DNA of 56,458 nucleotides from Synergistes jonesii (lineage in GTDB: Bacteria; Synergistota; Synergistia; Synergistales; Synergistaceae), in the NCBI RefSeq assembly GCF_000712295.1, contig NZ_JMKI01000012.1, positions 1-56,458 of the forward strand. Direction: 5' to 3'. Position numbers and translations under genes: made by a program. Below are positions 1 to 56,458 of the stretch, one piece after another. The notes beneath the pieces were generated by a model. It ran no database searches, was not told the origin of the DNA, and saw nothing but the letters and a program-made list of their open reading frames with translations. The first letter of the stretch is position 1. Every line of letters begins with the position of its first letter.

Positions 1-711
1 AATGAAAATATCTTCGGTGCCGCGATTACGGATCTCGTTAAGGACACCGACCCAGTACTTGGCGCTCTCATTTCCGCCGACCCACAGGCCAAGGACTTCA
101 CGATGCCCGTGCAGTCTTGTCCCAATAGCAACATAAACGGCTTTCTTGACGGTTCGGCCGTCCTGCCTCACATTGAAATGCACGGCGTCCATAAAGACGA
201 CTGCATACTTTTTGGCCAGCGGCCGGTTCTGCCATTCTTTGGCAATCGGCAGAATTCGATCCGTCATTCGCGAAATCATTTCAGCAGAGGCATCCACACC
301 GTAGATAGACTGCAGGTGAGCCGAGATATCCCGGGTCGTCATGCCTTTTGCATACATGGACAGGACCTGATCCTCTATATTTGAGATATCGGTCTGGTTC
401 TTTTTGACTGACTGCGGTTCGAAGTCACCCTTGCGGTCTCTGGGGACGTCGATCGGGATATCTCCGGCCGAAGAGGTGACTGTTTTAGGGCTGTAGCCGT
501 TGCGGCTGTCATCTGTATGCTTGTTCTTGTAGTCATATTTGCTGTAACCGAGATGGTCATCCATCTCGGCTTCCAGCATCTGCTGGATCGTATCTCCGAG
601 AAGATCCCTCAGCATAGCCTGTACGTCCTGGGCGTCTTCCGGTTTGTAGTGGGAAAGGAGACTCTGAATAAGCGCTTTTCTTTCCGGTGTCAGTTTTCTC
701 TGTCTTGCCAT
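1..711 (-). CDS. IS256-family (mutator type) transposase, N-terminal 237 residues
   Basis: DDE transposase that cuts and joins IS ends. The frame is open from ATG at 711-709 down to base 1, where the window ends, so the C-terminal half is missing here. The protein begins MARQRKLTPERKALIQ and contains the family stretch EMDDHLGYSKYDYKNK. The first catalytic aspartate lies in VVFMDAVHFNV. The ribosome-binding site GGAGG sits 8 nt upstream of ATG, inside a hairpin at 720-758. The C-terminal half of the same type of protein is at the other end of the window (55850 onward). Family assignment is firm; whether this copy is intact cannot be told. Confidence 0.9.
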   Translation of the reverse strand, partial: MARQRKLTPERKALIQSLLSHYKPEDAQDVQAMLRDLLGDTIQQMLEAEMDDHLGYSKYDYKNKHTDDSRNGYSPKTVTSSAGDIPIDVPRDRKGDFEPQSVKKNQTDISNIEDQVLSMYAKGMTTRDISAHLQSIYGVDASAEMISRMTDRILPIAKEWQNRPLAKKYAVVFMDAVHFNVRQDGRTVKKAVYVAIGTRLHGHREVLGLWVGGNESAKYWVGVLNEIRNRGTEDIFI

Positions 712-719
712 AAAAATAT

Positions 720-758
720 CCTCCTGGATTGAATTTATCTTAACACCAATCCAGGAGG
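720..758 (-). promoter_or_regulatory. Hairpin enclosing the transposase ribosome-binding site
   Basis: A perfect 12-bp inverted repeat (720-731 with 747-758, 15-nt loop) lies just upstream of the transposase ATG. On the minus-strand RNA the inner arm contains the GGAGG ribosome-binding site. A transcript entering from outside the IS would fold both arms and hide the site. A transcript starting inside the loop would not. This is the known protection logic of several IS families; its use here is inferred. Confidence 0.6.
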
Positions 759-775
759 CTTGCTTTCTTCTCTAT

Positions 776-802
776 GGAGTTTACACAGAATTTGTTATAC
801 TC
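776..802 (+). repeat. IS256 terminal inverted repeat (transposase-proximal end)
   Basis: Read inward on the minus strand it gives GAGTATAACAAATTCTGTGT followed by AAACTCC. It matches the repeat at 55699-55725 (TAGTGTAACTTATTCTGTGT then AAACCCC) at most positions, with a conserved core TTCTGTGTAAAC. Confidence 0.75.
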
Positions 803-1296
803 TCGGAAAAATATCTCTTATTGCCGCTAATCAAGCACTGGTAAACTGGCTGTTTGACAATGTAAAAGACACATCACCATGCGTCGTGTACGGGCTTATC
901 CCGCCTTATGTTCCCCATGTATCAAACGGCTATTTTTCTGTTCTGTCTGACAACATTAAAAGTCTGCCTGATAAATTAAATGCCTTTACATTAAATGAAT
1001 TTGGACAGCGGTACACGACGGAACATTTTTATACAGGTATATCTGATTTAAGCTACAGCAGTACGTTTAATAAGCAAGAAGTTGAGGCGACTCTGAAAGA
1101 AAACATGCTATTTTGGGGACGGCTATATGATTTGCCGGTAGATGCTATAGAGCAGATTTCTATGCCGTGCATCAATATCGGTCCGTGGGGAAAGGATTTC
1201 CATAAGATGACGGAGCGTGTTTTAAAAGAAGATTTATATGTGAGAACCCCGCAGATTATTGCGGAAGCGATTCGTCTTGTCCTTTCTTTCTCATAG
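803..1296 (+). pseudogene. RocB-like M20-family peptidase, C-terminal fragment cut by the IS
   Basis: The frame runs from the IS border to the stop at 1296 and encodes about 164 residues. The tail, around NIGPWGKDFHKMTERV and RTPQIIAEAI, fits the C-terminal end of the zinc-dependent M20 peptidase group that includes arginine-utilisation protein RocB, which is normally about 540-560 residues. The catalytic N-terminal half is absent. The apparent start at 760 lies inside the IS and is not a natural start. I read this as a gene broken by IS insertion. A RocB-like identity is likely but rests on the C-terminal end only. Confidence 0.7.
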
Positions 1297-1324
1297 CGGG
1301 CAAAAACATAACGTCAAGAAAGAT

Positions 1325-1351
1325 CATACCACCGGCTGAGCCGGTGGTATG
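1325..1351. repeat. 12-bp hairpin at the 3' side of the IS200-like element
   Basis: A perfect stem 1325-1336 / 1340-1351 with a TGA loop. It lies about 80 bp beyond the stop of the degraded transposase. IS200/IS605 elements carry imperfect-palindrome hairpins near their ends that the Y1 transposase recognises, so this is the likely right-end hairpin. Confidence 0.5.
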
Positions 1352-1432
1352 TCCAGGTCCTACAATGGCCTATTGCCGGCAGCTCTTAACGAGCTTGAAG
1401 TCCGTCAACCGCACCTATTTCCCGGGCAACCC

Positions 1433-1919
1433 CTAAAGGGGCTTCCTGGGTTTCTTACTACCTGCGTTCACCAGCATACCCGCAAACGGGTCCGTTGGTT
1501 CAAACAGTGATAACTGATCTGACTGATAGTCTTCCTGAAGCTGCCTTCTTACTATACTCCGCTATCTTCTTCTGATTGCGACCCACGGTATCAACATAAT
1601 AACCGCGGCACCAAAAATGTCTATTGCCATACTTGTATTTCATCTGTACAAACTTATCGAATATCATAAAGGAGCTTTTTCCTTTCAGATATCCCATAAT
1701 TTGAGAAACGCTGTATTTAGGCGGTATGGCGATCAACATATGGATATGGTCAGGGCAAAGTTCAGCTTCGATGATTTCTATTTCTTTCCTTTCGCAGAGA
1801 CTTCTTAGAATTTTGCCTATTTCATTTTTCCATAGACGATTTGTCTTCTGAATTTAGGTGCGAAGACTACATGATATTTTGCAATTCCATTTGGTGTGTG
1901 CTAATGTCTCACTGTCCAT
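1433..1919 (-). pseudogene. tnpA: IS200-type Y1 transposase (TnpA), frameshifted
   Basis: A single-strand transposase of the HUH/Y1 family, broken in two places. The start ATG is at 1919-1917, after a GGAG site. It reads MDSETLAHTKWNCKYHVVFA and onward until a stop just after VYGKMK. The downstream frame then resumes with NEIGKILRSLCERKEIEI and contains the HUH motif PDHIHML. The first lesion looks like a short deletion between direct AAAAATGAAA-type repeats. A second one-base shift after KKIAEY moves the true tail (RRQLQEDYQSDQLSLFEP...) to another frame that ends at 1433. With both lesions no functional protein is expected. Confidence 0.85.
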
Positions 1920-1924
1920 ACAGG

Positions 1925-1986
1925 ATCTCCTCTGTACGTTGTTTAAGACGGTTGACGGACCTTCCTAATCTTACGGCAGAGGAGAT
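1925..1986 (-). promoter_or_regulatory. Ribosome-binding-site-sequestering stem of IS200 tnpA leader
   Basis: The arms 1925-1934 and 1977-1986 form a perfect 10-bp stem. The 3' arm on the minus-strand RNA contains the CAGAGGAGAT ribosome-binding region immediately before the tnpA start. IS200 tnpA is known to be kept silent by such a leader structure, so this is consistent with the family. Confidence 0.6.
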
Positions 1987-2005
1987 TCTACGCATAGCTA
2001 TAAGC

Positions 2006-2041
2006 AAAAGGGACTCCCGGCTAAGCCGGGAGTCCCTTTTT
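2006..2041. terminator. Strong bidirectional terminator-like hairpin at the left edge of the IS200-like element
   Basis: A perfect 16-bp stem, 2006-2021 / 2025-2040, with A-run and T-run ends and a TAA loop. It stops transcription in both directions and, in IS200 elements, shields tnpA from outside promoters. Its core (CCGGCTAAGCCGG) resembles that of the hairpin at 1325-1351. Confidence 0.7.
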
Positions 2042-2436
2042 GTGATGGGGCACAACTGTGAGGCACAGCATGTACGGAGGATAGCTATAGGCGTAGCGGG
2101 AAGCGACTTGGGCGGCGGTGTTATCATCATCCAGCCCAAACTAAAGCCCCTCGCGGCGAGCTGTTGTCTAAAAGAGGCTGTGAGCCGTGCGCGGCTCTAC
2201 ATCAACGCTGGGCTCCATTACAGCGTGCGGCGAGGTACGGTGCAGGTTGAACGCCCCATAGCAACAGCCCTCGTCGGCTATGGCTTTTCGCGTTTTCGCA
2301 CGGAGCGCGTCGACGCTCTGCTCTCGAAGGTGCTGCTCTTGCATGAAAATAGCGACGTCTACGTGCAACATAATAAAACGTATAAAATATTTCAACAGAT
2401 CAGACTCCGATACTTCCCTTTACATATCAATAAGCG
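2042..2436. other. 395-bp stretch with no recognisable gene
   Basis: Between the IS200-like element and the LysR stop I see only short frames without family signatures. One minus-strand frame of 75 codons (2168-2395) and a plus-strand frame crossing the whole IS200 area look spurious. The base composition is GC-rich until about 2350, then AT-rich, so it may be degraded coding DNA. Confidence 0.4.
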
Positions 2437-3330
2437 TTATTTACGTCTATTACACCTCTGATTTAAATATTTACGAAGTAATGATATGTCTTGGTCGCAA
2501 TCGTTTCGTTTCAAATAGATGAACTTCATGTACGTCATCTCCTCAGGTTCCAGCGGGATCGCCGCCACTCCATAGTATTCACCAAACGATTCAGGCCCTA
2601 CCGTAACCCCTTTGCCCTTTTTCACAAAATCCATGATAGTGTAGATATTATCGCTTCGATATATCCGTTTCGGAACTATTTTATGCGCGACGCATATATC
2701 CTTTATAATCCTGTCCTCCATTGAATGCTCTAACGACGTTATAAGAGCATCTTCCTGGATGTCATTAAAAGTGATGCATTTCCATTTGTGCCTTGGATCG
2801 ACAATGGACATCAGTACACACTGCCTCTCACAGATTAAATCATAGACAGCAAGTTTTTTTGCAAAGGAAATCCCTCCCTGTAAAGGCAGCCTGTCCAATA
2901 TAATATCTATATGTCCGTTAGCCAAATCAGGAAAGAAATCTCGTCCAGCTTCTGTAATAAAAGTCGCATTAATATCCGTGTGTATATCAAGAAAACGGAC
3001 CAAATCCTCAAAAACACCGCTAGAGAACACGCGAGCGCCTACTCCTATGCGCAGATGCCTTCTCGACCGATCGCAATCACCGCGCAACTGTTGCATCAAC
3101 ACATCCCAGGTAATTTTTACAGGCTGAATTTGTTGACAAAAAATTACGCCCATTTCAGTAAGGTAGACCCCGTGCGGCGTCCTGCGAAACAGAGAAAAGC
3201 CAAGCTCTGTTTCTAACTTCTTTATGCTCAGAGTCAACGCAGGTTGCGAGACGTGCAAATTTTCAGACGCTTTCAGAAAACTACCGCTTTCAGCAACGCT
3301 AAGTACATATGTCAGCTGCCTGATATCCAC
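2437..3330 (-). CDS. LysR-family transcriptional regulator
   Basis: A 297-residue DNA-binding regulator of normal LysR length. The N-terminal winged helix-turn-helix spans about residues 1-60 (MDIRQLTYVLSVAESGSF, SQPALTLSIKKLE, LFRR). The substrate-binding domain covers residues 90-290. It is transcribed divergently from the iorA operon across a 191-bp spacer, the usual arrangement for a LysR protein controlling its neighbour. The effector is unknown; an aromatic amino acid or arylpyruvate is a reasonable inference from the target genes. Confidence 0.9.
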   Translation of the reverse strand: MDIRQLTYVLSVAESGSFLKASENLHVSQPALTLSIKKLETELGFSLFRRTPHGVYLTEMGVIFCQQIQPVKITWDVLMQQLRGDCDRSRRHLRIGVGARVFSSGVFEDLVRFLDIHTDINATFITEAGRDFFPDLANGHIDIILDRLPLQGGISFAKKLAVYDLICERQCVLMSIVDPRHKWKCITFNDIQEDALITSLEHSMEDRIIKDICVAHKIVPKRIYRSDNIYTIMDFVKKGKGVTVGPESFGEYYGVAAIPLEPEEMTYMKFIYLKRNDCDQDISLLRKYLNQRCNRRK

Positions 3331-3521
3331 GGTCTACCCTCCCTTGTAATAGTTATAAAGTCCAACACGCTAACAATTCTAAACGAATATTCTCACATAT
3401 GCAAATATTTTAGTTATAAATTTCTATTATACGCCATATTATTAATATGTATTTCACAACTTCTGGATTTCTTTCTAAAATATATAATATCCTATCTAAT
3501 CAACAGGAAGGTGGCCATTAT
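3331..3521. promoter_or_regulatory. Divergent LysR/iorA regulatory spacer
   Basis: 191 bp, markedly AT-rich compared with the flanking genes, between two divergent starts. It holds several TATAAA/TATTAT-like stretches (for example around 3413-3445) but no promoter clear enough to assign. It should contain the LysR binding site and both promoters. The iorA ribosome-binding site AGGAAGGTGG is at 3506-3515. Confidence 0.5.
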
Positions 3522-5282
3522 ATGAAGCCGAAGTATCTATTAACAGGCAATGAGGCTATTGCACGAGGGGCTTATGAGGCTGGCGTAAAAGTATGTTCTT
3601 CTTATCCCGGTACGCCGAGCACAGAAATTTTTGAAAATCTTCCACAATATCAAGGCGAGCTATACTGCGAATGGGCGCCGAACGAAAAAGTGGCCGTGGA
3701 GGTAGCATACGGCGCGGCTATCGCTGGCGCCCGCAGCCTCTGTGCCATGAAACACGTTGGGGTAAACGTAGCCGCCGATCCACTTTTTACAGCGGCATAC
3801 AATGGCGTCAACCGCGGATTCGTAATAGTGACGGCCGATGATCCGAGTATGCACTCCTCACAAAATGAGCAGGATAACCGTTATTACGCAAAGGCGGCGA
3901 AGGTAGCGCTCGTAGAGCCGTCGGATTCTCAGGAATGCATAGATTTCTTAAAAGAAGCGTATAAGATATCGGAAAGGTTTGATATGCCGGTTCTTTTTCG
4001 TACAACGACAAGGATCTCTCATTCAAAAAGCCTCGTTAGTTTCTCAAAACGTCAGCAGGCAGAAGCGTTCGTTTACAAACGTAACGTTCGTAAAAATGTT
4101 TGTACGCCCGCCAATGCATATCTGAATCATCCAAAGGTAGAAACAAACCTGAATATGCTTCAGGAGTACAGCAATGTCTGCCCGCTCAACCAAATGGAGC
4201 TTAGGGGACGGGAAAACGGCGTCATAACGGCGTCGATCGCCTATCAATATGCAAAGGAAGTTTTTCCAGAGGATACTTCTTTCTTGAAATTGGGACTCAC
4301 CTATCCTATGCCTATGGACCTTATCAGAGATTTCGCCTCTAAAGTAAAGAAACTCTATGTCATAGAAGAGTTGGAACCCTTCATGGAGGAACAGATCAAA
4401 GCGGCGGGAATCGACTGCATTGGCAAAGAACTGGTCAGCAATATGTACGAACTGAATCCTCAGCGCCTTCGTGAAATGCTGTTCGGCGTCAAACCTGAGA
4501 CAAAGCCCTTAGACGTTGAGGCCGTCTCCCGCCCGCCCGCACTTTGCCCGGGCTGCCCGCACCGCGGATTCTTCTATACCATGGCAAAGGGAAAGAATTT
4601 CATAGTCACGGGTGACATAGGCTGTTATACACTCGGAGCGGCGGCTCCGCTAAATGCGATGGACACTACTATTTGCATGGGCGGCGGCTTTACCGTCGGT
4701 ATGGGCATGGCGAAGGCGTTCGAGGCAACTGGCCAGACGGAAAAGAAAGTCTTCGGCGTAGTCGGAGACTCGACGTTTTTTCACAGCGGCCTGACAGGAG
4801 CCGTTGAAATCATTTACAACAGGGGGCAGGTGATCCCCGTCGTTCTCGACAACCACATCACAGGCATGACAGGGCATCAGGACAATCCAGGCACCGGCTA
4901 TACGCTCCAAGGCGAAATCGCAGCCTCGATCAAAATAGAAGAGATATTAAAATCATGCGGGTATAAGGACATTTTTATTGTAGACCCGCAAGATCTGGCA
5001 GCCATGCAGAAAGCGGTCGACGACGCGCTCGCCTCCGAAGTGCCGGGCGCGATTATCACACGCCGTCCATGCCTGCTCACAAAACGAACTAAGCATGACA
5101 TAGGATTGTGCGTGGTGGACGCAGCCAAGTGCATAGGATGTAAAAAGTGCCTGTCGGTAGCGTGCCCGGCAGTCACCATAAAAAATAAAAAGTGCGCTAT
5201 CGACCCGACACAGTGCGTAGGCTGCACTGTCTGCGCGCAGGTCTGTCCGGTAGGTGCGATTTCCAGAAAGGAGGGGAAGTAA
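3522..5282 (+). CDS. iorA: Indolepyruvate (arylpyruvate):ferredoxin oxidoreductase, alpha subunit
   Basis: A 586-residue thiamine-diphosphate enzyme subunit. With IorB it oxidatively decarboxylates aryl 2-oxo acids to arylacetyl-CoA and reduces ferredoxin. The N-terminal pyrimidine-binding domain starts LLTGNEAIARGAYEAGVKV and contains SSYPGTPSTEI. The thiamine-diphosphate site is around residues 385-450 (GDIGCYTLG, GDSTFFHSG near 415). A C-terminal double 4Fe-4S domain begins at Cys537 (CIGCKKCLSVACP, CVGCTVCAQVCP). The start at 3522 has an AGGAAGGTGG site; the longer frame from 3447 lacks one. The stop overlaps the iorB start by one base (TAATG), so the two are translationally coupled. Confidence 0.96.
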   Translation: MKPKYLLTGNEAIARGAYEAGVKVCSSYPGTPSTEIFENLPQYQGELYCEWAPNEKVAVEVAYGAAIAGARSLCAMKHVGVNVAADPLFTAAYNGVNRGFVIVTADDPSMHSSQNEQDNRYYAKAAKVALVEPSDSQECIDFLKEAYKISERFDMPVLFRTTTRISHSKSLVSFSKRQQAEAFVYKRNVRKNVCTPANAYLNHPKVETNLNMLQEYSNVCPLNQMELRGRENGVITASIAYQYAKEVFPEDTSFLKLGLTYPMPMDLIRDFASKVKKLYVIEELEPFMEEQIKAAGIDCIGKELVSNMYELNPQRLREMLFGVKPETKPLDVEAVSRPPALCPGCPHRGFFYTMAKGKNFIVTGDIGCYTLGAAAPLNAMDTTICMGGGFTVGMGMAKAFEATGQTEKKVFGVVGDSTFFHSGLTGAVEIIYNRGQVIPVVLDNHITGMTGHQDNPGTGYTLQGEIAASIKIEEILKSCGYKDIFIVDPQDLAAMQKAVDDALASEVPGAIITRRPCLLTKRTKHDIGLCVVDAAKCIGCKKCLSVACPAVTIKNKKCAIDPTQCVGCTVCAQVCPVGAISRKEGK

Positions 5283-5857
5283 TGAATACTAAGAGCGCGA
5301 TTTTAGTCGGCGTCGGCGGGCAGGGAGCCATTTTGACAGCAAAGGTATTCGTCAACGGTTTAATGAAAAAAGGGTACGACGTGAAAATGTCCGAAGTCCA
5401 CGGGATGAGTCAGCGCGGAGGAAGCGTTTCCACACAGGTACGCTGGGGAGAAAAGGTATATTCCCCGTTAATTGGCGGTGGCGAATCAGACTTGATGGTA
5501 GCCTTCGAGAAAATGGAAGCAGTCCGCTACGCGAATTACCTAAAACCAGAAGGTATTGCGGTCATTAACGACTATGAGCTTGCTTCATCTACCATAGCGG
5601 CCGGACTTTGTCAATATCCGGAAGGCTGCCTTGAAGCAATGAAGAAAAATTTCAAGTGCCATGTGTTGAACGCGGCCGATATCGCTATCGGACTTGGCAA
5701 CGCAAAATGTATGAATATAGTGCTCTTCGGTGCGATGACGAAAACACTTGCGCTGGAAGACATTAACTGGGAGGAAATTATTCATGAGACTGTTCCGCCC
5801 AAGTTCCTCGAACTGAACTTGGCGGCCTTCCATGCCGGACGTAATGCTGTAAGGTAA
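5282..5857 (+). CDS. iorB: Indolepyruvate:ferredoxin oxidoreductase, beta subunit
   Basis: A 191-residue partner of IorA from the pyruvate-ferredoxin oxidoreductase gamma-type family. Its N-terminus has the nucleotide/CoA-type loop GVGGQGAILTAKVF and the stretch SEVHGMSQRGGSVSTQVRWG, typical of IorB. The start ATG at 5282 has AAGGAGG nearby and overlaps the iorA stop. It should form an A2B2-type cytosolic complex feeding low-potential electrons to ferredoxin. Confidence 0.95.
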   Translation: MNTKSAILVGVGGQGAILTAKVFVNGLMKKGYDVKMSEVHGMSQRGGSVSTQVRWGEKVYSPLIGGGESDLMVAFEKMEAVRYANYLKPEGIAVINDYELASSTIAAGLCQYPEGCLEAMKKNFKCHVLNAADIAIGLGNAKCMNIVLFGAMTKTLALEDINWEEIIHETVPPKFLELNLAAFHAGRNAVR

Positions 5858-5872
5858 GATAAGGCAAGGGTC

Positions 5873-7207
5873 ATGAATATATATGAACAGTATCGTTCCA
5901 AGCTCCGTACGCCGGATGAAGCCGTACAGGCGGTTAAGAGCGGCGACTGGGTCGACTATACGGCCACCTTAAGCTATCCCGCGCTGCTTGACGAGGCTTT
6001 AGCCAGGCGCAAGGACGGATTAAGAGATGTCAAAATACGCGGGAATCTGATTTTCGGCCCGATCCATGTAGTCGAGTGCGATCCGGAAAGAGAACATTTT
6101 ATCTATAACAGCTGGCACTGTTCTGCTTATGAGAGAAAACTGTGCGACAAAGGGCTCTGCAACTACATACCTATGGTTTTTCGCAACGTCGTGCCATATT
6201 ACCGACACTTTCTGACCGTAAACGTGGCGATGATGTGCGTAACGCCGATGGATAAGCACGGTTACTTCAATCTCTCAACCGCAACCGGTGTAGGGCGCGG
6301 GATACTTGAAAAGGCCGACGTTGTGATTTTAGAAGTTAATGAAAATCTGCCGCGTGTTTACGGCGGTTTTGATGAAGTCATCCATATATCGGACGTCGAC
6401 TATATTGTGGAAGGGACCCACCAACCGCTGCGGCAGTTCCCGGTAGCGCAGGCTACGGAGGAGGATATAAAAATTGCCGAGATAATAGTGCCCTATATAC
6501 CTTCTGGAGCGACGCTGCAGTTGGGAATAGGAGCTATGCCGAACGTTGTCGGCACACTGCTGGCAGAATCCGATCTCAAAGACTTGGGCATGCATACAGA
6601 GTTGTGCGGCGACGCTTATTACGAGTTGTTTAAAGCGGGCAAGCTGACAAACGCACAAAAAACAATTCACAGGCATAAAGGAATGACCGGCATCATTATC
6701 GGCTCACAGAAGCTCTATGAATGGGTGGATCAAAATCCCGGAATTGTTGCAGCACCGCTGGAATATATCAACGCCCCTGAGACGATAGGACGGTTGGATA
6801 ATATGATATCCATCAACAGCTGCATCTCGATGGATCTATACGGACAGGTCTGCGCTGAAAGCGCCGAGCTGCGTCACATCAGCGGCACTGGCGGTCAACT
6901 GGATTATCTGACAGGCGCGGCCATGTCCGCAGGCGGTAAGGCCTTTGTCTGTATGACATCTTCTTTTAAGGACAAAAACGGTGTGCGCAAGTCGCGTATA
7001 TTGCCTCATTTTCGCGGGGATATAGTTACAGATCCACGAAGTCAGGCCTATTATCTGGTAACTGAGTACGGCGCCGTCAACTTGACGGGACGGAGCACAT
7101 GGGAACGCGCCGAACTTCTGATTGCAATCGCGCATCCAGATTTTCGCGAAGAATTAATTTCAGCGGCAGAAAAGCAGAAAATCTGGCGAAAATCAAATAA
7201 ACGATAG
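5873..7207 (+). CDS. Acetyl-CoA hydrolase/transferase-family CoA-transferase
   Basis: 444 residues, the usual length of the class-I Cat1/4-hydroxybutyrate/butyryl-CoA:acetate CoA-transferases. Family motifs include LQLGIGAMPNVV near residue 220 and a catalytic glutamate region VCAESAELRHISGTGGQLDY near residue 325. It lies 15 nt after iorB. In this operon the likely job is moving CoA from arylacetyl-CoA (the IorAB product) to acetate. That would free arylacetate and conserve acetyl-CoA for ATP synthesis. The family is clear; the acyl specificity is inferred from context. Confidence 0.88.
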   Translation: MNIYEQYRSKLRTPDEAVQAVKSGDWVDYTATLSYPALLDEALARRKDGLRDVKIRGNLIFGPIHVVECDPEREHFIYNSWHCSAYERKLCDKGLCNYIPMVFRNVVPYYRHFLTVNVAMMCVTPMDKHGYFNLSTATGVGRGILEKADVVILEVNENLPRVYGGFDEVIHISDVDYIVEGTHQPLRQFPVAQATEEDIKIAEIIVPYIPSGATLQLGIGAMPNVVGTLLAESDLKDLGMHTELCGDAYYELFKAGKLTNAQKTIHRHKGMTGIIIGSQKLYEWVDQNPGIVAAPLEYINAPETIGRLDNMISINSCISMDLYGQVCAESAELRHISGTGGQLDYLTGAAMSAGGKAFVCMTSSFKDKNGVRKSRILPHFRGDIVTDPRSQAYYLVTEYGAVNLTGRSTWERAELLIAIAHPDFREELISAAEKQKIWRKSNKR

Positions 7208-7227
7208 TAATACAAGGAGGTAAGGTT

Positions 7228-8418
7228 ATGCTTTCGGAAGCAATGTATGCACTTGGCGCCAAAAAGTCCTGCATACGCGAACTTTTTGAATATGGAATGC
7301 GTCAGTCCGCAGTCGTAGGGGCAGAAAACGTCTACGATTTTTCAATTGGCAACCCATCAATTCCGGCGCCGCAAAAGGTCAAGGATGCTTTTGTCCGATT
7401 ACTTACAGAACGAGACAGCCTGGAGATTCACGGTTACACTCAAGCGGCAGGCCGCATGGACGCAAGGGAGGCAATCGCTGAAGGCCTGAACAGTAGGTAC
7501 AACGCATGTATCAGGGCACAGAACATTTTCTTCACTTGCGGAGCTGCCCCTGCGCTCGTCGCATTGATTCGCGCACTTGCCGTTGACGGGGCCGAGATAC
7601 TGGCGATCGCTCCCTATTTCCCCGAATACCGTCCCTTTGTCGAGAGCAATGGAATGCGTTTCACAATAGTTCCAGCTGACACAGATGCATTTCAGATATC
7701 ATTCAGCGCCCTGGAGGCTCAGTTAACACCGCATACACAGGCGGTGATCGTAAACTCTCCCAATAATCCTTCTGGCGTCGTATATACGGAAGAAACGCTG
7801 AGAAGGCTTGGGGCTATTCTCAAAAGAAAGAGCAGGGAATACGGACATTTCATATATATTATTGCGGATGAACCTTATCGTGAATTGGCATATGACGGCG
7901 TCAAGGTCCCGTTCATCCCCTCTGTCTATCCTGATACCGTAGTATGTTATTCATTCTCAAAATCACTCTCCCTTCCCGGAGAACGCATCGGATATATTTG
8001 CGTCCCAGATTGCGCGGCGGAAAGCCAAAAACTTTTTACCGCCGTTGCAGGCGCTGCGCGAACCATAGGTCATGTATGCGCGCCCTCGCTTCTGCAGCTT
8101 GTAGCGGCGGAAGCCGTACAAGCAGGAGCCTGCCCTGATCTTGAAGCATATGACCGTAATCGCGTTATGTTGTATGAGGCTCTGACATCATATGGATATC
8201 AGTGCGTAAAGCCTACCGGCGCATTTTATATGTTCGTGAAGGCTCCCGACGGCGACGCGGCCGCTTTTTCAGAACTTGCAAAGGGCGAAAATCTTTTGAT
8301 AGTCCCTGGGGGAGACTTCGGATGCCCCGAGTTCTTCCGTATAAGCACCTGCGTCGCGCCGGAAATGATAGAACGCAGTCTGTCAGTATTTAAGCGCCTA
8401 ATAGAGTCTATTAATTAA
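7228..8418 (+). CDS. Class I/II pyridoxal-phosphate aminotransferase (probable aromatic/broad amino acid)
   Basis: A 396-residue fold-type I aminotransferase. The N-terminal SIGNPSIPAP segment, the NSPNNPSGVVYT substrate loop and the ADEPYRELAYDG segment are typical. The PLP lysine is Lys245 in SFSKSLSLPGERIGY. The ribosome-binding site AAGGAGG is at 7214-7220. Placed after iorAB and the CoA-transferase, it probably makes the 2-oxo acids that IorAB oxidises. Together they form an amino acid to aryl or branched acid pathway. The exact amino acid cannot be read from sequence. Confidence 0.9.
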   Translation: MLSEAMYALGAKKSCIRELFEYGMRQSAVVGAENVYDFSIGNPSIPAPQKVKDAFVRLLTERDSLEIHGYTQAAGRMDAREAIAEGLNSRYNACIRAQNIFFTCGAAPALVALIRALAVDGAEILAIAPYFPEYRPFVESNGMRFTIVPADTDAFQISFSALEAQLTPHTQAVIVNSPNNPSGVVYTEETLRRLGAILKRKSREYGHFIYIIADEPYRELAYDGVKVPFIPSVYPDTVVCYSFSKSLSLPGERIGYICVPDCAAESQKLFTAVAGAARTIGHVCAPSLLQLVAAEAVQAGACPDLEAYDRNRVMLYEALTSYGYQCVKPTGAFYMFVKAPDGDAAAFSELAKGENLLIVPGGDFGCPEFFRISTCVAPEMIERSLSVFKRLIESIN

Positions 8419-8572
8419 GATATTAGCTCTAACGGCAACGCGGCATTTACTAAAATCTATTCTTTAATCTAAGGGCCGGGCAAAATAGCAGTTTCCCAGG
8501 GCAAGCTCTGTCTATTGTTTTCAACTTCTGCATTGACTCTGTAAATATACTGTGAAAAGGAAGGTGTTTTTT

Positions 8573-9892
8573 ATGTCCAGTAATTTAAAATCAGCCGGCA
8601 ACGCTTTTAGCGGAGTCTATGGATTTTTAATGACGGCTATCGGTTGCGCTTTGGGCATCGGCACTATATGGAGGTTCCCATACTCTCTTGGCGCCAACGG
8701 CGGTGCCATTTACCTGATCGCCTACGTTGCCATTATCGCAGCCATAGGAGTCCCGTTGCTTGCGGCGGAAACCGCTATAGGCTTCAAATCACAGAAAACG
8801 GCCGTTTTAGCGTACAGAGAATTAAGTCCAGACCGGAAAATATGGTCGATTGCAGGTTACCTCCACTTTGCCGCTGCGCTGATGATTATATCTTACACAC
8901 TTCCTATATATGCCTGGATACTTGGCTATCTTTATAACACGGTAGCCGGGACATTCGCTGGGTTAAACGCAAACGGCTTAAGCTCGTTTTTCGAGCAATT
9001 TTCCGCTGACAAACCTTTGATCATTTCCCTAATGATGCTCAATATAGCGATAAACATGCTGGTTTTGAGAGGCGGTGTAAAGAAGGGGGTAGAATTGCTT
9101 ACAAAAGCGCTGCTTCCAGTATTAGGGGTGATTATGGTCGTCCTGATTATCGCAGGATTAAGAATGGAAGGAGCTTTCGAGGGCGTAAAATATTTATTTA
9201 AGCCCGATTATTCCCTTTTTAATATCTCCTCGCTCAAAAATGCGTTGGGGCAGGCCTTCTATGCAATAGGGCTTGCTATCTTGGCCAACATGGTATTCGG
9301 CAGTTACCTCAAAAACCCGGATGAAAATATTGGCAAAACTTCTGCCGTCATCTGTATTTCATTGGTCACCGCCGGCGTCATGGCGGGGTTGATGATCTTT
9401 CCGGCCCTATTCGCCAGCGGCTTGAAAGCTCAATCTGGAGTTGCTCTGGTGTTTATGACAGTTCCACTTATTTTTGACACGATGCCATTAGGACGTCTAA
9501 TGGGAACGTTATTCTTCCTGGGTTTTTACATCGCTGCCTTAACTTCATCAACTGGAGTCGCAGAGGCTGTTATCGGTATGATCATGGAACAATTTCATAT
9601 GAATCGCAAAAAGACGCTGCCGTTTCTCATTGCCATAATGACAATAATCGGGTACTTCGCTCTGCCGGCTGGCGATTTTTTCAACATTTGCGACATCATT
9701 ACGAGCAACTATCTGATTATCTTAGGCGCCCTGGCTATTGCAATTTTCACCGGTTGGATATGGGGGGTAGATAATTTTGTAGAAGCCATTAATGTGAAAA
9801 ACCACTTTGTAAAATTATGGATGAAAATCAGCGTTAAATATATTGCTCCGGTTGTGATAGTGATTATTTTTGTTACATCTATATTCCTATAG
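8573..9892 (+). CDS. NSS-family sodium:amino acid symporter
   Basis: A 439-residue membrane protein with about 11-12 hydrophobic segments. The first carries GCALGIGTIWRFPY, the unwound TM1 signature of the neurotransmitter:sodium symporter family (LeuT, MhsT, Tyt1). I place the start at 8573, after GGAAGG, rather than the GTG at 8552. It follows the aminotransferase by 154 bp and ends at a terminator. It probably imports the amino acid that the upstream enzymes ferment. Bacterial members include tyrosine and tryptophan carriers, which fits, but the substrate is inferred. Confidence 0.92.
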   Translation: MSSNLKSAGNAFSGVYGFLMTAIGCALGIGTIWRFPYSLGANGGAIYLIAYVAIIAAIGVPLLAAETAIGFKSQKTAVLAYRELSPDRKIWSIAGYLHFAAALMIISYTLPIYAWILGYLYNTVAGTFAGLNANGLSSFFEQFSADKPLIISLMMLNIAINMLVLRGGVKKGVELLTKALLPVLGVIMVVLIIAGLRMEGAFEGVKYLFKPDYSLFNISSLKNALGQAFYAIGLAILANMVFGSYLKNPDENIGKTSAVICISLVTAGVMAGLMIFPALFASGLKAQSGVALVFMTVPLIFDTMPLGRLMGTLFFLGFYIAALTSSTGVAEAVIGMIMEQFHMNRKKTLPFLIAIMTIIGYFALPAGDFFNICDIITSNYLIILGALAIAIFTGWIWGVDNFVEAINVKNHFVKLWMKISVKYIAPVVIVIIFVTSIFL

Positions 9893-9918
9893 CAACATAT
9901 TTAGTTAATATTAATTAA

Positions 9919-9958
9919 AGAGAAAAGGGCCGTCCAAGCAGGCGGCCTTTCTCTTATA
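9919..9958 (+). terminator. Rho-independent terminator of the iorAB-transporter operon
   Basis: A GC-rich hairpin with arms AGAGAAAAGGGCCGTCC and GGCGGCCTTTCTCT (9919-9954), a short AAGCA loop and one bulge, placed 27 nt after the transporter stop. Confidence 0.75.
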
Positions 9959-9974
9959 TTAGGTGCCGTTCAGT

Positions 9975-10190
9975 TTACTGGAATGCTTTCAGCTTTTCTC
10001 CGAACTCGCGCGCCTTCTTGAGTGAGACATCAGGGCGCTTGCCGATAGAAATTTTCTTCCGCTCTCTCCGGCTTGTGAGACATACCGCCAATATTTCTGC
10101 CAGCCTGGCGCGACCTCAAGATAAAGCCCATCCCTGTCAGCCATCATAAAACGCTGTGTCCCCGGCTTCAAGCCTGCACGGACAATTTAA
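9975..10190 (-). pseudogene. Tyrosine recombinase (integrase) N-terminal remnant
   Basis: A short minus-strand relic of the arm-binding (DUF4102-type) domain of a P4-like integrase. One frame reads LKPGTQRFMMADRDGLYLEV, then shifts, and another frame ends ISIGKRPDVSLKKAREFGEK followed by LKAFQ and a stop at 9975. At least two frameshifts are present. No catalytic domain remains. It marks an old integration event beside the NhaC fragment. Confidence 0.7.
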
Positions 10191-10273
10191 TCAGCAACTG
10201 AATTACCTTCAATGGTAAATACTAGAATATTCTTCTTTGTAAATTCTCTGGTAGCAGCTGCACGTTCGACGCG

Positions 10274-10606
10274 GTGCCATATTTTATCTGCCGGGGGGCG
10301 AAGATGCTCTCGCCTAAATGGTTCCTGCTTTGTTCGATAATTATATGCTCGCTCATGTCCATTTCCCTCGGCAGCTCGTGGACGACGATAGGCACGATGG
10401 GCGTGGCGCTTATGGGAGTCGGTGAGGGGCTCGGCATTCCCGCCCCCATGAGCGCAGGCGCGATTCTTTCCGGCGCATTTTTCGGCGACAAACAGTTTCC
10501 ACAATCCGATACGACTAACTTTGCTCCCGCGGTCGCCGGCACAGACCTCTACTCGCACGTCCGTTCGATGTTCTGGACGACGGTCCCCGGGCTGGGCTGT
10601 CGATGA
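10274..10606 (+). pseudogene. NhaC-type Na+/H+ antiporter, internal fragment
   Basis: About 110 residues matching the middle of an NhaC-family antiporter (MLSPKWFLLCSIIICSLMSI, GSSWTTIGTMGVALMGVGEG, DTTNFAPAVAGTDLYSH). A normal protein has about 450-500 residues, so both ends are missing and no ribosome-binding site precedes it. It is not a copy of the intact NhaC gene at 37213-38631, whose matching region differs strongly. The fragment ends about 40 bp before the ffh-operon promoter. Confidence 0.75.
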
Positions 10607-10643
10607 TAGCCTTCACATATCAACATCTGTAAAGATATTTTTC

Positions 10644-10672
10644 TTGACAGGCGTTTCGTCATTTTGTATAAT
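10644..10672 (+). promoter_or_regulatory. Consensus sigma-70 promoter of the ylxM-ffh-rpsP operon
   Basis: TTGACA at 10644-10649, a 17-bp spacer and TATAAT at 10667-10672, both perfect matches. It is the only strong promoter before ylxM, and transcription should start near 10680. Confidence 0.85.
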
Positions 10673-10702
10673 TTCACGGTCGATGCGGGGGAGGGAATCG
10701 CT

Positions 10703-11038
10703 GTGACGGAAAAAAATTCTTTGGAGCAGCGTGTCAGAGACGGGCTTCTTTTCGATAATTACGGATCGCTGCTGACTAAAAGGCAGCGCGCGGCGTGCAA
10801 CATGGTTCTGCTTCAGGATCTTTCCCTCGCCGAGGCCGCGGAAGCCCTCGGCGTTTCGCGGCAGGGCGTTCACGACCTTATAAGCCGCGCGCGCGAGTGT
10901 ATGGAGGGGGCCGATAAGGCGTTCGGTGTCATCGTTCTGACTCAAAAGCTCGAACACATAGGCGAGCTCCTTGAAGAAAACAAAAGCCGCCTCCCCGGGG
11001 ACTTGTATACGACGTTTAAAAAATTACTTGGAGCATAG
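10703..11038 (+). CDS. ylxM: YlxM/UPF0122 helix-turn-helix protein, SRP-associated
   Basis: A 111-residue member of the YlxM family, small DNA-binding-type proteins encoded just before ffh. The sigma-like helix-turn-helix is LSLAEAAEALGVSRQGVHDLI, after LFDNYGSLLTKRQRAACNMV. I choose GTG at 10703 because GGGGGAGGG lies at a good distance; an in-frame ATG at 10664 lies inside the promoter. It is 8 nt from ffh. The family is linked to signal recognition particle function, but its role is poorly known. Confidence 0.88.
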   Translation: MTEKNSLEQRVRDGLLFDNYGSLLTKRQRAACNMVLLQDLSLAEAAEALGVSRQGVHDLISRARECMEGADKAFGVIVLTQKLEHIGELLEENKSRLPGDLYTTFKKLLGA

Positions 11039-11046
11039 GTGCCGCG

Positions 11047-12417
11047 ATGTTTGACTCATTAAAAGAACGCTTCGAAAATATTTTTGCAAACCTGAGAGGC
11101 AAGGGCAAGCTCACCGAAGAGGATATAAACATAGCGCTGCGCGAAGTCCGCCGCGCGCTGCTCGAGGCCGACGTGAACTTCAAAGTCGTCAAGGACGTGG
11201 TGGAGGCGATCAGGACGCGCGCGACGGGGCGGCAGGTCGTAGAATCGGTGACGCCTTCGCAGCTCATTTTTACGATCGTTTACGAAGAGCTCGTGAGGAT
11301 CATGGGCGACGCGCCGGTGCCTCTTGCGGTTTCGCCGAAGCCGCCGACCGTTTACATGATGGTCGGCCTTCAGGGCTCCGGCAAGACGACGACCTCGGTG
11401 AAGATAGCGCGCCGCATGCTGAAGGGGCACAAGCCCCTCGTCGTGGCCTGCGACCTGCGCAGGCCGGCGGCGGTCGACCAGCTGCGCGTGCTCGCGGAAA
11501 AGGCGGGAGTTCCCTTCTTCGGCCCCGAACCGGGCGAGAGGGACGCGGTGGCGGTCGCCAAGAAATCGCGCGCCTTCGCCGAGTCGCGCCTCTGCGACCT
11601 GATAATCCTCGACACCGCCGGACGTCTTCAGCTCGACGACGAGCTGATGTGCGAGCTCGAGGAGATGAAGTCGGCGTCCGAGCCGACGGAGATACTTCTC
11701 GTGGTCGATTCGATGACGGGTCAGGAAGCCGTCAACGTAGCCGACGCCTTCAACAAGCGCCTCGGGCTGACCGGCGTCGTGCTGACGAAGCTGGACGGCG
11801 ACGCCCGCGGAGGCCCCGCGCTTGCGGTGCGCGCCGCGGCGGGCGTCCCGATAAAGCTCGCGGGCTGCGGCGAGAAGACGGAGGACCTGGAGCTCTTCGA
11901 CGCGCGTCGCATGGCCCAGAGGATCATCGGCATGGGCGATATGGAGGGGCTCATAGAAAAGGTCCAATCCGCGACCAGCGAAGCCGATATAGAGCGCATG
12001 ACGCAGAGCCTGAAGACGAACCGCTTCACGCTCGAAGACATGCTGGTGCAGCTGCGCCAGATACAGAAGCTGGGGCCTCTCGAAAAGGTCGTGGAGATGC
12101 TGCCGATACCGGGCGCGAGCAAGGCGCTCAAAGACGCCGAGATAGACCCCAAGCGCATGAAGCAGACCGAAGCGATAATACTTTCGATGACGCCTAAGGA
12201 GCGCCGCAACCCAGAAATAATAAAGGGCGGGCGCCGCAGGCGCATCGCGGAGGGCTCAGGCACGTCGGTGCAGATGGTCAATCAGCTGCTCGCGCAGTAC
12301 GAGCAGATGAAGGGCATGATGAAGACCTTCGGCAAGATGGCCGGCGGCAGGGGCGGCTTCAAGATGCCGCGCGGGATGGGCGCCTTTATGAAGGGGCGCC
12401 GCGGGTTTTTCGGTTAA
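11047..12417 (+). CDS. ffh: Signal recognition particle GTPase Ffh
   Basis: A 456-residue protein of standard length that binds signal sequences and the 4.5S RNA and delivers ribosomes to FtsY at the membrane. The N domain occupies about residues 1-85. The G domain has P-loop GLQGSGKTTT (about 107-116), DTAGRLQ and TKLDGDARGG. The C-terminal methionine-rich M domain includes GKMAGGRGGFKMPRGMGAFM. It is translated directly after ylxM. Confidence 0.98.
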   Translation: MFDSLKERFENIFANLRGKGKLTEEDINIALREVRRALLEADVNFKVVKDVVEAIRTRATGRQVVESVTPSQLIFTIVYEELVRIMGDAPVPLAVSPKPPTVYMMVGLQGSGKTTTSVKIARRMLKGHKPLVVACDLRRPAAVDQLRVLAEKAGVPFFGPEPGERDAVAVAKKSRAFAESRLCDLIILDTAGRLQLDDELMCELEEMKSASEPTEILLVVDSMTGQEAVNVADAFNKRLGLTGVVLTKLDGDARGGPALAVRAAAGVPIKLAGCGEKTEDLELFDARRMAQRIIGMGDMEGLIEKVQSATSEADIERMTQSLKTNRFTLEDMLVQLRQIQKLGPLEKVVEMLPIPGASKALKDAEIDPKRMKQTEAIILSMTPKERRNPEIIKGGRRRRIAEGSGTSVQMVNQLLAQYEQMKGMMKTFGKMAGGRGGFKMPRGMGAFMKGRRGFFG

Positions 12418-12496
12418 GAAATTAAGATTGATTCGGAAAAAATTCCGTTTTCAATAAAGGTCTCACCAAAGACAGGCACAGGAGGTGTAAGCACAA

Positions 12497-12757
12497 ATGT
12501 CAGTTCGTATTCGTCTTTCCCGTCACGGGAAGAAGAAGGCTCCATTCTACCGTCTCGTGGTGGCGGATTCACGTTCGCCGAGGGACGGCCGCTTCATCGA
12601 GATACTGGGCACCTACAACCCGCTCGTGGAGCCCGCAGAGATCAAAATAGACGCCGAGCGTGCGGCCAAATGGCTGGCAAACGGGGCATCCCCGTCCGAC
12701 ACGGCCAAAGCGCTGCTTAAAAAGGCGGGAATCATTGACGCGCCGGCGGCGGAATAA
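12497..12757 (+). CDS. rpsP: 30S ribosomal protein S16
   Basis: An 86-residue protein with the family start [20 protein letters not shown] and the segment [10 protein letters not shown]. Its AGGAGGTG ribosome-binding site lies upstream of ATG at 12497. It sits in the classical ffh-rpsP-khpA-rimM-trmD-rplS order. Confidence 0.98.
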
Positions 12758-12768
12758 GGAAGGTCTGA

Positions 12769-13020
12769 ATGATGGCAAATTATGTCGAACTCGTAGAGCT
12801 GATTGTCCGCCGCCTCGTCACGAAGCCCGAAGAGGTCTTTGTGAGCGAAGAGCGTTCGGAAGCCGGCGCGATACTTATCTCGGTAAAGGTCGCGCAGGAG
12901 GACATAGGCCGCGTGATTGGCAAGAAAGGCTCGACGATAAACGCGATCCGCCACGTAGCGAAGGCCGCTTCGATCAAATCCGGCGAAAAGGTGGATGTGG
13001 ATGTCAAAGAAGAAGAGTGA
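12769..13020 (+). CDS. khpA: KH-domain RNA-binding protein KhpA
   Basis: An 83-residue single KH domain with the GRVIGKKGSTINAIR loop (GxxG = GKKG) that contacts RNA. Such proteins pair with KhpB to influence small RNAs and cell division in Firmicutes. Two adjacent ATG codons (12769, 12772) follow AAGGAAGG; either is possible. The C-terminal end overlaps the rimM start by 20 nt. Confidence 0.93.
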   Translation: MMANYVELVELIVRRLVTKPEEVFVSEERSEAGAILISVKVAQEDIGRVIGKKGSTINAIRHVAKAASIKSGEKVDVDVKEEE

Positions 13021-13546
13021 CGGCCCGAGTGAAAGGAGATACGAGATAGGCAAAATCGTCGGCGTTCACGGCATCGGAGGCGATCTGACGCTGCTGCCGC
13101 AGACGGACTTCCCCGCGCGCTTCGAGGGCATGGAGACTCTCGACCTGACGCTGCCGGGAAAGCCGATGCGCAGCTATAAAGTGCGCAGTATCAAACCTTA
13201 CGAGGGCAAGAAGACATTCTTCGTCAGCCTTGAAGGAATAACGGACCGCGACGCGGCGGAGGCCCTCAGGGGCGCGTCCGTGACGGTCGCGGAGGATGAA
13301 AGGGTAGAACTTGAAGAGGGCGAATACTGGCTCGACGAGATCATTGGGCTCGAAGTGTTCGACGAGGTCGGCGCCAAGCTCGGCGAGATAACGGAAGTCC
13401 TTTTCACCGGCGCGAACGACGTCTACATAGTGAAGACGCCGGAGGGCGCGCTGAAGGCGCTGCCCGCCGTGGACGAGGTGATAAAAAGCGTCGAAGCAGC
13501 AAATGGAAGCATGACAGTAAATATCCCCGAAGGCCTGTGGGAGTGA
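13001..13546 (+). CDS. rimM: 16S rRNA processing protein RimM
   Basis: A 181-residue ribosome maturation factor that binds S19 and helps 30S head assembly. The N-terminal RimM domain starts YEIGKIVGVHGIGGDLTLLP. The C-terminal PRC-barrel begins at about residue 100 (EYWLDEIIGLEVFDEVGAKL, ALPAVDEVIKSV). ATG at 13001 has GGTGG six bases upstream and is preferred over ATG at 12995. It overlaps khpA and is followed after 1 nt by trmD. Confidence 0.94.
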   Translation: MSKKKSDGPSERRYEIGKIVGVHGIGGDLTLLPQTDFPARFEGMETLDLTLPGKPMRSYKVRSIKPYEGKKTFFVSLEGITDRDAAEALRGASVTVAEDERVELEEGEYWLDEIIGLEVFDEVGAKLGEITEVLFTGANDVYIVKTPEGALKALPAVDEVIKSVEAANGSMTVNIPEGLWE

Positions 13547-13547
13547 T

Positions 13548-14801
13548 ATGAAGATATCCGTGATAACGGCATTCCCGGAGCTTATGCGCAGCTACGCGGC
13601 GTCGAGCGTCCTCGGGCGCGCCGTCTCCTCCGGAAAGCTGGAGGTGCGGATTATCGACGTCAGAGATTTTTCTCACGGCGCCTACCGCCAGATAGACGAC
13701 TACTGCTACGGCGCGGGCGGAATGATGCTTATGGCGGAGCCGCTCGCCGAAGCGCTCGAGTCGGCGTCGGGCTGGGGAAAGCCCTACGTCGTATATCCGA
13801 GCCCCCAGGGGACGCATCTCCATCAGGAGCTTGTCGAAGACCTCTCGCGCAAAGAACATCTGACGATAGTCTGCGGGCATTACGAGGGAATCGACGAGCG
13901 CTTCACGCAGAAGTACGTTGACGCGGAGATCTCTCTCGGCGACTTTGTGCTGACCGGCGGCGAAATGCCGGCTATGGCGATAATCGACGCAGTTTCGCGG
14001 CTTATCCCCGGAGTGGTCGGGAGCGCTTCGTCGGTGACGGAGGATTCTTTCTACGGCGGAATGCTCGACACGCCCCACTACACGCGCCCCGCGGAGTGGC
14101 GCGGCGAAAAAGTGCCGGAGGTCCTCACCGGGGGCGACGCGAAGGCTATCGAGAGGTGGCGCAGGCGGCGCTCCGTCGAAAGGACTCTCGAAAGGCGTCC
14201 CGACGTGGCTGCGAGAGCCGGAATCATTCCCTGGCTTTCGGGCGGCGCCTACGTAGTGGAAGTACACTATCCGGTGCTCGGCAGAGACGGCGAGAAAGCC
14301 TCCACGGCGATAACGGGCATGGACCTGCACGACATAGCGCGCGCGTGCCGCGCCTACGGGATAAAAAAATATCTGCTCGTAACGCCTATCGCGCAGCAGC
14401 GCGAGATGGCGAAGCGAATCGCGTGGCACTGGACGGCCGGCTGGGGCGCGGAGTACAACCCCGACCGCAAAGAGGCCTTTTCGACTCTCAAGATATTCGC
14501 GTCGGTGCAGAAAGCGCTCGAATGGGTGCGCGAAAGGGAGAAGAAAGAGCCCTTCAAAATAGCGACGACCGCAAGGCGCGTCGGAGGGGCGCAGCACTGG
14601 CTCACGCTGAAAAGGCGGATACTGAAGGACGACGAGAGCCCACTCTTCTTCTTCGGGACGGGCTGGGGGCTGCACGGCGAAGTAATGGATATGGCAGATG
14701 CCGTCATGACGCCGATAACGGGCGGCAGAGACGGCTGGAACCACCTCTCGGTGCGGAGCGCCGTAAGCATAACGCTTGACAGGTTCTTCGGCTGGAGGTA
14801 G
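13548..14801 (+). CDS. trmD: TrmD tRNA (guanine-37-N1)-methyltransferase fused to a second RNA-methyltransferase-like domain
   Basis: A 417-residue fusion. Residues 1 to about 225 form TrmD, which methylates G37 of tRNA. They include GAGGMMLMAEPL, IVCGHYEGIDERF, and SLGDFVLTGGEMPAMAIIDA over the trefoil knot. The remaining approximately 190 residues (from GIIPWLSGGAYVVEVHYPVL, with TAITGMDLHDIARACRAYGI, FGTGWGLHGEV and GRDGWNHLSVRSAVSI) resemble the predicted SAM-dependent RNA methyltransferase family PF09936 (Thermotoga TM1570 type). Ordinary TrmD is about 240-250 residues. I recall this fusion from Synergistota. The target of the second domain is unknown. Confidence 0.93.
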   Translation: MKISVITAFPELMRSYAASSVLGRAVSSGKLEVRIIDVRDFSHGAYRQIDDYCYGAGGMMLMAEPLAEALESASGWGKPYVVYPSPQGTHLHQELVEDLSRKEHLTIVCGHYEGIDERFTQKYVDAEISLGDFVLTGGEMPAMAIIDAVSRLIPGVVGSASSVTEDSFYGGMLDTPHYTRPAEWRGEKVPEVLTGGDAKAIERWRRRRSVERTLERRPDVAARAGIIPWLSGGAYVVEVHYPVLGRDGEKASTAITGMDLHDIARACRAYGIKKYLLVTPIAQQREMAKRIAWHWTAGWGAEYNPDRKEAFSTLKIFASVQKALEWVREREKKEPFKIATTARRVGGAQHWLTLKRRILKDDESPLFFFGTGWGLHGEVMDMADAVMTPITGGRDGWNHLSVRSAVSITLDRFFGWR

Positions 14802-14872
14802 CGAAATGGGAAGGGCGTCGGTCCTTCGCGGTAAAAAAATAAAAATACAGCAAAAAGAGGGAGGGAAACCTC

Positions 14873-15241
14873 ATGCAAGATCCAAGAATGGCTCTGGTTG
14901 AGAAGAAATTCCATAAAGACGCGGATTCGATTCCTGAATTCCGCTCCGGGGATACGGTCAAGGTCCACGTCAAGGTCAAAGAGGGAAACCGCGAGCGCAT
15001 CCAGATATTCGAGGGTGTAGTGATCGGCCGCCAGCACGGCGGGCTGCGCGAGAACTTCATCGTCCGCAAGATATCCAACGGCATAGGCGTCGAGAGAATC
15101 TTCCCGGTCCACTGCCCGACGATCGACAGGATCGAAGTCGTGCGCAAGGGCCGTGTCCGCCGTGCGAAGCTCTACTATCTCCGTGATCTCAGCGGAAAAG
15201 CCGCGCGCATCAGGGAGCGCAGGGACTTCGCGGCCGAATAG
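14873..15241 (+). CDS. rplS: 50S ribosomal protein L19
   Basis: 122 residues with typical L19 segments ([66 protein letters not shown]). AGGGAGGG precedes ATG. It is the last gene of the operon and is followed by a terminator. Confidence 0.98.
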
Positions 15242-15284
15242 CGCCGCGTCCGCGCCGCTTTTCGCGGCACGCTAATATTTTACA

Positions 15285-15330
15285 AAACGCGAAAAGGGAA
15301 ATTTCTCCTTTTCGCGTTTCGCTTGTTTTT
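15285..15330. terminator. Terminator after rplS
   Basis: A perfect 13-bp stem, 15285-15297 / 15307-15319 (AAACGCGAAAAGG), followed by CGCTTGTTTTT. The remaining bases to 15485 hold no gene that I can see. Confidence 0.8.
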
Positions 15331-15485
15331 ATGACAAAATATTTTCGGCCGAAAAGGCGCCGAACTTTCCCGGCTTCGGAAGGGCGCCGCAAATCCGCCG
15401 AAAGCGCGCGCCTTCCTTCGCCTTCGTCGCTGGGCCTTTCAAAAAATCATTCGGTTAAATTCCTCGCGAACATCGCCGGGAGCTA

Positions 15486-15529
15486 TTGACAAATATATCA
15501 GGCCGCTGTAATCTCTACTAAGTTAGTAG
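15486..15529 (+). promoter_or_regulatory. iscR promoter with overlapping Rrf2-type operator
   Basis: TTGACA at 15486-15491, 17-bp spacer, TAATCT at 15509-15514. Directly downstream, at 15515-15529, lies the perfect inverted repeat CTACTAA-G-TTAGTAG, which would cover the start site. Rrf2 regulators bind palindromes of this kind, so negative autoregulation of the isc operon is the natural reading. Confidence 0.78.
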
Positions 15530-15543
15530 GGAAGGTGGTATTT

Positions 15544-15993
15544 ATGGCGATCACACAAAAATGTCAATATGCGCTGAGGGCTATCTACGAGCTCGCGCTG
15601 AGCCAGAACGAAGCACCGCTCAAGATGGGGGCGATAGCGGACGCTCAAAACATCCCCGTGCGCTTCCTCGGAAACATACTCGGCAGCCTCAAGGGCGCGG
15701 GGATCGTCGATTCCGCGCGCGGCAAGGACGGAGGGTATTTCCTCGCGAGGCCCGCGTCGGCGATCACGGTCGGCGAGGTGATGCGCTTCATACAGGGGCC
15801 GCTCGGCCCCGTCGAGTGCTCGCGCATGGACGAGGACTGCCTGCTCTACGACGACTGCGTCTTCCGCCCGCTCTGGGACAAGGCGAGGGCGGCGCTCGAA
15901 GCCGTCTACGACGGCACGACGTTCCAGGATCTGGTAAACCAGTCTGTAAACAGCTGCTGCCGGCCCGACTGCCGATGCGGCGGCAGGCGATAA
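15544..15993 (+). CDS. iscR: Rrf2-family Fe-S cluster regulator IscR
   Basis: 149 residues. The winged helix covers about residues 1-75 (AITQKCQYALRAIYELALSQ, GGYFLARPASAITVGEVM). Cys92, Cys99 and Cys105 occupy the places of the three cluster cysteines of IscR. The tail ends in a further Cys-rich stretch, CCRPDCRCGGRR. It should sense Fe-S status and repress the isc genes. Start ATG at 15544 follows GGAAGGTGG. The downstream iscS gene is 35 nt away. Confidence 0.92.
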   Translation: MAITQKCQYALRAIYELALSQNEAPLKMGAIADAQNIPVRFLGNILGSLKGAGIVDSARGKDGGYFLARPASAITVGEVMRFIQGPLGPVECSRMDEDCLLYDDCVFRPLWDKARAALEAVYDGTTFQDLVNQSVNSCCRPDCRCGGRR

Positions 15994-16028
15994 GGCGGCA
16001 AATCAATTTACTATGAGGGGAAATAAAA

Positions 16029-17210
16029 ATGACAGCACGCGAAGTCTATCTGGACAATTCGGCGACGACGAGGACGGACCCGAGGGTCCTTGAGGCTATG
16101 GCTCCGTACTTCTCGGAAAAGTACGGCAACCCTAACAGCCTGCATAAATACGGGCGTGAGGCGCGCGCCGCGGTCGACACGGCGAGGGCCCAGACCGCCG
16201 CTCTAATAAACGCGGAGCCGGCCGATGTAGTTTTCACCGGAGCCGGAAGCGAGGCGGACAACCTCGCGGTCAAGGGCGCCGCCTGGGCGCTCAGGGAGAA
16301 GGGAAAGGGCGCGCACATCATCACGAGCGCGATAGAGCACCATGCGGCCCTCAGCTCCGTCAAATGGCTCGGCAAGATGGGCTTCGAATACACGATACTG
16401 CCCGTCGACGGCAGAGGCATGGTAAGCCCCGATGCGCTGGAGGCCGCGATACGCCCCGACACGACGCTCGTCACGATCATGTTCGCGAACAACGAGATAG
16501 GCACTATCCAGCCGATAAAGAAGCTCGGCGAGGTATGCCGCAGGCACGGCGTGATGTTCCACACCGACGCGGTGCAGGCCGCGGGGCATATAAAAATCGA
16601 CGTCAAGGAGCTTCCCGTCGACATGCTGACGATGGCGGCGCATAAGATGTACGGCCCTAAAGGGATAGGTGCCCTCTACGTGCGCAGGGGGATAAAGCTG
16701 ATACCTACGCTGCACGGCGGCGGGCAGGAGTTCGGCCTTCGCTCCGGGACGGAGAACGTCCCCGCGATAGTAGGCTTCGGCAAGGCTGCGGAGATAGCGA
16801 AGGCGCGCCTCGACGCCGGAGCGGACAAAAAGCTCGCCGCAATGCGCGACTACTTCATCGAGGGCGTGCTCTCGAAGATTCCCGAGACGCGCCTGACCGG
16901 GGCCGCCGGAGACGACCGCCTGCCCTTCCACACGAGCTTCGTCGTCAAGTACATCGAGGGCGAGGGGATGCTTTTGCTCCTCGACGCGGCCGGCATATAC
17001 GCTTCAAGCGGCTCGGCCTGCACCTCCGGCAGCCTCGAACCGAGCTACGTCCTGCTCGCAACGGGGCTTGACCACGCGACCGCACACGGTTCGCTGCGCC
17101 TCACGATGAGCCACGAAACGACAAAGGAAGATATCGACTACGTGCTGGAGAAATTCCCGCCGATCGTGGAAAAGCTCCGCGCCATGTCGCCGTTCTACAA
17201 TAAAAAGTAA
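16029..17210 (+). CDS. iscS: Cysteine desulfurase (NifS/IscS)
   Basis: A 393-residue class-V PLP enzyme that releases sulfur from cysteine for Fe-S cluster assembly. It begins VYLDNSATTRTDPRVLEAM. PLP lysine is Lys206 in MAAHKMYGPKG. The persulfide cysteine is Cys331 in SSGSACTSGSLEPSYVL. The length and active-site loop fit the NifS/IscS group that works with an IscU scaffold, which is the next gene. Confidence 0.96.
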   Translation: MTAREVYLDNSATTRTDPRVLEAMAPYFSEKYGNPNSLHKYGREARAAVDTARAQTAALINAEPADVVFTGAGSEADNLAVKGAAWALREKGKGAHIITSAIEHHAALSSVKWLGKMGFEYTILPVDGRGMVSPDALEAAIRPDTTLVTIMFANNEIGTIQPIKKLGEVCRRHGVMFHTDAVQAAGHIKIDVKELPVDMLTMAAHKMYGPKGIGALYVRRGIKLIPTLHGGGQEFGLRSGTENVPAIVGFGKAAEIAKARLDAGADKKLAAMRDYFIEGVLSKIPETRLTGAAGDDRLPFHTSFVVKYIEGEGMLLLLDAAGIYASSGSACTSGSLEPSYVLLATGLDHATAHGSLRLTMSHETTKEDIDYVLEKFPPIVEKLRAMSPFYNKK

Positions 17211-17246
17211 AAAGCGTAAAAGCAAATTTCGAAGGGGGACGAAAAA

Positions 17247-17720
17247 ATGTACAATCAGAAGGTAGTAGACTATTTCATGAATCCGCGCAACTCCGGCAGA
17301 ATCGAAGACGCGAGCGCGATAGGCGAGGTCGGAAACCCCGTCTGCGGCGACGTTATGAAGATATATCTGAAGATCAATCCGCAGAGCGAAGTGATAGAGG
17401 ACATCAAATTCGAAACATTCGGCTGCGCTGCGGCGATCGCTACGAGCTCGATGATAACCGAACTGGCGAAGGGCAAGACGCTTGCAAATGCACTTAAGAT
17501 AACGAACAAGGACGTCGCCGACGAACTCGGCGGGCTGCCGGCCGTGAAGCTGCACTGCTCGCTGCTCGCACAGGAGGGCATACAGGCCGCGGCGGCCGAC
17601 TACTATATGAAGCGGGACGGCAAACTCCCAGCGGGGCTCAGCTTCCCCGAAAGCAGCATGTCGAACGGCGGCGCCGAGGAAGAGCGCTTCGTCAGCGAAG
17701 ACAGCCGCGCGGCTGATTAA
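17247..17720 (+). CDS. iscU: Fe-S cluster scaffold IscU/NifU N-terminal type
   Basis: 157 residues. The scaffold ligands are Cys33 with Asp35 (GNPVCGDV), Cys60 (ETFGCAAAIATSS) and Cys104 (VKLHCSLLA). About 30 extra residues at the C-terminal end are hydrophilic and of no known family. It receives sulfur from IscS and passes clusters to apoproteins. No hscA/hscB or ferredoxin gene follows, a short isc operon common in anaerobes. Confidence 0.95.
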   Translation: MYNQKVVDYFMNPRNSGRIEDASAIGEVGNPVCGDVMKIYLKINPQSEVIEDIKFETFGCAAAIATSSMITELAKGKTLANALKITNKDVADELGGLPAVKLHCSLLAQEGIQAAAADYYMKRDGKLPAGLSFPESSMSNGGAEEERFVSEDSRAAD

Positions 17721-17733
17721 GGGGGGCGATACA

Positions 17734-18165
17734 ATGTCAGGCAAAATAATCGCCGTATGCAGCGCGCCGAAGAAGGGCATGATAAAGCACGACCAGCGCG
17801 AAGGCGTGCTGATAGAGGAGAGCGGGCTCGAAGGCGACGCCCACGCCGGCTTCATGCACAGGCAGGTCAGCCTCATCGCGATGGAAGACGTCCGCACGAT
17901 GATGGAGAAATTGCCGAACCTCGTCCCGGGAAGCTTCGCCGAAAATCTGACCACCGAAGGCTTCGACCTCGGCAGGCTGAAGATCGGCGACAGGCTGAAG
18001 GTCGGAGAGACGCTGCTGGAAGTCTCCCAGATAGGCAAGGAGTGTCATTCGCACTGCGAAGTATTCAAGCAGAGCGGCGAATGCATAATGCCGAAAAAGG
18101 GCATCTTTACCAGAGTGATCAAGGGAGGAAAGGTAAAAGCGGGCGATACTATAGACTTCGCGTAA
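17734..18165 (+). CDS. MOSC-domain protein
   Basis: A 143-residue stand-alone MOSC domain (SGLEGDAHAGFMHRQVSLIA, GSFAENLTTEGFDL, GKECHSHCEVF). MOSC domains occur in molybdenum cofactor sulfurases and often bind sulfur or metals. The conserved cysteine region CHSHC is present. It sits 13 nt after iscU, so it may use IscS-derived sulfur. The TOBE protein downstream also points to molybdenum or tungsten chemistry. The specific role is unknown. Confidence 0.85.
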   Translation: MSGKIIAVCSAPKKGMIKHDQREGVLIEESGLEGDAHAGFMHRQVSLIAMEDVRTMMEKLPNLVPGSFAENLTTEGFDLGRLKIGDRLKVGETLLEVSQIGKECHSHCEVFKQSGECIMPKKGIFTRVIKGGKVKAGDTIDFA

Positions 18166-18204
18166 ATATAGAGCCGCCGCGCTCTTTTTATGGGAGAGAC
18201 ATAT

Positions 18205-20235
18205 ATGGAGAACGAAGAAAAACGCGAACACGAATGTTACGAAAACTGCGGCTGCGCAGCCTGCGCGCAGGAGCAAGGCGCGCATCACCACGTCCACGGG
18301 CACGAAAGCGGCTGCGGCTGCGCGGCCTGCCACGCGGTCGACGATATTTTCAGCGAAAACGAAGAGGACGAAAAAAAAGCTCAGTCCGAATTCAGACGCG
18401 AGGTGACCTTCCTCGCAGTCGCCGGCGCGGTATTCGTGCCGACGCTGATCTGCGAAGCGCTCTTCCCTGATGTAGCGCCGGAATGGCTCTTCAACGCGGT
18501 ATTCGCGGTCCTTTACCTGCTGACCGGCGTGCCGGTGTTGAAAATAGCTTTGAAAGCGCTGCTGCGCGGCGACGTATTCAACGAATTCACGCTGATGGGA
18601 GGCGCGACTCTTGCGGCGCTCGCGATAGGCGAAATGTCCGAATCCGTCGGCGTCATGCTCTTCTACCGCCTCGGCGAAGCCTTCCAGGAACGCGCGTCGT
18701 CAAACTCGCGCCGCTCTATCAGGGCCCTGCTCGCGCAGAAGCCTATGACCGCGCGGGTCGTCACGGAGGACGGAACGGTTGAAAAAGACCCGAAGGAAAT
18801 AGTGAAGGGCGACGTCGTTCGCGTGATGCCGGGCGAGATCGTCCCGATAGACGGCCGCGTCGTCAGCGGCACGTCGCAGATAGACATGTCCGCGATCACC
18901 GGCGAATCGATGCCGGTCGCCGTCCGGCGCGGCAGCGAAGTCCACGGCGGCACACTGTCGCTCGACGGGCTGCTGACTGTAGAGGCGGCGGGGCCATTTG
19001 AAGATTCCACGATAGCGCGCATGCTTGAAATGGTGCAGAACGCGGTCGCGCGCAAGTCCCCGACCGAGCGCTTCATCACGAGATTCTCGAAGTGGTACAC
19101 GCCGGCGGTATTCTTCATGGCCTCGGCGGTAATGCTTCTGCCTCCTCTCTTAGGCTTCGGAGCGTGGCGCGAATGGATATACAGAGGGCTCGTCCTGCTC
19201 GTCATATCCTGCCCCTGCGCCCTCGTGATATCGATACCTCTCGGTTACTTTGGAGGGATCGGCGCGGCGTCGAAAAACGGCATACTCGTGAAGGGCGCGA
19301 ACGTCTTCGACGCCGTCGGACGCGTCGACACCGCGGTATTCGACAAGACCGGCACATTGACCTACGGAAAATTCAGGCTCGTTAAAATCGTGCCGGCCGC
19401 GGGTATCGAAGAGCGCACGGTGCTTTCGGCCGCGGCGTTGGCGGAAAACGGCTCGACGCATCCGGTCGCCAAATCGATAACGGCCGCCGCGGCGGACGTT
19501 TCCGCGCCGGAAGGGGCGTCGATAACCCAGCTTCCCGGCAAGGGCATGCTATTCAAGAACGAGGGCGACACGATAGTAGCCGGCAACGCGGCGCTGCTTT
19601 CCGAATTCGGCGTCGCTGCGCCCGCAGTCGCGGAGCACGGCACTGTCGTACACGTCATGAAAAACGGAAAATACCTCGGCGCCCTGGTAGTCGCCGACGA
19701 ACTGCGCACCGACGCCGCCAAGACGATCTCCGAACTGCGCATGCAGGGCATAAAGGGCGTCTACATGCTGACCGGCGACAGGGAGGAGACGGCGGCCGAC
19801 GTCGCGAAAGAGCTTCGGCTCGACGGCTACCGCGCGGAGCTTCTGCCTGGAGACAAGGTCGAAGCTCTCAAAGAGCTCTGCGGCGGCGACACGAAGAGGA
19901 CCGTTTACGTCGGCGACGGCATAAACGACGGCCCGGTCCTCGTGACCTCCGAGACCGGCATAGCGATGGGGGGCTTCGGCTCGCAGGTCGCAGTCGAAGT
20001 GGCGGACGCGGTCATACTCGACGATTCGCCGTCGAAAGTTGTGGGACTGCTGCGCATCGCGAAAAAAACGCGCGCGATAGTCTGGGAGAACGTATTCTTG
20101 GCGCTCGGAGTCAAGCTCGTATTCCTGATATTCGGCGTGGCCGGGCTCGCAGGCCTCTGGGAGGCCGTTTTCGCCGACGTAGGCGTCGCGCTGATGGCGA
20201 TATTGAACTCGGCGCGCGCGACGCGTATAAAATAG
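18205..20235 (+). CDS. Heavy-metal P1B-type ATPase (Zn/Cd/Co exporter type)
   Basis: A 676-residue membrane ion pump. The cytosolic N-terminus is a Cys/His-rich tail (CYENCGCAACAQ, HHHVHGHESGCGCAACHAV) instead of the usual ferredoxin-like metal domain. Key sites are CPC at 336-338 in TM6, phosphorylation Asp380 in DKTGTLTYG, ITGESMPV, and GDGINDGPVL. The CPC motif and the TM8 region fit the ZntA/CadA group. Start ATG at 18205 follows GGGAGAG; the upstream ATG at 18190 has no site. The exact metal is inferred. Confidence 0.92.
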   Translation: MENEEKREHECYENCGCAACAQEQGAHHHVHGHESGCGCAACHAVDDIFSENEEDEKKAQSEFRREVTFLAVAGAVFVPTLICEALFPDVAPEWLFNAVFAVLYLLTGVPVLKIALKALLRGDVFNEFTLMGGATLAALAIGEMSESVGVMLFYRLGEAFQERASSNSRRSIRALLAQKPMTARVVTEDGTVEKDPKEIVKGDVVRVMPGEIVPIDGRVVSGTSQIDMSAITGESMPVAVRRGSEVHGGTLSLDGLLTVEAAGPFEDSTIARMLEMVQNAVARKSPTERFITRFSKWYTPAVFFMASAVMLLPPLLGFGAWREWIYRGLVLLVISCPCALVISIPLGYFGGIGAASKNGILVKGANVFDAVGRVDTAVFDKTGTLTYGKFRLVKIVPAAGIEERTVLSAAALAENGSTHPVAKSITAAAADVSAPEGASITQLPGKGMLFKNEGDTIVAGNAALLSEFGVAAPAVAEHGTVVHVMKNGKYLGALVVADELRTDAAKTISELRMQGIKGVYMLTGDREETAADVAKELRLDGYRAELLPGDKVEALKELCGGDTKRTVYVGDGINDGPVLVTSETGIAMGGFGSQVAVEVADAVILDDSPSKVVGLLRIAKKTRAIVWENVFLALGVKLVFLIFGVAGLAGLWEAVFADVGVALMAILNSARATRIK

Positions 20236-20310
20236 GCTGTAATTTATACGAAAGAATAAAAAATCTCAGCAATAACGTGCAGGGAACAAAAAAATGAGGA
20301 GGAATCTGAA

Positions 20311-20739
20311 ATGACCTTAAGCGCACGCAACCAGCTGAAGGCTGTGGTAGCGGGGGTAAAGGCCGGAGCGGTGAACAACGAGGTGTCCCTCCGCCTTGAA
20401 AAGGGAACGGTGATCACGTCTATCATCACCGCGGCGAGCTGCGAAAGCCTCGGGCTCAAAGAGGGTGCCATGGCCTACGCCGTGATCAAAGCGACGAACG
20501 TGATGATCGGCGAAGATGGTGGCAAGCTGAAACTCTCGGCGCGCAACCAGCTTCGCGGTACGGTGAAGGCCGTAGTCGAAGGCGCGGTCAACTGCGAAGT
20601 CGAAGTGACGCTCGACGGCGGCGAGGAGATGACGTCGATAATCACGCTGGCCAGCGCGAAGAAACTCGCGCTCGCCCCCGGCAGAAAAGTCGTAGCGATA
20701 GTCAAGGCCTCGGACGTAATGGTAGGCGTCGAAGCGTAA
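20311..20739 (+). CDS. Tandem TOBE-domain molybdopterin/molybdate-binding protein (Mop type)
   Basis: 142 residues made of two repeated TOBE domains of about 70 residues, each starting LSARNQL (residues 3 and 75) and ending with a VIKATNVMIG / IVKASDVMVG strand. Such di-Mop proteins bind molybdate or tungstate as oligomers and buffer the metal in the cytosol. AGGAGG lies before ATG. A hairpin terminator follows. Confidence 0.9.
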   Translation: MTLSARNQLKAVVAGVKAGAVNNEVSLRLEKGTVITSIITAASCESLGLKEGAMAYAVIKATNVMIGEDGGKLKLSARNQLRGTVKAVVEGAVNCEVEVTLDGGEEMTSIITLASAKKLALAPGRKVVAIVKASDVMVGVEA

Positions 20740-20760
20740 AGCGAAAGGAAATTCTCTAAA

Positions 20761-20791
20761 CATAGAGGCGCGGCTCTGCAGCGCCTCTATG
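20761..20791 (+). terminator. Hairpin after the Mop gene
   Basis: A perfect 11-bp stem (20761-20771 / 20781-20791; CATAGAGGCGC) with a 9-nt loop. Only a weak T-rich stretch follows, so termination may be partial. Confidence 0.6.
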
Positions 20792-20835
20792 CTGATATTC
20801 CCTGGGGATTCTCTCTCCAGTTTCTCTGACTATTA

Positions 20836-20864
20836 TTGACATCTGCGGCGTTTGCCTCTAATAT
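20836..20864 (+). promoter_or_regulatory. Promoter for the mrp-selenoprotein-amidohydrolase genes
   Basis: TTGACA at 20836-20841, 17-bp spacer, TAATAT at 20859-20864. The Mrp start is 65 bp downstream. Confidence 0.7.
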
Positions 20865-20928
20865 TCAATGCGTGAGGAAACGGGCGGCGCGGAGCGCGGC
20901 CTTTAAAACTGTTTAAGGAGATGCGGAT

Positions 20929-21759
20929 ATGGCAGAGGAAAATTGTTCCTACGACTGCAGCAGCTGCGAGCAGAAGTGCGACCATGAAGGAGCGCCGGAT
21001 TTCAGCGTTCCCGCCAATCCATTGAGCAACGTAGGCAAGGTCGTCGGCGTCGTAAGCGGCAAGGGCGGCGTCGGAAAATCGCTCGTCACGGCGCTGCTCG
21101 CCTGCGCTATGCAGAGGAAGGGGCGTCAGTGCGGGATACTCGACGCGGACGTGACGGGGCCGTCTATTCCCAGGATGTTCGGCATAGATTCGCTCGTGAC
21201 GTCGAACGCTTCCGGGATAATCCCGGCCCATTCGAAGCGCGGGATAGACGTGATGTCGGTGAACCTGCTCGTCGAGGATAAATCGACGCCGGTCATCTGG
21301 CGCGGCCCGGCCATCGCGTCGGTCGTCAAGCAGTTCTGGAGCGACGTGATATGGAGCTACGAGGATTTCCTCTTCGTGGACATGCCGCCGGGAACGGGGG
21401 ACGTGCCGCTGACGGTTTTCCAGTCGCTGCCGGTCGACGGAATCGTCATCGTCACCTCGCCGCAGGAGCTCGTCTCGATGATCGTCGAAAAGGCGATGCG
21501 CATGGCTAAGGAGATGAACGTCCCCATCCTCGGGATAATCGAGAACATGAGCTATGTGCAGTGCCCCGAGTGCGGCAAGAAGATAAAGCTCTTCGGCGAA
21601 GGACATGCGGAAGAGACCGCGAAGAGGTACGGGATAGATTTTCTCGGAGAGATTCCTCTCTCGCCGGAGCTTGCGCGCCTCTGCGACGCCGGCAACATCG
21701 AATACTTCTCCGACCCCTTCACGGATAAGGCCGCGGCGAAGCTTGAATCTCTGAAATAG
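20929..21759 (+). CDS. Mrp/NBP35-family P-loop ATPase, Fe-S cluster carrier
   Basis: 276 residues. An N-terminal cysteine cluster (CSYDCSSCEQKC, residues 6-17) precedes the deviant Walker A VSGKGGVGKS at 42-51. Further motifs are DADVTGPSIPRMFG, DMPPGTGDVPLT and a CPECGKK pair near residue 212. Such proteins bind and transfer 4Fe-4S clusters in the cytosol. The ribosome-binding site AAGGAG precedes ATG. The following gene begins 92 nt later, after a hairpin. Confidence 0.93.
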   Translation: MAEENCSYDCSSCEQKCDHEGAPDFSVPANPLSNVGKVVGVVSGKGGVGKSLVTALLACAMQRKGRQCGILDADVTGPSIPRMFGIDSLVTSNASGIIPAHSKRGIDVMSVNLLVEDKSTPVIWRGPAIASVVKQFWSDVIWSYEDFLFVDMPPGTGDVPLTVFQSLPVDGIVIVTSPQELVSMIVEKAMRMAKEMNVPILGIIENMSYVQCPECGKKIKLFGEGHAEETAKRYGIDFLGEIPLSPELARLCDAGNIEYFSDPFTDKAAAKLESLK

Positions 21760-21781
21760 ATAACGGCAAAAAGCGTTTTGC

Positions 21782-21815
21782 GGGAGACCTCATGATAATG
21801 AAGTCTCCTTTTTTA
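21782..21815 (+). terminator. Terminator after mrp
   Basis: GGGAGACCTCATGATAATGA then AGTCTCC with a T6 tail. The stem has one mismatch. The Spx/ArsC-like gene behind it would need read-through or its own promoter. Confidence 0.6.
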
Positions 21816-21851
21816 ATATGAAGCCCGCAGAAAAGGAAAGGAAGATGTACA

Positions 21852-22205
21852 ATGCTGATGCTCTGCTACCCGAAGTGAACGACGTGCAAAAAAGCCGCGG
21901 AGTGGCTTGCGCTGCACAAGATAGACGCCGCAGTGCGCGACATAAAGGCGGAAAATCCGACGGCGGAGGAGCTGAAGGAGTGGCGGGAGCTCTCCGGCCT
22001 GCCGCTGAAAAAATTTTTCAACGCGAGCGGCATGCTCTACCGCGAACTCGGGCTCGGCGCCAAGCTGCCGACGATGGGCGACGAGGAGCAGATAAAGCTG
22101 CTCGCGTCTGACGGGATGCTCGTGAAGCGCCCCCTGCTGATAGCGGACGGCGCCGTCCTTGTCGGGTTTAAGGAAAAGGAGTGGGAAGCGGCGCTGCTGA
22201 AATGA
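21852..22205 (+). CDS. Spx/ArsC-family thioredoxin-fold protein with an in-frame UGA at the catalytic cysteine (probable selenoprotein)
   Basis: 117 residues if TGA at 21876-21878 is read as selenocysteine (residue 9). The protein begins MLMLCYPK, then U, then TTCKKAAEWLALHKI. Relatives read YPKCSTCKKA, so UGA replaces the catalytic cysteine and gives a UxxC motif. The 108 codons after UGA are uninterrupted and carry the family blocks (LSGLPLKKFFNASGMLYREL, LLASDGMLVKRPLLIADGAV, VGFKEKEWEAAL). A SECIS-like hairpin follows at 21884-21917. The start ATG has AGGAAG about 8 nt upstream. The stop overlaps the next start (ATGA), which implies translation through the UGA. A nonsense mutation is the alternative. 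The substrate is unknown; thiol redox or arsenate-reductase-like chemistry is likely. Confidence 0.85.
21884..21917 (+). promoter_or_regulatory. Candidate bacterial SECIS element
   Basis: A hairpin immediately downstream of the in-frame UGA. Outer stem GTGCA (21884-21888) pairs with TGCAC (21913-21917), then an internal loop. Inner stem AAGCC (21892-21896) pairs with GGCTT (21904-21908). The apical loop is GCGGAGT, starting with G. The loop begins 18 nt after UGA, within the range known for SelB-binding elements. Confidence 0.65.
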
Positions 22206-23494
22206 CACCGTTGAATATCCCGAGTGGATTGAAGGACGAAATGCGCCTGTGGCGGCGTGATTTCCATAAATATCCCGAACGCGGCTGGACGGAGTTCAGG
22301 ACGACCGCGAAAATCGCGGAGCAGCTCGCGGAATGCGGCTGGCCCCTGCGCTTTTCAAAGGACTTTCTGCGCGCCGAGGACATAATGGGGCGCGACATCG
22401 ACGTAGGAAAAGAAAAATCGCGCGCTATGGCCCAGGGCGCCGACGAAAAGCTGATCGCCGAAATGGGCGATTACACCGGCCTCACCGCGGAGCTCGACGC
22501 GGGGCGCGAAGGACCGGTTTTAGCGCTGCGCTTCGACATCGACTGCGTCGAGTGCCGGGAGGCGAAGGATGAACGGCACTTCCCGGCGAGGGAGGGCTTT
22601 TCGTCGGTGAACGACGGGCTCATGCACTCCTGCGGACACGACGGGCACGCCGCGGTCGGACTCGCGCTCGCGCGTCTGCTTATGGACGAAAGAAAGAGGC
22701 TCTGCGGAAAAGTAGTCCTCATATTCCAGCCCGCCGAAGAAGGAGTGCGCGGCGGCTACGCGATGGCGCGCGGCGGCGTTGCCGACGGTGCGGATTATTT
22801 CCTGACGATGCATCTGGGGCTCGGCAGGCCCACGGGCTCCGTCGTGTGCGGCATGGGAGGCTTCCTCTGCTCGACGAAGTTCGACGCGGGATTCGCCGGC
22901 GTAGGCGCGCACGCCGGCGCCGAGCCGGAGCGCGGCAGAAACGCGCTGCTCGCCGCGGCCTCCGCTGCGCTGAACCTTCACGCGATAGCGCCGCACTCCG
23001 GAGGGGCTACGCGCGTCAACGTCGGGGTGCTGCGCGCCGGCGAAGGACGCAACGTCGTGCCGCCCGCCGCTCTGATGAAGATAGAGACCCGCGGCGAGGA
23101 CGCGCAAGTCGCGAAATACGTTTATGGCAGGTCTATGGAAGTGCTTAAAGGAGCCGCCGCGATGTACGGCGTATCTCTTACAGTCACAAAACAGGGGGAG
23201 ACCATCAGCGCCGAAAGCGACGCGGAACTTGCCGCGGCGATCGCCGAAGCCGCGCGCGCCTCCGAAGGCGTGACACGGATAGACGAATACGGCAAAATGG
23301 CGGGCAGCGACGACGCCTGCTGGCTGATGGAGCGCGTCCAGCGCGGCGGCGGAAAAGCCGCCTACATAGGCATAGGAGCGGACTCTCCCGCCGGCCACCA
23401 CAACGAACGCTTCGACATAGACGAAGCCGCTATGGACATCGCCCTCTCCGTGCTGGCGAACAGCGCGCTGCTGATCTGCGGGAGAAAATCGTAG
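22202..23494 (+). CDS. M20-family amidohydrolase, AbgA-like (p-aminobenzoyl-glutamate hydrolase A type)
   Basis: A 430-residue dimetal amidohydrolase. Metal-site motifs include RFDIDCVECREA, HSCGHDGHAAVGLALARLL and IFQPAEEGVRGGYAMA. The dimerisation domain has GVGAHAGAEPERGRNALLAA. It resembles AbgA, which cleaves folate breakdown products, and indole-acetyl-amino acid hydrolases. Start ATG at 22202 overlaps the upstream stop (ATGA), so expression is coupled to the UGA-containing gene. No AbgB/AbgT partner is in the window, so the substrate is open. Confidence 0.88.
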   Translation: MTPLNIPSGLKDEMRLWRRDFHKYPERGWTEFRTTAKIAEQLAECGWPLRFSKDFLRAEDIMGRDIDVGKEKSRAMAQGADEKLIAEMGDYTGLTAELDAGREGPVLALRFDIDCVECREAKDERHFPAREGFSSVNDGLMHSCGHDGHAAVGLALARLLMDERKRLCGKVVLIFQPAEEGVRGGYAMARGGVADGADYFLTMHLGLGRPTGSVVCGMGGFLCSTKFDAGFAGVGAHAGAEPERGRNALLAAASAALNLHAIAPHSGGATRVNVGVLRAGEGRNVVPPAALMKIETRGEDAQVAKYVYGRSMEVLKGAAAMYGVSLTVTKQGETISAESDAELAAAIAEAARASEGVTRIDEYGKMAGSDDACWLMERVQRGGGKAAYIGIGADSPAGHHNERFDIDEAAMDIALSVLANSALLICGRKS

Positions 23495-23695
23495 CGCGCC
23501 CTCCGCACCTCCGCCGCGATTTAACCGCGCCGTCGTATCTTCTGTTTTAGCGCCGCCGCGAAGGACGGAATGCGTGGAATATGATTTTTTGCTTGACTAA
23601 CGCGGCGAAAAGCCCCAGAATAATCTGTTATATTTCACAGTCGGCGGCTGGGGATAATTAGCGCCGGCCCAGATATTTTGTTCGGAGGATGGCAG

Positions 23696-24190
23696 ATGGA
23701 AGGCAAGACAAGGGAAGAGATACTGCGCCTGCTCGAGGCGAACGCGAGATACACGGCGAAGGATATAGCCGCGATGCTCGGCATGGAAGAAGAAGAGGTA
23801 AAAAATGAAATAGAGGCGATGGAGCGGGAGCGCGTCATCTGCGGCTATCACGCGCTCGTCGACTGGGACAAGACGGACGACGAAAAGATATCCGCGCTGG
23901 TAGAGCTGAAGGTCACGCCGCAGCGGGGCGACGGCTTCGAGCGCATAGCCGAAAAAATATACCAGTACCCGGAGGTAGAATCGCTATACCTTATGTCCGG
24001 CGGCTACGACTTCACGGTGATACTGAAAAAGGCCACGATGAAGGAGATAGCTAACTTCGTTTCCTCCCGCCTCGCGGTGATCGAGGAGGTGCAGAGCACG
24101 GCGACGCACATCGTCCTCGCGCGCTACAAAGATCACGGCATGCAGTTAGCGGCTCCCAAAAAAGACATGAGGATGGTCGTCACTCCATGA
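23696..24190 (+). CDS. Lrp/AsnC-family transcriptional regulator
   Basis: A 164-residue amino-acid-responsive regulator. N-terminal helix-turn-helix: TREEILRLLEANARYTAKDI with AAMLGMEEEEVKNEI. C-terminal RAM effector domain from about residue 65 (SALVELKVTPQRG, VESLYLMSGGYDFTVILK). ATG at 23696 has GGAGG. The stop overlaps the aminotransferase start (ATGA), so it probably controls that gene in response to an amino acid. Confidence 0.92.
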   Translation: MEGKTREEILRLLEANARYTAKDIAAMLGMEEEEVKNEIEAMERERVICGYHALVDWDKTDDEKISALVELKVTPQRGDGFERIAEKIYQYPEVESLYLMSGGYDFTVILKKATMKEIANFVSSRLAVIEEVQSTATHIVLARYKDHGMQLAAPKKDMRMVVTP

Positions 24191-25353
24191 GAGACTTCAT
24201 CTGCGGCAAAATAAAAAAGATAAAGCCGTCGGGTATCCGCCGCCTCTTCGACATAGCGAGCGAGATACCGGACGTCATATCGCTCGGCGTGGGCGAGCCC
24301 GACTTCGACACGCCGTGGCACATACGCGAAGAGGGCATCTACTCGCTGCACAAGGGGCGCACCTTCTACACCTCCAACTCCGGGCTCATCGAGCTGCGCG
24401 CCGAGATAGCGGCCTTCATGCGCCGTAAATACGGCCTGACCTACGACCCGGAAAAAGAAATAGTGGTGACGGTCGGAGGCAGCGAGGCGATAGACATAGC
24501 CCTGCGCGCGACGCTGGACCCCGGCGACGAGGTAGCCTACCCAGAGCCCTGCTTCGTCTCCTACGAGCCCTGCATACTGCTCTCCGACGGCGTCCCCGTG
24601 CCGATAGCGCTCTCGTCTGAGACGGAATTCCGCCTCACGCCGGAGCTTCTGGAAGCGGCGGTCACGCCGAAGACGAAAGCGCTGCTGATATCCTACCCCA
24701 ACAACCCGACGGGCGCGATAATGGAACGCGAAGACCTCGAAAAACTTGCGCCGGTGATCCTGAAACACGACCTTTTAGTGATATCCGACGAAATCTACAG
24801 CGAGCTGTCGTACAAAGAGCGCCACGTCAGCATAGCGTCGCTGCCCGGCATGCGCGAGCGCACGGTAGTGATAAACGGATTTTCGAAATCCTACGCGATG
24901 ACCGGCTGGCGTCTGGGTTTCGCCTGTGCGCCGGCGGAAATAATAAAATATATGCTTAAGGTGCATCAGTTCGGCATAATGTCGGCACCGACGATGAGCC
25001 AGTACGCGGCAGTATCGGCGCTTAGGAACGGGGATAAAGACATAGCGGTGATGGCGGAGTCCTACAATCAGAGGCGGCGCTTCCTGATGGAGCGCTTCCG
25101 CGAGATGAAGCTGCCCTGCTTCGAACCTTACGGCGCCTTCTACGCCTTTCCCGACATATCGGAATTCGGCATGAGCTCGGAAGAATTCTGCGAGGCTCTG
25201 CTTAAGGCGGAAAACGTAGCTGTAGTCCCTGGTTCGGCGTTCGGGGCCTGCGGAGACGGGCACGTAAGGATTTCCTACGCCTATTCGATAGAAGCGCTGA
25301 AAGAGGCTATGTCGCGCCTCGCGCGCTTTGTGGAGAAGATGCGTGCGAAATAG
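24187..25353 (+). CDS. Class I pyridoxal-phosphate aminotransferase
   Basis: 388 residues. Typical segments are VISLGVGEPDFDTPWHIREE, YTSNSGLIELRAEIA, SYPNNPTGAIM and the PLP lysine Lys234 in NGFSKSYAMTGWRLGF, then a C-terminal RISYAYS arginine site. It belongs to the aspartate/alanine/aromatic aminotransferase group. Pairing with an Lrp gene by a 4-nt overlap is common in amino-acid fermenters and archaea. The substrate cannot be fixed from sequence. Confidence 0.92.
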   Translation: MRDFICGKIKKIKPSGIRRLFDIASEIPDVISLGVGEPDFDTPWHIREEGIYSLHKGRTFYTSNSGLIELRAEIAAFMRRKYGLTYDPEKEIVVTVGGSEAIDIALRATLDPGDEVAYPEPCFVSYEPCILLSDGVPVPIALSSETEFRLTPELLEAAVTPKTKALLISYPNNPTGAIMEREDLEKLAPVILKHDLLVISDEIYSELSYKERHVSIASLPGMRERTVVINGFSKSYAMTGWRLGFACAPAEIIKYMLKVHQFGIMSAPTMSQYAAVSALRNGDKDIAVMAESYNQRRRFLMERFREMKLPCFEPYGAFYAFPDISEFGMSSEEFCEALLKAENVAVVPGSAFGACGDGHVRISYAYSIEALKEAMSRLARFVEKMRAK

Positions 25354-25375
25354 CCGCATCCGGAGAAAGAATATC

Positions 25376-25421
25376 AAAAAAAGCTCCGCCTGTTTCTGTG
25401 GGCGAAGCTCTTTTTTTATTA
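25376..25421. terminator. Bidirectional terminator between convergent genes
   Basis: A GC-rich hairpin AAAGCTCCGCC / GGGCGAAGCTCTTT with an A-run before and a T7 run after (25376-25419). It serves the aminotransferase on plus and the sigma-like gene on minus, whose last codons it overlaps. Confidence 0.78.
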
Positions 25422-25913
25422 GGAGGCCGCGTCTATCAGTTCCTTAAGCTTGTGGCGAATCTTTTTCAGCCTTGCGGCGACGGCCTGCTGGCTTATGCCG
25501 AGCGTCTCGGCGATCTCCTTCTGCGTGAAGCCCTCCATCAATGCCTGCGTCATGTCGAGCTCTTCCTGCGACAGCGCGCGGAAGAGCATTTCGCGAAGCT
25601 CGGCCTCGCCGTATTTTTCATCCTCCGCGCCCTGCGTTTCCTCTATTTCTTCAAGCAGCAGCTCCTCTCCGTCGGCGCGGAAGCGCCTCATCCTCGACGC
25701 AGCGTCGCGCACAGCGGCGGGCAGGCGCTTCTTGAGGAAGAGCGGCAGCCATTTCATATCGCGGCACTTGCCGGCGAGGATTATCAGCGCGAGATAGCCC
25801 TCCTGGACGAGATCCTCGAAATCCGCCCCGCGCCCCTGATAGCGCTTCGCGACGGAGAGCACGAGCGGCGTAAATTTTTCCGCTATATCCTCCATCGTGC
25901 GGAAGTCAGCCAT
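25419..25913 (-). CDS. Sigma-70-like RNA polymerase sigma factor (small)
   Basis: A 164-residue protein with a sigma region-2-like part (FTPLVLSVAKRYQGRGADFE then DLVQEGYLALI) and a region-4 helix-turn-helix at the C-terminal end (MEGFTQKEIAETLGISQQAV then AARLKKIRHKLKELI). It overlaps the M15 peptidase gene upstream by 8 nt, so it is the last gene of the minus-strand operon. It may direct polymerase to its own operon promoter. No anti-sigma gene is visible. Similar sigma-like proteins occur in phage-derived or conserved small operons. Confidence 0.82.
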   Translation of the reverse strand: MADFRTMEDIAEKFTPLVLSVAKRYQGRGADFEDLVQEGYLALIILAGKCRDMKWLPLFLKKRLPAAVRDAASRMRRFRADGEELLLEEIEETQGAEDEKYGEAELREMLFRALSQEELDMTQALMEGFTQKEIAETLGISQQAVAARLKKIRHKLKELIDAAS

Positions 25914-26253
25914 CCGAGACCTCCATATGTACGAAGGAGCGCGCGGGGTAGGCGATCGTCCTGCTGAAGCCGGATTCTGCGGCCTTAGCGCGCAGCGTCT
26001 CCTGAAATTCTGGCGCGGCCGCTACGTCGGCGGCGAGGCCGCGCATATGCAGGCTGCCTTTCACGCCGCCGACGGCTTTGTTGTGCGGCGCGCAGCGGTA
26101 GCCGCTCGTTATTATTATCGGGCGCGAAAGGCTGTCGCGCAGCTTCTGAAGCGCGACGACGAGCCGCCTGTGCACGATGACCGCGTGACAGCAGGGGCAT
26201 TGGAATTCGCGCAGATTAAAATTAGGGGATATCTGAAAGTCGTTCAGACGCAT
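25906..26253 (-). CDS. Peptidase M15-type (D-Ala-D-Ala carboxypeptidase-like) protein
   Basis: A 115-residue zinc peptidase domain of the M15_3 type, found in phage endolysins and cell-wall carboxypeptidases. It starts FQISPNFNLREFQCPCCHAV. The zinc ligands are in SGYRCAPHNKAVGG, SLHMRGLAADV (His and Asp) and FVHMEV (His). No signal peptide is visible, so export would need another route such as a holin. YvrJ, encoded just upstream, is a small membrane protein. Confidence 0.85.
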   Translation of the reverse strand: MRLNDFQISPNFNLREFQCPCCHAVIVHRRLVVALQKLRDSLSRPIIITSGYRCAPHNKAVGGVKGSLHMRGLAADVAAAPEFQETLRAKAAESGFSRTIAYPARSFVHMEVSDG

Positions 26254-26371
26254 GTTAGTGACCCTCCTTTGCGGGGTGCCTGCTTGTTTTTTTGAAATTT
26301 TTGGGGGAGTCGGCCGCCATACGGCGCGGGGGGCGCTGCGCGCATGCCGCAGCGCCGCTGAGATCGCTTTG

Positions 26372-26521
26372 TTACTTCTGGGACAGCTTTTCGATAACCG
26401 AGCCGAGGCTTATCACGGCTTTCGTCAGCTCTTCGAGCCGCTTCTCCATCCTGATCAGCAGAAATGAGGCGACGGCTATCGAAAACCCGGTCTGTACGAT
26501 GCTGCCTATCAGCTCGTCCAT
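26372..26521 (-). CDS. YvrJ-family small membrane protein
   Basis: 49 residues: MDELIGSIVQTGFSIAVASF is one hydrophobic helix, then a charged helix LIRMEKRLEELTKAVISLG. The ATG at 26521 follows GGAGGG. The longer frame to 26638 has no site. This size and pattern match the YvrJ family, named from Bacillus subtilis, of unknown function and holin-like in appearance. The 118-bp gap to the M15 gene contains no other frame. Confidence 0.8.
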   Translation of the reverse strand: MDELIGSIVQTGFSIAVASFLLIRMEKRLEELTKAVISLGSVIEKLSQK

Positions 26522-26689
26522 CAAACGTCCCTCCTTTCGTTGTTTTTTTGAACGTTCGGGGATAGTAGGGGAATTTTCATCGTGTAATCGACATACTTTG
26601 TAATCTTTTTGTTTTATGAAGTTACTATATGTTATCAAAACGTGCCGGGCTTTTCAAGCGGCGATTGGAAATTCTCCACGGTTTTTTCA

Positions 26690-26723
26690 AAGGCGGGAAG
26701 GGGAGGCCCCCTTCCCGCGCCGC
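26690..26723 (-). terminator. Hairpin between DUF2922 and YvrJ genes
   Basis: A strong GC stem GGCGGGAAGGGGAGG / CCCCCTTCCCGC spanning 26692-26720. On the minus strand only TTT follows, so it may act as a partial terminator or processing site inside the operon. Confidence 0.5.
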
Positions 26724-26724
26724 G

Positions 26725-26955
26725 TTACACGCCCGCCGCGGCTATGTCGATCGCGCTCTCGCTGCGGTCGATGAGCACGGCGGAGTCGCAGGAGACGAGC
26801 GTCACGTCGAAGGGCTGCTGCGCGAGTATCAGATCGGCGGCGCTTTTGACCCTGGCCGCGCCTCCCTCGCCGAGAAGCGTCGGGTCGGCGTAGTTCAGGC
26901 TGAGCGCGAAGCTCTTGCCCGCCTCGGTCGTGAATGTCATCTTAAGCGTCTTCAT
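26725..26955 (-). CDS. DUF2922 family protein
   Basis: A 76-residue protein starting MKTLKMTFTTEAGKSFALSL and containing NYADPTLLGEGGAARVKSAA, a pattern matching DUF2922. These are small proteins found next to DUF1659 and YvrJ in Gram-positive and related genomes. AAGGAGGTG precedes the ATG. The function is unknown; it looks like a soluble beta-rich protein. Confidence 0.8.
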   Translation of the reverse strand: MKTLKMTFTTEAGKSFALSLNYADPTLLGEGGAARVKSAADLILAQQPFDVTLVSCDSAVLIDRSESAIDIAAAGV

Positions 26956-26995
26956 TTATCTTCACCTCCTTTCGCTCAAAAGTACCGCTTCGGCG

Positions 26996-27214
26996 TTACT
27001 CGCTTTCGAGAACGCCGGTGTCGTACTTCTTCACGGAGACGACGGGGTATTCGAAGAGCCCGCCGAGCGACGCCGCGAGAGCTCCGAGCGCGTCGGCCCC
27101 GGCTCCCGCGCCGATCTTAGCGACGGAAACGCTCTTCGTCACGCTTTCGCCGTCGGCGCCCCCGAGGGTGAGCGTGAAGCGCAGCGATGTGGAAAGATGC
27201 CTTACGTTAGCCAT
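26996..27214 (-). CDS. DUF1659 family protein
   Basis: 72 residues from ATG at 27214 (an earlier GTG at 27223 lies inside the AGGAGGTG site). The sequence MANVRHLSTSLRFTLTLGGA, ending FEYPVVSVKKYDTGVLES, fits DUF1659. It is the first gene of the minus-strand set, 40 nt before DUF2922. The role is unknown. Confidence 0.78.
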   Translation of the reverse strand: MANVRHLSTSLRFTLTLGGADGESVTKSVSVAKIGAGAGADALGALAASLGGLFEYPVVSVKKYDTGVLESE

Positions 27215-27368
27215 TTCCTTCACCTCCTTTCTTAGTCTGATAACAATAAAAGTGTGCCTGAGGAGACGGTTTTACAAACGGGAAATATAAATTTTTAAGA
27301 AAGCCTGAGGCCTCCGTAGCCCTCTTTTACTATATAATTGTGCGGTAGAGAAGAAAGAGGAGGCGGTC
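27215..27368. promoter_or_regulatory. Divergent promoter region (DUF1659 operon / DUF2284 gene)
   Basis: 154 bp between two divergent genes. A TATAAT at 27333-27338 is a candidate -10 for the plus-strand gene, with a poor -35. On the minus strand the region is AT-rich around 27280-27300, but no clear promoter matches sigma-70. That would fit use of the operon's own sigma factor. Confidence 0.45.
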
Positions 27369-27971
27369 TTGTTGGAAAAATATTCGGTCGAAAGATTTTC
27401 AGCTCTCTGCGACGCCGGCGATTTTACCGCGTCGTGCGTCGACGTCCCGAAGTTCCTCGGCTTCTGCCGCGAATGTCCGAACTACGGCAACAACTGGATG
27501 TGCCCGCCTTTCGATTTCGACCCTATGACGATATGGAGCTACTGCGGCAAGATTCGCCTTGCCGTCGTTCGTATAAAGCCGGAGGGGGAAAGCGCCGCGA
27601 GCGCCGAAGAGCGCGCGCTCAAGATTATCGGCGCGGAAAAGAGAAAGCTGCTTCTGGAGCTGCTTGACGAAGAAAAGAGGATAAGGGGCGGAGTTTCCTG
27701 CTCCGCGGGCTCCTGCGACCTTTGCGAAAAGTGTGCGCGGACGGAGGGAAAGCCGTGCCGAAACCCCCAGATGGCGCGCCATTCGATAGAATCACTCGGC
27801 GCCGATGTTTCGATCGCACTGAAAAAATATCTCGGACTCGAGATCAGCTGGATAAAGGAGGGCAAAATGCCGGAGTATCTGACCCTCGCGGCGGCGTTGC
27901 TGCTGCCGAAGGAAAACGACGCCACAATAACTTCGCTGCGCCACCGTTCTCCTTTGTATTTGCCGCGCTGA
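27369..27971 (+). CDS. DUF2284 predicted metal-binding protein
   Basis: 200 residues with many cysteines: FLGFCRECPNYGNNWMCPPF (residues about 34-53) and CSAGSCDLCEKCARTEGKPC (about 116-135). These are the two conserved clusters of DUF2284, which probably bind Fe-S or zinc. The family lies near corrinoid and methyltransferase genes in some anaerobes. TTG start at 27369 follows AGAGGAGGCGG. The function is unknown. Confidence 0.85.
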   Translation: MLEKYSVERFSALCDAGDFTASCVDVPKFLGFCRECPNYGNNWMCPPFDFDPMTIWSYCGKIRLAVVRIKPEGESAASAEERALKIIGAEKRKLLLELLDEEKRIRGGVSCSAGSCDLCEKCARTEGKPCRNPQMARHSIESLGADVSIALKKYLGLEISWIKEGKMPEYLTLAAALLLPKENDATITSLRHRSPLYLPR

Positions 27972-28019
27972 TTGGTATAATTGTTTTGTCGATATCCTAT
28001 TGACGCAGGGGGAATGCCT

Positions 28020-28748
28020 ATGTACGTTAAAAAAATCATCGCGGCGGCCCTCGCGGCCGCCCTCCTTTCGGCGCCGCTGCCGGCGCTCGCCGCCATTTCC
28101 CAGGCGGACGCCGCGAGGATATGGAAAAAAGTCGCGCGACCGACCGAACTGACCTCTCTGCCCTTTTACGTAAAAAACGAAGATTCGCCGAACGCGTGGG
28201 TGACGAACGGCGAATCCGTCACCGTGACCACGGGGCTGCTCAAGCTGCTTGAGGATGATTCGGAGCTTTACGCGGTCTTCGCGCACGAGGCCGGACACGT
28301 CAAGCTGAACCACGTAGCCAAAACCAGGACGCGCATGACCGGCCTTTCGCTGGCGGCCGCCCTCTTCGGCCAGTTTTTTGGCGGAGGGCTTGCGGGCACG
28401 GCGGCGAACGTCGGAGCCAACCTGGCATACTCAGGATGGAGCCGAGAGCAGGAGATCGAGGCCGACGACTATTCGGTCGATCTCGCCGTGAAGAACGGCG
28501 AGGACCCGATGGGTATGTATAACGCTATCGCGCGCCTCTCGAAGGTGAACAAGACCGAGCCGAGCGGCTTCAACTCGCACCCGCCGGACGACCGCCGTAT
28601 GCTCCATATAAAGAACAAGATACTCGCGGTGAAGCCGGACGCCAAATTCCCGGAGGAAGAGAAAGCGCGGGAATACCCGGACGACGAGGAGTATCGGCGG
28701 GAGGAGAAGCTCGTGCAGGAGGAATCCAAAGGGCAGCAGGAAAATTAA
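28020..28748 (+). CDS. M48-family metalloprotease, exported
   Basis: 242 residues. An N-terminal signal peptide (MYVKKIIAAALAAALLSAPL then PALA) is followed by a mature domain. The zinc motif HEAGHVKLNH is near residue 85. The third ligand lies in REQEIEADDYSVDLAV. The C-terminal end is charged and probably disordered. It resembles the periplasmic BepA/LoiP-type M48 quality-control proteases, though shorter. ATG at 28020 is favoured by the GGGGGA spacing. Confidence 0.9.
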   Translation: MYVKKIIAAALAAALLSAPLPALAAISQADAARIWKKVARPTELTSLPFYVKNEDSPNAWVTNGESVTVTTGLLKLLEDDSELYAVFAHEAGHVKLNHVAKTRTRMTGLSLAAALFGQFFGGGLAGTAANVGANLAYSGWSREQEIEADDYSVDLAVKNGEDPMGMYNAIARLSKVNKTEPSGFNSHPPDDRRMLHIKNKILAVKPDAKFPEEEKAREYPDDEEYRREEKLVQEESKGQQEN

Positions 28749-28762
28749 AAGTTTACAGTGGC

Positions 28763-28788
28763 AGGCCGCCTCCAAGGCGGCCTTTTTC
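28763..28788 (+). terminator. Terminator after the M48 gene
   Basis: GGCCGCC / GGCGGCC stem with TCCAA loop and a T5 tail at 28764-28787. Confidence 0.85.
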
Positions 28789-28856
28789 TGCGCAAGCCGG
28801 CGCGTCGCACGTACAAATGTATGATAGGCGAATGTATTTAAATGGGAGGAATAGGG

Positions 28857-29627
28857 ATGGCGGGTTTGATTCTTAAACAAGACAGGAAAAAGGAAAGCAA
28901 AAAAAAGATAGTCTCCGACAAGCTCAGGGAGCTGATAGAAACGAACTCCTTAGCGCAGGGGGACAAGCTCCCGTCGGAGCGCGAGCTCGCGCAGAGGCTC
29001 GGCGTAAGCCGCAACGTCCTTCGCGAGGCGGTCGTCTCCCTCTCCTCCGAGGGTATCCTCGAAGTCCGCGAGCGCCAGGGGATATTCGTGAAGAACGCCG
29101 AAGGCTACGGCGTGCTCGAATCCCTTCAGGGGATACAGCTCCTGCCGGCCGACTTCATCCTCTACCAGCTCGAAGTGCGCACGATAATTTCCGTGCCGGC
29201 CGCGCGGCTCGCGGCGCAGCGCCGCACCGACGAAGACATACGCAAGCTGCACGAATGCTACGAATCCTTCGCCGCGTGCCCCTATTCGACCCCGGAGGAG
29301 CTGGAGCAGAGCGGGAAGTGGGAGGCGCTGCTGCACCACCTCGTGACGGAGGCCGCGCATAATCCTATACTCTCGAGGATAAACGAAAGCGTCAACGCGC
29401 TCGTCGAAAAAAATAATCTCATACTCCACCCGAACCTCGTCACCGAGGGCGGATGGATGCCGCATATAATCGCGCAGCACGCGAAGATAATAAAGGCCAT
29501 AGAGGAAAGGGATTCTAAGTCCGCCGGCGACGTGCTGCAGGAGCATATGATGGAATCCGTCAAAATGATGAGCGAAAGGCATCCCGAAGTCGTCGCGAGA
29601 ATATCGAGCCCCATACTTCTGATGTAG
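28857..29627 (+). CDS. FadR/GntR-family transcriptional regulator
   Basis: 256 residues. The N-terminal GntR winged helix covers about residues 12-75 (VSDKLRELIETNSLAQGDKL, LAQRLGVSRNVLREAVVSLS). The C-terminal FadR-type all-helical FCD domain is about residues 90-240. Such regulators usually bind a small carboxylate. ATG at 28857 follows GGGAGGAATAGGG. It lies directly upstream of the methyltransferase operon, whose promoter has a palindrome. Confidence 0.9.
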   Translation: MAGLILKQDRKKESKKKIVSDKLRELIETNSLAQGDKLPSERELAQRLGVSRNVLREAVVSLSSEGILEVRERQGIFVKNAEGYGVLESLQGIQLLPADFILYQLEVRTIISVPAARLAAQRRTDEDIRKLHECYESFAACPYSTPEELEQSGKWEALLHHLVTEAAHNPILSRINESVNALVEKNNLILHPNLVTEGGWMPHIIAQHAKIIKAIEERDSKSAGDVLQEHMMESVKMMSERHPEVVARISSPILLM

Positions 29628-29796
29628 CGTCGTGGCTTCAGGAAAAACGGACCATCCCGGCCGCGCCCTGGCATTTTCAGCCGCGCGGCTTTTTCGTCGG
29701 CGCGCCGCCGGCCTTCGCGAGCCTCTGTCCCCCAAAATGCAGTAAAATAAAAATTCCCAGATTATCCGAAAAAATCTTTAAAAATCCGCGCGATAT

Positions 29797-29867
29797 ATAG
29801 ACAAAGTCTATGGATAAATCGCGATTTTGATATTATAGTAGACTGGTTTTTAATAGAACATGTTCTA
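29797..29867 (+). promoter_or_regulatory. Promoter and palindromic operators before the methyltransferase operon
   Basis: A candidate promoter TTGATA (29827-29832), 17 bp, TTAATA (29850-29855). A perfect 14-bp palindrome TAGAACATGTTCTA at 29854-29867 overlaps the -10 and start site. A second inverted repeat ATAGAC-AAA-GTCTAT lies around 29797-29811. The palindrome is well placed for repression by the FadR-type protein just upstream, which is an inference. The rest of the 405-bp spacer to 30032 holds no gene. Confidence 0.6.
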
Positions 29868-30032
29868 CTAAAAAACGAAGGCGCATGTCGTTCTGGATGG
29901 AATATTTTAATTATTTATTGCTGATTTGCAGGATTTATCCGCAGATTTTAAAACCGGATAGGATGAATGCACGGCGTTTCGACGTAGAAGGGCGATAAAA
30001 ACTATAATTTCCTACTAAAGGAGTGAGGCCAT

Positions 30033-31406
30033 ATGCCGACAGGAAAAGAACTTGTAAGGGCGGCGCTGCAATTTCAGAAAGTAGAGAGGATCCCGTGGGT
30101 CCCCTTCACAGGGGTCCATGTCGCGAAGCTCCTCGGCATGGATGCGGAAAGCTACTTAAAAGACCCTGACGCGATCGTGAAGGGCGTCGTAGCGGCCGCC
30201 GAAAGATATAAGGCGGACGGCGTGTGCTCGGTCTTCGACTTACAGGCCGAAGCCGAGGCGCTCGGCTGTGAGCTTAAATGGTCGAAAAACAACCCGCCGG
30301 CGGTCGTCGGACACGTGCTCGAAGGGGGAAAGAGCGTCGCCGACCTGCCGGAATTCACTAAGGATAAGGGAAGAATCCCGCAGTGCCTCGAGGCTACTAA
30401 GAAGATAGTCGACGCGATAGGGGACAAGACGGCCGTCTTCGCGCTTGTGTGCGGGCCGTTCACTCTGGCGCTCCACCTCGCGGGGCAGACCTTCATCACG
30501 GACCTCATCACCGCCCCCGACAAAGCCAAGGAAGTCCTTGACTACGCCGCGCAGATCGTCGTTAAAATGTCAGAATGGTACATCGACGACTGCGCCGTGG
30601 ACGCCATAGCCGTCGTGGACCCGATGACGAGCCAGATATCGCCGCGCCATTTCAGGCGCTTCGTATCGCCGGCGGTCGAGCCGGTCATCAAGGCCGTGCG
30701 GGCCAAGAATACGCTGATCACCCTCTTCTGCTGCGGCAACGCGACGAAGAACATCGAGCCGATGATGGAGTGCCGGCCGGACGGCATAGCGTTCGACGAA
30801 CAGGTCAGCCTTCCGTTCGCCAAGGAGCTCTCGGAAAAGTACAAAGTCGCCGTCGAAGGCAACCTGGCCCTTACTACGACGCTGCTCTTTGGTTCGCCGC
30901 TGGAATGCGTAAACGAGGCCAAGGAGAGAATGGCGGCCGGCGGCAAAGAAGGCTATATCCTTTCGCCCGGCTGCGACCTGCCCTTCGATACGCCTTTCTA
31001 CAACCTTGAAGCGATCGGCGACTATGTCCGCGACGGCAAAGAGCCGGACAAAAACGCCGGATACACCTCGCTGGAGGACGCCCTGCAGCAGTGCGCCGAG
31101 AGCGGCCAGGACCTTGAAGACGTTGATATCGTCCCCGGCAGGGTCTTCATCGAGATCGTGACGCTCGACAGCGAAGGTTGCGCACCGTGCCAGTACATGG
31201 TGGAAGCGGTGAAGAATGTCCAGGACAAATACGGAGACAAACTCATATGGAGGGAGTCTCTGATCAAGAGCGTGGCCGGCATACGCCGGACGCAGAAGCT
31301 CGGCGTTTCCACGCTGCCGACGATGCTCATCAACAACGAGGTGGTATTCGACAATATCATTCCCTCTGCGGAAGAGCTCTGCAAGGAGATCGACAAGAGG
31401 CTGTAG
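30033..31406 (+). CDS. Uroporphyrinogen-decarboxylase-family methyltransferase fused to a thioredoxin-like domain
   Basis: 457 residues. Residues 1 to about 340 form a URO-D/MtaA-CmuA-type TIM barrel, the family of corrinoid:thiol methyltransferases. The start GKELVRAALQFQKVERIPWV and the segment YILSPGCDLPFDTPFYNLEA are typical. The metal site usually written HxC appears as LFCCGNATKNI, with Phe in place of His. Residues about 365-457 are a thioredoxin-like domain with Cys383 and Cys386 (GCAPCQ) and a GVSTLPTMLIN strand. The fusion suggests that a disulfide or bound thiol serves as methyl acceptor or reductant. It sits upstream of a corrinoid activator. The substrate is unknown. Confidence 0.88.
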   Translation: MPTGKELVRAALQFQKVERIPWVPFTGVHVAKLLGMDAESYLKDPDAIVKGVVAAAERYKADGVCSVFDLQAEAEALGCELKWSKNNPPAVVGHVLEGGKSVADLPEFTKDKGRIPQCLEATKKIVDAIGDKTAVFALVCGPFTLALHLAGQTFITDLITAPDKAKEVLDYAAQIVVKMSEWYIDDCAVDAIAVVDPMTSQISPRHFRRFVSPAVEPVIKAVRAKNTLITLFCCGNATKNIEPMMECRPDGIAFDEQVSLPFAKELSEKYKVAVEGNLALTTTLLFGSPLECVNEAKERMAAGGKEGYILSPGCDLPFDTPFYNLEAIGDYVRDGKEPDKNAGYTSLEDALQQCAESGQDLEDVDIVPGRVFIEIVTLDSEGCAPCQYMVEAVKNVQDKYGDKLIWRESLIKSVAGIRRTQKLGVSTLPTMLINNEVVFDNIIPSAEELCKEIDKRL

Positions 31407-31860
31407 TCCCCGCTGCGCGCCGGAAAAGCGGACCTGAGGCGAAGCCCGCTTCGCGCGAATGCCGATCCTGCCATCCGCAGTACGGATAGAAAAATGCTAT
31501 TGAAAGGCCAAAAGCCGCGCTTTTGAAATTTTCAGAGGCGCGGATTTTATTTTTTGTTCGTACGGAGGCGCGCTGTTGAAAACGACGAACGGAAGAAGAT
31601 ACCGAAAATCGGCGCCGGCCGCTGCGATGGAAGCGCGGTCGGATTGAGGAAAGCCGCCGCCTTTGAGCTTTCCGGTAAAGAAAAAAATGTTGGCGCATGC
31701 GGATTTGAAGCTGAACAGTGAGATAATAGGTATAGGCGTGCTCGTGCCTTTCCATCGCATACAGACGCGAGGACGCCTATGCCGAGATAGCCGGCGGCGC
31801 GAGAAAGCTCCGTCCGGCGACGCATATTTATTTTGACGTTTCGGAAAGCGGGTGTGACAG
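31407..31860 (+). pseudogene. Non-coding or decayed stretch between methyltransferase and activator genes
   Basis: 454 bp without an intact gene. A terminator-like hairpin with arms CCGCGC (31515-31520) and GCGCGG (31538-31543), followed by a T-rich run, ends the upstream gene. Further on, one frame reads LAHADLKLNSEIIGIGVLVP. After a frameshift near 31768 another reads REDAYAEIAGGARKLRPATH and ends SESGCDR. That last frame stops at 31862-31864, overlapping the next gene's GTG start by GTGA. This looks like the tail of a lost gene. I do not recognise the family. Confidence 0.45.
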
Positions 31861-33399
31861 GTGACGGAAGGAGTTTTCAGGATCGACGCGGTCAAAAAGG
31901 GAGAGAAGGTAAGCGACGTCCTGCGCAGGGAGGGCGTCGCGCTGCCGATGGAATGCGGCGGCGCGGGGCTCTGCGGCAAATGCCGCGTAACGATAGAGGA
32001 CGCTGCCGCGCCGTGTGCAGACGAGAAAAAATTACTCTCCCCCGAGGATATAAAAAACGGCGCGCGCCTCGCCTGCCTGACCGACGCGGTGGATGGCATG
32101 ACGGTGAGGCTGCCTCGCGCTTCGCGCGGGGAACGGATACTCGCGGGAGTCGAGACGGAAAGCGGCAAAGAGGCGCGGGGCGCGGATTTTTCCGTCGTGG
32201 TGGACATCGGCACGACGACGGTCGTCGCCTACCTCGTGCGCAGCGGCTCGGAAAAGCCGGCGGCGGTCGCCTCCTGTATGAACCCTCAGAGGGAATTCGG
32301 CGCGGACGTCATATCACGCATAAGCTACGCGAGCGAGCGCGACGACGGTCTCGCCCTCCTTCATGAAAAAATAATTTCCGCGATAAACGGGCTTATCGCG
32401 GAGATCACGGAAAGCGTAGGTGCGCGGCGCGCGCAGATATCGCTCGCCGTGATCTCCGGCAACACGACGATGGAGCATCTATTCGCCGGCGTCTCCGTGC
32501 GCAGCATCGGGCGCGCGCCCTTCATGCCGGAGTTCCGCGTATTCGACACGCTCGCGTCGGAAAGGCTCGGCCTCGAACTCGCGCCCGGCACGCCGGTCAG
32601 CCTGATGCCGAACATCTCCGGCTTCGTCGGCGGCGACATAGTCTCCGGCACGGTCTACACAGGGCTCGCGGACGCGGAGGAGCTCTCGCTCTTCATCGAC
32701 ATAGGGACGAACAACGAAATGGTCCTCGGCTCGAAGGACCTCCTTCTCTGCTGCTCGGCCGCCGCGGGGCCGGCGCTCGAGGGCGCGAAGATCTCGCGCG
32801 GCATGTGCGCGGCCGAGGGCGCCATCGACCACGTCAAGCTGAACGGCAATGAGCTCACCGTTTCCACCGTCGGCAACGCGCCGGCGATAGGCATATGCGG
32901 CTCGGGGCTCGTAGACGTCGTCGCGTTGCTGCTTTCTGAGCGTATAATCGGCCAGGACGGCAAATTCAAAAAGGACGCCGAAGCGCTGCCTGGCCGCCTC
33001 GATGTGAAAAACAAGCGCTGGCTCATAGACAACGGCGTTTACTTCACGCAGAAGGATGTCAGAGAGGTGCAGCTGGCGAAGGGCGCGATCTGCACAGGAG
33101 TGGAGATAATGCTGGCGGAAGCAGGCAAGCGCCTTGAGGAGGTCGACAGGATATTCCTCGCCGGTGCGTTCGGCAACTACATCGACGTGGAAAACGCGTC
33201 GAAAATAGGCATACTGCCCAAGGTGCCGAAGGAAAAGATAATCCCCGTCGGCAACAGCTCCGGGCTCGGCGCGATAGAATGCTGCCGCGATAAAGGCTTC
33301 CCGGCGAAGGCCGCGAAAATCCTTGAGCGCGCAAAACATATAGAGCTGGCTACGCACAAGGACTTTCAGCAGATATTCGTCAGGAACCTTTTATTCTGA
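31861..33399 (+). CDS. ASKHA-domain corrinoid activation protein with N-terminal 2Fe-2S ferredoxin domain (RACE/DUF4445 type)
   Basis: 512 residues. The N-terminal ferredoxin-like part has CGGAGLCGKCRV with a later Cys (residues about 37-80). From about residue 115 an actin-like ATPase fold follows (VVDIGTTTVVAYLVRSG, SGNTTMEHLFAGVSV, LFIDIGTNNEMVLGS, GIGSGLVDV-like ICGSGLVDVVA, LAGAFGNYIDVENA). Such proteins reactivate inactive Co(II) corrinoid proteins to Co(I) with ATP. GTG start at 31861 overlaps an upstream stop. No corrinoid-binding protein gene is seen nearby. Confidence 0.92.
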   Translation: MTEGVFRIDAVKKGEKVSDVLRREGVALPMECGGAGLCGKCRVTIEDAAAPCADEKKLLSPEDIKNGARLACLTDAVDGMTVRLPRASRGERILAGVETESGKEARGADFSVVVDIGTTTVVAYLVRSGSEKPAAVASCMNPQREFGADVISRISYASERDDGLALLHEKIISAINGLIAEITESVGARRAQISLAVISGNTTMEHLFAGVSVRSIGRAPFMPEFRVFDTLASERLGLELAPGTPVSLMPNISGFVGGDIVSGTVYTGLADAEELSLFIDIGTNNEMVLGSKDLLLCCSAAAGPALEGAKISRGMCAAEGAIDHVKLNGNELTVSTVGNAPAIGICGSGLVDVVALLLSERIIGQDGKFKKDAEALPGRLDVKNKRWLIDNGVYFTQKDVREVQLAKGAICTGVEIMLAEAGKRLEEVDRIFLAGAFGNYIDVENASKIGILPKVPKEKIIPVGNSSGLGAIECCRDKGFPAKAAKILERAKHIELATHKDFQQIFVRNLLF

Positions 33400-33405
33400 T
33401 AATTT

Positions 33406-33451
33406 CGCAAAAAATTCCTCGCGAGCCTAAGCTGAGGGGAATTTTTTTGCG
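33406..33451. terminator. Bidirectional terminator
   Basis: Inverted arms CGCAAAAAATTCCTC and GAGGGGAATTTTTTTGCG, separated by 13 nt, between the activator gene (plus) and the SDR remnant (minus). Confidence 0.75.
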
Positions 33452-33459
33452 CGAAAGCT

Positions 33460-33675
33460 TCAGTTCATCAGCATACCGCCGTTGATGTTGACGACATCTC
33501 CGGAAATATAGCGGCTCTCCTCGGAGCAGAGGAAATGAATGACCTCTGCTATCTCCGACGGCTCGGCAAGGCGCCTCGCGGGAATCTTCGGCAGCGCCTC
33601 CCTCCACCTGTCGTTCGCGTAAATCTTTTGCGTGCCCACCCACTCGGGCGTCTTCTTTGGGTAAATTTATCCCGA
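33460..33675 (-). pseudogene. Short-chain dehydrogenase (SDR) C-terminal remnant
   Basis: On the minus strand a frame of about 70 codons reads IYPKKTPEWVGTQKIYANDR, then LPKIPARRLAEPSEIAEVIH, then SRYISGDVVNINGGMLMN and stop at 33460. This is the standard C-terminal end of FabG-like SDR enzymes, normally about 250 residues. The Rossmann fold and catalytic Tyr-Lys are missing; the frame breaks at about 33675, beside promoter DNA of the TRAP operon. Confidence 0.8.
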
Positions 33676-33725
33676 TCGTCCTCATAAGAAATGATTTTAC
33701 GGCGAAATATTGGAAATTTTTTATC

Positions 33726-33790
33726 TTGACAGGGATGTTCTTTCATTTATAATTTTAAGTTAAAATTGGTAGTTCCTTTGGTTGAGCCAA
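33726..33790 (+). promoter_or_regulatory. TRAP operon promoter with shared 25-bp element (copy A)
   Basis: TTGACA (33726-33731), 16-bp spacer, TATAAT (33748-33753). Thirteen bases on, at 33766-33790, is a 25-bp element TTGGTAGTTCC-TTTGGTTGAGCCAA. The same layout recurs before the glycyl-radical cluster at 43178-43241. The spacers share CTTTCATT, and 24 of 25 element bases match. This is a probable binding site of a common regulator just after the start site. Confidence 0.8.
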
Positions 33791-34075
33791 TTGAGTATAT
33801 AATTTATCAGGTATATTCGGCCTCTGCCTCCCATAGACGCCGCGAAGGGAACGGAATATGAAGAAATGTGCCGAGAAGGGGGCATTTTCGATTCCGAGAG
33901 TAGACCATTAAAGATGGATTAGGTAATATACCGCAAAAATTTTAATTACTTAAAGAAGGGAGCTGGTAATAGGAGAAGCCTCAAAAGAGAGCGTGAAACG
34001 ACGGGCGTAGTTTTGGGAAACGGGAAGTAGTGTTTTTAGGACGTATTGATCAAGTTTTAAAGGGAGGAATTTTTC
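33791..34075 (+). other. Long leader of the TRAP operon
   Basis: 285 bp without a clear gene. One mini-frame of 17 codons (33858-33911, MKKCAEKGAFSIPRVDH) has only weak ribosome-binding support. The DctP site AAGGGAGGA lies just before 34076. Confidence 0.4.
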
Positions 34076-35104
34076 ATGAGAAGAAATTTTACGGCGGTAG
34101 CCGTCATCTGCGCGTTATTCACAATCTTAGTTCCCACGAGGTTTGCCGAGGCCAAAACCTTAAAGATGTATATCCCTAACGCCTATGTCAAAGAGAGCCA
34201 GCAGGCGCAGGGATTCCAAGCCGCCGTGGATCAGATTAAGAAAGATACCGACGGCAGGGTCGCAATCAAAATCTATTATGGCGGGCAGCTCTGCGGCAGC
34301 TATGAGGACGCAATTGACGAATGCCGTAACGGGACTATAGATTTAGCGGCGACGTGGCCTACAAAGAAGTACGACAAAAGGTTCGACCTGCTTAACCTGC
34401 CCTGTTTCGCGCCGCTTGGCTACAAACAGTACGGCGAGATCATGTTCTCCAAAAATTCCATCGTGCCTGATTTTATGAATAAGGTTATGACCGAAGTCGG
34501 CGTCACCAGTATCGGAGGCTTCCCAGAGTGCTATACTACCTACAGCTTTGCGAAGGGCAAGCGCCCCAAAGATTTCAACGGCTTCAATAAAAAGAACAGG
34601 AGCCTGCGCGTGCCCGGAATGCCTCCTTACAGAGACGCCGCGGCCGCTATGGGTTACCAGACTGTGACGATGGACAGCTCGGAGATGTGGAACGCCATGC
34701 AGACGGGACAGGTCGACGGCGGCGCCGCCTCCCCCCTTGAGGAATGCTGGTTCCTTGGCAGGGACATCGTCAAGCATATAGACTATAACAAATTCTGCTG
34801 CCCGCCGACATGGATAATCTGCAACAATGAACTGTGGGCTTCATTCTCGGCCGACGATCAGAAGGCTATTATCAAAAACTTCTATGACAGCTCGATGAAG
34901 GTTCTTGCCAACCTGGAAAAGAAAGAAGCCGAATACATGGCGAACTTTAAGAAGATTGGAACAGAGATTCACACCTACAGCGATGAGGAGATATATAAAC
35001 TGCACACAGAGCTTCGCAAAAAGGTGTGGCCGAATTACTACGAGGCTATAGGCGAGGAATTCCTGCGCAAGCTCGACAAGCAGGTCTCGGCCATGAAGCC
35101 CTAA
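34076..35104 (+). CDS. TRAP transporter substrate-binding protein, DctP family
   Basis: 342 residues with a signal peptide of about 25 residues (MRRNFTAVAVICALFTILVP then TRFAEA). The mature domain binds an organic anion in the periplasm. Family features include GFQAAVDQIKKDTDGRVAIK, YYGGQLCGSYEDAIDECRNG and a carboxylate-binding arginine region SLRVPGMPPYRDAAAAMGYQ. It is expressed from the shared promoter A. The ligand is unknown; co-regulation with the glycyl radical enzymes suggests their substrate. Confidence 0.93.
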   Translation: MRRNFTAVAVICALFTILVPTRFAEAKTLKMYIPNAYVKESQQAQGFQAAVDQIKKDTDGRVAIKIYYGGQLCGSYEDAIDECRNGTIDLAATWPTKKYDKRFDLLNLPCFAPLGYKQYGEIMFSKNSIVPDFMNKVMTEVGVTSIGGFPECYTTYSFAKGKRPKDFNGFNKKNRSLRVPGMPPYRDAAAAMGYQTVTMDSSEMWNAMQTGQVDGGAASPLEECWFLGRDIVKHIDYNKFCCPPTWIICNNELWASFSADDQKAIIKNFYDSSMKVLANLEKKEAEYMANFKKIGTEIHTYSDEEIYKLHTELRKKVWPNYYEAIGEEFLRKLDKQVSAMKP

Positions 35105-35170
35105 GGCGGCGGGGTATAAGGGATAGCTTGAGCTTCAAATAACTTTATTCTGGTTAACGCCGTAATGTTG

Positions 35171-35203
35171 CGCGCGGGGAGGAGGTCGCCTCCTCCCCGC
35201 GCG
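35171..35203 (+). repeat. 15-bp intercistronic hairpin between dctP- and dctQ-type genes
   Basis: A perfect stem CGCGCGGGGAGGAGG (35171-35185) with its complement (35189-35203) and a TCG loop, no T-run. Such hairpins after binding-protein genes usually protect the upstream mRNA, so much more binding protein than membrane protein is made. Confidence 0.6.
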
Positions 35204-35226
35204 ATGAAAAGGGAAGTGACGGAGCA

Positions 35227-35754
35227 ATGAGGGAAGTCAAATTTATCTATAAAATTATGGATTCAAAGTTTGAAAAAAATCTGGCCCGCTTGGAAACATT
35301 AGTGATGGTGATCACGACCTTGGTAATGCTGACGATACTTGCCATCGTCGTCGGGATGAGATATGTCCTCCATCAGGACTTTTACGGATACAACGAGATA
35401 GTGCTCGCGGATTCGTTTTGGATGTACTTCATCGGCGCCGCCTTTGCCATGCGCAGGGAGGAGCACATAAAAGCCGACATACTTAAAAATTTTATAAGTA
35501 AAAAGGGCGGCGCGGTTATGAGGCTGCTGGCCGACATAGTGCAGACAGCGGTAAACTACGCCATGGTGGTCCTTTCATATAACCTTGTGGCGTCGAATTT
35601 TCGAGCCTGGACTATCACCCCGCTGTGGGAAATCCCCTTTTTTGTCCCGCAGATATCTATTTTTATATCGTTCGTCCTTATGGCGTTTTATCTGACGATG
35701 TACATGATCAGGGATTACAACGATCTGGTCGTGCTGTTTAAGGGAAGGGATTAA
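35227..35754 (+). CDS. TRAP transporter small membrane subunit, DctQ type
   Basis: 175 residues with four hydrophobic segments (LVMVITTLVMLTILAIVVGM; SFWMYFIGAAFAM; the TVNYAMVVLSYNLVA-like third; ISIFISFVLMAFYLTMYMI). The EEHIKADIL stretch after TM2 is typical of DctQ. It forms the transport unit with the large subunit encoded 2 nt later. Confidence 0.9.
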   Translation: MREVKFIYKIMDSKFEKNLARLETLVMVITTLVMLTILAIVVGMRYVLHQDFYGYNEIVLADSFWMYFIGAAFAMRREEHIKADILKNFISKKGGAVMRLLADIVQTAVNYAMVVLSYNLVASNFRAWTITPLWEIPFFVPQISIFISFVLMAFYLTMYMIRDYNDLVVLFKGRD

Positions 35755-35756
35755 AG

Positions 35757-37073
35757 ATGTCCTCGTTAGCGTTGATCGGTATAGCCATATTGATAATAAT
35801 CGGCGGCCTGCTTCTCGGAACGTATATCCAGTACGCGTTTTTGGCGGCCGCCTTCTTCCTTGTAGGGACGCTGGGATATAAGACAAGCTTCATGCTGACC
35901 TATGGCTACAGCGTCGTCAATTCGATCGTCCTCCTCTGCGTCCCCCTTTTCATCGCTGTAGGATTGCTGATGAATCAAAGCGGCATAGGCAAGAGCCTGG
36001 TGGAATTCGTCTCTATTTTTGTGGGAAGGGCGAAATGCGGGCTGGCGGTCGTCGCGGTCGTAGCCAGCGCGGCGTTTGGATCGATAGCGGGCAGCAGCCT
36101 CGCGACGCTTTCGTGCATAGGTACGATCATGAAGCCGCGCTGCGCTGAGGCCGGGTATGACAGAGGCTTTACCGCGGCGCTTGTCTCATGCGCGTGCCCC
36201 TTAGGCCTGCTTATACCGCCGAGCGCCCACATGGTGCTCTATTCATGGGCCGGACGTCAGTCGTTGCTGGCCTGCTTCCTTGCGACGGTCGGCCCGGGGC
36301 TCATGCTGGTTTTCATGCTTTCGCTCTGCAGCTACTTTATTCTCAGGAACAACCCGAATATCAAAGTCAATGAAAAGATACCTCTTCCGGAACTCCTTAC
36401 GCTTGCAAGAAAGAGGACCGGATCCGCCATCCCGGCGTTGATGATGCCGTTCATCGTTCTTGGCGGCATATACGGCGGTTTCTTCACGCCGACGGAGGCG
36501 GCCGCCGTAGCGGTATTGTATACGATACCTGTGGGATTCTTCGTATACAAAAAGCTGACGCTGAGAAACCTTTACGATACTCTGGTTGAAACGGCCGCCA
36601 GCACGGGAGTCATTATGGTGATGATATTCTGCATAATGATATTGAGCCGCATATATATCATGGAAGATCTGCCTGCAATGATCACGGAGCATCTCAAAAA
36701 CTTCTCGGACAACAAGTATGTGATTCTGCTCTGTACGAATGTGATTCTCCTGATAATCGGCATGATAATGGACGATACGAGCGCGATACTTCTCTGTGCG
36801 CCTATCTTTATCCCCATACTTGAGGAATTTGGCGTACATCCGGTCCATTTTGCGGCGATAATGGGCGTAAATATAGGGATAGGCGTTCTCACTCCGCCGA
36901 CCGCGCCGAGCCTCTACTTTGGTTCGAACGTGATGAAGGTGGAAGTGGCGGAGATGCTGCCCACAACGTTGAAGCTTCTTGTCTTCGCCTGGCTGCCGAC
37001 GCTGATGGCGGTCACTTATATACCTGCGCTCGCTCTCTGGCTTCCCGATACGCTTCTTGGTGGCATAATGTGA
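35757..37073 (+). CDS. TRAP transporter large membrane subunit, DctM type
   Basis: 438 residues, about 12 transmembrane segments, with the DctM motifs FGSIAGSSLATLSCIGTIM and PRCAEAGYDRGFTAALVSCA and the PLGLLIPPSAHMVLYSWAGR loop. It is a sodium-driven importer with the DctQ and DctP subunits encoded just upstream. The reading frame follows dctQ directly, and a terminator follows. Confidence 0.94.
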   Translation: MSSLALIGIAILIIIGGLLLGTYIQYAFLAAAFFLVGTLGYKTSFMLTYGYSVVNSIVLLCVPLFIAVGLLMNQSGIGKSLVEFVSIFVGRAKCGLAVVAVVASAAFGSIAGSSLATLSCIGTIMKPRCAEAGYDRGFTAALVSCACPLGLLIPPSAHMVLYSWAGRQSLLACFLATVGPGLMLVFMLSLCSYFILRNNPNIKVNEKIPLPELLTLARKRTGSAIPALMMPFIVLGGIYGGFFTPTEAAAVAVLYTIPVGFFVYKKLTLRNLYDTLVETAASTGVIMVMIFCIMILSRIYIMEDLPAMITEHLKNFSDNKYVILLCTNVILLIIGMIMDDTSAILLCAPIFIPILEEFGVHPVHFAAIMGVNIGIGVLTPPTAPSLYFGSNVMKVEVAEMLPTTLKLLVFAWLPTLMAVTYIPALALWLPDTLLGGIM

Positions 37074-37154
37074 TAGAGAAGGGAAAGTTATTCGCAAAGC
37101 GTGCGGGCCGCAGCGCCTGCAAAAGCAACGCCGCGACCCGCACGCCGTTGATAC

Positions 37155-37200
37155 AAAGACGGAAGGCAAGGGGATCGGGGCTTGTCATTCCGTCTTTTTT
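37155..37200. terminator. Terminator after the TRAP operon
   Basis: AAAGACGGAAGGCAAG / CTTGTCATTCCGTCTTTTTT with a GGGATCGGGG loop. It also lies beyond the stop of the convergent NhaC gene and may serve both. Confidence 0.8.
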
Positions 37201-37212
37201 GATAGCTTGCCT

Positions 37213-38631
37213 TTAGAGGATGAAGCCCGCCGCCGCGTAGAGGATTATCGACGCCGCCGCGAAGAGGGCGCAGTACGGGGACTGCGTCTTTATATGGTCG
37301 ATGATGTCGCAGCCGGTAGTCGAGCAGGACATGATCGTCGTGTCGGAGATCGGCGAGGTGTGGTCGCCGAAGATGCTACCGCCGAAAAGCGCGCCGGCCG
37401 TCAGCGGCACGCTGACGCCGAGGTTCAGCGCCATCGGCAGCGCTATGACGGACATGATCGCCATGGTCCCCATCGACGTGCCCGTCGCGAAGGATATGAG
37501 GCAGGAGACGATGAAGACGAGCGTCGGCAGCAGCGCCGGGCTCAGATGTCCGAGGAATATCGACGAAAGGTAGTTGCCGGTGTCGAGCGCCTTGACCGTC
37601 GTGCCCATCGTGAAGCCGAAGAGCAGTATGAAGGCTATCGGCAGCATTCCGGCCGCTCCGGCGAACATCTCGTCGATGACGCCGTTCAGCGTGTAGAGCT
37701 TTTCGGCGACGCAGAGTACTCCCATTACGAATAGCGAAACGAAGCAGCCCCAGAGCAGCGAGTTCATGCCGCTCCCCTTGAGTATCGAGCCGCCGCCCGT
37801 CACGTACAGCGTCGCGATGACGGTCGCGAGCAGCGCGCCGATCGGCAGGAAGAGGTTAGTCGCGCGCGGCCGGGCCTTGGAGATGCGCGCGTTGCGCGCC
37901 TGCGCTTCTTCGCCCCCGCGGCGCCCCGGCTCGTCGAGCTCTCCGCTCTTCAGCGCGCGCTCTTCGGCGGCCTTCATCGGGCCGAAATCCTTCTGGAGGA
38001 GCGCGACTACGAGGACGCCCAATACCGCGAGCAGACAGTAGAAGTTCAGCGCTATCGACTGTATCAGCACGCCTATCGCCTCCTCTTCGGCGACCCCGCC
38101 CGACGTGAGGTAGCCGATCATCGCCGCGAGCCAGCCGGAAAGCGGGATCAGCACGCAGACGGGCGTCGACGTCGCGTGGACGATAAAGGCGGCCTTCTCG
38201 TGCGGGACCTTCAGCGCGTCGTTGACCGGGCGCGCGACGGAGCCCGTGACCATGCAGCTGAGCGAGCCGGAGGTGAAGATGAGCACGCCGAGCAGCCAGG
38301 TGAAGATGTTGGCCGCGCGCTTCGACTTGATGACGCCCCTCTTTTCGACCATCATCTCGACGAAGCCGTCAATGCCGCCGGACTTTTCGATGAGGTGAAT
38401 CAGCGCGCCGATCAGCAGCATCGAGGCGATGACTATCGTGTTGCCGCTCGAACCCATCGTCTTGACGAAGCCGTTGAGAGTGTCGTTGAGGGCGGCGACG
38501 ACGTTCCAGTCGGCGAGGATCGCCGAGCCGAGGAACACGCCGATGAATAGCGATATGAAAACGTTTTTCGTGACTAGCGCCAGAACTATCGTGAGTATCG
38601 GCGGTATCACTGACCAAAAGCCGTACTGCAT
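37213..38631 (-). CDS. nhaC: NhaC-family Na+/H+ antiporter
   Basis: 472 residues, about 11-12 hydrophobic helices. Family segments include FWSVIPPILTIVLALVTKNV, SGSLSCMVTGSVARPVNDAL, ISFATGTSMGTMAIMSVIAL and FGDHTSPISDTTIMSCSTTG. It exchanges cytosolic Na+ for H+ and would recycle sodium brought in by the TRAP and NSS carriers. ATG at 38631 has AAAGGAG; longer frames reach into the leader without a site. Some members transport metabolites such as malate/lactate, so specificity is not certain. Confidence 0.88.
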   Translation of the reverse strand: MQYGFWSVIPPILTIVLALVTKNVFISLFIGVFLGSAILADWNVVAALNDTLNGFVKTMGSSGNTIVIASMLLIGALIHLIEKSGGIDGFVEMMVEKRGVIKSKRAANIFTWLLGVLIFTSGSLSCMVTGSVARPVNDALKVPHEKAAFIVHATSTPVCVLIPLSGWLAAMIGYLTSGGVAEEEAIGVLIQSIALNFYCLLAVLGVLVVALLQKDFGPMKAAEERALKSGELDEPGRRGGEEAQARNARISKARPRATNLFLPIGALLATVIATLYVTGGGSILKGSGMNSLLWGCFVSLFVMGVLCVAEKLYTLNGVIDEMFAGAAGMLPIAFILLFGFTMGTTVKALDTGNYLSSIFLGHLSPALLPTLVFIVSCLISFATGTSMGTMAIMSVIALPMALNLGVSVPLTAGALFGGSIFGDHTSPISDTTIMSCSTTGCDIIDHIKTQSPYCALFAAASIILYAAAGFIL

Positions 38632-38794
38632 TGCAAACCTTCTCCTTTCGCGCCTGACGCGCAGGCGCATTGAAATCTTTTTTCTTTTTCCGCCCGCGGC
38701 GTGGCGTAAGGTCTCCCTGCCGCGACGTAATATCGGTCGCGAACAAAAAATTAGGCCCGTGAACATCCCTCCCCTTAGTCGCCCTCCCACGGCG

Positions 38795-38842
38795 CTTAAA
38801 AAACAAAGCCAGACATTACGCCCCGAGGCGTTTTGTCTGGCT
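38795..38842 (-). terminator. Intrinsic terminator in the leader of nhaC
   Basis: Arms AGCCAGACATTACGCC (38807-38822) and GGCGTTTTGTCTGGCT (38827-38842), a CCGA loop, and on the minus strand a T-rich run at 38795-38806. It lies downstream of a minus-strand promoter at 38942-38971 and upstream of nhaC. It may attenuate nhaC, or simply end the amidohydrolase transcript. Confidence 0.7.
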
Positions 38843-38941
38843 GGATCTCTCAGCTTATACCCACGCGCCGGAACGGCGTGTCAGCGGAAAAGGCAGTCAT
38901 GTTAAATTTTACCCGGCGGACAATTCCGCCTGTTGGCATTT

Positions 38942-38971
38942 ATTTTAGGTCAACGCCTCCGTCGCTGTCAA
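38942..38971 (-). promoter_or_regulatory. Candidate minus-strand promoter for the nhaC leader
   Basis: TTGACA (38971-38966), 18-bp spacer, TAAAAT (38947-38942), 32 nt beyond the amidohydrolase stop. The transcript would begin near 38935 with about 300 nt of leader containing a GC hairpin and a terminator before nhaC. Confidence 0.55.
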
Positions 38972-39002
38972 GCTCAGGCGCGTTTGCCGCGTTCGTCGTT
39001 TG

Positions 39003-40355
39003 TCACAGGCGCAGCGAGCGGCCGAGCTTATCGTTGACAATTTTGCCGTCCGCGAACGCGACTTTGCCGCCTATCATGACGCAGCTGATGCCGGAGGGCG
39101 GCGTAGTCGGGGCTTCGAACGTCGAATTGTCGCGCACCTTGGTGGGGTCGAATATCACGATGTCGGCGTCCGCTCCAGCGCCGATGCCGCCCTTGCCGCA
39201 CAGCCCGGCTTTTTCCGCCGGCAGCGCCGTTATCTTGGCGACGGCGTCGTAAATCGGCATGCGACTCCCAGCGTATTTGCCGAGAAAGCGTGGAAAACAG
39301 CCGGCCGCTCGCGGGTGCCCCTGCCCGGAGCTGAGCAGCCCGTCGCTTGCGATCATGACGCCCGGCTGCACGACTGCCATGTCGATCTCCTCCGGCAGCA
39401 TCACGCGGCACACCGTCAACGTCAGGGGCGCGTCGCGGCGCAGCTCGTCGAAAATCTCCTTCGTGCAGCTCCGCCCTCTGTACTTGCCCTCGCAGAGCTC
39501 GACGACGCTATAATCGGCGCGGTAGCGTTCGAGGAAGCCCTCGTCGTAAGTCGTCTCGCCGATGCGCGTGCTGAACGCGTAGTAGGGGTAGCAGTCGCAG
39601 TGGAGGCGGAGGCCGTTCGCCCTTTCGGCGTCGACCTTTTGCAGGAAGCGCTCCATCTGGCCGAAGCCCGCCATGCTGCCGATATGCGATATCTGTGTGT
39701 TGAGGCCGAACTTCCTTCCCGCCTCTATCAGCTCGTCGGCCGCGGCGAAGACGCCCTCCGCGTCGTCGCGTATGTGCGCCGCGATCATCTTGCCGCCTTT
39801 GCGGCAGAGCCGCGCGGTGCCGTGCAATTCCTCTTTGCCGGTGCCGGGCACGTAGCGCAGCCCGTAGGATATCCCGGCGCAGCCGCGGTCGAGCTGCTCC
39901 TCGGTCTTTTTGCAAAGAGCCTCCAGCTGTTCCGCGCTGATGCGCGCGTATTTGTCGCGGGCGCCCGCGATGTTGCGCAGCATCGTGTGCCCCGCCAGCA
40001 TCGCGACGTTGACCGGTGCGCCGGCGCGGTCTACGGCGTCCAGATAATCCGCCGGCTCGCAGACGTTCTGCCCGCAGTTGCCGGCGACGACCGTCGTCAC
40101 CCCCATCCGCAGCATGCAGTCGAATATGCACACGCGGATATCGCCGCTTGCCTCGTCGATCGGATCCTCGTGCATGTGTATATCGATGAAGCCCGGCGAG
40201 ACGACCTTTCCCGTCGCGTCGACCACGGCGTCCGCTCCGCCGGGCTCAAGCGGCGTCAACGCCGCGACTCTGCCGTCCTCTATAATGATATTTTGCTTTG
40301 AATTGACGCCGTTTTTCGGGTCGACGACGAAACCGCCTTTTATAACAGTGCGCAT
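39003..40355 (-). CDS. Amidohydrolase-superfamily D-aminoacylase / N-acyl-D-amino-acid deacylase-like protein
   Basis: 450 residues. Motifs are GKVVSPGFIDIHMHED (metal His pair) and MGVTTVVAGNCGQNV. Further are AGHTMLRNIAG, KMIAAHIRDDAEG, and VMIASDGLLSSGQGHPRAAG with the catalytic Asp and a following His-Pro-Arg. The latter block is a signature of D-aminoacylases and of some D-hydantoinase relatives. The metal ligand usually between TM-like strands (NTQISHIGS His) is present. It may release amino acids from N-acyl-D-amino acids. Start ATG at 40355 has GGGCGGGG. Confidence 0.85.
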   Translation of the reverse strand: MRTVIKGGFVVDPKNGVNSKQNIIIEDGRVAALTPLEPGGADAVVDATGKVVSPGFIDIHMHEDPIDEASGDIRVCIFDCMLRMGVTTVVAGNCGQNVCEPADYLDAVDRAGAPVNVAMLAGHTMLRNIAGARDKYARISAEQLEALCKKTEEQLDRGCAGISYGLRYVPGTGKEELHGTARLCRKGGKMIAAHIRDDAEGVFAAADELIEAGRKFGLNTQISHIGSMAGFGQMERFLQKVDAERANGLRLHCDCYPYYAFSTRIGETTYDEGFLERYRADYSVVELCEGKYRGRSCTKEIFDELRRDAPLTLTVCRVMLPEEIDMAVVQPGVMIASDGLLSSGQGHPRAAGCFPRFLGKYAGSRMPIYDAVAKITALPAEKAGLCGKGGIGAGADADIVIFDPTKVRDNSTFEAPTTPPSGISCVMIGGKVAFADGKIVNDKLGRSLRL

Positions 40356-40552
40356 AAAAATCCCCGCCCTTTCGATCTGCCGCGCGCGCCGCCGGCCGCG
40401 CGGAGCGATGATTTATTATAGCGACGACGCGGGAGAAAAGACAAGACGCCGCCGCCGGTCGCGGGAGAAACGCGCGGATATCCGCCCATATATATGATAA
40501 CCGGTAAAATAGCTGAAATCGTAAATAGAAAATGCGAAAGGAAGGGCGACAA

Positions 40553-40561
40553 TGCTATAAT
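40553..40561 (+). promoter_or_regulatory. Extended -10 element before serC
   Basis: TGC-TATAAT at 40553-40561, 50 bp before the serC start. No good -35 exists, which an extended -10 can compensate for. Confidence 0.5.
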
Positions 40562-40611
40562 AGCCTTTATTGAAAAATTTAACTTGGCTGAATAAAGCGA
40601 GGCGTTAGCAT

Positions 40612-41694
40612 ATGAGCAGAGTATATAATTTCAGCGCGGGGCCGGCGGCGCTCCCGGAAGAAGTGCTTCGGCAGGCGGCCGCGGAGATGCTGGATTATCG
40701 CGGGACGGGCATGAGCGTCATGGAGATGAGCCACCGTTCAAAAGAATTTGAAAATATCATCGAGGGCGCCGAAGCGACGCTGCGCGAGCTTATGAGCATC
40801 CCGGCGAGCTACAAAGTCCTTTTCCTGCAGGGCGGCGCGAGCCAGCAGTTCGCCGCCATTCCGATGAACCTTACTCGGAACGGGACGGCCGATTACATCG
40901 TCACCGGACAGTGGGCGAAAAAGGCCGCGGCCGAGGCCGAGAAATATACAAAGGTGAACAGGATAGCCTCGTCGGCGGATAAGATCTTCTCCTACATCCC
41001 CGACTGCTCCGACCTGCCGGTCGACAAAGACGCCGACTACGTCTACATCTGCCAGAACAATACGATATACGGGACGAGGTATCCTCAGTTGCCGAAGACG
41101 AAGGGGCGCCCGCTGGCCGCCGACGTATCCTCGATGTTCCTCTCCGAGCCGGTCGACGTGGAAAAGTACGGCGTGCTCTACGCCGGCGTGCAGAAAAACG
41201 CCGGCCCGGCCGGCCTTGTGGTGGCGGTGATACGCGAGGATCTGATAAGGGAAGACATCTGGCCGAATACGCCAGTGATGCTCTCTTGGAAAACGCAGGC
41301 CGACGCGAAGTCGCTCTATAACACGCCGAACTGCTGGGCCGTCTATATATGCGGCCTCGTCTTCGAATGGCTTAAGAAAAACGGCGGCCTTGCGGCCATG
41401 CGGGAAAGAAACGAAAAAAAAGCCGGGCTGCTCTACGATTATCTCGACTGCAGCTCGCTCTTCCGCGGCACGGTGGAGCCCGCGTCGCGCTCCCTTATGA
41501 ACGTCCCCTTTGTCACCGGAAACGAAGAGCTCGACAAAACATTTATAAAAGAAGCCGCCGCCGCCGGGCTGGTGAACCTCAAAGGGCACCGCACCGTCGG
41601 CGGGATGCGCGCGTCCATCTACAACGCGATGCCCTACGAGGGCGTGGAGGCTCTTGTAAAATTCATGAAGGAGTTTGAGGCGGAGCACGCTTAA
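40612..41694 (+). CDS. serC: Phosphoserine aminotransferase
   Basis: 360 residues. It begins VYNFSAGPAALPEEVLRQAA. Other family segments are GMSVMEMSHRSKEFENII, LFLQGGASQQFAAIPMNL and YAGVQKNAGPAGLVVAVIRE, which contains the PLP lysine in QKNAGPAG. It makes phosphoserine from 3-phosphohydroxypyruvate in serine synthesis, working with SerA encoded 37 nt downstream. Confidence 0.97.
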   Translation: MSRVYNFSAGPAALPEEVLRQAAAEMLDYRGTGMSVMEMSHRSKEFENIIEGAEATLRELMSIPASYKVLFLQGGASQQFAAIPMNLTRNGTADYIVTGQWAKKAAAEAEKYTKVNRIASSADKIFSYIPDCSDLPVDKDADYVYICQNNTIYGTRYPQLPKTKGRPLAADVSSMFLSEPVDVEKYGVLYAGVQKNAGPAGLVVAVIREDLIREDIWPNTPVMLSWKTQADAKSLYNTPNCWAVYICGLVFEWLKKNGGLAAMRERNEKKAGLLYDYLDCSSLFRGTVEPASRSLMNVPFVTGNEELDKTFIKEAAAAGLVNLKGHRTVGGMRASIYNAMPYEGVEALVKFMKEFEAEHA

Positions 41695-41731
41695 AGCGTT
41701 CAGCTTTTAGCGAAGACGGCCGAATATCGAT

Positions 41732-42901
41732 ATGAAAAACCGCAAAATATATTGCCTTAATCCCATAAGCGAGATCGGATTGAAGAAATTCCGCGGCGGA
41801 TACTCCATCACGGACAAAATCGAAGACGCCCACGGCGTGCTCGTCCGCAGCGCCGACATGCTGGCGATGGACTTCCCCAAATCCCTGCGCGCCATAGCCC
41901 GCGCCGGGGCCGGAGTCAACAACATCCCGCTGGAAAAATGCTCTGAGATGGGCATCGTCGTATTCAATACGCCTGGGGCCAACGCCAACGGGGTCAAAGA
42001 GCTGGTGATCGCCGGCCTGCTTTTAGCGTCGAGAAACATCAGCGGCGGCATCGAATGGGTCAGAAAAAACAGCGGCGGCGAGAATATCGCGAAAGACGCC
42101 GAAAAAGCCAAGAAAGCCTTCGCCGGGCGCGAGATACTGGGGAAAAAGCTGGGCGTGATAGGGCTGGGCGCGATCGGCGTCATGGTGGCGAACACGGCCA
42201 TATCTCTGGGTATGGAAGTCTACGGATACGACCCCTATATATCCGTAGGCTCCGCGTGGAATTTAAAGCGCGACGTGCACCACTCCGAAAACGTCGACGA
42301 ACTGTATGAAAAGTGCGACTATATCACCGTCCACGTCCCCGCGACGCCCTCGACCAGAGGCATGATAGACGCGGAGGCGCTCGCGAAGATGAAAAAGGGC
42401 GTAAAAATATTGAACTTCGCCCGCGACACGCTGGTAAGCGAAAACGATCTGGCCGCCGCTCTGGAAAGCGGGCATGTCTCAGTATATGTCACTGACTTCC
42501 CGACCGCAAAGTCCGTTAAAATGAAAAACGCCGTCGTCCTCCCGCACCTGGGCGCCTCCACGGCCGAATCCGAGGACAACTGCGCGGTGATGGCCGCCTG
42601 CGAGCTCCAGGAATACCTTGACAACGGCAACATCAAGCATTCCGTCAACTATCCCGACTGCGACGCCGGCGTATGCAGGACGGAATCGCGCATCGCCTGC
42701 CTGCACGGCAACCTTCCCGGCATGATCAGCAAATTCACGGCCATAATGAGCGAGGAGGATATCAACATCGCGAACCTTACAAACAAGAGCCGCGATAAAT
42801 ACGCCTATACCGTGATCGACATCGACACGCGCATAACCGACGAAGCGCTTGAACGCATAAGAGAGATCGTCGGCATGCACAGGGTTAGGATAGTCAAATA
42901 G
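41732..42901 (+). CDS. serA: D-3-phosphoglycerate dehydrogenase with ACT domain
   Basis: 389 residues. The NAD-binding domain has GKKLGVIGLGAIGVMVANTA. The catalytic residues are in NFARDTLV (Arg), EN..ED-type segment and HLGASTAESEDN (His). The C-terminal ACT domain (ARIACLHGNLPGMI-like RIACLHGNLPGMISKFTAIM) suggests serine feedback. It is the first enzyme of serine synthesis. The order serC-serA is common in anaerobes. The substrate-binding loop segment RAGAGVNNIPL is present. Confidence 0.95.
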   Translation: MKNRKIYCLNPISEIGLKKFRGGYSITDKIEDAHGVLVRSADMLAMDFPKSLRAIARAGAGVNNIPLEKCSEMGIVVFNTPGANANGVKELVIAGLLLASRNISGGIEWVRKNSGGENIAKDAEKAKKAFAGREILGKKLGVIGLGAIGVMVANTAISLGMEVYGYDPYISVGSAWNLKRDVHHSENVDELYEKCDYITVHVPATPSTRGMIDAEALAKMKKGVKILNFARDTLVSENDLAAALESGHVSVYVTDFPTAKSVKMKNAVVLPHLGASTAESEDNCAVMAACELQEYLDNGNIKHSVNYPDCDAGVCRTESRIACLHGNLPGMISKFTAIMSEEDINIANLTNKSRDKYAYTVIDIDTRITDEALERIREIVGMHRVRIVK

Positions 42902-42979
42902 CCGATCTGGGCGTCCCGCCGGGGTAAACCGCGGCGCAGACCGCCGCTTCGAACTGCGGTTTATAGACGGGAATTTTAT

Positions 42980-43023
42980 AGAATGGCGTAGGGTTTCAAA
43001 AGATCCATGCCATTCTTTTTTTA
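42980..43023 (+). terminator. Terminator after serA
   Basis: AGAATGGC (42980-42987) pairs with GCCATTCT (43009-43016), followed by T7. The rest of the spacer to 43141 holds nothing recognisable. Confidence 0.75.
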
Positions 43024-43141
43024 TTTCCCAAATTACTCAAAACGGCATCAAATACCTTCATGGCGACAAGATAAGGGTAGCGTCTTGTTATTTTCCATGT
43101 TATAGTTTGGCGTCGGATAAAAAATGGAACGATGATAATTT

Positions 43142-43158
43142 TCATGAAATATTCATGA
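43142..43158 (+). promoter_or_regulatory. Perfect inverted repeat upstream of the glycyl-radical promoter
   Basis: TCATGAA-ATA-TTCATGA, 7-bp arms, ending 19 bp upstream of the -35 box at 43178. It sits in an activator-like position. No identical site is found before the TRAP promoter, although GAAATATT occurs there. Confidence 0.5.
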
Positions 43159-43177
43159 GATTTTTGAAGCTTTTATC

Positions 43178-43241
43178 TTGACAAGGACGCCCTTTCATTT
43201 ATAATTTAATCAGATTTTGGTAGTGCCTTTGGTTGAGCCAA
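43178..43241 (+). promoter_or_regulatory. Glycyl-radical cluster promoter with shared 25-bp element (copy B)
   Basis: TTGACA (43178-43183), 16-bp spacer, TATAAT (43200-43205), then the element TTGGTAGTGCC-TTTGGTTGAGCCAA at 43217-43241. It differs from copy A (33766-33790) at one base. The gene start is only 17 nt beyond the element, after AGGAGG. Confidence 0.82.
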
Positions 43242-43257
43242 AAAGGAGGAAAGGCGG

Positions 43258-44016
43258 ATGACGCGCGGCGTTATTTTCAATCTCGCACATTACGCTGTAC
43301 ACGACGGGCCGGGAATAAGGACAACCGTCTTCCTCAAAGGCTGCCCGCTGCGCTGCGTCTGGTGCTGCAGCCCGCAGTCGCAGAGCTTCGAGCCCGAGCG
43401 CTCTCTGACTGATGAAAAGGTATACGGCCGCGAGGTGGGCGTCGAAGAGCTTTTCGCCGAGGTCTGGCGCGACGCCCCCTTCTGGCGCCGTTCGCGCGGC
43501 GGCGTAACGCTCTCCGGCGGGGAAGTGCTGTCCCAGCCGGATTTTGCCGTCGAGTTCCTCGGCGTCTGCCGCGCCCACAACGTCCACACGGCTATCGAGA
43601 CGTCGCTCTTCGCCTCTCCCGAGGTTTTCCGCCGCGTCGCCGAAGCGGCCGATCTTATCCAGTTCGACGTAAAGGCGATGGACGGCGCCCTGCACAGAAA
43701 GCTCACCGGCCGGGACAACGAAGTCATCCTGCTGAACGCCGTCTGGCTGCTGCAAAGCGGCAAGGACTGCCTCGTCCGCTTCCCGATGGTCCCCGGCGTC
43801 AACGACTCCGAAGAGGAGCTGCGCGCTCTGGGCGCTTTCGTCGAGAAGTGCCGCAAATGGGCCGACGTTGAAATATTGAAGTACCATAGGCTCGGCGTCG
43901 GCATATACGGAGAGCTGGGGCGCAGCTACGCGCTGCCGGACGTTCAGCCTCCGACGGAAGCGGAATTGGCGAAGGCGAAAGAAATTTTGGGCGGATACAA
44001 GATAAATGTTTTTTAG
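43258..44016 (+). CDS. Glycyl radical enzyme activase (radical SAM), short form without ferredoxin insert
   Basis: 252 residues. The radical-SAM cysteines are Cys29, Cys33 and Cys36 (CPLRCVWC). HYAVHDGPGIRTTVFLKG before them and the SGGEVLSQPDFAVEF and DVKAMDGALHRKLTGRDN segments identify a glycyl-radical-enzyme activating enzyme. The 4Fe-4S double insert found in most such activases is missing, so it resembles the PflA/NrdG form. The next gene starts 29 nt on. It probably installs the radical on that enzyme. Confidence 0.92.
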   Translation: MTRGVIFNLAHYAVHDGPGIRTTVFLKGCPLRCVWCCSPQSQSFEPERSLTDEKVYGREVGVEELFAEVWRDAPFWRRSRGGVTLSGGEVLSQPDFAVEFLGVCRAHNVHTAIETSLFASPEVFRRVAEAADLIQFDVKAMDGALHRKLTGRDNEVILLNAVWLLQSGKDCLVRFPMVPGVNDSEEELRALGAFVEKCRKWADVEILKYHRLGVGIYGELGRSYALPDVQPPTEAELAKAKEILGGYKINVF

Positions 44017-44045
44017 AACGGCGCGATAGGAAAGGATGTAACGCA

Positions 44046-46418
44046 ATGGACAGGAACGATACGATCAAACGCATTTCCGGAATGAAAAAACGCATGGTCA
44101 CAGAATGCCCGACCGAGCTCCTGCCGGAGCGCGCGCTGCTCGTCACGGAGGCGTATAAGAAGTACGCAAGCGAGCCGCCGGTGCTCAAGAGGGCCTACGC
44201 GCTGCGCCACATTCTGGAAAATATGACCCTTTTCATCGACGAGGGCGAGCTTTTCGTCGGGCACAACTCGCCGAAGCCGCGTTCGCCTATAGCCTGTCCC
44301 GAGCTCGGCGCGCGCTGGATACTCGCCGACCTCGACACCTTCGCGACGCGGCCGGCGGACGCCATCGGGCTGACCGACGAGAACAAGGAGATTCTACGCA
44401 AGTGCCTCGAAAGCTGGCAGGATTCTTCGCTCGACTCCGTGACGTCGAAGCTTGTCCCGGACGAAACGAAGAAGGCGATCGCCGACCATATGATCACGGT
44501 CGGCGCGCAGGGCACGGCGCACGGGAATATCGCCGTGAACAATAAGAAGCTCCTTGAGAAGGGGCTGCGCGGGATGATCGGCGAGATAGACGCAAAGTTG
44601 GCGTCCTTCCAGCCACAGCGTGCGAGGGACGGCAACAAGATAGCCTTCTGGCGCGCGGCGAAGATTTCGCTGGAAGCTGTGATAGCCTTTGCGCACCGTT
44701 ACGCCGGCGAGGCGGAGAAGCGCGCCGAAAAATGCTCCGACGCGAAGCGCCGCGAAGAGCTGCGCGACATCGCCGCGGTGCTGAGGAAGGTGCCGGAGTT
44801 CCCGGCGGGGAGCTTCCGCGAGGCGATCCAGTCGGTCTGGCTCGTCTACGTAGCGACGCAGATCGAGGCCGATCCGCACGCGATGCTGCTCGGGCGCTTC
44901 GACCAGTATATGTACCCCTATTACAAGAAGGACAAGGAGGAGGGGCGCCTCAGCGACGAAGAGGCGGTGGAGCTCATAGCGCACATCTGGATCAAGTGCA
45001 CCGCGATCATCAAGCTGATGGACTCTGTCACGACGCGCACCTTCGCCGGCTTCCCGCTATTCCAAAACATCACGCTCGCGGGGCAGGGGCCGCGCGGCGA
45101 GGATGTCTGCAACGAGCTGACGGAGCTGATAATGGACGCCGCGTCGCTCGCCAAGGTCACGCAGCCCTCGCTCTCCTTCCGCTATCACAACAAGGTCAGC
45201 CACAAGGCCCTGCTGCGGGCGTGCGAGATGATAAAGCTCGGGCTCGGCTATCCGGCGATCATGAACGACAACTGCATCATCCCCAAGCATTTGATCCGCG
45301 GCGCCACGCTCGAAGAGGCTCGCGGCTACTGCATGAACTGCGTCGAGTCCGACATCGAGGGCGCGTGCGACTCACGCTCCAACGGCGGCTACGTGAATAT
45401 GCCGAAGGCCTTCCTACTGGCGCTGAACGACGGCGCCGATCCGTCGACCGGCGAGCAGTGCGGCCCGCATACGGGGAAGCTTGCGGATTTCAAGAGCTTT
45501 GACGAGCTGATGAAGGCTTTCGATGCGCAGGTGGCTTACTTCGTCAAGCTCATCGTCCGCGCCTACGACCTCATAGACGGCGCGCACGCGGTGCACGCGC
45601 CGGAGCCCTTCACGTCGGCGCTGCTAGACGACTGCATCGCCAGCGGCCTCACGAGGCAGGAGGGCGGCGTGAGGTATAACTTCTCGGGCATATTCGGCGT
45701 CGGCCTCGCGTCGGCGTCGGACGCGATGGCGGCGGTCAGAAAGGTCATATTCGACGACAAGAGCGCTAAGGCGGAGGAGCTGCTCGGCGCGCTGAAGGAC
45801 GACTTCGCCGGGGCGGACGAGCTCAGGAAGCTCTGCTGCGGCGCGCCGAAATTCGGCAATGACGACGATTACGTAGACCTTATCGCCAGAGAGGCGGCGC
45901 ACATATTTTGCAAGGAGGTCGTGCGGTACCCCTGTATGCGCGGCGGCTTCTACATACCGGAACTGCACTCTGTTTCGACTCACGTCTACTTCGGCGAGCT
46001 GACGGGCGCGACGGCCGACGGGCGGCTCGCGGAGACGCATTTCTCGGACGGCGCTTCGCCTGTCGGCGGGCGCGACCGCAGCGGCCCGACGGCCGCTATG
46101 CTCTCGATGAGCAAGCTCGACCATATAGAAGTGCTGCAGGGGGTCCTATATAACCAGAAGTTCTCGCCGTCGGTGCTGAACACTCCGAACTCGGCGGCGC
46201 TTCTTGCGGATTATATCCGCGCCTGGTGCGACTTAGGCGGGCACCACATCCAGTTCAACGTCGTCTCCTCGGGGGATCTGAAGGAGGCTCGGCGCAAGCC
46301 GGAGGAGCACCGCGACCTTATCGTCCGCGTGGCGGGCTACAGCGCCTACTTCGCGGAGCTCAACGCGAACACACAGGACGAGATCATAGCGAGAACGGAA
46401 TACGAAGAGCTGAACTGA
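44046..46418 (+). CDS. Glycyl radical enzyme, uncharacterised PFL2-like subgroup (first of the pair)
   Basis: 790 residues. The radical glycine is Gly764 in VRVAGYSAYFAEL, 26 residues from the end. The thiyl cysteine is probably Cys432 with Glu434 in YCMNCVESDIEGACDSR. Known dehydratases and lyases usually have Gly before Cys-Val-Glu, whereas here it is Asn. The rest fits the large (about 790-850 residue) PFL2 family that includes glycerol, choline, hydroxyproline and isethionate enzymes. No choline- or glycerol-type substrate motif can be assigned. The substrate is unknown. Confidence 0.93.
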   Translation: MDRNDTIKRISGMKKRMVTECPTELLPERALLVTEAYKKYASEPPVLKRAYALRHILENMTLFIDEGELFVGHNSPKPRSPIACPELGARWILADLDTFATRPADAIGLTDENKEILRKCLESWQDSSLDSVTSKLVPDETKKAIADHMITVGAQGTAHGNIAVNNKKLLEKGLRGMIGEIDAKLASFQPQRARDGNKIAFWRAAKISLEAVIAFAHRYAGEAEKRAEKCSDAKRREELRDIAAVLRKVPEFPAGSFREAIQSVWLVYVATQIEADPHAMLLGRFDQYMYPYYKKDKEEGRLSDEEAVELIAHIWIKCTAIIKLMDSVTTRTFAGFPLFQNITLAGQGPRGEDVCNELTELIMDAASLAKVTQPSLSFRYHNKVSHKALLRACEMIKLGLGYPAIMNDNCIIPKHLIRGATLEEARGYCMNCVESDIEGACDSRSNGGYVNMPKAFLLALNDGADPSTGEQCGPHTGKLADFKSFDELMKAFDAQVAYFVKLIVRAYDLIDGAHAVHAPEPFTSALLDDCIASGLTRQEGGVRYNFSGIFGVGLASASDAMAAVRKVIFDDKSAKAEELLGALKDDFAGADELRKLCCGAPKFGNDDDYVDLIAREAAHIFCKEVVRYPCMRGGFYIPELHSVSTHVYFGELTGATADGRLAETHFSDGASPVGGRDRSGPTAAMLSMSKLDHIEVLQGVLYNQKFSPSVLNTPNSAALLADYIRAWCDLGGHHIQFNVVSSGDLKEARRKPEEHRDLIVRVAGYSAYFAELNANTQDEIIARTEYEELN

Positions 46419-46446
46419 GTATTTAACTACAGGGGAGGAACTGAAG

Positions 46447-48846
46447 ATGACGGCGACAGAACCCAAGTACATGGCAAGAGTGAACAGGTTGAAGAAGAAA
46501 GTGTTCGAGACCTACCCGGAGATAGATCTCGAAGACGCGGTGATATTGACGAAGAGCTTCCTCGAAACGCAGGGGGAGGCGCTCGTGACGAGGAAGGCGA
46601 AGGCCTTTCGCAGACAGTGCAGCGAGAAGAGCGTCAAGATATGGGACGACGAGCTCATAGTGGGCAACTCGGGCAGCAAGATCCGCGGAGGCATACTCTC
46701 GGCGGACGTCTGCTGGTCGGTGCTCGACCGCGAGCTCGAGACCATCAACACGCGCGAATACGACAAATTCAAACTTCTTCCGCAGGACAAGAAGGACTTC
46801 GAAGAGATCATCCGCCCGTACTGGAAGGGGCGTTCCAACTACGAAGAGTGGCTGGCGCGCATCCCCGCCGACGTGGCGGCGCTGCGCGACAACGGCGCGC
46901 TCTACATCGACAAGAAAGCCGTCCGCGGCTGGGGCGAAGTGACGGCTGGCTACGGCTGGTTCATCGACAACGGTGTCGAAGGCCTGCGCAAGAGGATACT
47001 CGAGCGCAAAGCGAAACTCGACGCGACAGTTCCCGGAGATTATGAGAAAGAAGTGTATCTCGACGCGCTGCTGATCACGGCCGAAGGGATGGAAATACTC
47101 GCCGAGCGCTACGCGGCCGAGGCGGAGCGCCTTGCCGGAGAAGAGAAAGACCCTAAGCGCAAAGCCGAGCTGCGTCAGATAGCAGAGAGCTGCCGCCGCG
47201 TGCCGGCCTACCCGCCGCGCACCTTCCGCGAAGCGATGCAGTCCTTCTACTTCTACCAGGTATGCATCTTCATGGAACAGAACGCCGCGGCCTACAACCC
47301 CGGGCGCATGGACCAGTACCTCTACCCCTACTACAAGGCGGACATAGAAGCTGGGCGCATCACGCCGGAAGAGGCGCAGGAACTCTTCGACTGCCTTTGG
47401 GTCAAATTCTCCGAGCCCTGCGTCTTCCAGGACGAAAAGACGGCCGAATACTCCTCAGGCTACCCGATGTTCCAGAACCTCTGCGCCGGAGGCATAGACA
47501 AATTGGGCCGCGACGCGGTGAACGAGCTCTCTTACATGATAATCCAGGCGACCATGGACACCAAACTCTACCAGCCGTCGCTCTCGGTGCGCTACAACAT
47601 GGCGAAAAACCCCAACTCATTCCTGCGCAAAATCGTCGACCTCATGGTGATGGGCACCGGCTTCCCGGCCTTCCACAACGACGAAGTGGGAATAAGGATG
47701 CTCATGAACAAAGGCATCCCCTACAACGAAGCGTGGAACTGGAACCCCGGCGGCTGCGTAGAAACCAACCTCGCCGGCAAACTCCGCGGCTACTCTGCCC
47801 TCGCCGACATCAACCTCGGCAGCGTCATAGAATTCACGCTCTTGAACGGGCGCTGCCGCAAGACGGGCGTGCTTGCCGGCGCCGAGACGGGCGACCCCCT
47901 CACTTTTGAAACATACGAAGATTTCCTTGACGCACTCAAGCGCCAGCTGCACTACGTGATACGCACGACCGTCAAGGCCAGCCACATCATCGACGACATC
48001 TGCTTCGAGCGTCCGGTGCCGGCGCTTTCGATAAGCTTCGAAGAATGCATCGAAAACGCGAAAGACTACGCCTGGGGCGGAGCCAAATACAATACCGGCA
48101 ACGGCATAATCTGCATAGGAGTCGCGGACCTCATCAACAGCGTCGCGGCCGTCAAACGGCTCGTCTACGACGCGAAAATATGCGACATGCGGCGGCTCCT
48201 CAGCGCGCTGGCGAGCGACTTCGAAGACGCGCCGGAAATCCTCAAAGCCTGCAAAGAAGCGCCGAAATACGGCAACGACGACGCTTATGTAGATGAATTG
48301 GCGGCCGAACTCTTCGGCTACATCGCCGACGAGATAGAAAGCTACAGAAGCAAATTCGGCGTGATGACCCCGGGCATCCTGCCGGTATCCGGCAACACCC
48401 CCTTCGGCAAAGAAGTCGGAGCGCTGCCGTCGGGGCGCCGCGCGTGGAAGCCGCTCGCCGATGGAGTCAGCCCCAACGGCGGGACAGACACCAACGGCCC
48501 GACGGCGGTGCTCAAATCAGTCGCGAACATCCCGCACGACCGCTTCGTACAGGGCACGCTGCTCAACATGAAACTCGACCCGCAGATGGCCCAAAGCGAA
48601 AACGGTGTACAGCAGATCATGGGCATGCTCAAGACGCTCTGCTCGCTCGGCGTCTACCACATCCAGTTCAACGTCGTGGACCAGAAAAAACTCATCGAAG
48701 CGCAGAAACACCCGGAGGAATACAAGGACCTCCTCGTGCGCGTCGCGGGCTACACGGCCTTCTTCGTCGAACTGGGCAAAGACGTGCAGAACGACATAAT
48801 AGCGCGCACGACTCAGAGCTCCGTCAACTGCATGAGCTGCGGCTAA
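46447..48846 (+). CDS. Glycyl radical enzyme, uncharacterised PFL2-like subgroup (second of the pair)
   Basis: 799 residues. The radical glycine is Gly768 in VRVAGYTAFFVEL. The thiyl cysteine is Cys437 with Glu439 in WNPGGCVETNLAGKLRG, the canonical GCVE form. The tail runs 31 residues past the glycine and ends NCMSCG, with an extra cysteine pair not seen in the first copy. It differs clearly from that copy, so this is not a recent tandem duplication. The substrate is unknown. It is encoded 28 nt after the first enzyme and has an AGGGGAGG site. Confidence 0.93.
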   Translation: MTATEPKYMARVNRLKKKVFETYPEIDLEDAVILTKSFLETQGEALVTRKAKAFRRQCSEKSVKIWDDELIVGNSGSKIRGGILSADVCWSVLDRELETINTREYDKFKLLPQDKKDFEEIIRPYWKGRSNYEEWLARIPADVAALRDNGALYIDKKAVRGWGEVTAGYGWFIDNGVEGLRKRILERKAKLDATVPGDYEKEVYLDALLITAEGMEILAERYAAEAERLAGEEKDPKRKAELRQIAESCRRVPAYPPRTFREAMQSFYFYQVCIFMEQNAAAYNPGRMDQYLYPYYKADIEAGRITPEEAQELFDCLWVKFSEPCVFQDEKTAEYSSGYPMFQNLCAGGIDKLGRDAVNELSYMIIQATMDTKLYQPSLSVRYNMAKNPNSFLRKIVDLMVMGTGFPAFHNDEVGIRMLMNKGIPYNEAWNWNPGGCVETNLAGKLRGYSALADINLGSVIEFTLLNGRCRKTGVLAGAETGDPLTFETYEDFLDALKRQLHYVIRTTVKASHIIDDICFERPVPALSISFEECIENAKDYAWGGAKYNTGNGIICIGVADLINSVAAVKRLVYDAKICDMRRLLSALASDFEDAPEILKACKEAPKYGNDDAYVDELAAELFGYIADEIESYRSKFGVMTPGILPVSGNTPFGKEVGALPSGRRAWKPLADGVSPNGGTDTNGPTAVLKSVANIPHDRFVQGTLLNMKLDPQMAQSENGVQQIMGMLKTLCSLGVYHIQFNVVDQKKLIEAQKHPEEYKDLLVRVAGYTAFFVELGKDVQNDIIARTTQSSVNCMSCG

Positions 48847-48856
48847 AAGGAAAAAC

Positions 48857-49798
48857 ATGGAAAGCCCGCACAAAACCTCCGGCACAGTGCTCCGCTTCGA
48901 AAGAAGCTCGATATACGACGGAGACGGACTCAGGACCGTCCTCTTCCTAAAAGGCTGCCCGCTGCGCTGCCTCTGGTGCTCCACCCCCGAATCGCAGAAA
49001 TTCGAACCGGAGCGCGGCATGACACAAGAGAAATGCACCCTCTGCGGCAGATGCGTAAAAGCCTGCCCCAACGGCGCTCTCTCGATAGAGGGCGGCAGGA
49101 TAAAAACGGATCGGGAGAGATGCGCGGGCCGCTTCGAGTGCCTGAAAGCCTGCCCCAGCGGCGCGATAACGCGCTACGGCGTGAAAATGAGCGCGGAAGA
49201 AGCGGTGCGTGAAATAGCGAAAGACGAACTCTTCTTCTTCCACTCCGGCGGCGGGCTGACCGTGAGCGGAGGCGAGCCGCTCTCACAGCCGGAATTCCTC
49301 AAAGAAGTGCTTGCCGGCTGCCGCGAGCGCGGCATAGAGTGCGCGATAGAAAGCAGCTTCTGCGCGCCGTGGGAGGAGATAGAGCCGATACTGCCCTATA
49401 TCAGCCTTCTCCACACGGACATAAAACAGATAGACCCCGAAAAACACAAGAAACTGACGGGCGTGGGCAACGCGCAGATACTGGACAACATAAAGCGGGC
49501 GGACCGAAGCCCATACAAATTCGGCATAGTCATCCGCACGCCGCTGATACCGGGAATAAACGACGAAGACGAAGATTTTATAAAACTTGCGGGATACGTG
49601 AGCGGCCTCCAAAAACTCCGCTTCATGGAATTCCTCGCCTACCACAGGCTCGGCACGGAGACCTACAAGCGTTTGGAGAGAGAGTACGAACTCGACGAAA
49701 TACAGCCGCCGGAGGCACAGTTCATGCGCGAAAAGGCGCTGCTCTTCAAAAAAGCCGCGGGCGTGACGGTGAAGATAAACGGCGTGACGGTGGAGTAG
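48857..49798 (+). CDS. Glycyl radical enzyme activase (radical SAM) with ferredoxin-type insert
   Basis: 313 residues. Radical-SAM cysteines Cys34, Cys38 and Cys41 (CPLRCLWC), then two 4Fe-4S motifs: CTLCGRCVKACP is complete, while CAGRFECLKACP has Arg where the second cysteine is expected. Then SGGGLTVSGGEPLSQPEF and HTDIKQIDPEKHKKLTG. It is 10 nt after the second enzyme and is probably its activase. Having one activase of each form suggests that each radical enzyme has its own. The gene ends the cluster. Confidence 0.92.
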   Translation: MESPHKTSGTVLRFERSSIYDGDGLRTVLFLKGCPLRCLWCSTPESQKFEPERGMTQEKCTLCGRCVKACPNGALSIEGGRIKTDRERCAGRFECLKACPSGAITRYGVKMSAEEAVREIAKDELFFFHSGGGLTVSGGEPLSQPEFLKEVLAGCRERGIECAIESSFCAPWEEIEPILPYISLLHTDIKQIDPEKHKKLTGVGNAQILDNIKRADRSPYKFGIVIRTPLIPGINDEDEDFIKLAGYVSGLQKLRFMEFLAYHRLGTETYKRLEREYELDEIQPPEAQFMREKALLFKKAAGVTVKINGVTVE

Positions 49799-49960
49799 CG
49801 GCGGCAAAACGGGCAGGTTTAAACAAGCGGCGTACGGAAGGGCTTTTGAGAGCGCGGGAGGCGGGCGCTTCCGCGCGCCGCGTTCCCCCAGGCGCGGTAA
49901 AATCGGCTTTACAAATTTGAGAAAGCTGATAGAATACGGTCAAACGGAAGGAGATTCCTT
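49799..49960 (+). other. Spacer after the glycyl-radical cluster
   Basis: 162 bp, GC-rich, with no gene and no clear terminator. It includes a CTGATAGAATACGG stretch that may be the -10 of the riboswitch transcript. Confidence 0.35.
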
Positions 49961-50062
49961 CCACGCAGCAGACGGGGAGCCTGTTTTAAGGCTGAGAGGG
50001 GGCGACGCCCCGACCCGATGAACCTGATGCGGGTAATGCCGCCGTAGGGAGAATAGCTCGTG
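49961..50062 (+). ncRNA. TPP (thiamine pyrophosphate) riboswitch
   Basis: The conserved THI-box bases are present in order: GACGGGGAGCCTG, GGCTGAGAGGGGG, CCGACCCGATGAACCTGATG, CGGGTAATGCCG and TAGGGA. A TATAAT-like start is plausible upstream. TPP binding should lower expression of the transporter gene that follows at 50122, most likely by hiding its ribosome-binding site, since no T-run follows directly. Confidence 0.96.
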
Positions 50063-50121
50063 TGCGTTTTTACGGCTGTCCTTATGGGGCGGCCGTAAAT
50101 TTTTCGTAAGAGGTGTCGGCG

Positions 50122-51318
50122 ATGGAGGAGAAAAGGACGACTTACGCCAACGCGCTGATATGGTTCGGCGCGGCGGTGTCTATAGCGGAGATATACACCG
50201 GGACTCTATTGGCCCCGCTAGGCATGGGCGCGGGCATGGCCGCGGTCGTGATAGGGCACGCCGCCGGAGGCTTTTTGATGTATCTTGCGGCGCTGATAGG
50301 CGGGCGTTCGGCGTGCGGCGCTATGGAGAGCACGGGGCTGTTCTTCGGCCGCGGCGGCGCGAAATTTTTCGCCGCGCTCAACGTGCTTCAGCTGATTGGC
50401 TGGACCGCCGTGATGGTAGCCGGTGGCGCGATCTCGCTGGGGCTGATTCTCAACCCCGTGACCGGAATGAACAACGCGCTCTGGTGCTGCGCGATAGGCG
50501 CGCTGATAGCGCTCTGGATCGTTCTCGACATGAAAAATTTCGAGCGCGTGAACAAGGTCGCGATGGCCGCGCTTTTCATCCTTACGCTGACGCTTTCGTT
50601 CGTCATATTCGGCGGCGGGAGAGAGGCCGACGCGGTGGGCGGCTCGCTTGAATTCGCCGACGCGGTCGAGCTTTCCGTCGCGATGCCCCTGTCGTGGCTG
50701 CCGCTGATATCCGACTATATGCGCGACGCGGAAAAGCCCGGCAAGAGCGCCGCGGTGAGCAGTGCGATCTATTCGATCGTCAGCTGCTGGATGTACTTCA
50801 TCGGGCTCGGGGCCGCGATCTACACCGGAGGCGCGGACGTCGCCGAGATCATGAGCGGCGCTGGCATGGGGGCGGCAGGTATAATCATCGTCGCCTTTTC
50901 GACCGTCACGACGACCTTCCTCGACGCTTATTCGGCCGGCATCAGCTTCCACGTGATATTCAAAGGCGTCAAGGAGAAGGCGGCGGGCATCGCGGTGTGT
51001 GCGCTCGGTACTCTCATCGCGATATTCGCCGACCCGGAGAGCTACGAGGAGTTGCTTTACCTTATCTCCTCCGTCTTCGCCCCTATGGCCGCGGTGATGG
51101 TGGCGGACTTCTTCCTGCTGGGTGGGGAGGACCGTTCGGCCCAGCCCTTTTCGCCGCGGAATATGGCGCTGTGGGGCGCGGGCTTCGCGCTCTACAGATA
51201 TCTGATGAGCGCCGGCAGCCCGATAGGCGCGACTCTGCCGGTGATAGCGGCGACGGCGGCGCTCACGTGGATCGTCGGAAAATGTTTCCCGCGCGGGACG
51301 CGGGCCCTGACGCGCTGA
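50122..51318 (+). CDS. cytX: CytX-type hydroxymethylpyrimidine transporter (NCS1 family)
   Basis: 398 residues, about 12 hydrophobic helices (IWFGAAVSIAEIYTGTLLAP, LGLILNPVTGMNNALWCCA, AVELSVAMPLSWLPLISDYM). It belongs to the NCS1 cytosine/allantoin permease-like family, and CytX members are known under THI-box control as carriers of the thiamine pyrimidine precursor. ATG at 50122 follows AGAGGTG; the ORF can be extended to GTG at 50113. No thiamine biosynthesis genes follow, so it acts as salvage. Confidence 0.9.
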   Translation: MEEKRTTYANALIWFGAAVSIAEIYTGTLLAPLGMGAGMAAVVIGHAAGGFLMYLAALIGGRSACGAMESTGLFFGRGGAKFFAALNVLQLIGWTAVMVAGGAISLGLILNPVTGMNNALWCCAIGALIALWIVLDMKNFERVNKVAMAALFILTLTLSFVIFGGGREADAVGGSLEFADAVELSVAMPLSWLPLISDYMRDAEKPGKSAAVSSAIYSIVSCWMYFIGLGAAIYTGGADVAEIMSGAGMGAAGIIIVAFSTVTTTFLDAYSAGISFHVIFKGVKEKAAGIAVCALGTLIAIFADPESYEELLYLISSVFAPMAAVMVADFFLLGGEDRSAQPFSPRNMALWGAGFALYRYLMSAGSPIGATLPVIAATAALTWIVGKCFPRGTRALTR

Positions 51319-51464
51319 CATGGTAAAAGCCCGCAAAATGGATGCCGGAGGCAGGCGGGGTATACTAGCGCTTTGCGGAGCTTTATGGCTTGGGTTACAT
51401 AGGAATGGCAATAGATCGGAAAGAGGCCGAACTCTTTCCGACAGGATTTAACGGGGAGGCGGCT

Positions 51465-52211
51465 ATGATGAAGAAACAAACAGCTGGAAGAGACCGCTTA
51501 GGGGAATTTGCTCCGAAATTTGCGCAGCTCAATGACGACGTTCTGTTCGGGGAAGTGTGGTCAAGAGAGGATAAGCTCTCCGCAAGGGATCGCAGCATGA
51601 TCACGATTGCGGCGCTCTTCTCAGCTGGACTTTATCCGCAGCTGAAATCTCATCTTGCGCTCGGCAGAGAACACGGCGTCACAAGGACGGAAGCTGTGGA
51701 GATCGTCACGCAGCTTGCGTTTTACTGCGGGTGGCCGAAGGCGTGGAGCACATTTCCGCTCATTCAGGAAGTATATGGGGATGAACGGCCGGAGGCGGAC
51801 GGCGTTCCATCCGACCTTTCCGTGTTCCCGGTCGGGAGGCCGAATACGGCATTTGCGCAGTATTTCATCGGGCGCAGTTTCCTTGCTCCATTGACTTTGG
51901 AGCAGATTCCGACGTTCAATGTGACCTTTGAGCCGGGATGCCGGAACAACTGGCATATCCACCACGCTTCGAGCGGCGGCGGTCAGCTTCTGATCTGCGT
52001 CAGCGGCCGCGGCTGGTATCAGGAGCGGGGCAAGGAGCCGAGAGAATTGCATCCGGGAGATGTGGTAAACATCCCGGCGAACGTAAAGCACTGGCATGGC
52101 GCCGCAAAGGACTCGTGGTTCCAGCATATCGCGCAGGAGATTGCCGGAGCGGAGACGCATACGGAGTGGTGTGAGGCGGTAGAAGATGAGGATTATCTGA
52201 TTCTCCCTTAA
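51465..52211 (+). CDS. Carboxymuconolactone decarboxylase-cupin two-domain protein
   Basis: 248 residues. The first part is AhpD/CMD-like (ARDRSMITIAALFSAGLYPQ, VTQLAFYCGWPKAWSTFPLI). The second part is a cupin with metal ligands in NWHIHHASSGGGQLLICVSG and HPGDVVNIPANVKHWHGA. ATG at 51465 follows GGGGAGG. Codon use is less GC-biased than the neighbours, so it may be acquired. Such fusions are thought to have oxidoreductase or decarboxylase activity; the substrate is unknown. Confidence 0.85.
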   Translation: MMKKQTAGRDRLGEFAPKFAQLNDDVLFGEVWSREDKLSARDRSMITIAALFSAGLYPQLKSHLALGREHGVTRTEAVEIVTQLAFYCGWPKAWSTFPLIQEVYGDERPEADGVPSDLSVFPVGRPNTAFAQYFIGRSFLAPLTLEQIPTFNVTFEPGCRNNWHIHHASSGGGQLLICVSGRGWYQERGKEPRELHPGDVVNIPANVKHWHGAAKDSWFQHIAQEIAGAETHTEWCEAVEDEDYLILP

Positions 52212-52319
52212 TAACAGAGAAAAAATAGGGTTTTAGGAAATGATTTAGGGGTGATATGTGGGGAAGCGCCGAGCGACTTCTTATCGCGATCGAACCATTT
52301 GAAAATAGCGCGAAAAAGC

Positions 52320-52513
52320 TTGCGCTCTGCCGCGCGCCGTGTTAATATATCTGAGTTGGATTTTTCCAACGGGTTTTAAGCAGAGGATGCCCCTCTCGCC
52401 TGCCGGCGCTTTTAGTTGTCAGGCTGACCGAAAGATGATGTCAAAGGTCCGGGCGCATTCTTGTGCGTCCGGGCTTATTTTTATAAGCGAATATTTTTAG
52501 GAGGTGTAATGCC
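52320..52513 (+). promoter_or_regulatory. infC operon promoter and terminator-containing leader
   Basis: A candidate promoter TTGCGC (52320-52325), 17 bp, TAATAT (52343-52348). A hairpin with two G-U pairs at 52447-52472, followed by CTTATTTTTAT, acts as a leader terminator. This matches infC-rpmI-rplT operons controlled by L20 binding to leader RNA. The AGGAGGTG site at 52499-52506 is followed by an ATA start. Confidence 0.7.
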
Positions 52514-53155
52514 ATAGCAAACACAAGGGAAGAGGAGCCCCGCGTAAATTCCGAGATAACGACGCCGGAGATTCTCCTTATCGATGAGAAGAACGCAAAG
52601 CGCGGAGTGGTGAATATCCAGGAAGCTCTAAGAATGGCCGAGGCCGTGGAACTCGATTTGGTCGAAGTCGCGCCGCAGGCAAATCCGCCGGTGTGCCGCA
52701 TAATGAATTACGGCAAGTACCGCTTCCAGCAGCAGAAGCGCGACAAGGAAGCCCACAAGAAGCAGAAGAATCAGGTCGTGAAGGAAATCAAAATGCGCCC
52801 GAAGATCGACCTGCACGACTACGACTTCAAGGTGAAGGCGATCCAGACGTTCCTACAGGCGGGGAACCGTGTGAAGGTCTCCGTTTTCTTCAGGGGCCGC
52901 GAGATGGCTTTCCTCGACAGGGGGCGCGAGGTGCTCAGCAAGGTCGCCGGCGCCGTCGCGGAGTTCGGCAGGGTTGAGACCGAGCCGCGGATGGAGGGCT
53001 CTTATATGAGGATCATGATAGCGCCGAACGCCGAAAATCCGCTGAAGAAGGCGCAGCAGCGCCAAAAGAAGGAGCCGGAGGCGCAGCCCGTTCAGCCGAA
53101 GGTGCAGAAAGCGAAGGCAAAGAAAAACCTTCTGCCTGACGCCGACCAGATATAA
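52514..53155 (+). CDS. infC: Translation initiation factor IF-3 (AUA start)
   Basis: 213 residues from ATA at 52514. The frame from the following residues (ANTREEEPRVNSEITTPEIL, LIDEKNAKRGVVNIQEALRM) is a complete IF-3 N-terminal domain. No ATG or GTG in frame lies near the good AGGAGGTG site, and the nearby ATG is followed by a stop. IF-3 rejects rare start codons, so an AUA or AUU start gives autoregulation, as in Escherichia coli and Bacillus. The C-terminal domain contains KMRPKIDLHDYDFKVKAIQT. The charged tail is extended (PQPVQPKVQKAKAKK type). Confidence 0.93.
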   Translation: MANTREEEPRVNSEITTPEILLIDEKNAKRGVVNIQEALRMAEAVELDLVEVAPQANPPVCRIMNYGKYRFQQQKRDKEAHKKQKNQVVKEIKMRPKIDLHDYDFKVKAIQTFLQAGNRVKVSVFFRGREMAFLDRGREVLSKVAGAVAEFGRVETEPRMEGSYMRIMIAPNAENPLKKAQQRQKKEPEAQPVQPKVQKAKAKKNLLPDADQI

Positions 53156-53205
53156 AAGAATTCAGTTACCCGTCCGGGTATGAAATGTTAGAGGAGGACA
53201 ATCAT

Positions 53206-53403
53206 ATGCCTAAGTTGAAATCACATTCCGCAACAAAAAAACGCTTCCGCATAACGTCTACCGGCAAGGTGATGTTCAAGAAGAGCGGGCGCGGACATCT
53301 TCTTTCCGTAAAAAATTCAAAGCGTCTCCGCACGCTGAGGAAAAAGGGGATTCTCCCGACCGGAATAGAGAAGCACGTAAAGAAGATGCTCCCTTACGCG
53401 TAG
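53206..53403 (+). CDS. rpmI: 50S ribosomal protein L35
   Basis: 65 residues, starting MPKLKSHSATKKRFRITSTG. ATG at 53206 has AGAGGAGGA. The extended frame from 53185 only includes the site itself. It is the middle gene of infC-rpmI-rplT. Confidence 0.97.
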   Translation: MPKLKSHSATKKRFRITSTGKVMFKKSGRGHLLSVKNSKRLRTLRKKGILPTGIEKHVKKMLPYA

Positions 53404-53451
53404 CGCGGAGCCGGGATTCAACAGTCGAAATTTTGCAAGGAGTGAATTGTC

Positions 53452-53802
53452 ATGCGAGTAAAAGGTTCCAGTGCGAGCCGCAGCAAGCAGAAAAAATTAT
53501 ATAAGATCACCAAAGGATTCTGGGGGCGTAAGAAGAACGTATACCGCCGTGCGCGCGAAGCTTATCTGCACGCCCTTACGAGCGCGTTCGCGGGACGCAA
53601 GAACAGGAAGCGCGACTTCCGCAAGCTGTGGATCATCCGCATCAACGCCGCCGCGCGGGCGAACGGCATAGCCTACAGCGCCCTCATCAACGGGCTCAAG
53701 AAAGCCGACGTCGCGATCAACCGCAAGATGCTCGCGGACCTTGCGATCAACGACGCCCCTGCGTTCGCGCAGCTTGTCGAAAAGGCACGCGCGGCGCTGT
53801 AA
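53452..53802 (+). CDS. rplT: 50S ribosomal protein L20
   Basis: 116 residues with KGFWGRKKNVYRRAREAYLH and RDFRKLWIIRINAAARANGI. It binds 23S rRNA early in 50S assembly and is the likely feedback repressor of its operon. AAGGAG precedes ATG. Confidence 0.98.
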   Translation: MRVKGSSASRSKQKKLYKITKGFWGRKKNVYRRAREAYLHALTSAFAGRKNRKRDFRKLWIIRINAAARANGIAYSALINGLKKADVAINRKMLADLAINDAPAFAQLVEKARAAL

Positions 53803-53940
53803 TATAAATATTTTATTTATATCGAGTGTGAAAGACTTTGCTTTTTCATACCGCGTATAAAGTAGAAAAAATGATTCTAACGGGCTTCCTGCTGGTAATA
53901 GCGGCAGGGGCCCTTCTATTATGAACACCGTTTCTTTGGC

Positions 53941-54046
53941 TAAACTCTTTCAAAGTCTTGTAAACTTGCGCAACCAAATCACCGACAGCCTGCTTTTGCC
54001 TTGCTAAACATATCAAACTCGTGCAAAGTATGTTAAACTCTGTCAA
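53941..54046 (+). repeat. Direct repeats upstream of the truncated integrase
   Basis: Two related 33-bp units, 53941-53973 and 54014-54046. Each holds two copies of the AAACTC-N3/4-CAA(AG) core, so four similar boxes in all (about 53942, 53962, 54015, 54035). They lie between rplT and the integrase start, in the position of arm-type integrase sites. The function is inferred. Confidence 0.5.
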
Positions 54047-54127
54047 GAGAAAAGACGGAACACAGACGGAACCGGCGTCGAAAAATACGGTTTTAAGCCT
54101 CCACGGTTCCGGCGAGAGGGGATAAAC

Positions 54128-54964
54128 ATGCTGACAGAGAAGGAAATGCAGCGCGAGATACGTGCCGTCCCTGAGGGCGTGCGCAAGGGAATCTTAATCG
54201 ACGAGGGCTTTATCCTTGACGTTTTGAAAAGCCGCAAGATGGTCTGGCGATACCGTTTTACAGATAGGCGCGGTAAAGAGCTGAAGGTCAAATTAGGCGA
54301 ATACCCGGGCATGTCGCTCAGGGAAGCGCGGATTGCCCGCGACAAACTGCGCGGCGATATTGCGTCCGGAGAATATGAAGAGAAGAAGAAGGCGGTGACC
54401 TTTGGAGAAGTTTTCGAAACATTGATCAAGCGCCGTGTAGAAGGCGTCTGTACCGAGAAATACCTGCAAAATATGCGCATATACATGAAGCGCTTTATTT
54501 CCATGCTCGGCGATATGCCGATAAATGAGATAACGTCATCCGACGTTCTAAGAGTCATCGAAGCGGCGGAGTCTGACGGCGTGTATAGTACTGCCCACAA
54601 GATAAAGCAGACGGCTGGGCAGGTCTTTCGCTTCGCAGCGGCCGCGGGGCTCGTGACGGCCGACCCGACATATATGCTTACGGGGCTGTTGCAGGTGCGG
54701 AAGGTCAAGCATATGCCGCGGATAACGGACCCTGAACTTGCGGGGCGGCTGATGCGCGATATACGCGACAAGGGGCATTCCCCGACGATGCGCATATTCT
54801 TACAGCTGCACGCCTATACTTTTGTGCGCCCGAAGGAGATACGGGAAGCGGAGTGGGGGGAATTCGACCTCGCGGCGGGAGTCTGGAAGATACCGGCCGA
54901 GAATTTGAATCGGAGCCTTTTTTATTACTGTCTTTTTCACTTTTTCAGAGCGGAGTCCACTTGA
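54128..54964 (+). pseudogene. int: P4-type tyrosine recombinase, truncated in the catalytic domain
   Basis: 278 codons, whereas intact enzymes have about 390-420. The N-terminal arm-binding part contains RGKELKVKLGEYPGMSLREA. The core-binding domain is about residues 90-185. The catalytic domain starts around residue 195 with the first arginine in TFVRPKEIREAEW. It stops after VWKIPAEN with an unrelated tail NRSLFYYCLFHFF, so the HxxR and tyrosine parts are missing. It is probably inactive. Together with the toxin-antitoxin pair it is the rest of an integrated element next to rplT. Confidence 0.85.
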
Positions 54965-55028
54965 TAATATAGGATAAATCCTATATAATGATTTGCAATA
55001 AGATGAGTCTACTGAAGGGTGGAGTGTC

Positions 55029-55388
55029 GTGCAGGCTTTTGAGGTTCTTTTCTACCGTAAAGAGGACGGGACCGAGCCAGCTAAAAGCTTTATTCTCGGG
55101 CTCGACAAGAAAATGAGAGCCAAAATATTGTTATCCGTTGATTTGCTGGGTGATAACGGGCATTTGCTTAGAGAGCCTTATTCGAAGCCTTTGGGCGACG
55201 GCATATTCGAGTTGCGGGCAAAGATTGGTTCTGATATTTCGCGAGTGCTGTATTTCTTCTTTGTTGGCCGTAAGGTGATACTAACCAATGGATTTATAAA
55301 GAAGACAAGCAAGACGCCAGTCACCGAGATAACCCTTGCCAAGAAATATAGGGCAGAGTTCTTAGGCAGGAAGGAGAATCAATTATGA
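55029..55388 (+). CDS. higB: RelE/HigB-type toxin (Gp49-like)
   Basis: 119 residues of the phage-derived Gp49/HigB family, ribosome-dependent mRNA endonucleases. Typical parts are RKEDGTEPAKSFILGLDKKM, LGDNGHLLREPYSKPLGDGI and FELRAKIGSDISRVLYFFFV, ending with GFIKKTSKTPVTEITLAKKY. GTG start at 55029 after GGGTGGAG. Toxin before antitoxin with an ATGA overlap is the standard HigBA order. Confidence 0.9.
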   Translation: MQAFEVLFYRKEDGTEPAKSFILGLDKKMRAKILLSVDLLGDNGHLLREPYSKPLGDGIFELRAKIGSDISRVLYFFFVGRKVILTNGFIKKTSKTPVTEITLAKKYRAEFLGRKENQL

Positions 55389-55663
55389 GTACGACGTTTA
55401 ACGAGTTCTTGGCTGAACAGCTGAAAGACCCTGAGTTTAAGGCTGAATGGGAAGCGCTGCAACCGCAAAAGGCTATTATTCAGGCCATGATTGACGCGCG
55501 GAAGCGAAGCGGTATAACCCAAAAGCAGCTTGCGGAGCGTACAGGCATCGCACAGGGAGATATAAGCAAACTGGAGAACGGCAGCGCCAATCCCTCGATA
55601 AGAACGCTCCAAAGGTTGGCTGACGGCATGGGCATGAAGCTGAAAGTGGAGTTTGTAAATTAA
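55385..55663 (+). CDS. higA: HigA-type antitoxin, XRE-family helix-turn-helix
   Basis: 92 residues. The helix-turn-helix RSGITQKQLAERTGIAQGDI and SKLENGSANPSIRTLQRLAD follows an N-terminal LAEQLKDPEFKAEWEALQPQ. It should neutralise the toxin encoded just upstream and repress the operon. The IS terminus begins 36 bp after the stop. Confidence 0.92.
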   Translation: MSTTFNEFLAEQLKDPEFKAEWEALQPQKAIIQAMIDARKRSGITQKQLAERTGIAQGDISKLENGSANPSIRTLQRLADGMGMKLKVEFVN

Positions 55664-55698
55664 GAGGCGGGGCCGAGCGCCGATAGCACCTTAGACGG

Positions 55699-55725
55699 TA
55701 GTGTAACTTATTCTGTGTAAACCCC
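55699..55725 (+). repeat. IS256 terminal inverted repeat (distal end)
   Basis: Reads TAGTGTAACTTATTCTGTGT then AAACCCC. It is the partner of the repeat at 776-802. Confidence 0.75.
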
Positions 55726-55798
55726 TTGCCCCTGGATCGATGTAAGACATCAAAGGGTTACCGTTACTGCTTCAGTATCACCATAATGACATACGCTA

Positions 55799-55834
55799 TC
55801 CGGGCTGTCAATGGACTGCAGCCCGGACTTTTCT
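55799..55834 (+). terminator. Terminator inside the IS distal end
   Basis: TCCGGGCTG (55799-55807) pairs with CAGCCCGGA (55819-55827), followed by CTTTTCTT. In the plus direction it would stop higBA transcripts from running into the IS as antisense RNA. Confidence 0.6.
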
Positions 55835-55849
55835 TATAGGCGTTTAGGG

Positions 55850-56458
55850 CTATTCCAGATCTCCGGGTTCTATGCGTTCCTCAAAGTAAATGCACAGCTG
55901 TGACAGAATTTTACTCCAGTCCCTGTCCCTGCCGGTCCACTTTTCAGTGATGTCCATCGTCGCAAGATAAAGGAGCTTGAGAAGGGCGTCGTCTGAGGGG
56001 AAGATCGTACGTGTTTTTGTCACTTTCCTGAGCTGCCGGTTGTAGTTCTCGATCTGGTTTGTCGTATAGATCATCCGGCGCAGCTCATAGGGATACTTGA
56101 AATAAGCGGATAACTGAGGCCAGTTGTTCCGCCAGCTCGCTACCGAAGACGGGTATTTCGAGCCCCACTTCTCTTCAAGTCTGTCAAGCCCTTCCTCGGC
56201 CTGCTCCAGTGTAGGAGCCTGATAGACACCCTTCAAATCATTCATAAAAGCCTTAATGTCCTTGTAAGAGACGAATTTTGTCGTGTAACGGATCTGATGG
56301 ACAATGCAGCGCTGGATTTCGGCCTTGGGATATACGGCGCTTATCGCATCTGCAAAGCCTGTCAGCCGTCGACGGAGATAATGAAAATATCTTCGTGCCG
56401 CGATTACGGATCTCGTTAAGGACACCGACCCAGTACTTGGCGCTCTCATTTCCGCCGA
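55850..56458 (-). pseudogene. IS256-family transposase, C-terminal part with two one-base deletions
   Basis: The frame from the window end to the stop at 55850 has typical IS256 blocks: LTGFADAISAVYPKAEIQRC, IVHQIRYTTKFVSYKD, and the catalytic glutamate in NQIENYNRQLRKVTKTRTIF. Near the window end two bases are missing. One is at about 56395 compared with positions 1-80 of this window, the other is at about 56365 where DG-LTGF should join. Together they move the N-terminal part out of frame. This may be a real lesion or low-quality contig-end sequence. Confidence 0.8.

Follow-up and report, generated by a model that had tools for sequence, protein, structure and literature searches.

A probable selenoprotein of the ArsC-related TIGR01617 branch in Synergistes jonesii

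Results

An in-frame UGA in an ArsC/Spx-like gene

An ArsC/Spx-like gene of Synergistes jonesii very probably encodes a selenoprotein in which an in-frame UGA at 21876-21878 is decoded as selenocysteine (Sec), as judged from comparative sequence analysis. The same TGA is found at 27 loci, and a SECIS-like hairpin follows it in all 24 distinct Sec sequences when ~2.4 would be expected from shuffles, which together argue for a real selenoprotein beyond chance. A sequence-only reading of the window (the whole 56,458-nt stretch analysed, contig NZ_JMKI01000012.1) had proposed a selenoprotein whose catalytic cysteine is replaced by Sec; the Sec machinery, the codons of the orthologues and the hairpin all fit that proposal and support it.

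The frame opens at ATG 21852, runs into the TGA, continues through 108 sense codons and ends at a second TGA that overlaps ATG 22202 of an M20 peptidase gene (ATGA), as had been described (Table 1). With the first TGA read as Sec, the product would have 117 residues and begin MLMLCYPKUTTCKKAAEWL, the TGA standing in place of the first cysteine of the CxxC motif (UTTC). A scan of the window for further TGA-interrupted genes, judged by eye, gave no convincing candidate.

Table 1. Coordinates in the window of the predicted selenoprotein gene, its hairpin and its neighbours
Feature	Position	Strand	Remarks
Mrp/NUBPL-type P-loop ATPase, upstream, frequent neighbour	20929..21759	+	PF10609, 303 bits
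Putative Sec-containing ArsC/Spx-like protein gene	21852..22205	+	117 residues, U9-T-T-C12, stop TGA 22203-22205
Predicted UGA selenocysteine codon at first Cys of CxxC	21876..21878	+	alignment of 153 loci
Outer stem, 5' arm GTGCA	21884..21888	+	present in source genome, not conserved
Putative SECIS upper stem, 5' arm AAGCCGC	21892..21898	+	folding, hairpin search, covariation
Putative SECIS apical loop GGA	21899..21901	+	begins after 20-nt spacing from UGA
Putative SECIS upper stem, 3' arm GTGGCTT	21902..21908	+	folding, hairpin search, covariation
Outer stem, 3' arm TGCAC	21913..21917	+	present in source genome, not conserved
M20-family peptidase/amidohydrolase, downstream	22202..23494	+	PF01546, 98 bits; overlap by ATGA

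Sec and Cys forms among relatives

Across the aligned loci the codon at this position is TGC (84), TGT (42) or TGA (27) and nothing else. The orthologues thus carry Cys or UGA at this residue, with no decay of the frame after the UGA, and the earlier placement of the UGA at the catalytic first cysteine of an Spx/ArsC-like protein holds. Since some loci are second copies within one genome, the 27 TGA loci correspond to 25 genomes: 19 Synergistota and six Clostridia, the latter being a Tissierellia MAG (L062), Acetoanaerobium noterae (L132) and four genomes (G368, G330, G527 and G421) that came from a survey of 391 Clostridia genomes. Sec and Cys forms are paired within a single genus in three cases (G000/G001, G016/G030 and G029/G014), with Sec machinery in all of these genomes. 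A tree inferred with the Sec column removed (116 columns, with many open forks) requires at least nine Sec/Cys changes, and well supported branches force four of these. On this alignment and tree, the Sec and Cys forms appear to interconvert repeatedly, even inside one genus.

The second cysteine of the motif, Cys12, is retained in 20 of the 21 aligned Sec forms. The exception is a Clostridia orthologue (L168, 998-1351; G421) that has UTSV instead of UTTC, its second cysteine being replaced. Among the Cys members, L101 (G002) and L121 (G136) pair on a starred branch of the tree and come from genomes of different families; they are possibly a paralogous or transferred clade. No relative turned up among viral contigs.

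A SECIS-like hairpin follows the UGA

The inner hairpin has a 7-bp stem that starts 13 nt past the UGA and a loop at +21, and the segment 21876-21925 folds with an MFE of -16.4 kcal/mol (z = -2.35). The bSECIS model, as quoted in a recent review (PMC13188914), specifies a loop of 3-9 nt with a G among its first two bases, a stem of 4-16 bp, a distance of 16-37 nt from the UGA and an MFE <= -7.5. Compared on stem, loop, spacing and energy (7 bp, GGA, 20 nt and the MFE above), the hairpin falls within the published model on all four, and its loop also matches the G(G/U) pattern of that model. The hairpin had been described as a two-part structure: the inner stem is conserved and extends from 5 bp to 7 bp with a GGA loop, while the outer GTGCA/TGCAC stem is not found in that form in relatives and was dropped as a conserved element.

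Relatives were searched mechanically for a hairpin lying 16-37 nt from the UGA, with a stem of >=5 bp and a G at loop base 1 or 2. Such a hairpin is present in 18/18 Sec forms of Synergistota (2.0 expected from shuffles) versus 5/16 Cys forms (p = 1.5e-5, Fisher test with kinship ignored), and outside Synergistota in 6/6 Sec forms versus 37/109 Cys forms. Raw MFE over the 42 nt that follow the codon failed to distinguish Sec from Cys forms (p = 0.38), but the bSECIS criteria did distinguish them. The best hairpin lies at another position in L165 and L167. That of L167 (1019-1090; G527, Clostridia), ATTGGCT[GGA]AGCCAAT, has its loop at +30, unlike the others, and may be a separately evolved SECIS within the same gene family.

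Over the 21 aligned Sec forms the stem covariation score is 0.244 compared with 0.169 +/- 0.015 in shuffles, a measure inflated by kinship, and it lies above every one of the 500 shuffles and every slid version. The loop-closing pair has changed on both sides and occurs as A-U, G-C, C-G, U-A and G-U; it is paired in 12 of the 21, the rest having a wider loop. Codon choice differs as well: GCC serves as the Ala codon in 17/17 Sec forms versus 5/16 Cys forms (p = 2e-5, Fisher test, kinship ignored), and among Synergistota a G stands at +22, the second loop base, in 17/17 Sec forms versus 7/16 Cys forms (p = 3e-4, same caveat). Cys forms mostly have Lys at the codon containing +22 (90/125), where Sec forms have Glu, Ala, Gly, Asp or Val. 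The GCC Ala codon and the G at +22 fit selection for the predicted hairpin. The Rfam SECIS_1 model (RF00031) had no match in the source genome, and since it had none in the control genomes either, that search is uninformative; an Rfam scan of 21780-22000 returned a chance match only.

Selenocysteine machinery and other readings of the UGA

The earlier reading had named selA, selB, selC and selD as the genes to look for, and all four components are in the genome. SelA (C2:42438-43811, 564.8 bits) lies directly upstream of SelB (C2:43868-44968, 333.8 bits), tRNA-Sec is at C37:128783-128875 (69.9 bits), and SelD, also on C37, has an in-frame TGA of its own (KTSGU). GrdA likewise has an in-frame TGA, in its ECFVU motif. 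Among Synergistota, tRNA-Sec or SelA/SelB were found in 19/19 genomes with the TGA form versus 14/22 without it (p = 0.003, Fisher test with kinship ignored); the 22 include six (G158-G161, G172 and G178) counted as Cys by their stop-free frame with the codon itself unread, and two incomplete genomes, G015 and G020, were scored Sec-positive through their SelA and SelB matches. SelA is present in all five searchable Clostridia genomes with the TGA form.

Reading of the UGA as Cys, Trp or Gly, by reassignment or suppression, would also keep the frame open, and Cys would restore the usual residue. We regard it as extremely improbable: UGA acts as an ordinary stop elsewhere in the window, where it terminates 12 of the 40 long ORFs, in every case tested the TGA form belongs to a genome with Sec machinery, the SECIS-like hairpin follows it, and the same genome holds the TGA-containing SelD and GrdA.

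A second alternative makes the UGA a regulatory stop that places downstream expression under selenium-dependent control, the true product being either a protein started at GTG 21933, which opens a 90-codon ORF, or the M20 enzyme, whose gene overlaps by ATGA in the window. There is next to no likelihood of this, since the residues that precede and flank the UGA are conserved between phyla, Cys forms read uninterrupted from the same start, and the neighbours differ among Sec forms. Several Synergistaceae (L001, L036, L088, L091 and L092) retain both the upstream Mrp gene and the downstream M20 gene, but other Sec forms (L083, L087, L094, L097 and L099) are followed by an Lrp-type regulator and an aminotransferase, or by a TOBE protein. 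The proposed coupling to the M20 amidohydrolase is thus borne out as adjacency in a subset of Synergistaceae and not among several Sec orthologues; because the neighbours of the Sec forms vary, a functional tie is unsupported family-wide, and on gene order the coupling appears to be a local arrangement only.

That the TGA arose through a sequencing error, or through a mutation that inactivated a Cys codon, is hardly credible: the closest same-genus relative, Synergistes sp. RGIG7157 (G001, L001), does have TGC, but recurrence of the TGA at 27 loci in 25 genomes refutes an artefact or pseudogene in practice, the hairpin tracks the TGA, and coding constraint persists beyond it without decay, third positions being the most variable (for example 25, 22 and 46 differences per 100 codons at positions 1, 2 and 3).

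Two further features of the window were observed. Upstream of the predicted selenoprotein gene, MOSC, P-type ATPase, TOBE (two domains) and Mrp/NUBPL genes stand in a row (17734-21759), in an order identical to that at L001, which suggests a metal, molybdate or Fe-S theme. On the minus strand, 1458-1739 holds an ORF that by eye resembles an IS200/IS605-type transposase.

Family assignment

The predicted selenoprotein scores above the cut-offs of Pfam ArsC (66 bits, cut-off 24) and of TIGR01617 arsC_related, the Spx/MgsR subfamily (90.0 bits, cut-off 75.05). It stays below those of NF041106, the ArsC family (seleno)protein model (21 vs 85 bits), of the ArsC arsenate reductase model TIGR00014 (34.8 vs 106 bits) and of the Spx regulator models NF002459, NF009885 and NF009210 (46, 33 and 30 vs 123, 152 and 159 bits). 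The original label "Spx/ArsC-like" is therefore apt at the level of TIGR01617 and Pfam ArsC and does not extend to strict Spx or arsenate reductase; these profile scores place the protein in the broad TIGR01617 subfamily, and not among true Spx proteins or ArsC arsenate reductases. The closest solved structure by sequence, PDB 3gkx ("putative ArsC family related protein"), matches residues 2-113 with 137 bits and gives the fold at sequence level. Like the Cys proteins of TIGR01617 (Spx, MgsR, "arsenate reductase family protein"), it is of the same subfamily and has Cys where the window protein would have Sec9.

In E. coli ArsC, Arg60, Arg94 and Arg107 bind arsenate. In an approximate alignment to this enzyme (22% identity), Sec9 aligns with the catalytic Cys and R93 with Arg94 of the RP motif, while the position of Arg60 is Asn and the region of Arg107 is a gap. 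As two of the three arsenate-binding arginines are without counterpart, arsenate reduction by the window protein appears unlikely.

Several selenoproteins of the ArsC family are on record. The "arsenate reductase-like" selenoprotein of NF041106 (PMC13188914) shares with the window protein the ArsC superfamily (COG1393) and a predicted Sec at the first Cys of a UxxC motif, but it represents a different branch, the window protein lying far below the model's cut-off. The ArsC-like selenoproteins of Desulfotalea/Desulfuromonas (PMC1794560) and the "arsenate reductase" of the Sargasso Sea set (PMC1088965) also have Sec at the catalytic Cys. The marine set differs in its UxxS motif (PMC13188914), and the window protein stays well below the TIGR00014 cut-off; the 2006 Desulfotalea/Desulfuromonas sequences may or may not fall in its branch. 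The Spx transcription regulator resembles the window protein in its N-terminal CxxC and ArsC-type similarity (36 bits to PDB Spx chains) and is unlike it in length (131-132 in the models vs 117 residues) and in the Spx model scores. It is improbable that the window protein's subfamily acts as a selenium-based redox switch of transcription, binding RNA polymerase in the manner of Spx.

Discussion

We propose that the hairpin starting 13 nt past the UGA is bound by SelB with its Sec-tRNA, so that the codon is read as Sec. The product would be a thioredoxin-like member of the ArsC family, 117 residues long and equipped with a U9-x-x-C12 pair. Sec9 would most likely be the redox nucleophile, forming a selenenylsulfide with Cys12 as the resolving residue, which cellular thiols may then reset. 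Since L168 is without the second cysteine, its Sec would have to act with no resolving Cys, and a selenenylsulfide with Cys12 would not be universal. Such a protein could serve the anaerobic cell as a thiol/disulfide-type reductase or redox sensor, and we consider a thiol/disulfide-type redox role rather likely. The parts of this scheme that are supported at sequence level are the UGA at the redox Cys, the selection on the hairpin and the Sec machinery.

ArsC-like selenoproteins have been listed since 2005-2006 (PMC1088965, PMC1794560), and the abundance of selenoproteins in Synergistota is established; in these respects the protein is of an already known sort, and the claim of a "new" selenoprotein has to be narrowed to the TIGR01617 branch, for which none was found in the literature examined. 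A 2026 review (PMC13188914) gives only NF041106 and TIGR00014 for the ArsC superfamily, with Spx, MgsR and TIGR01617 unmentioned, and both of these published models miss the window protein's branch. A selenoprotein subfamily in the TIGR01617 branch that current (seleno)protein models do not cover is well supported. The deep-Sep report gives 18 known and no new selenoproteins for Cloacibacillus porcorum (PMC12013277); should G016 be of that species, its gene was either assigned to a known family there or overlooked.

The sister genomes with Sec and Cys forms (G000/G001, G016/G030 and G029/G014) would offer a natural system for what Sec buys over Cys, and they suit asking how a SECIS arises or decays. 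A recurrent selenoprotein that standard annotation easily loses would be added to Synergistota and to amino-acid-fermenting Clostridia. The eight selenoproteins published for Clostridium sticklandii (PMC3091704) include no ArsC/Spx-like entry, yet Acetoanaerobium noterae carries the Sec form. In the latter it lies at 4001-4354 of L132, from a replicon of 2.6 Mb that is recorded as a plasmid.
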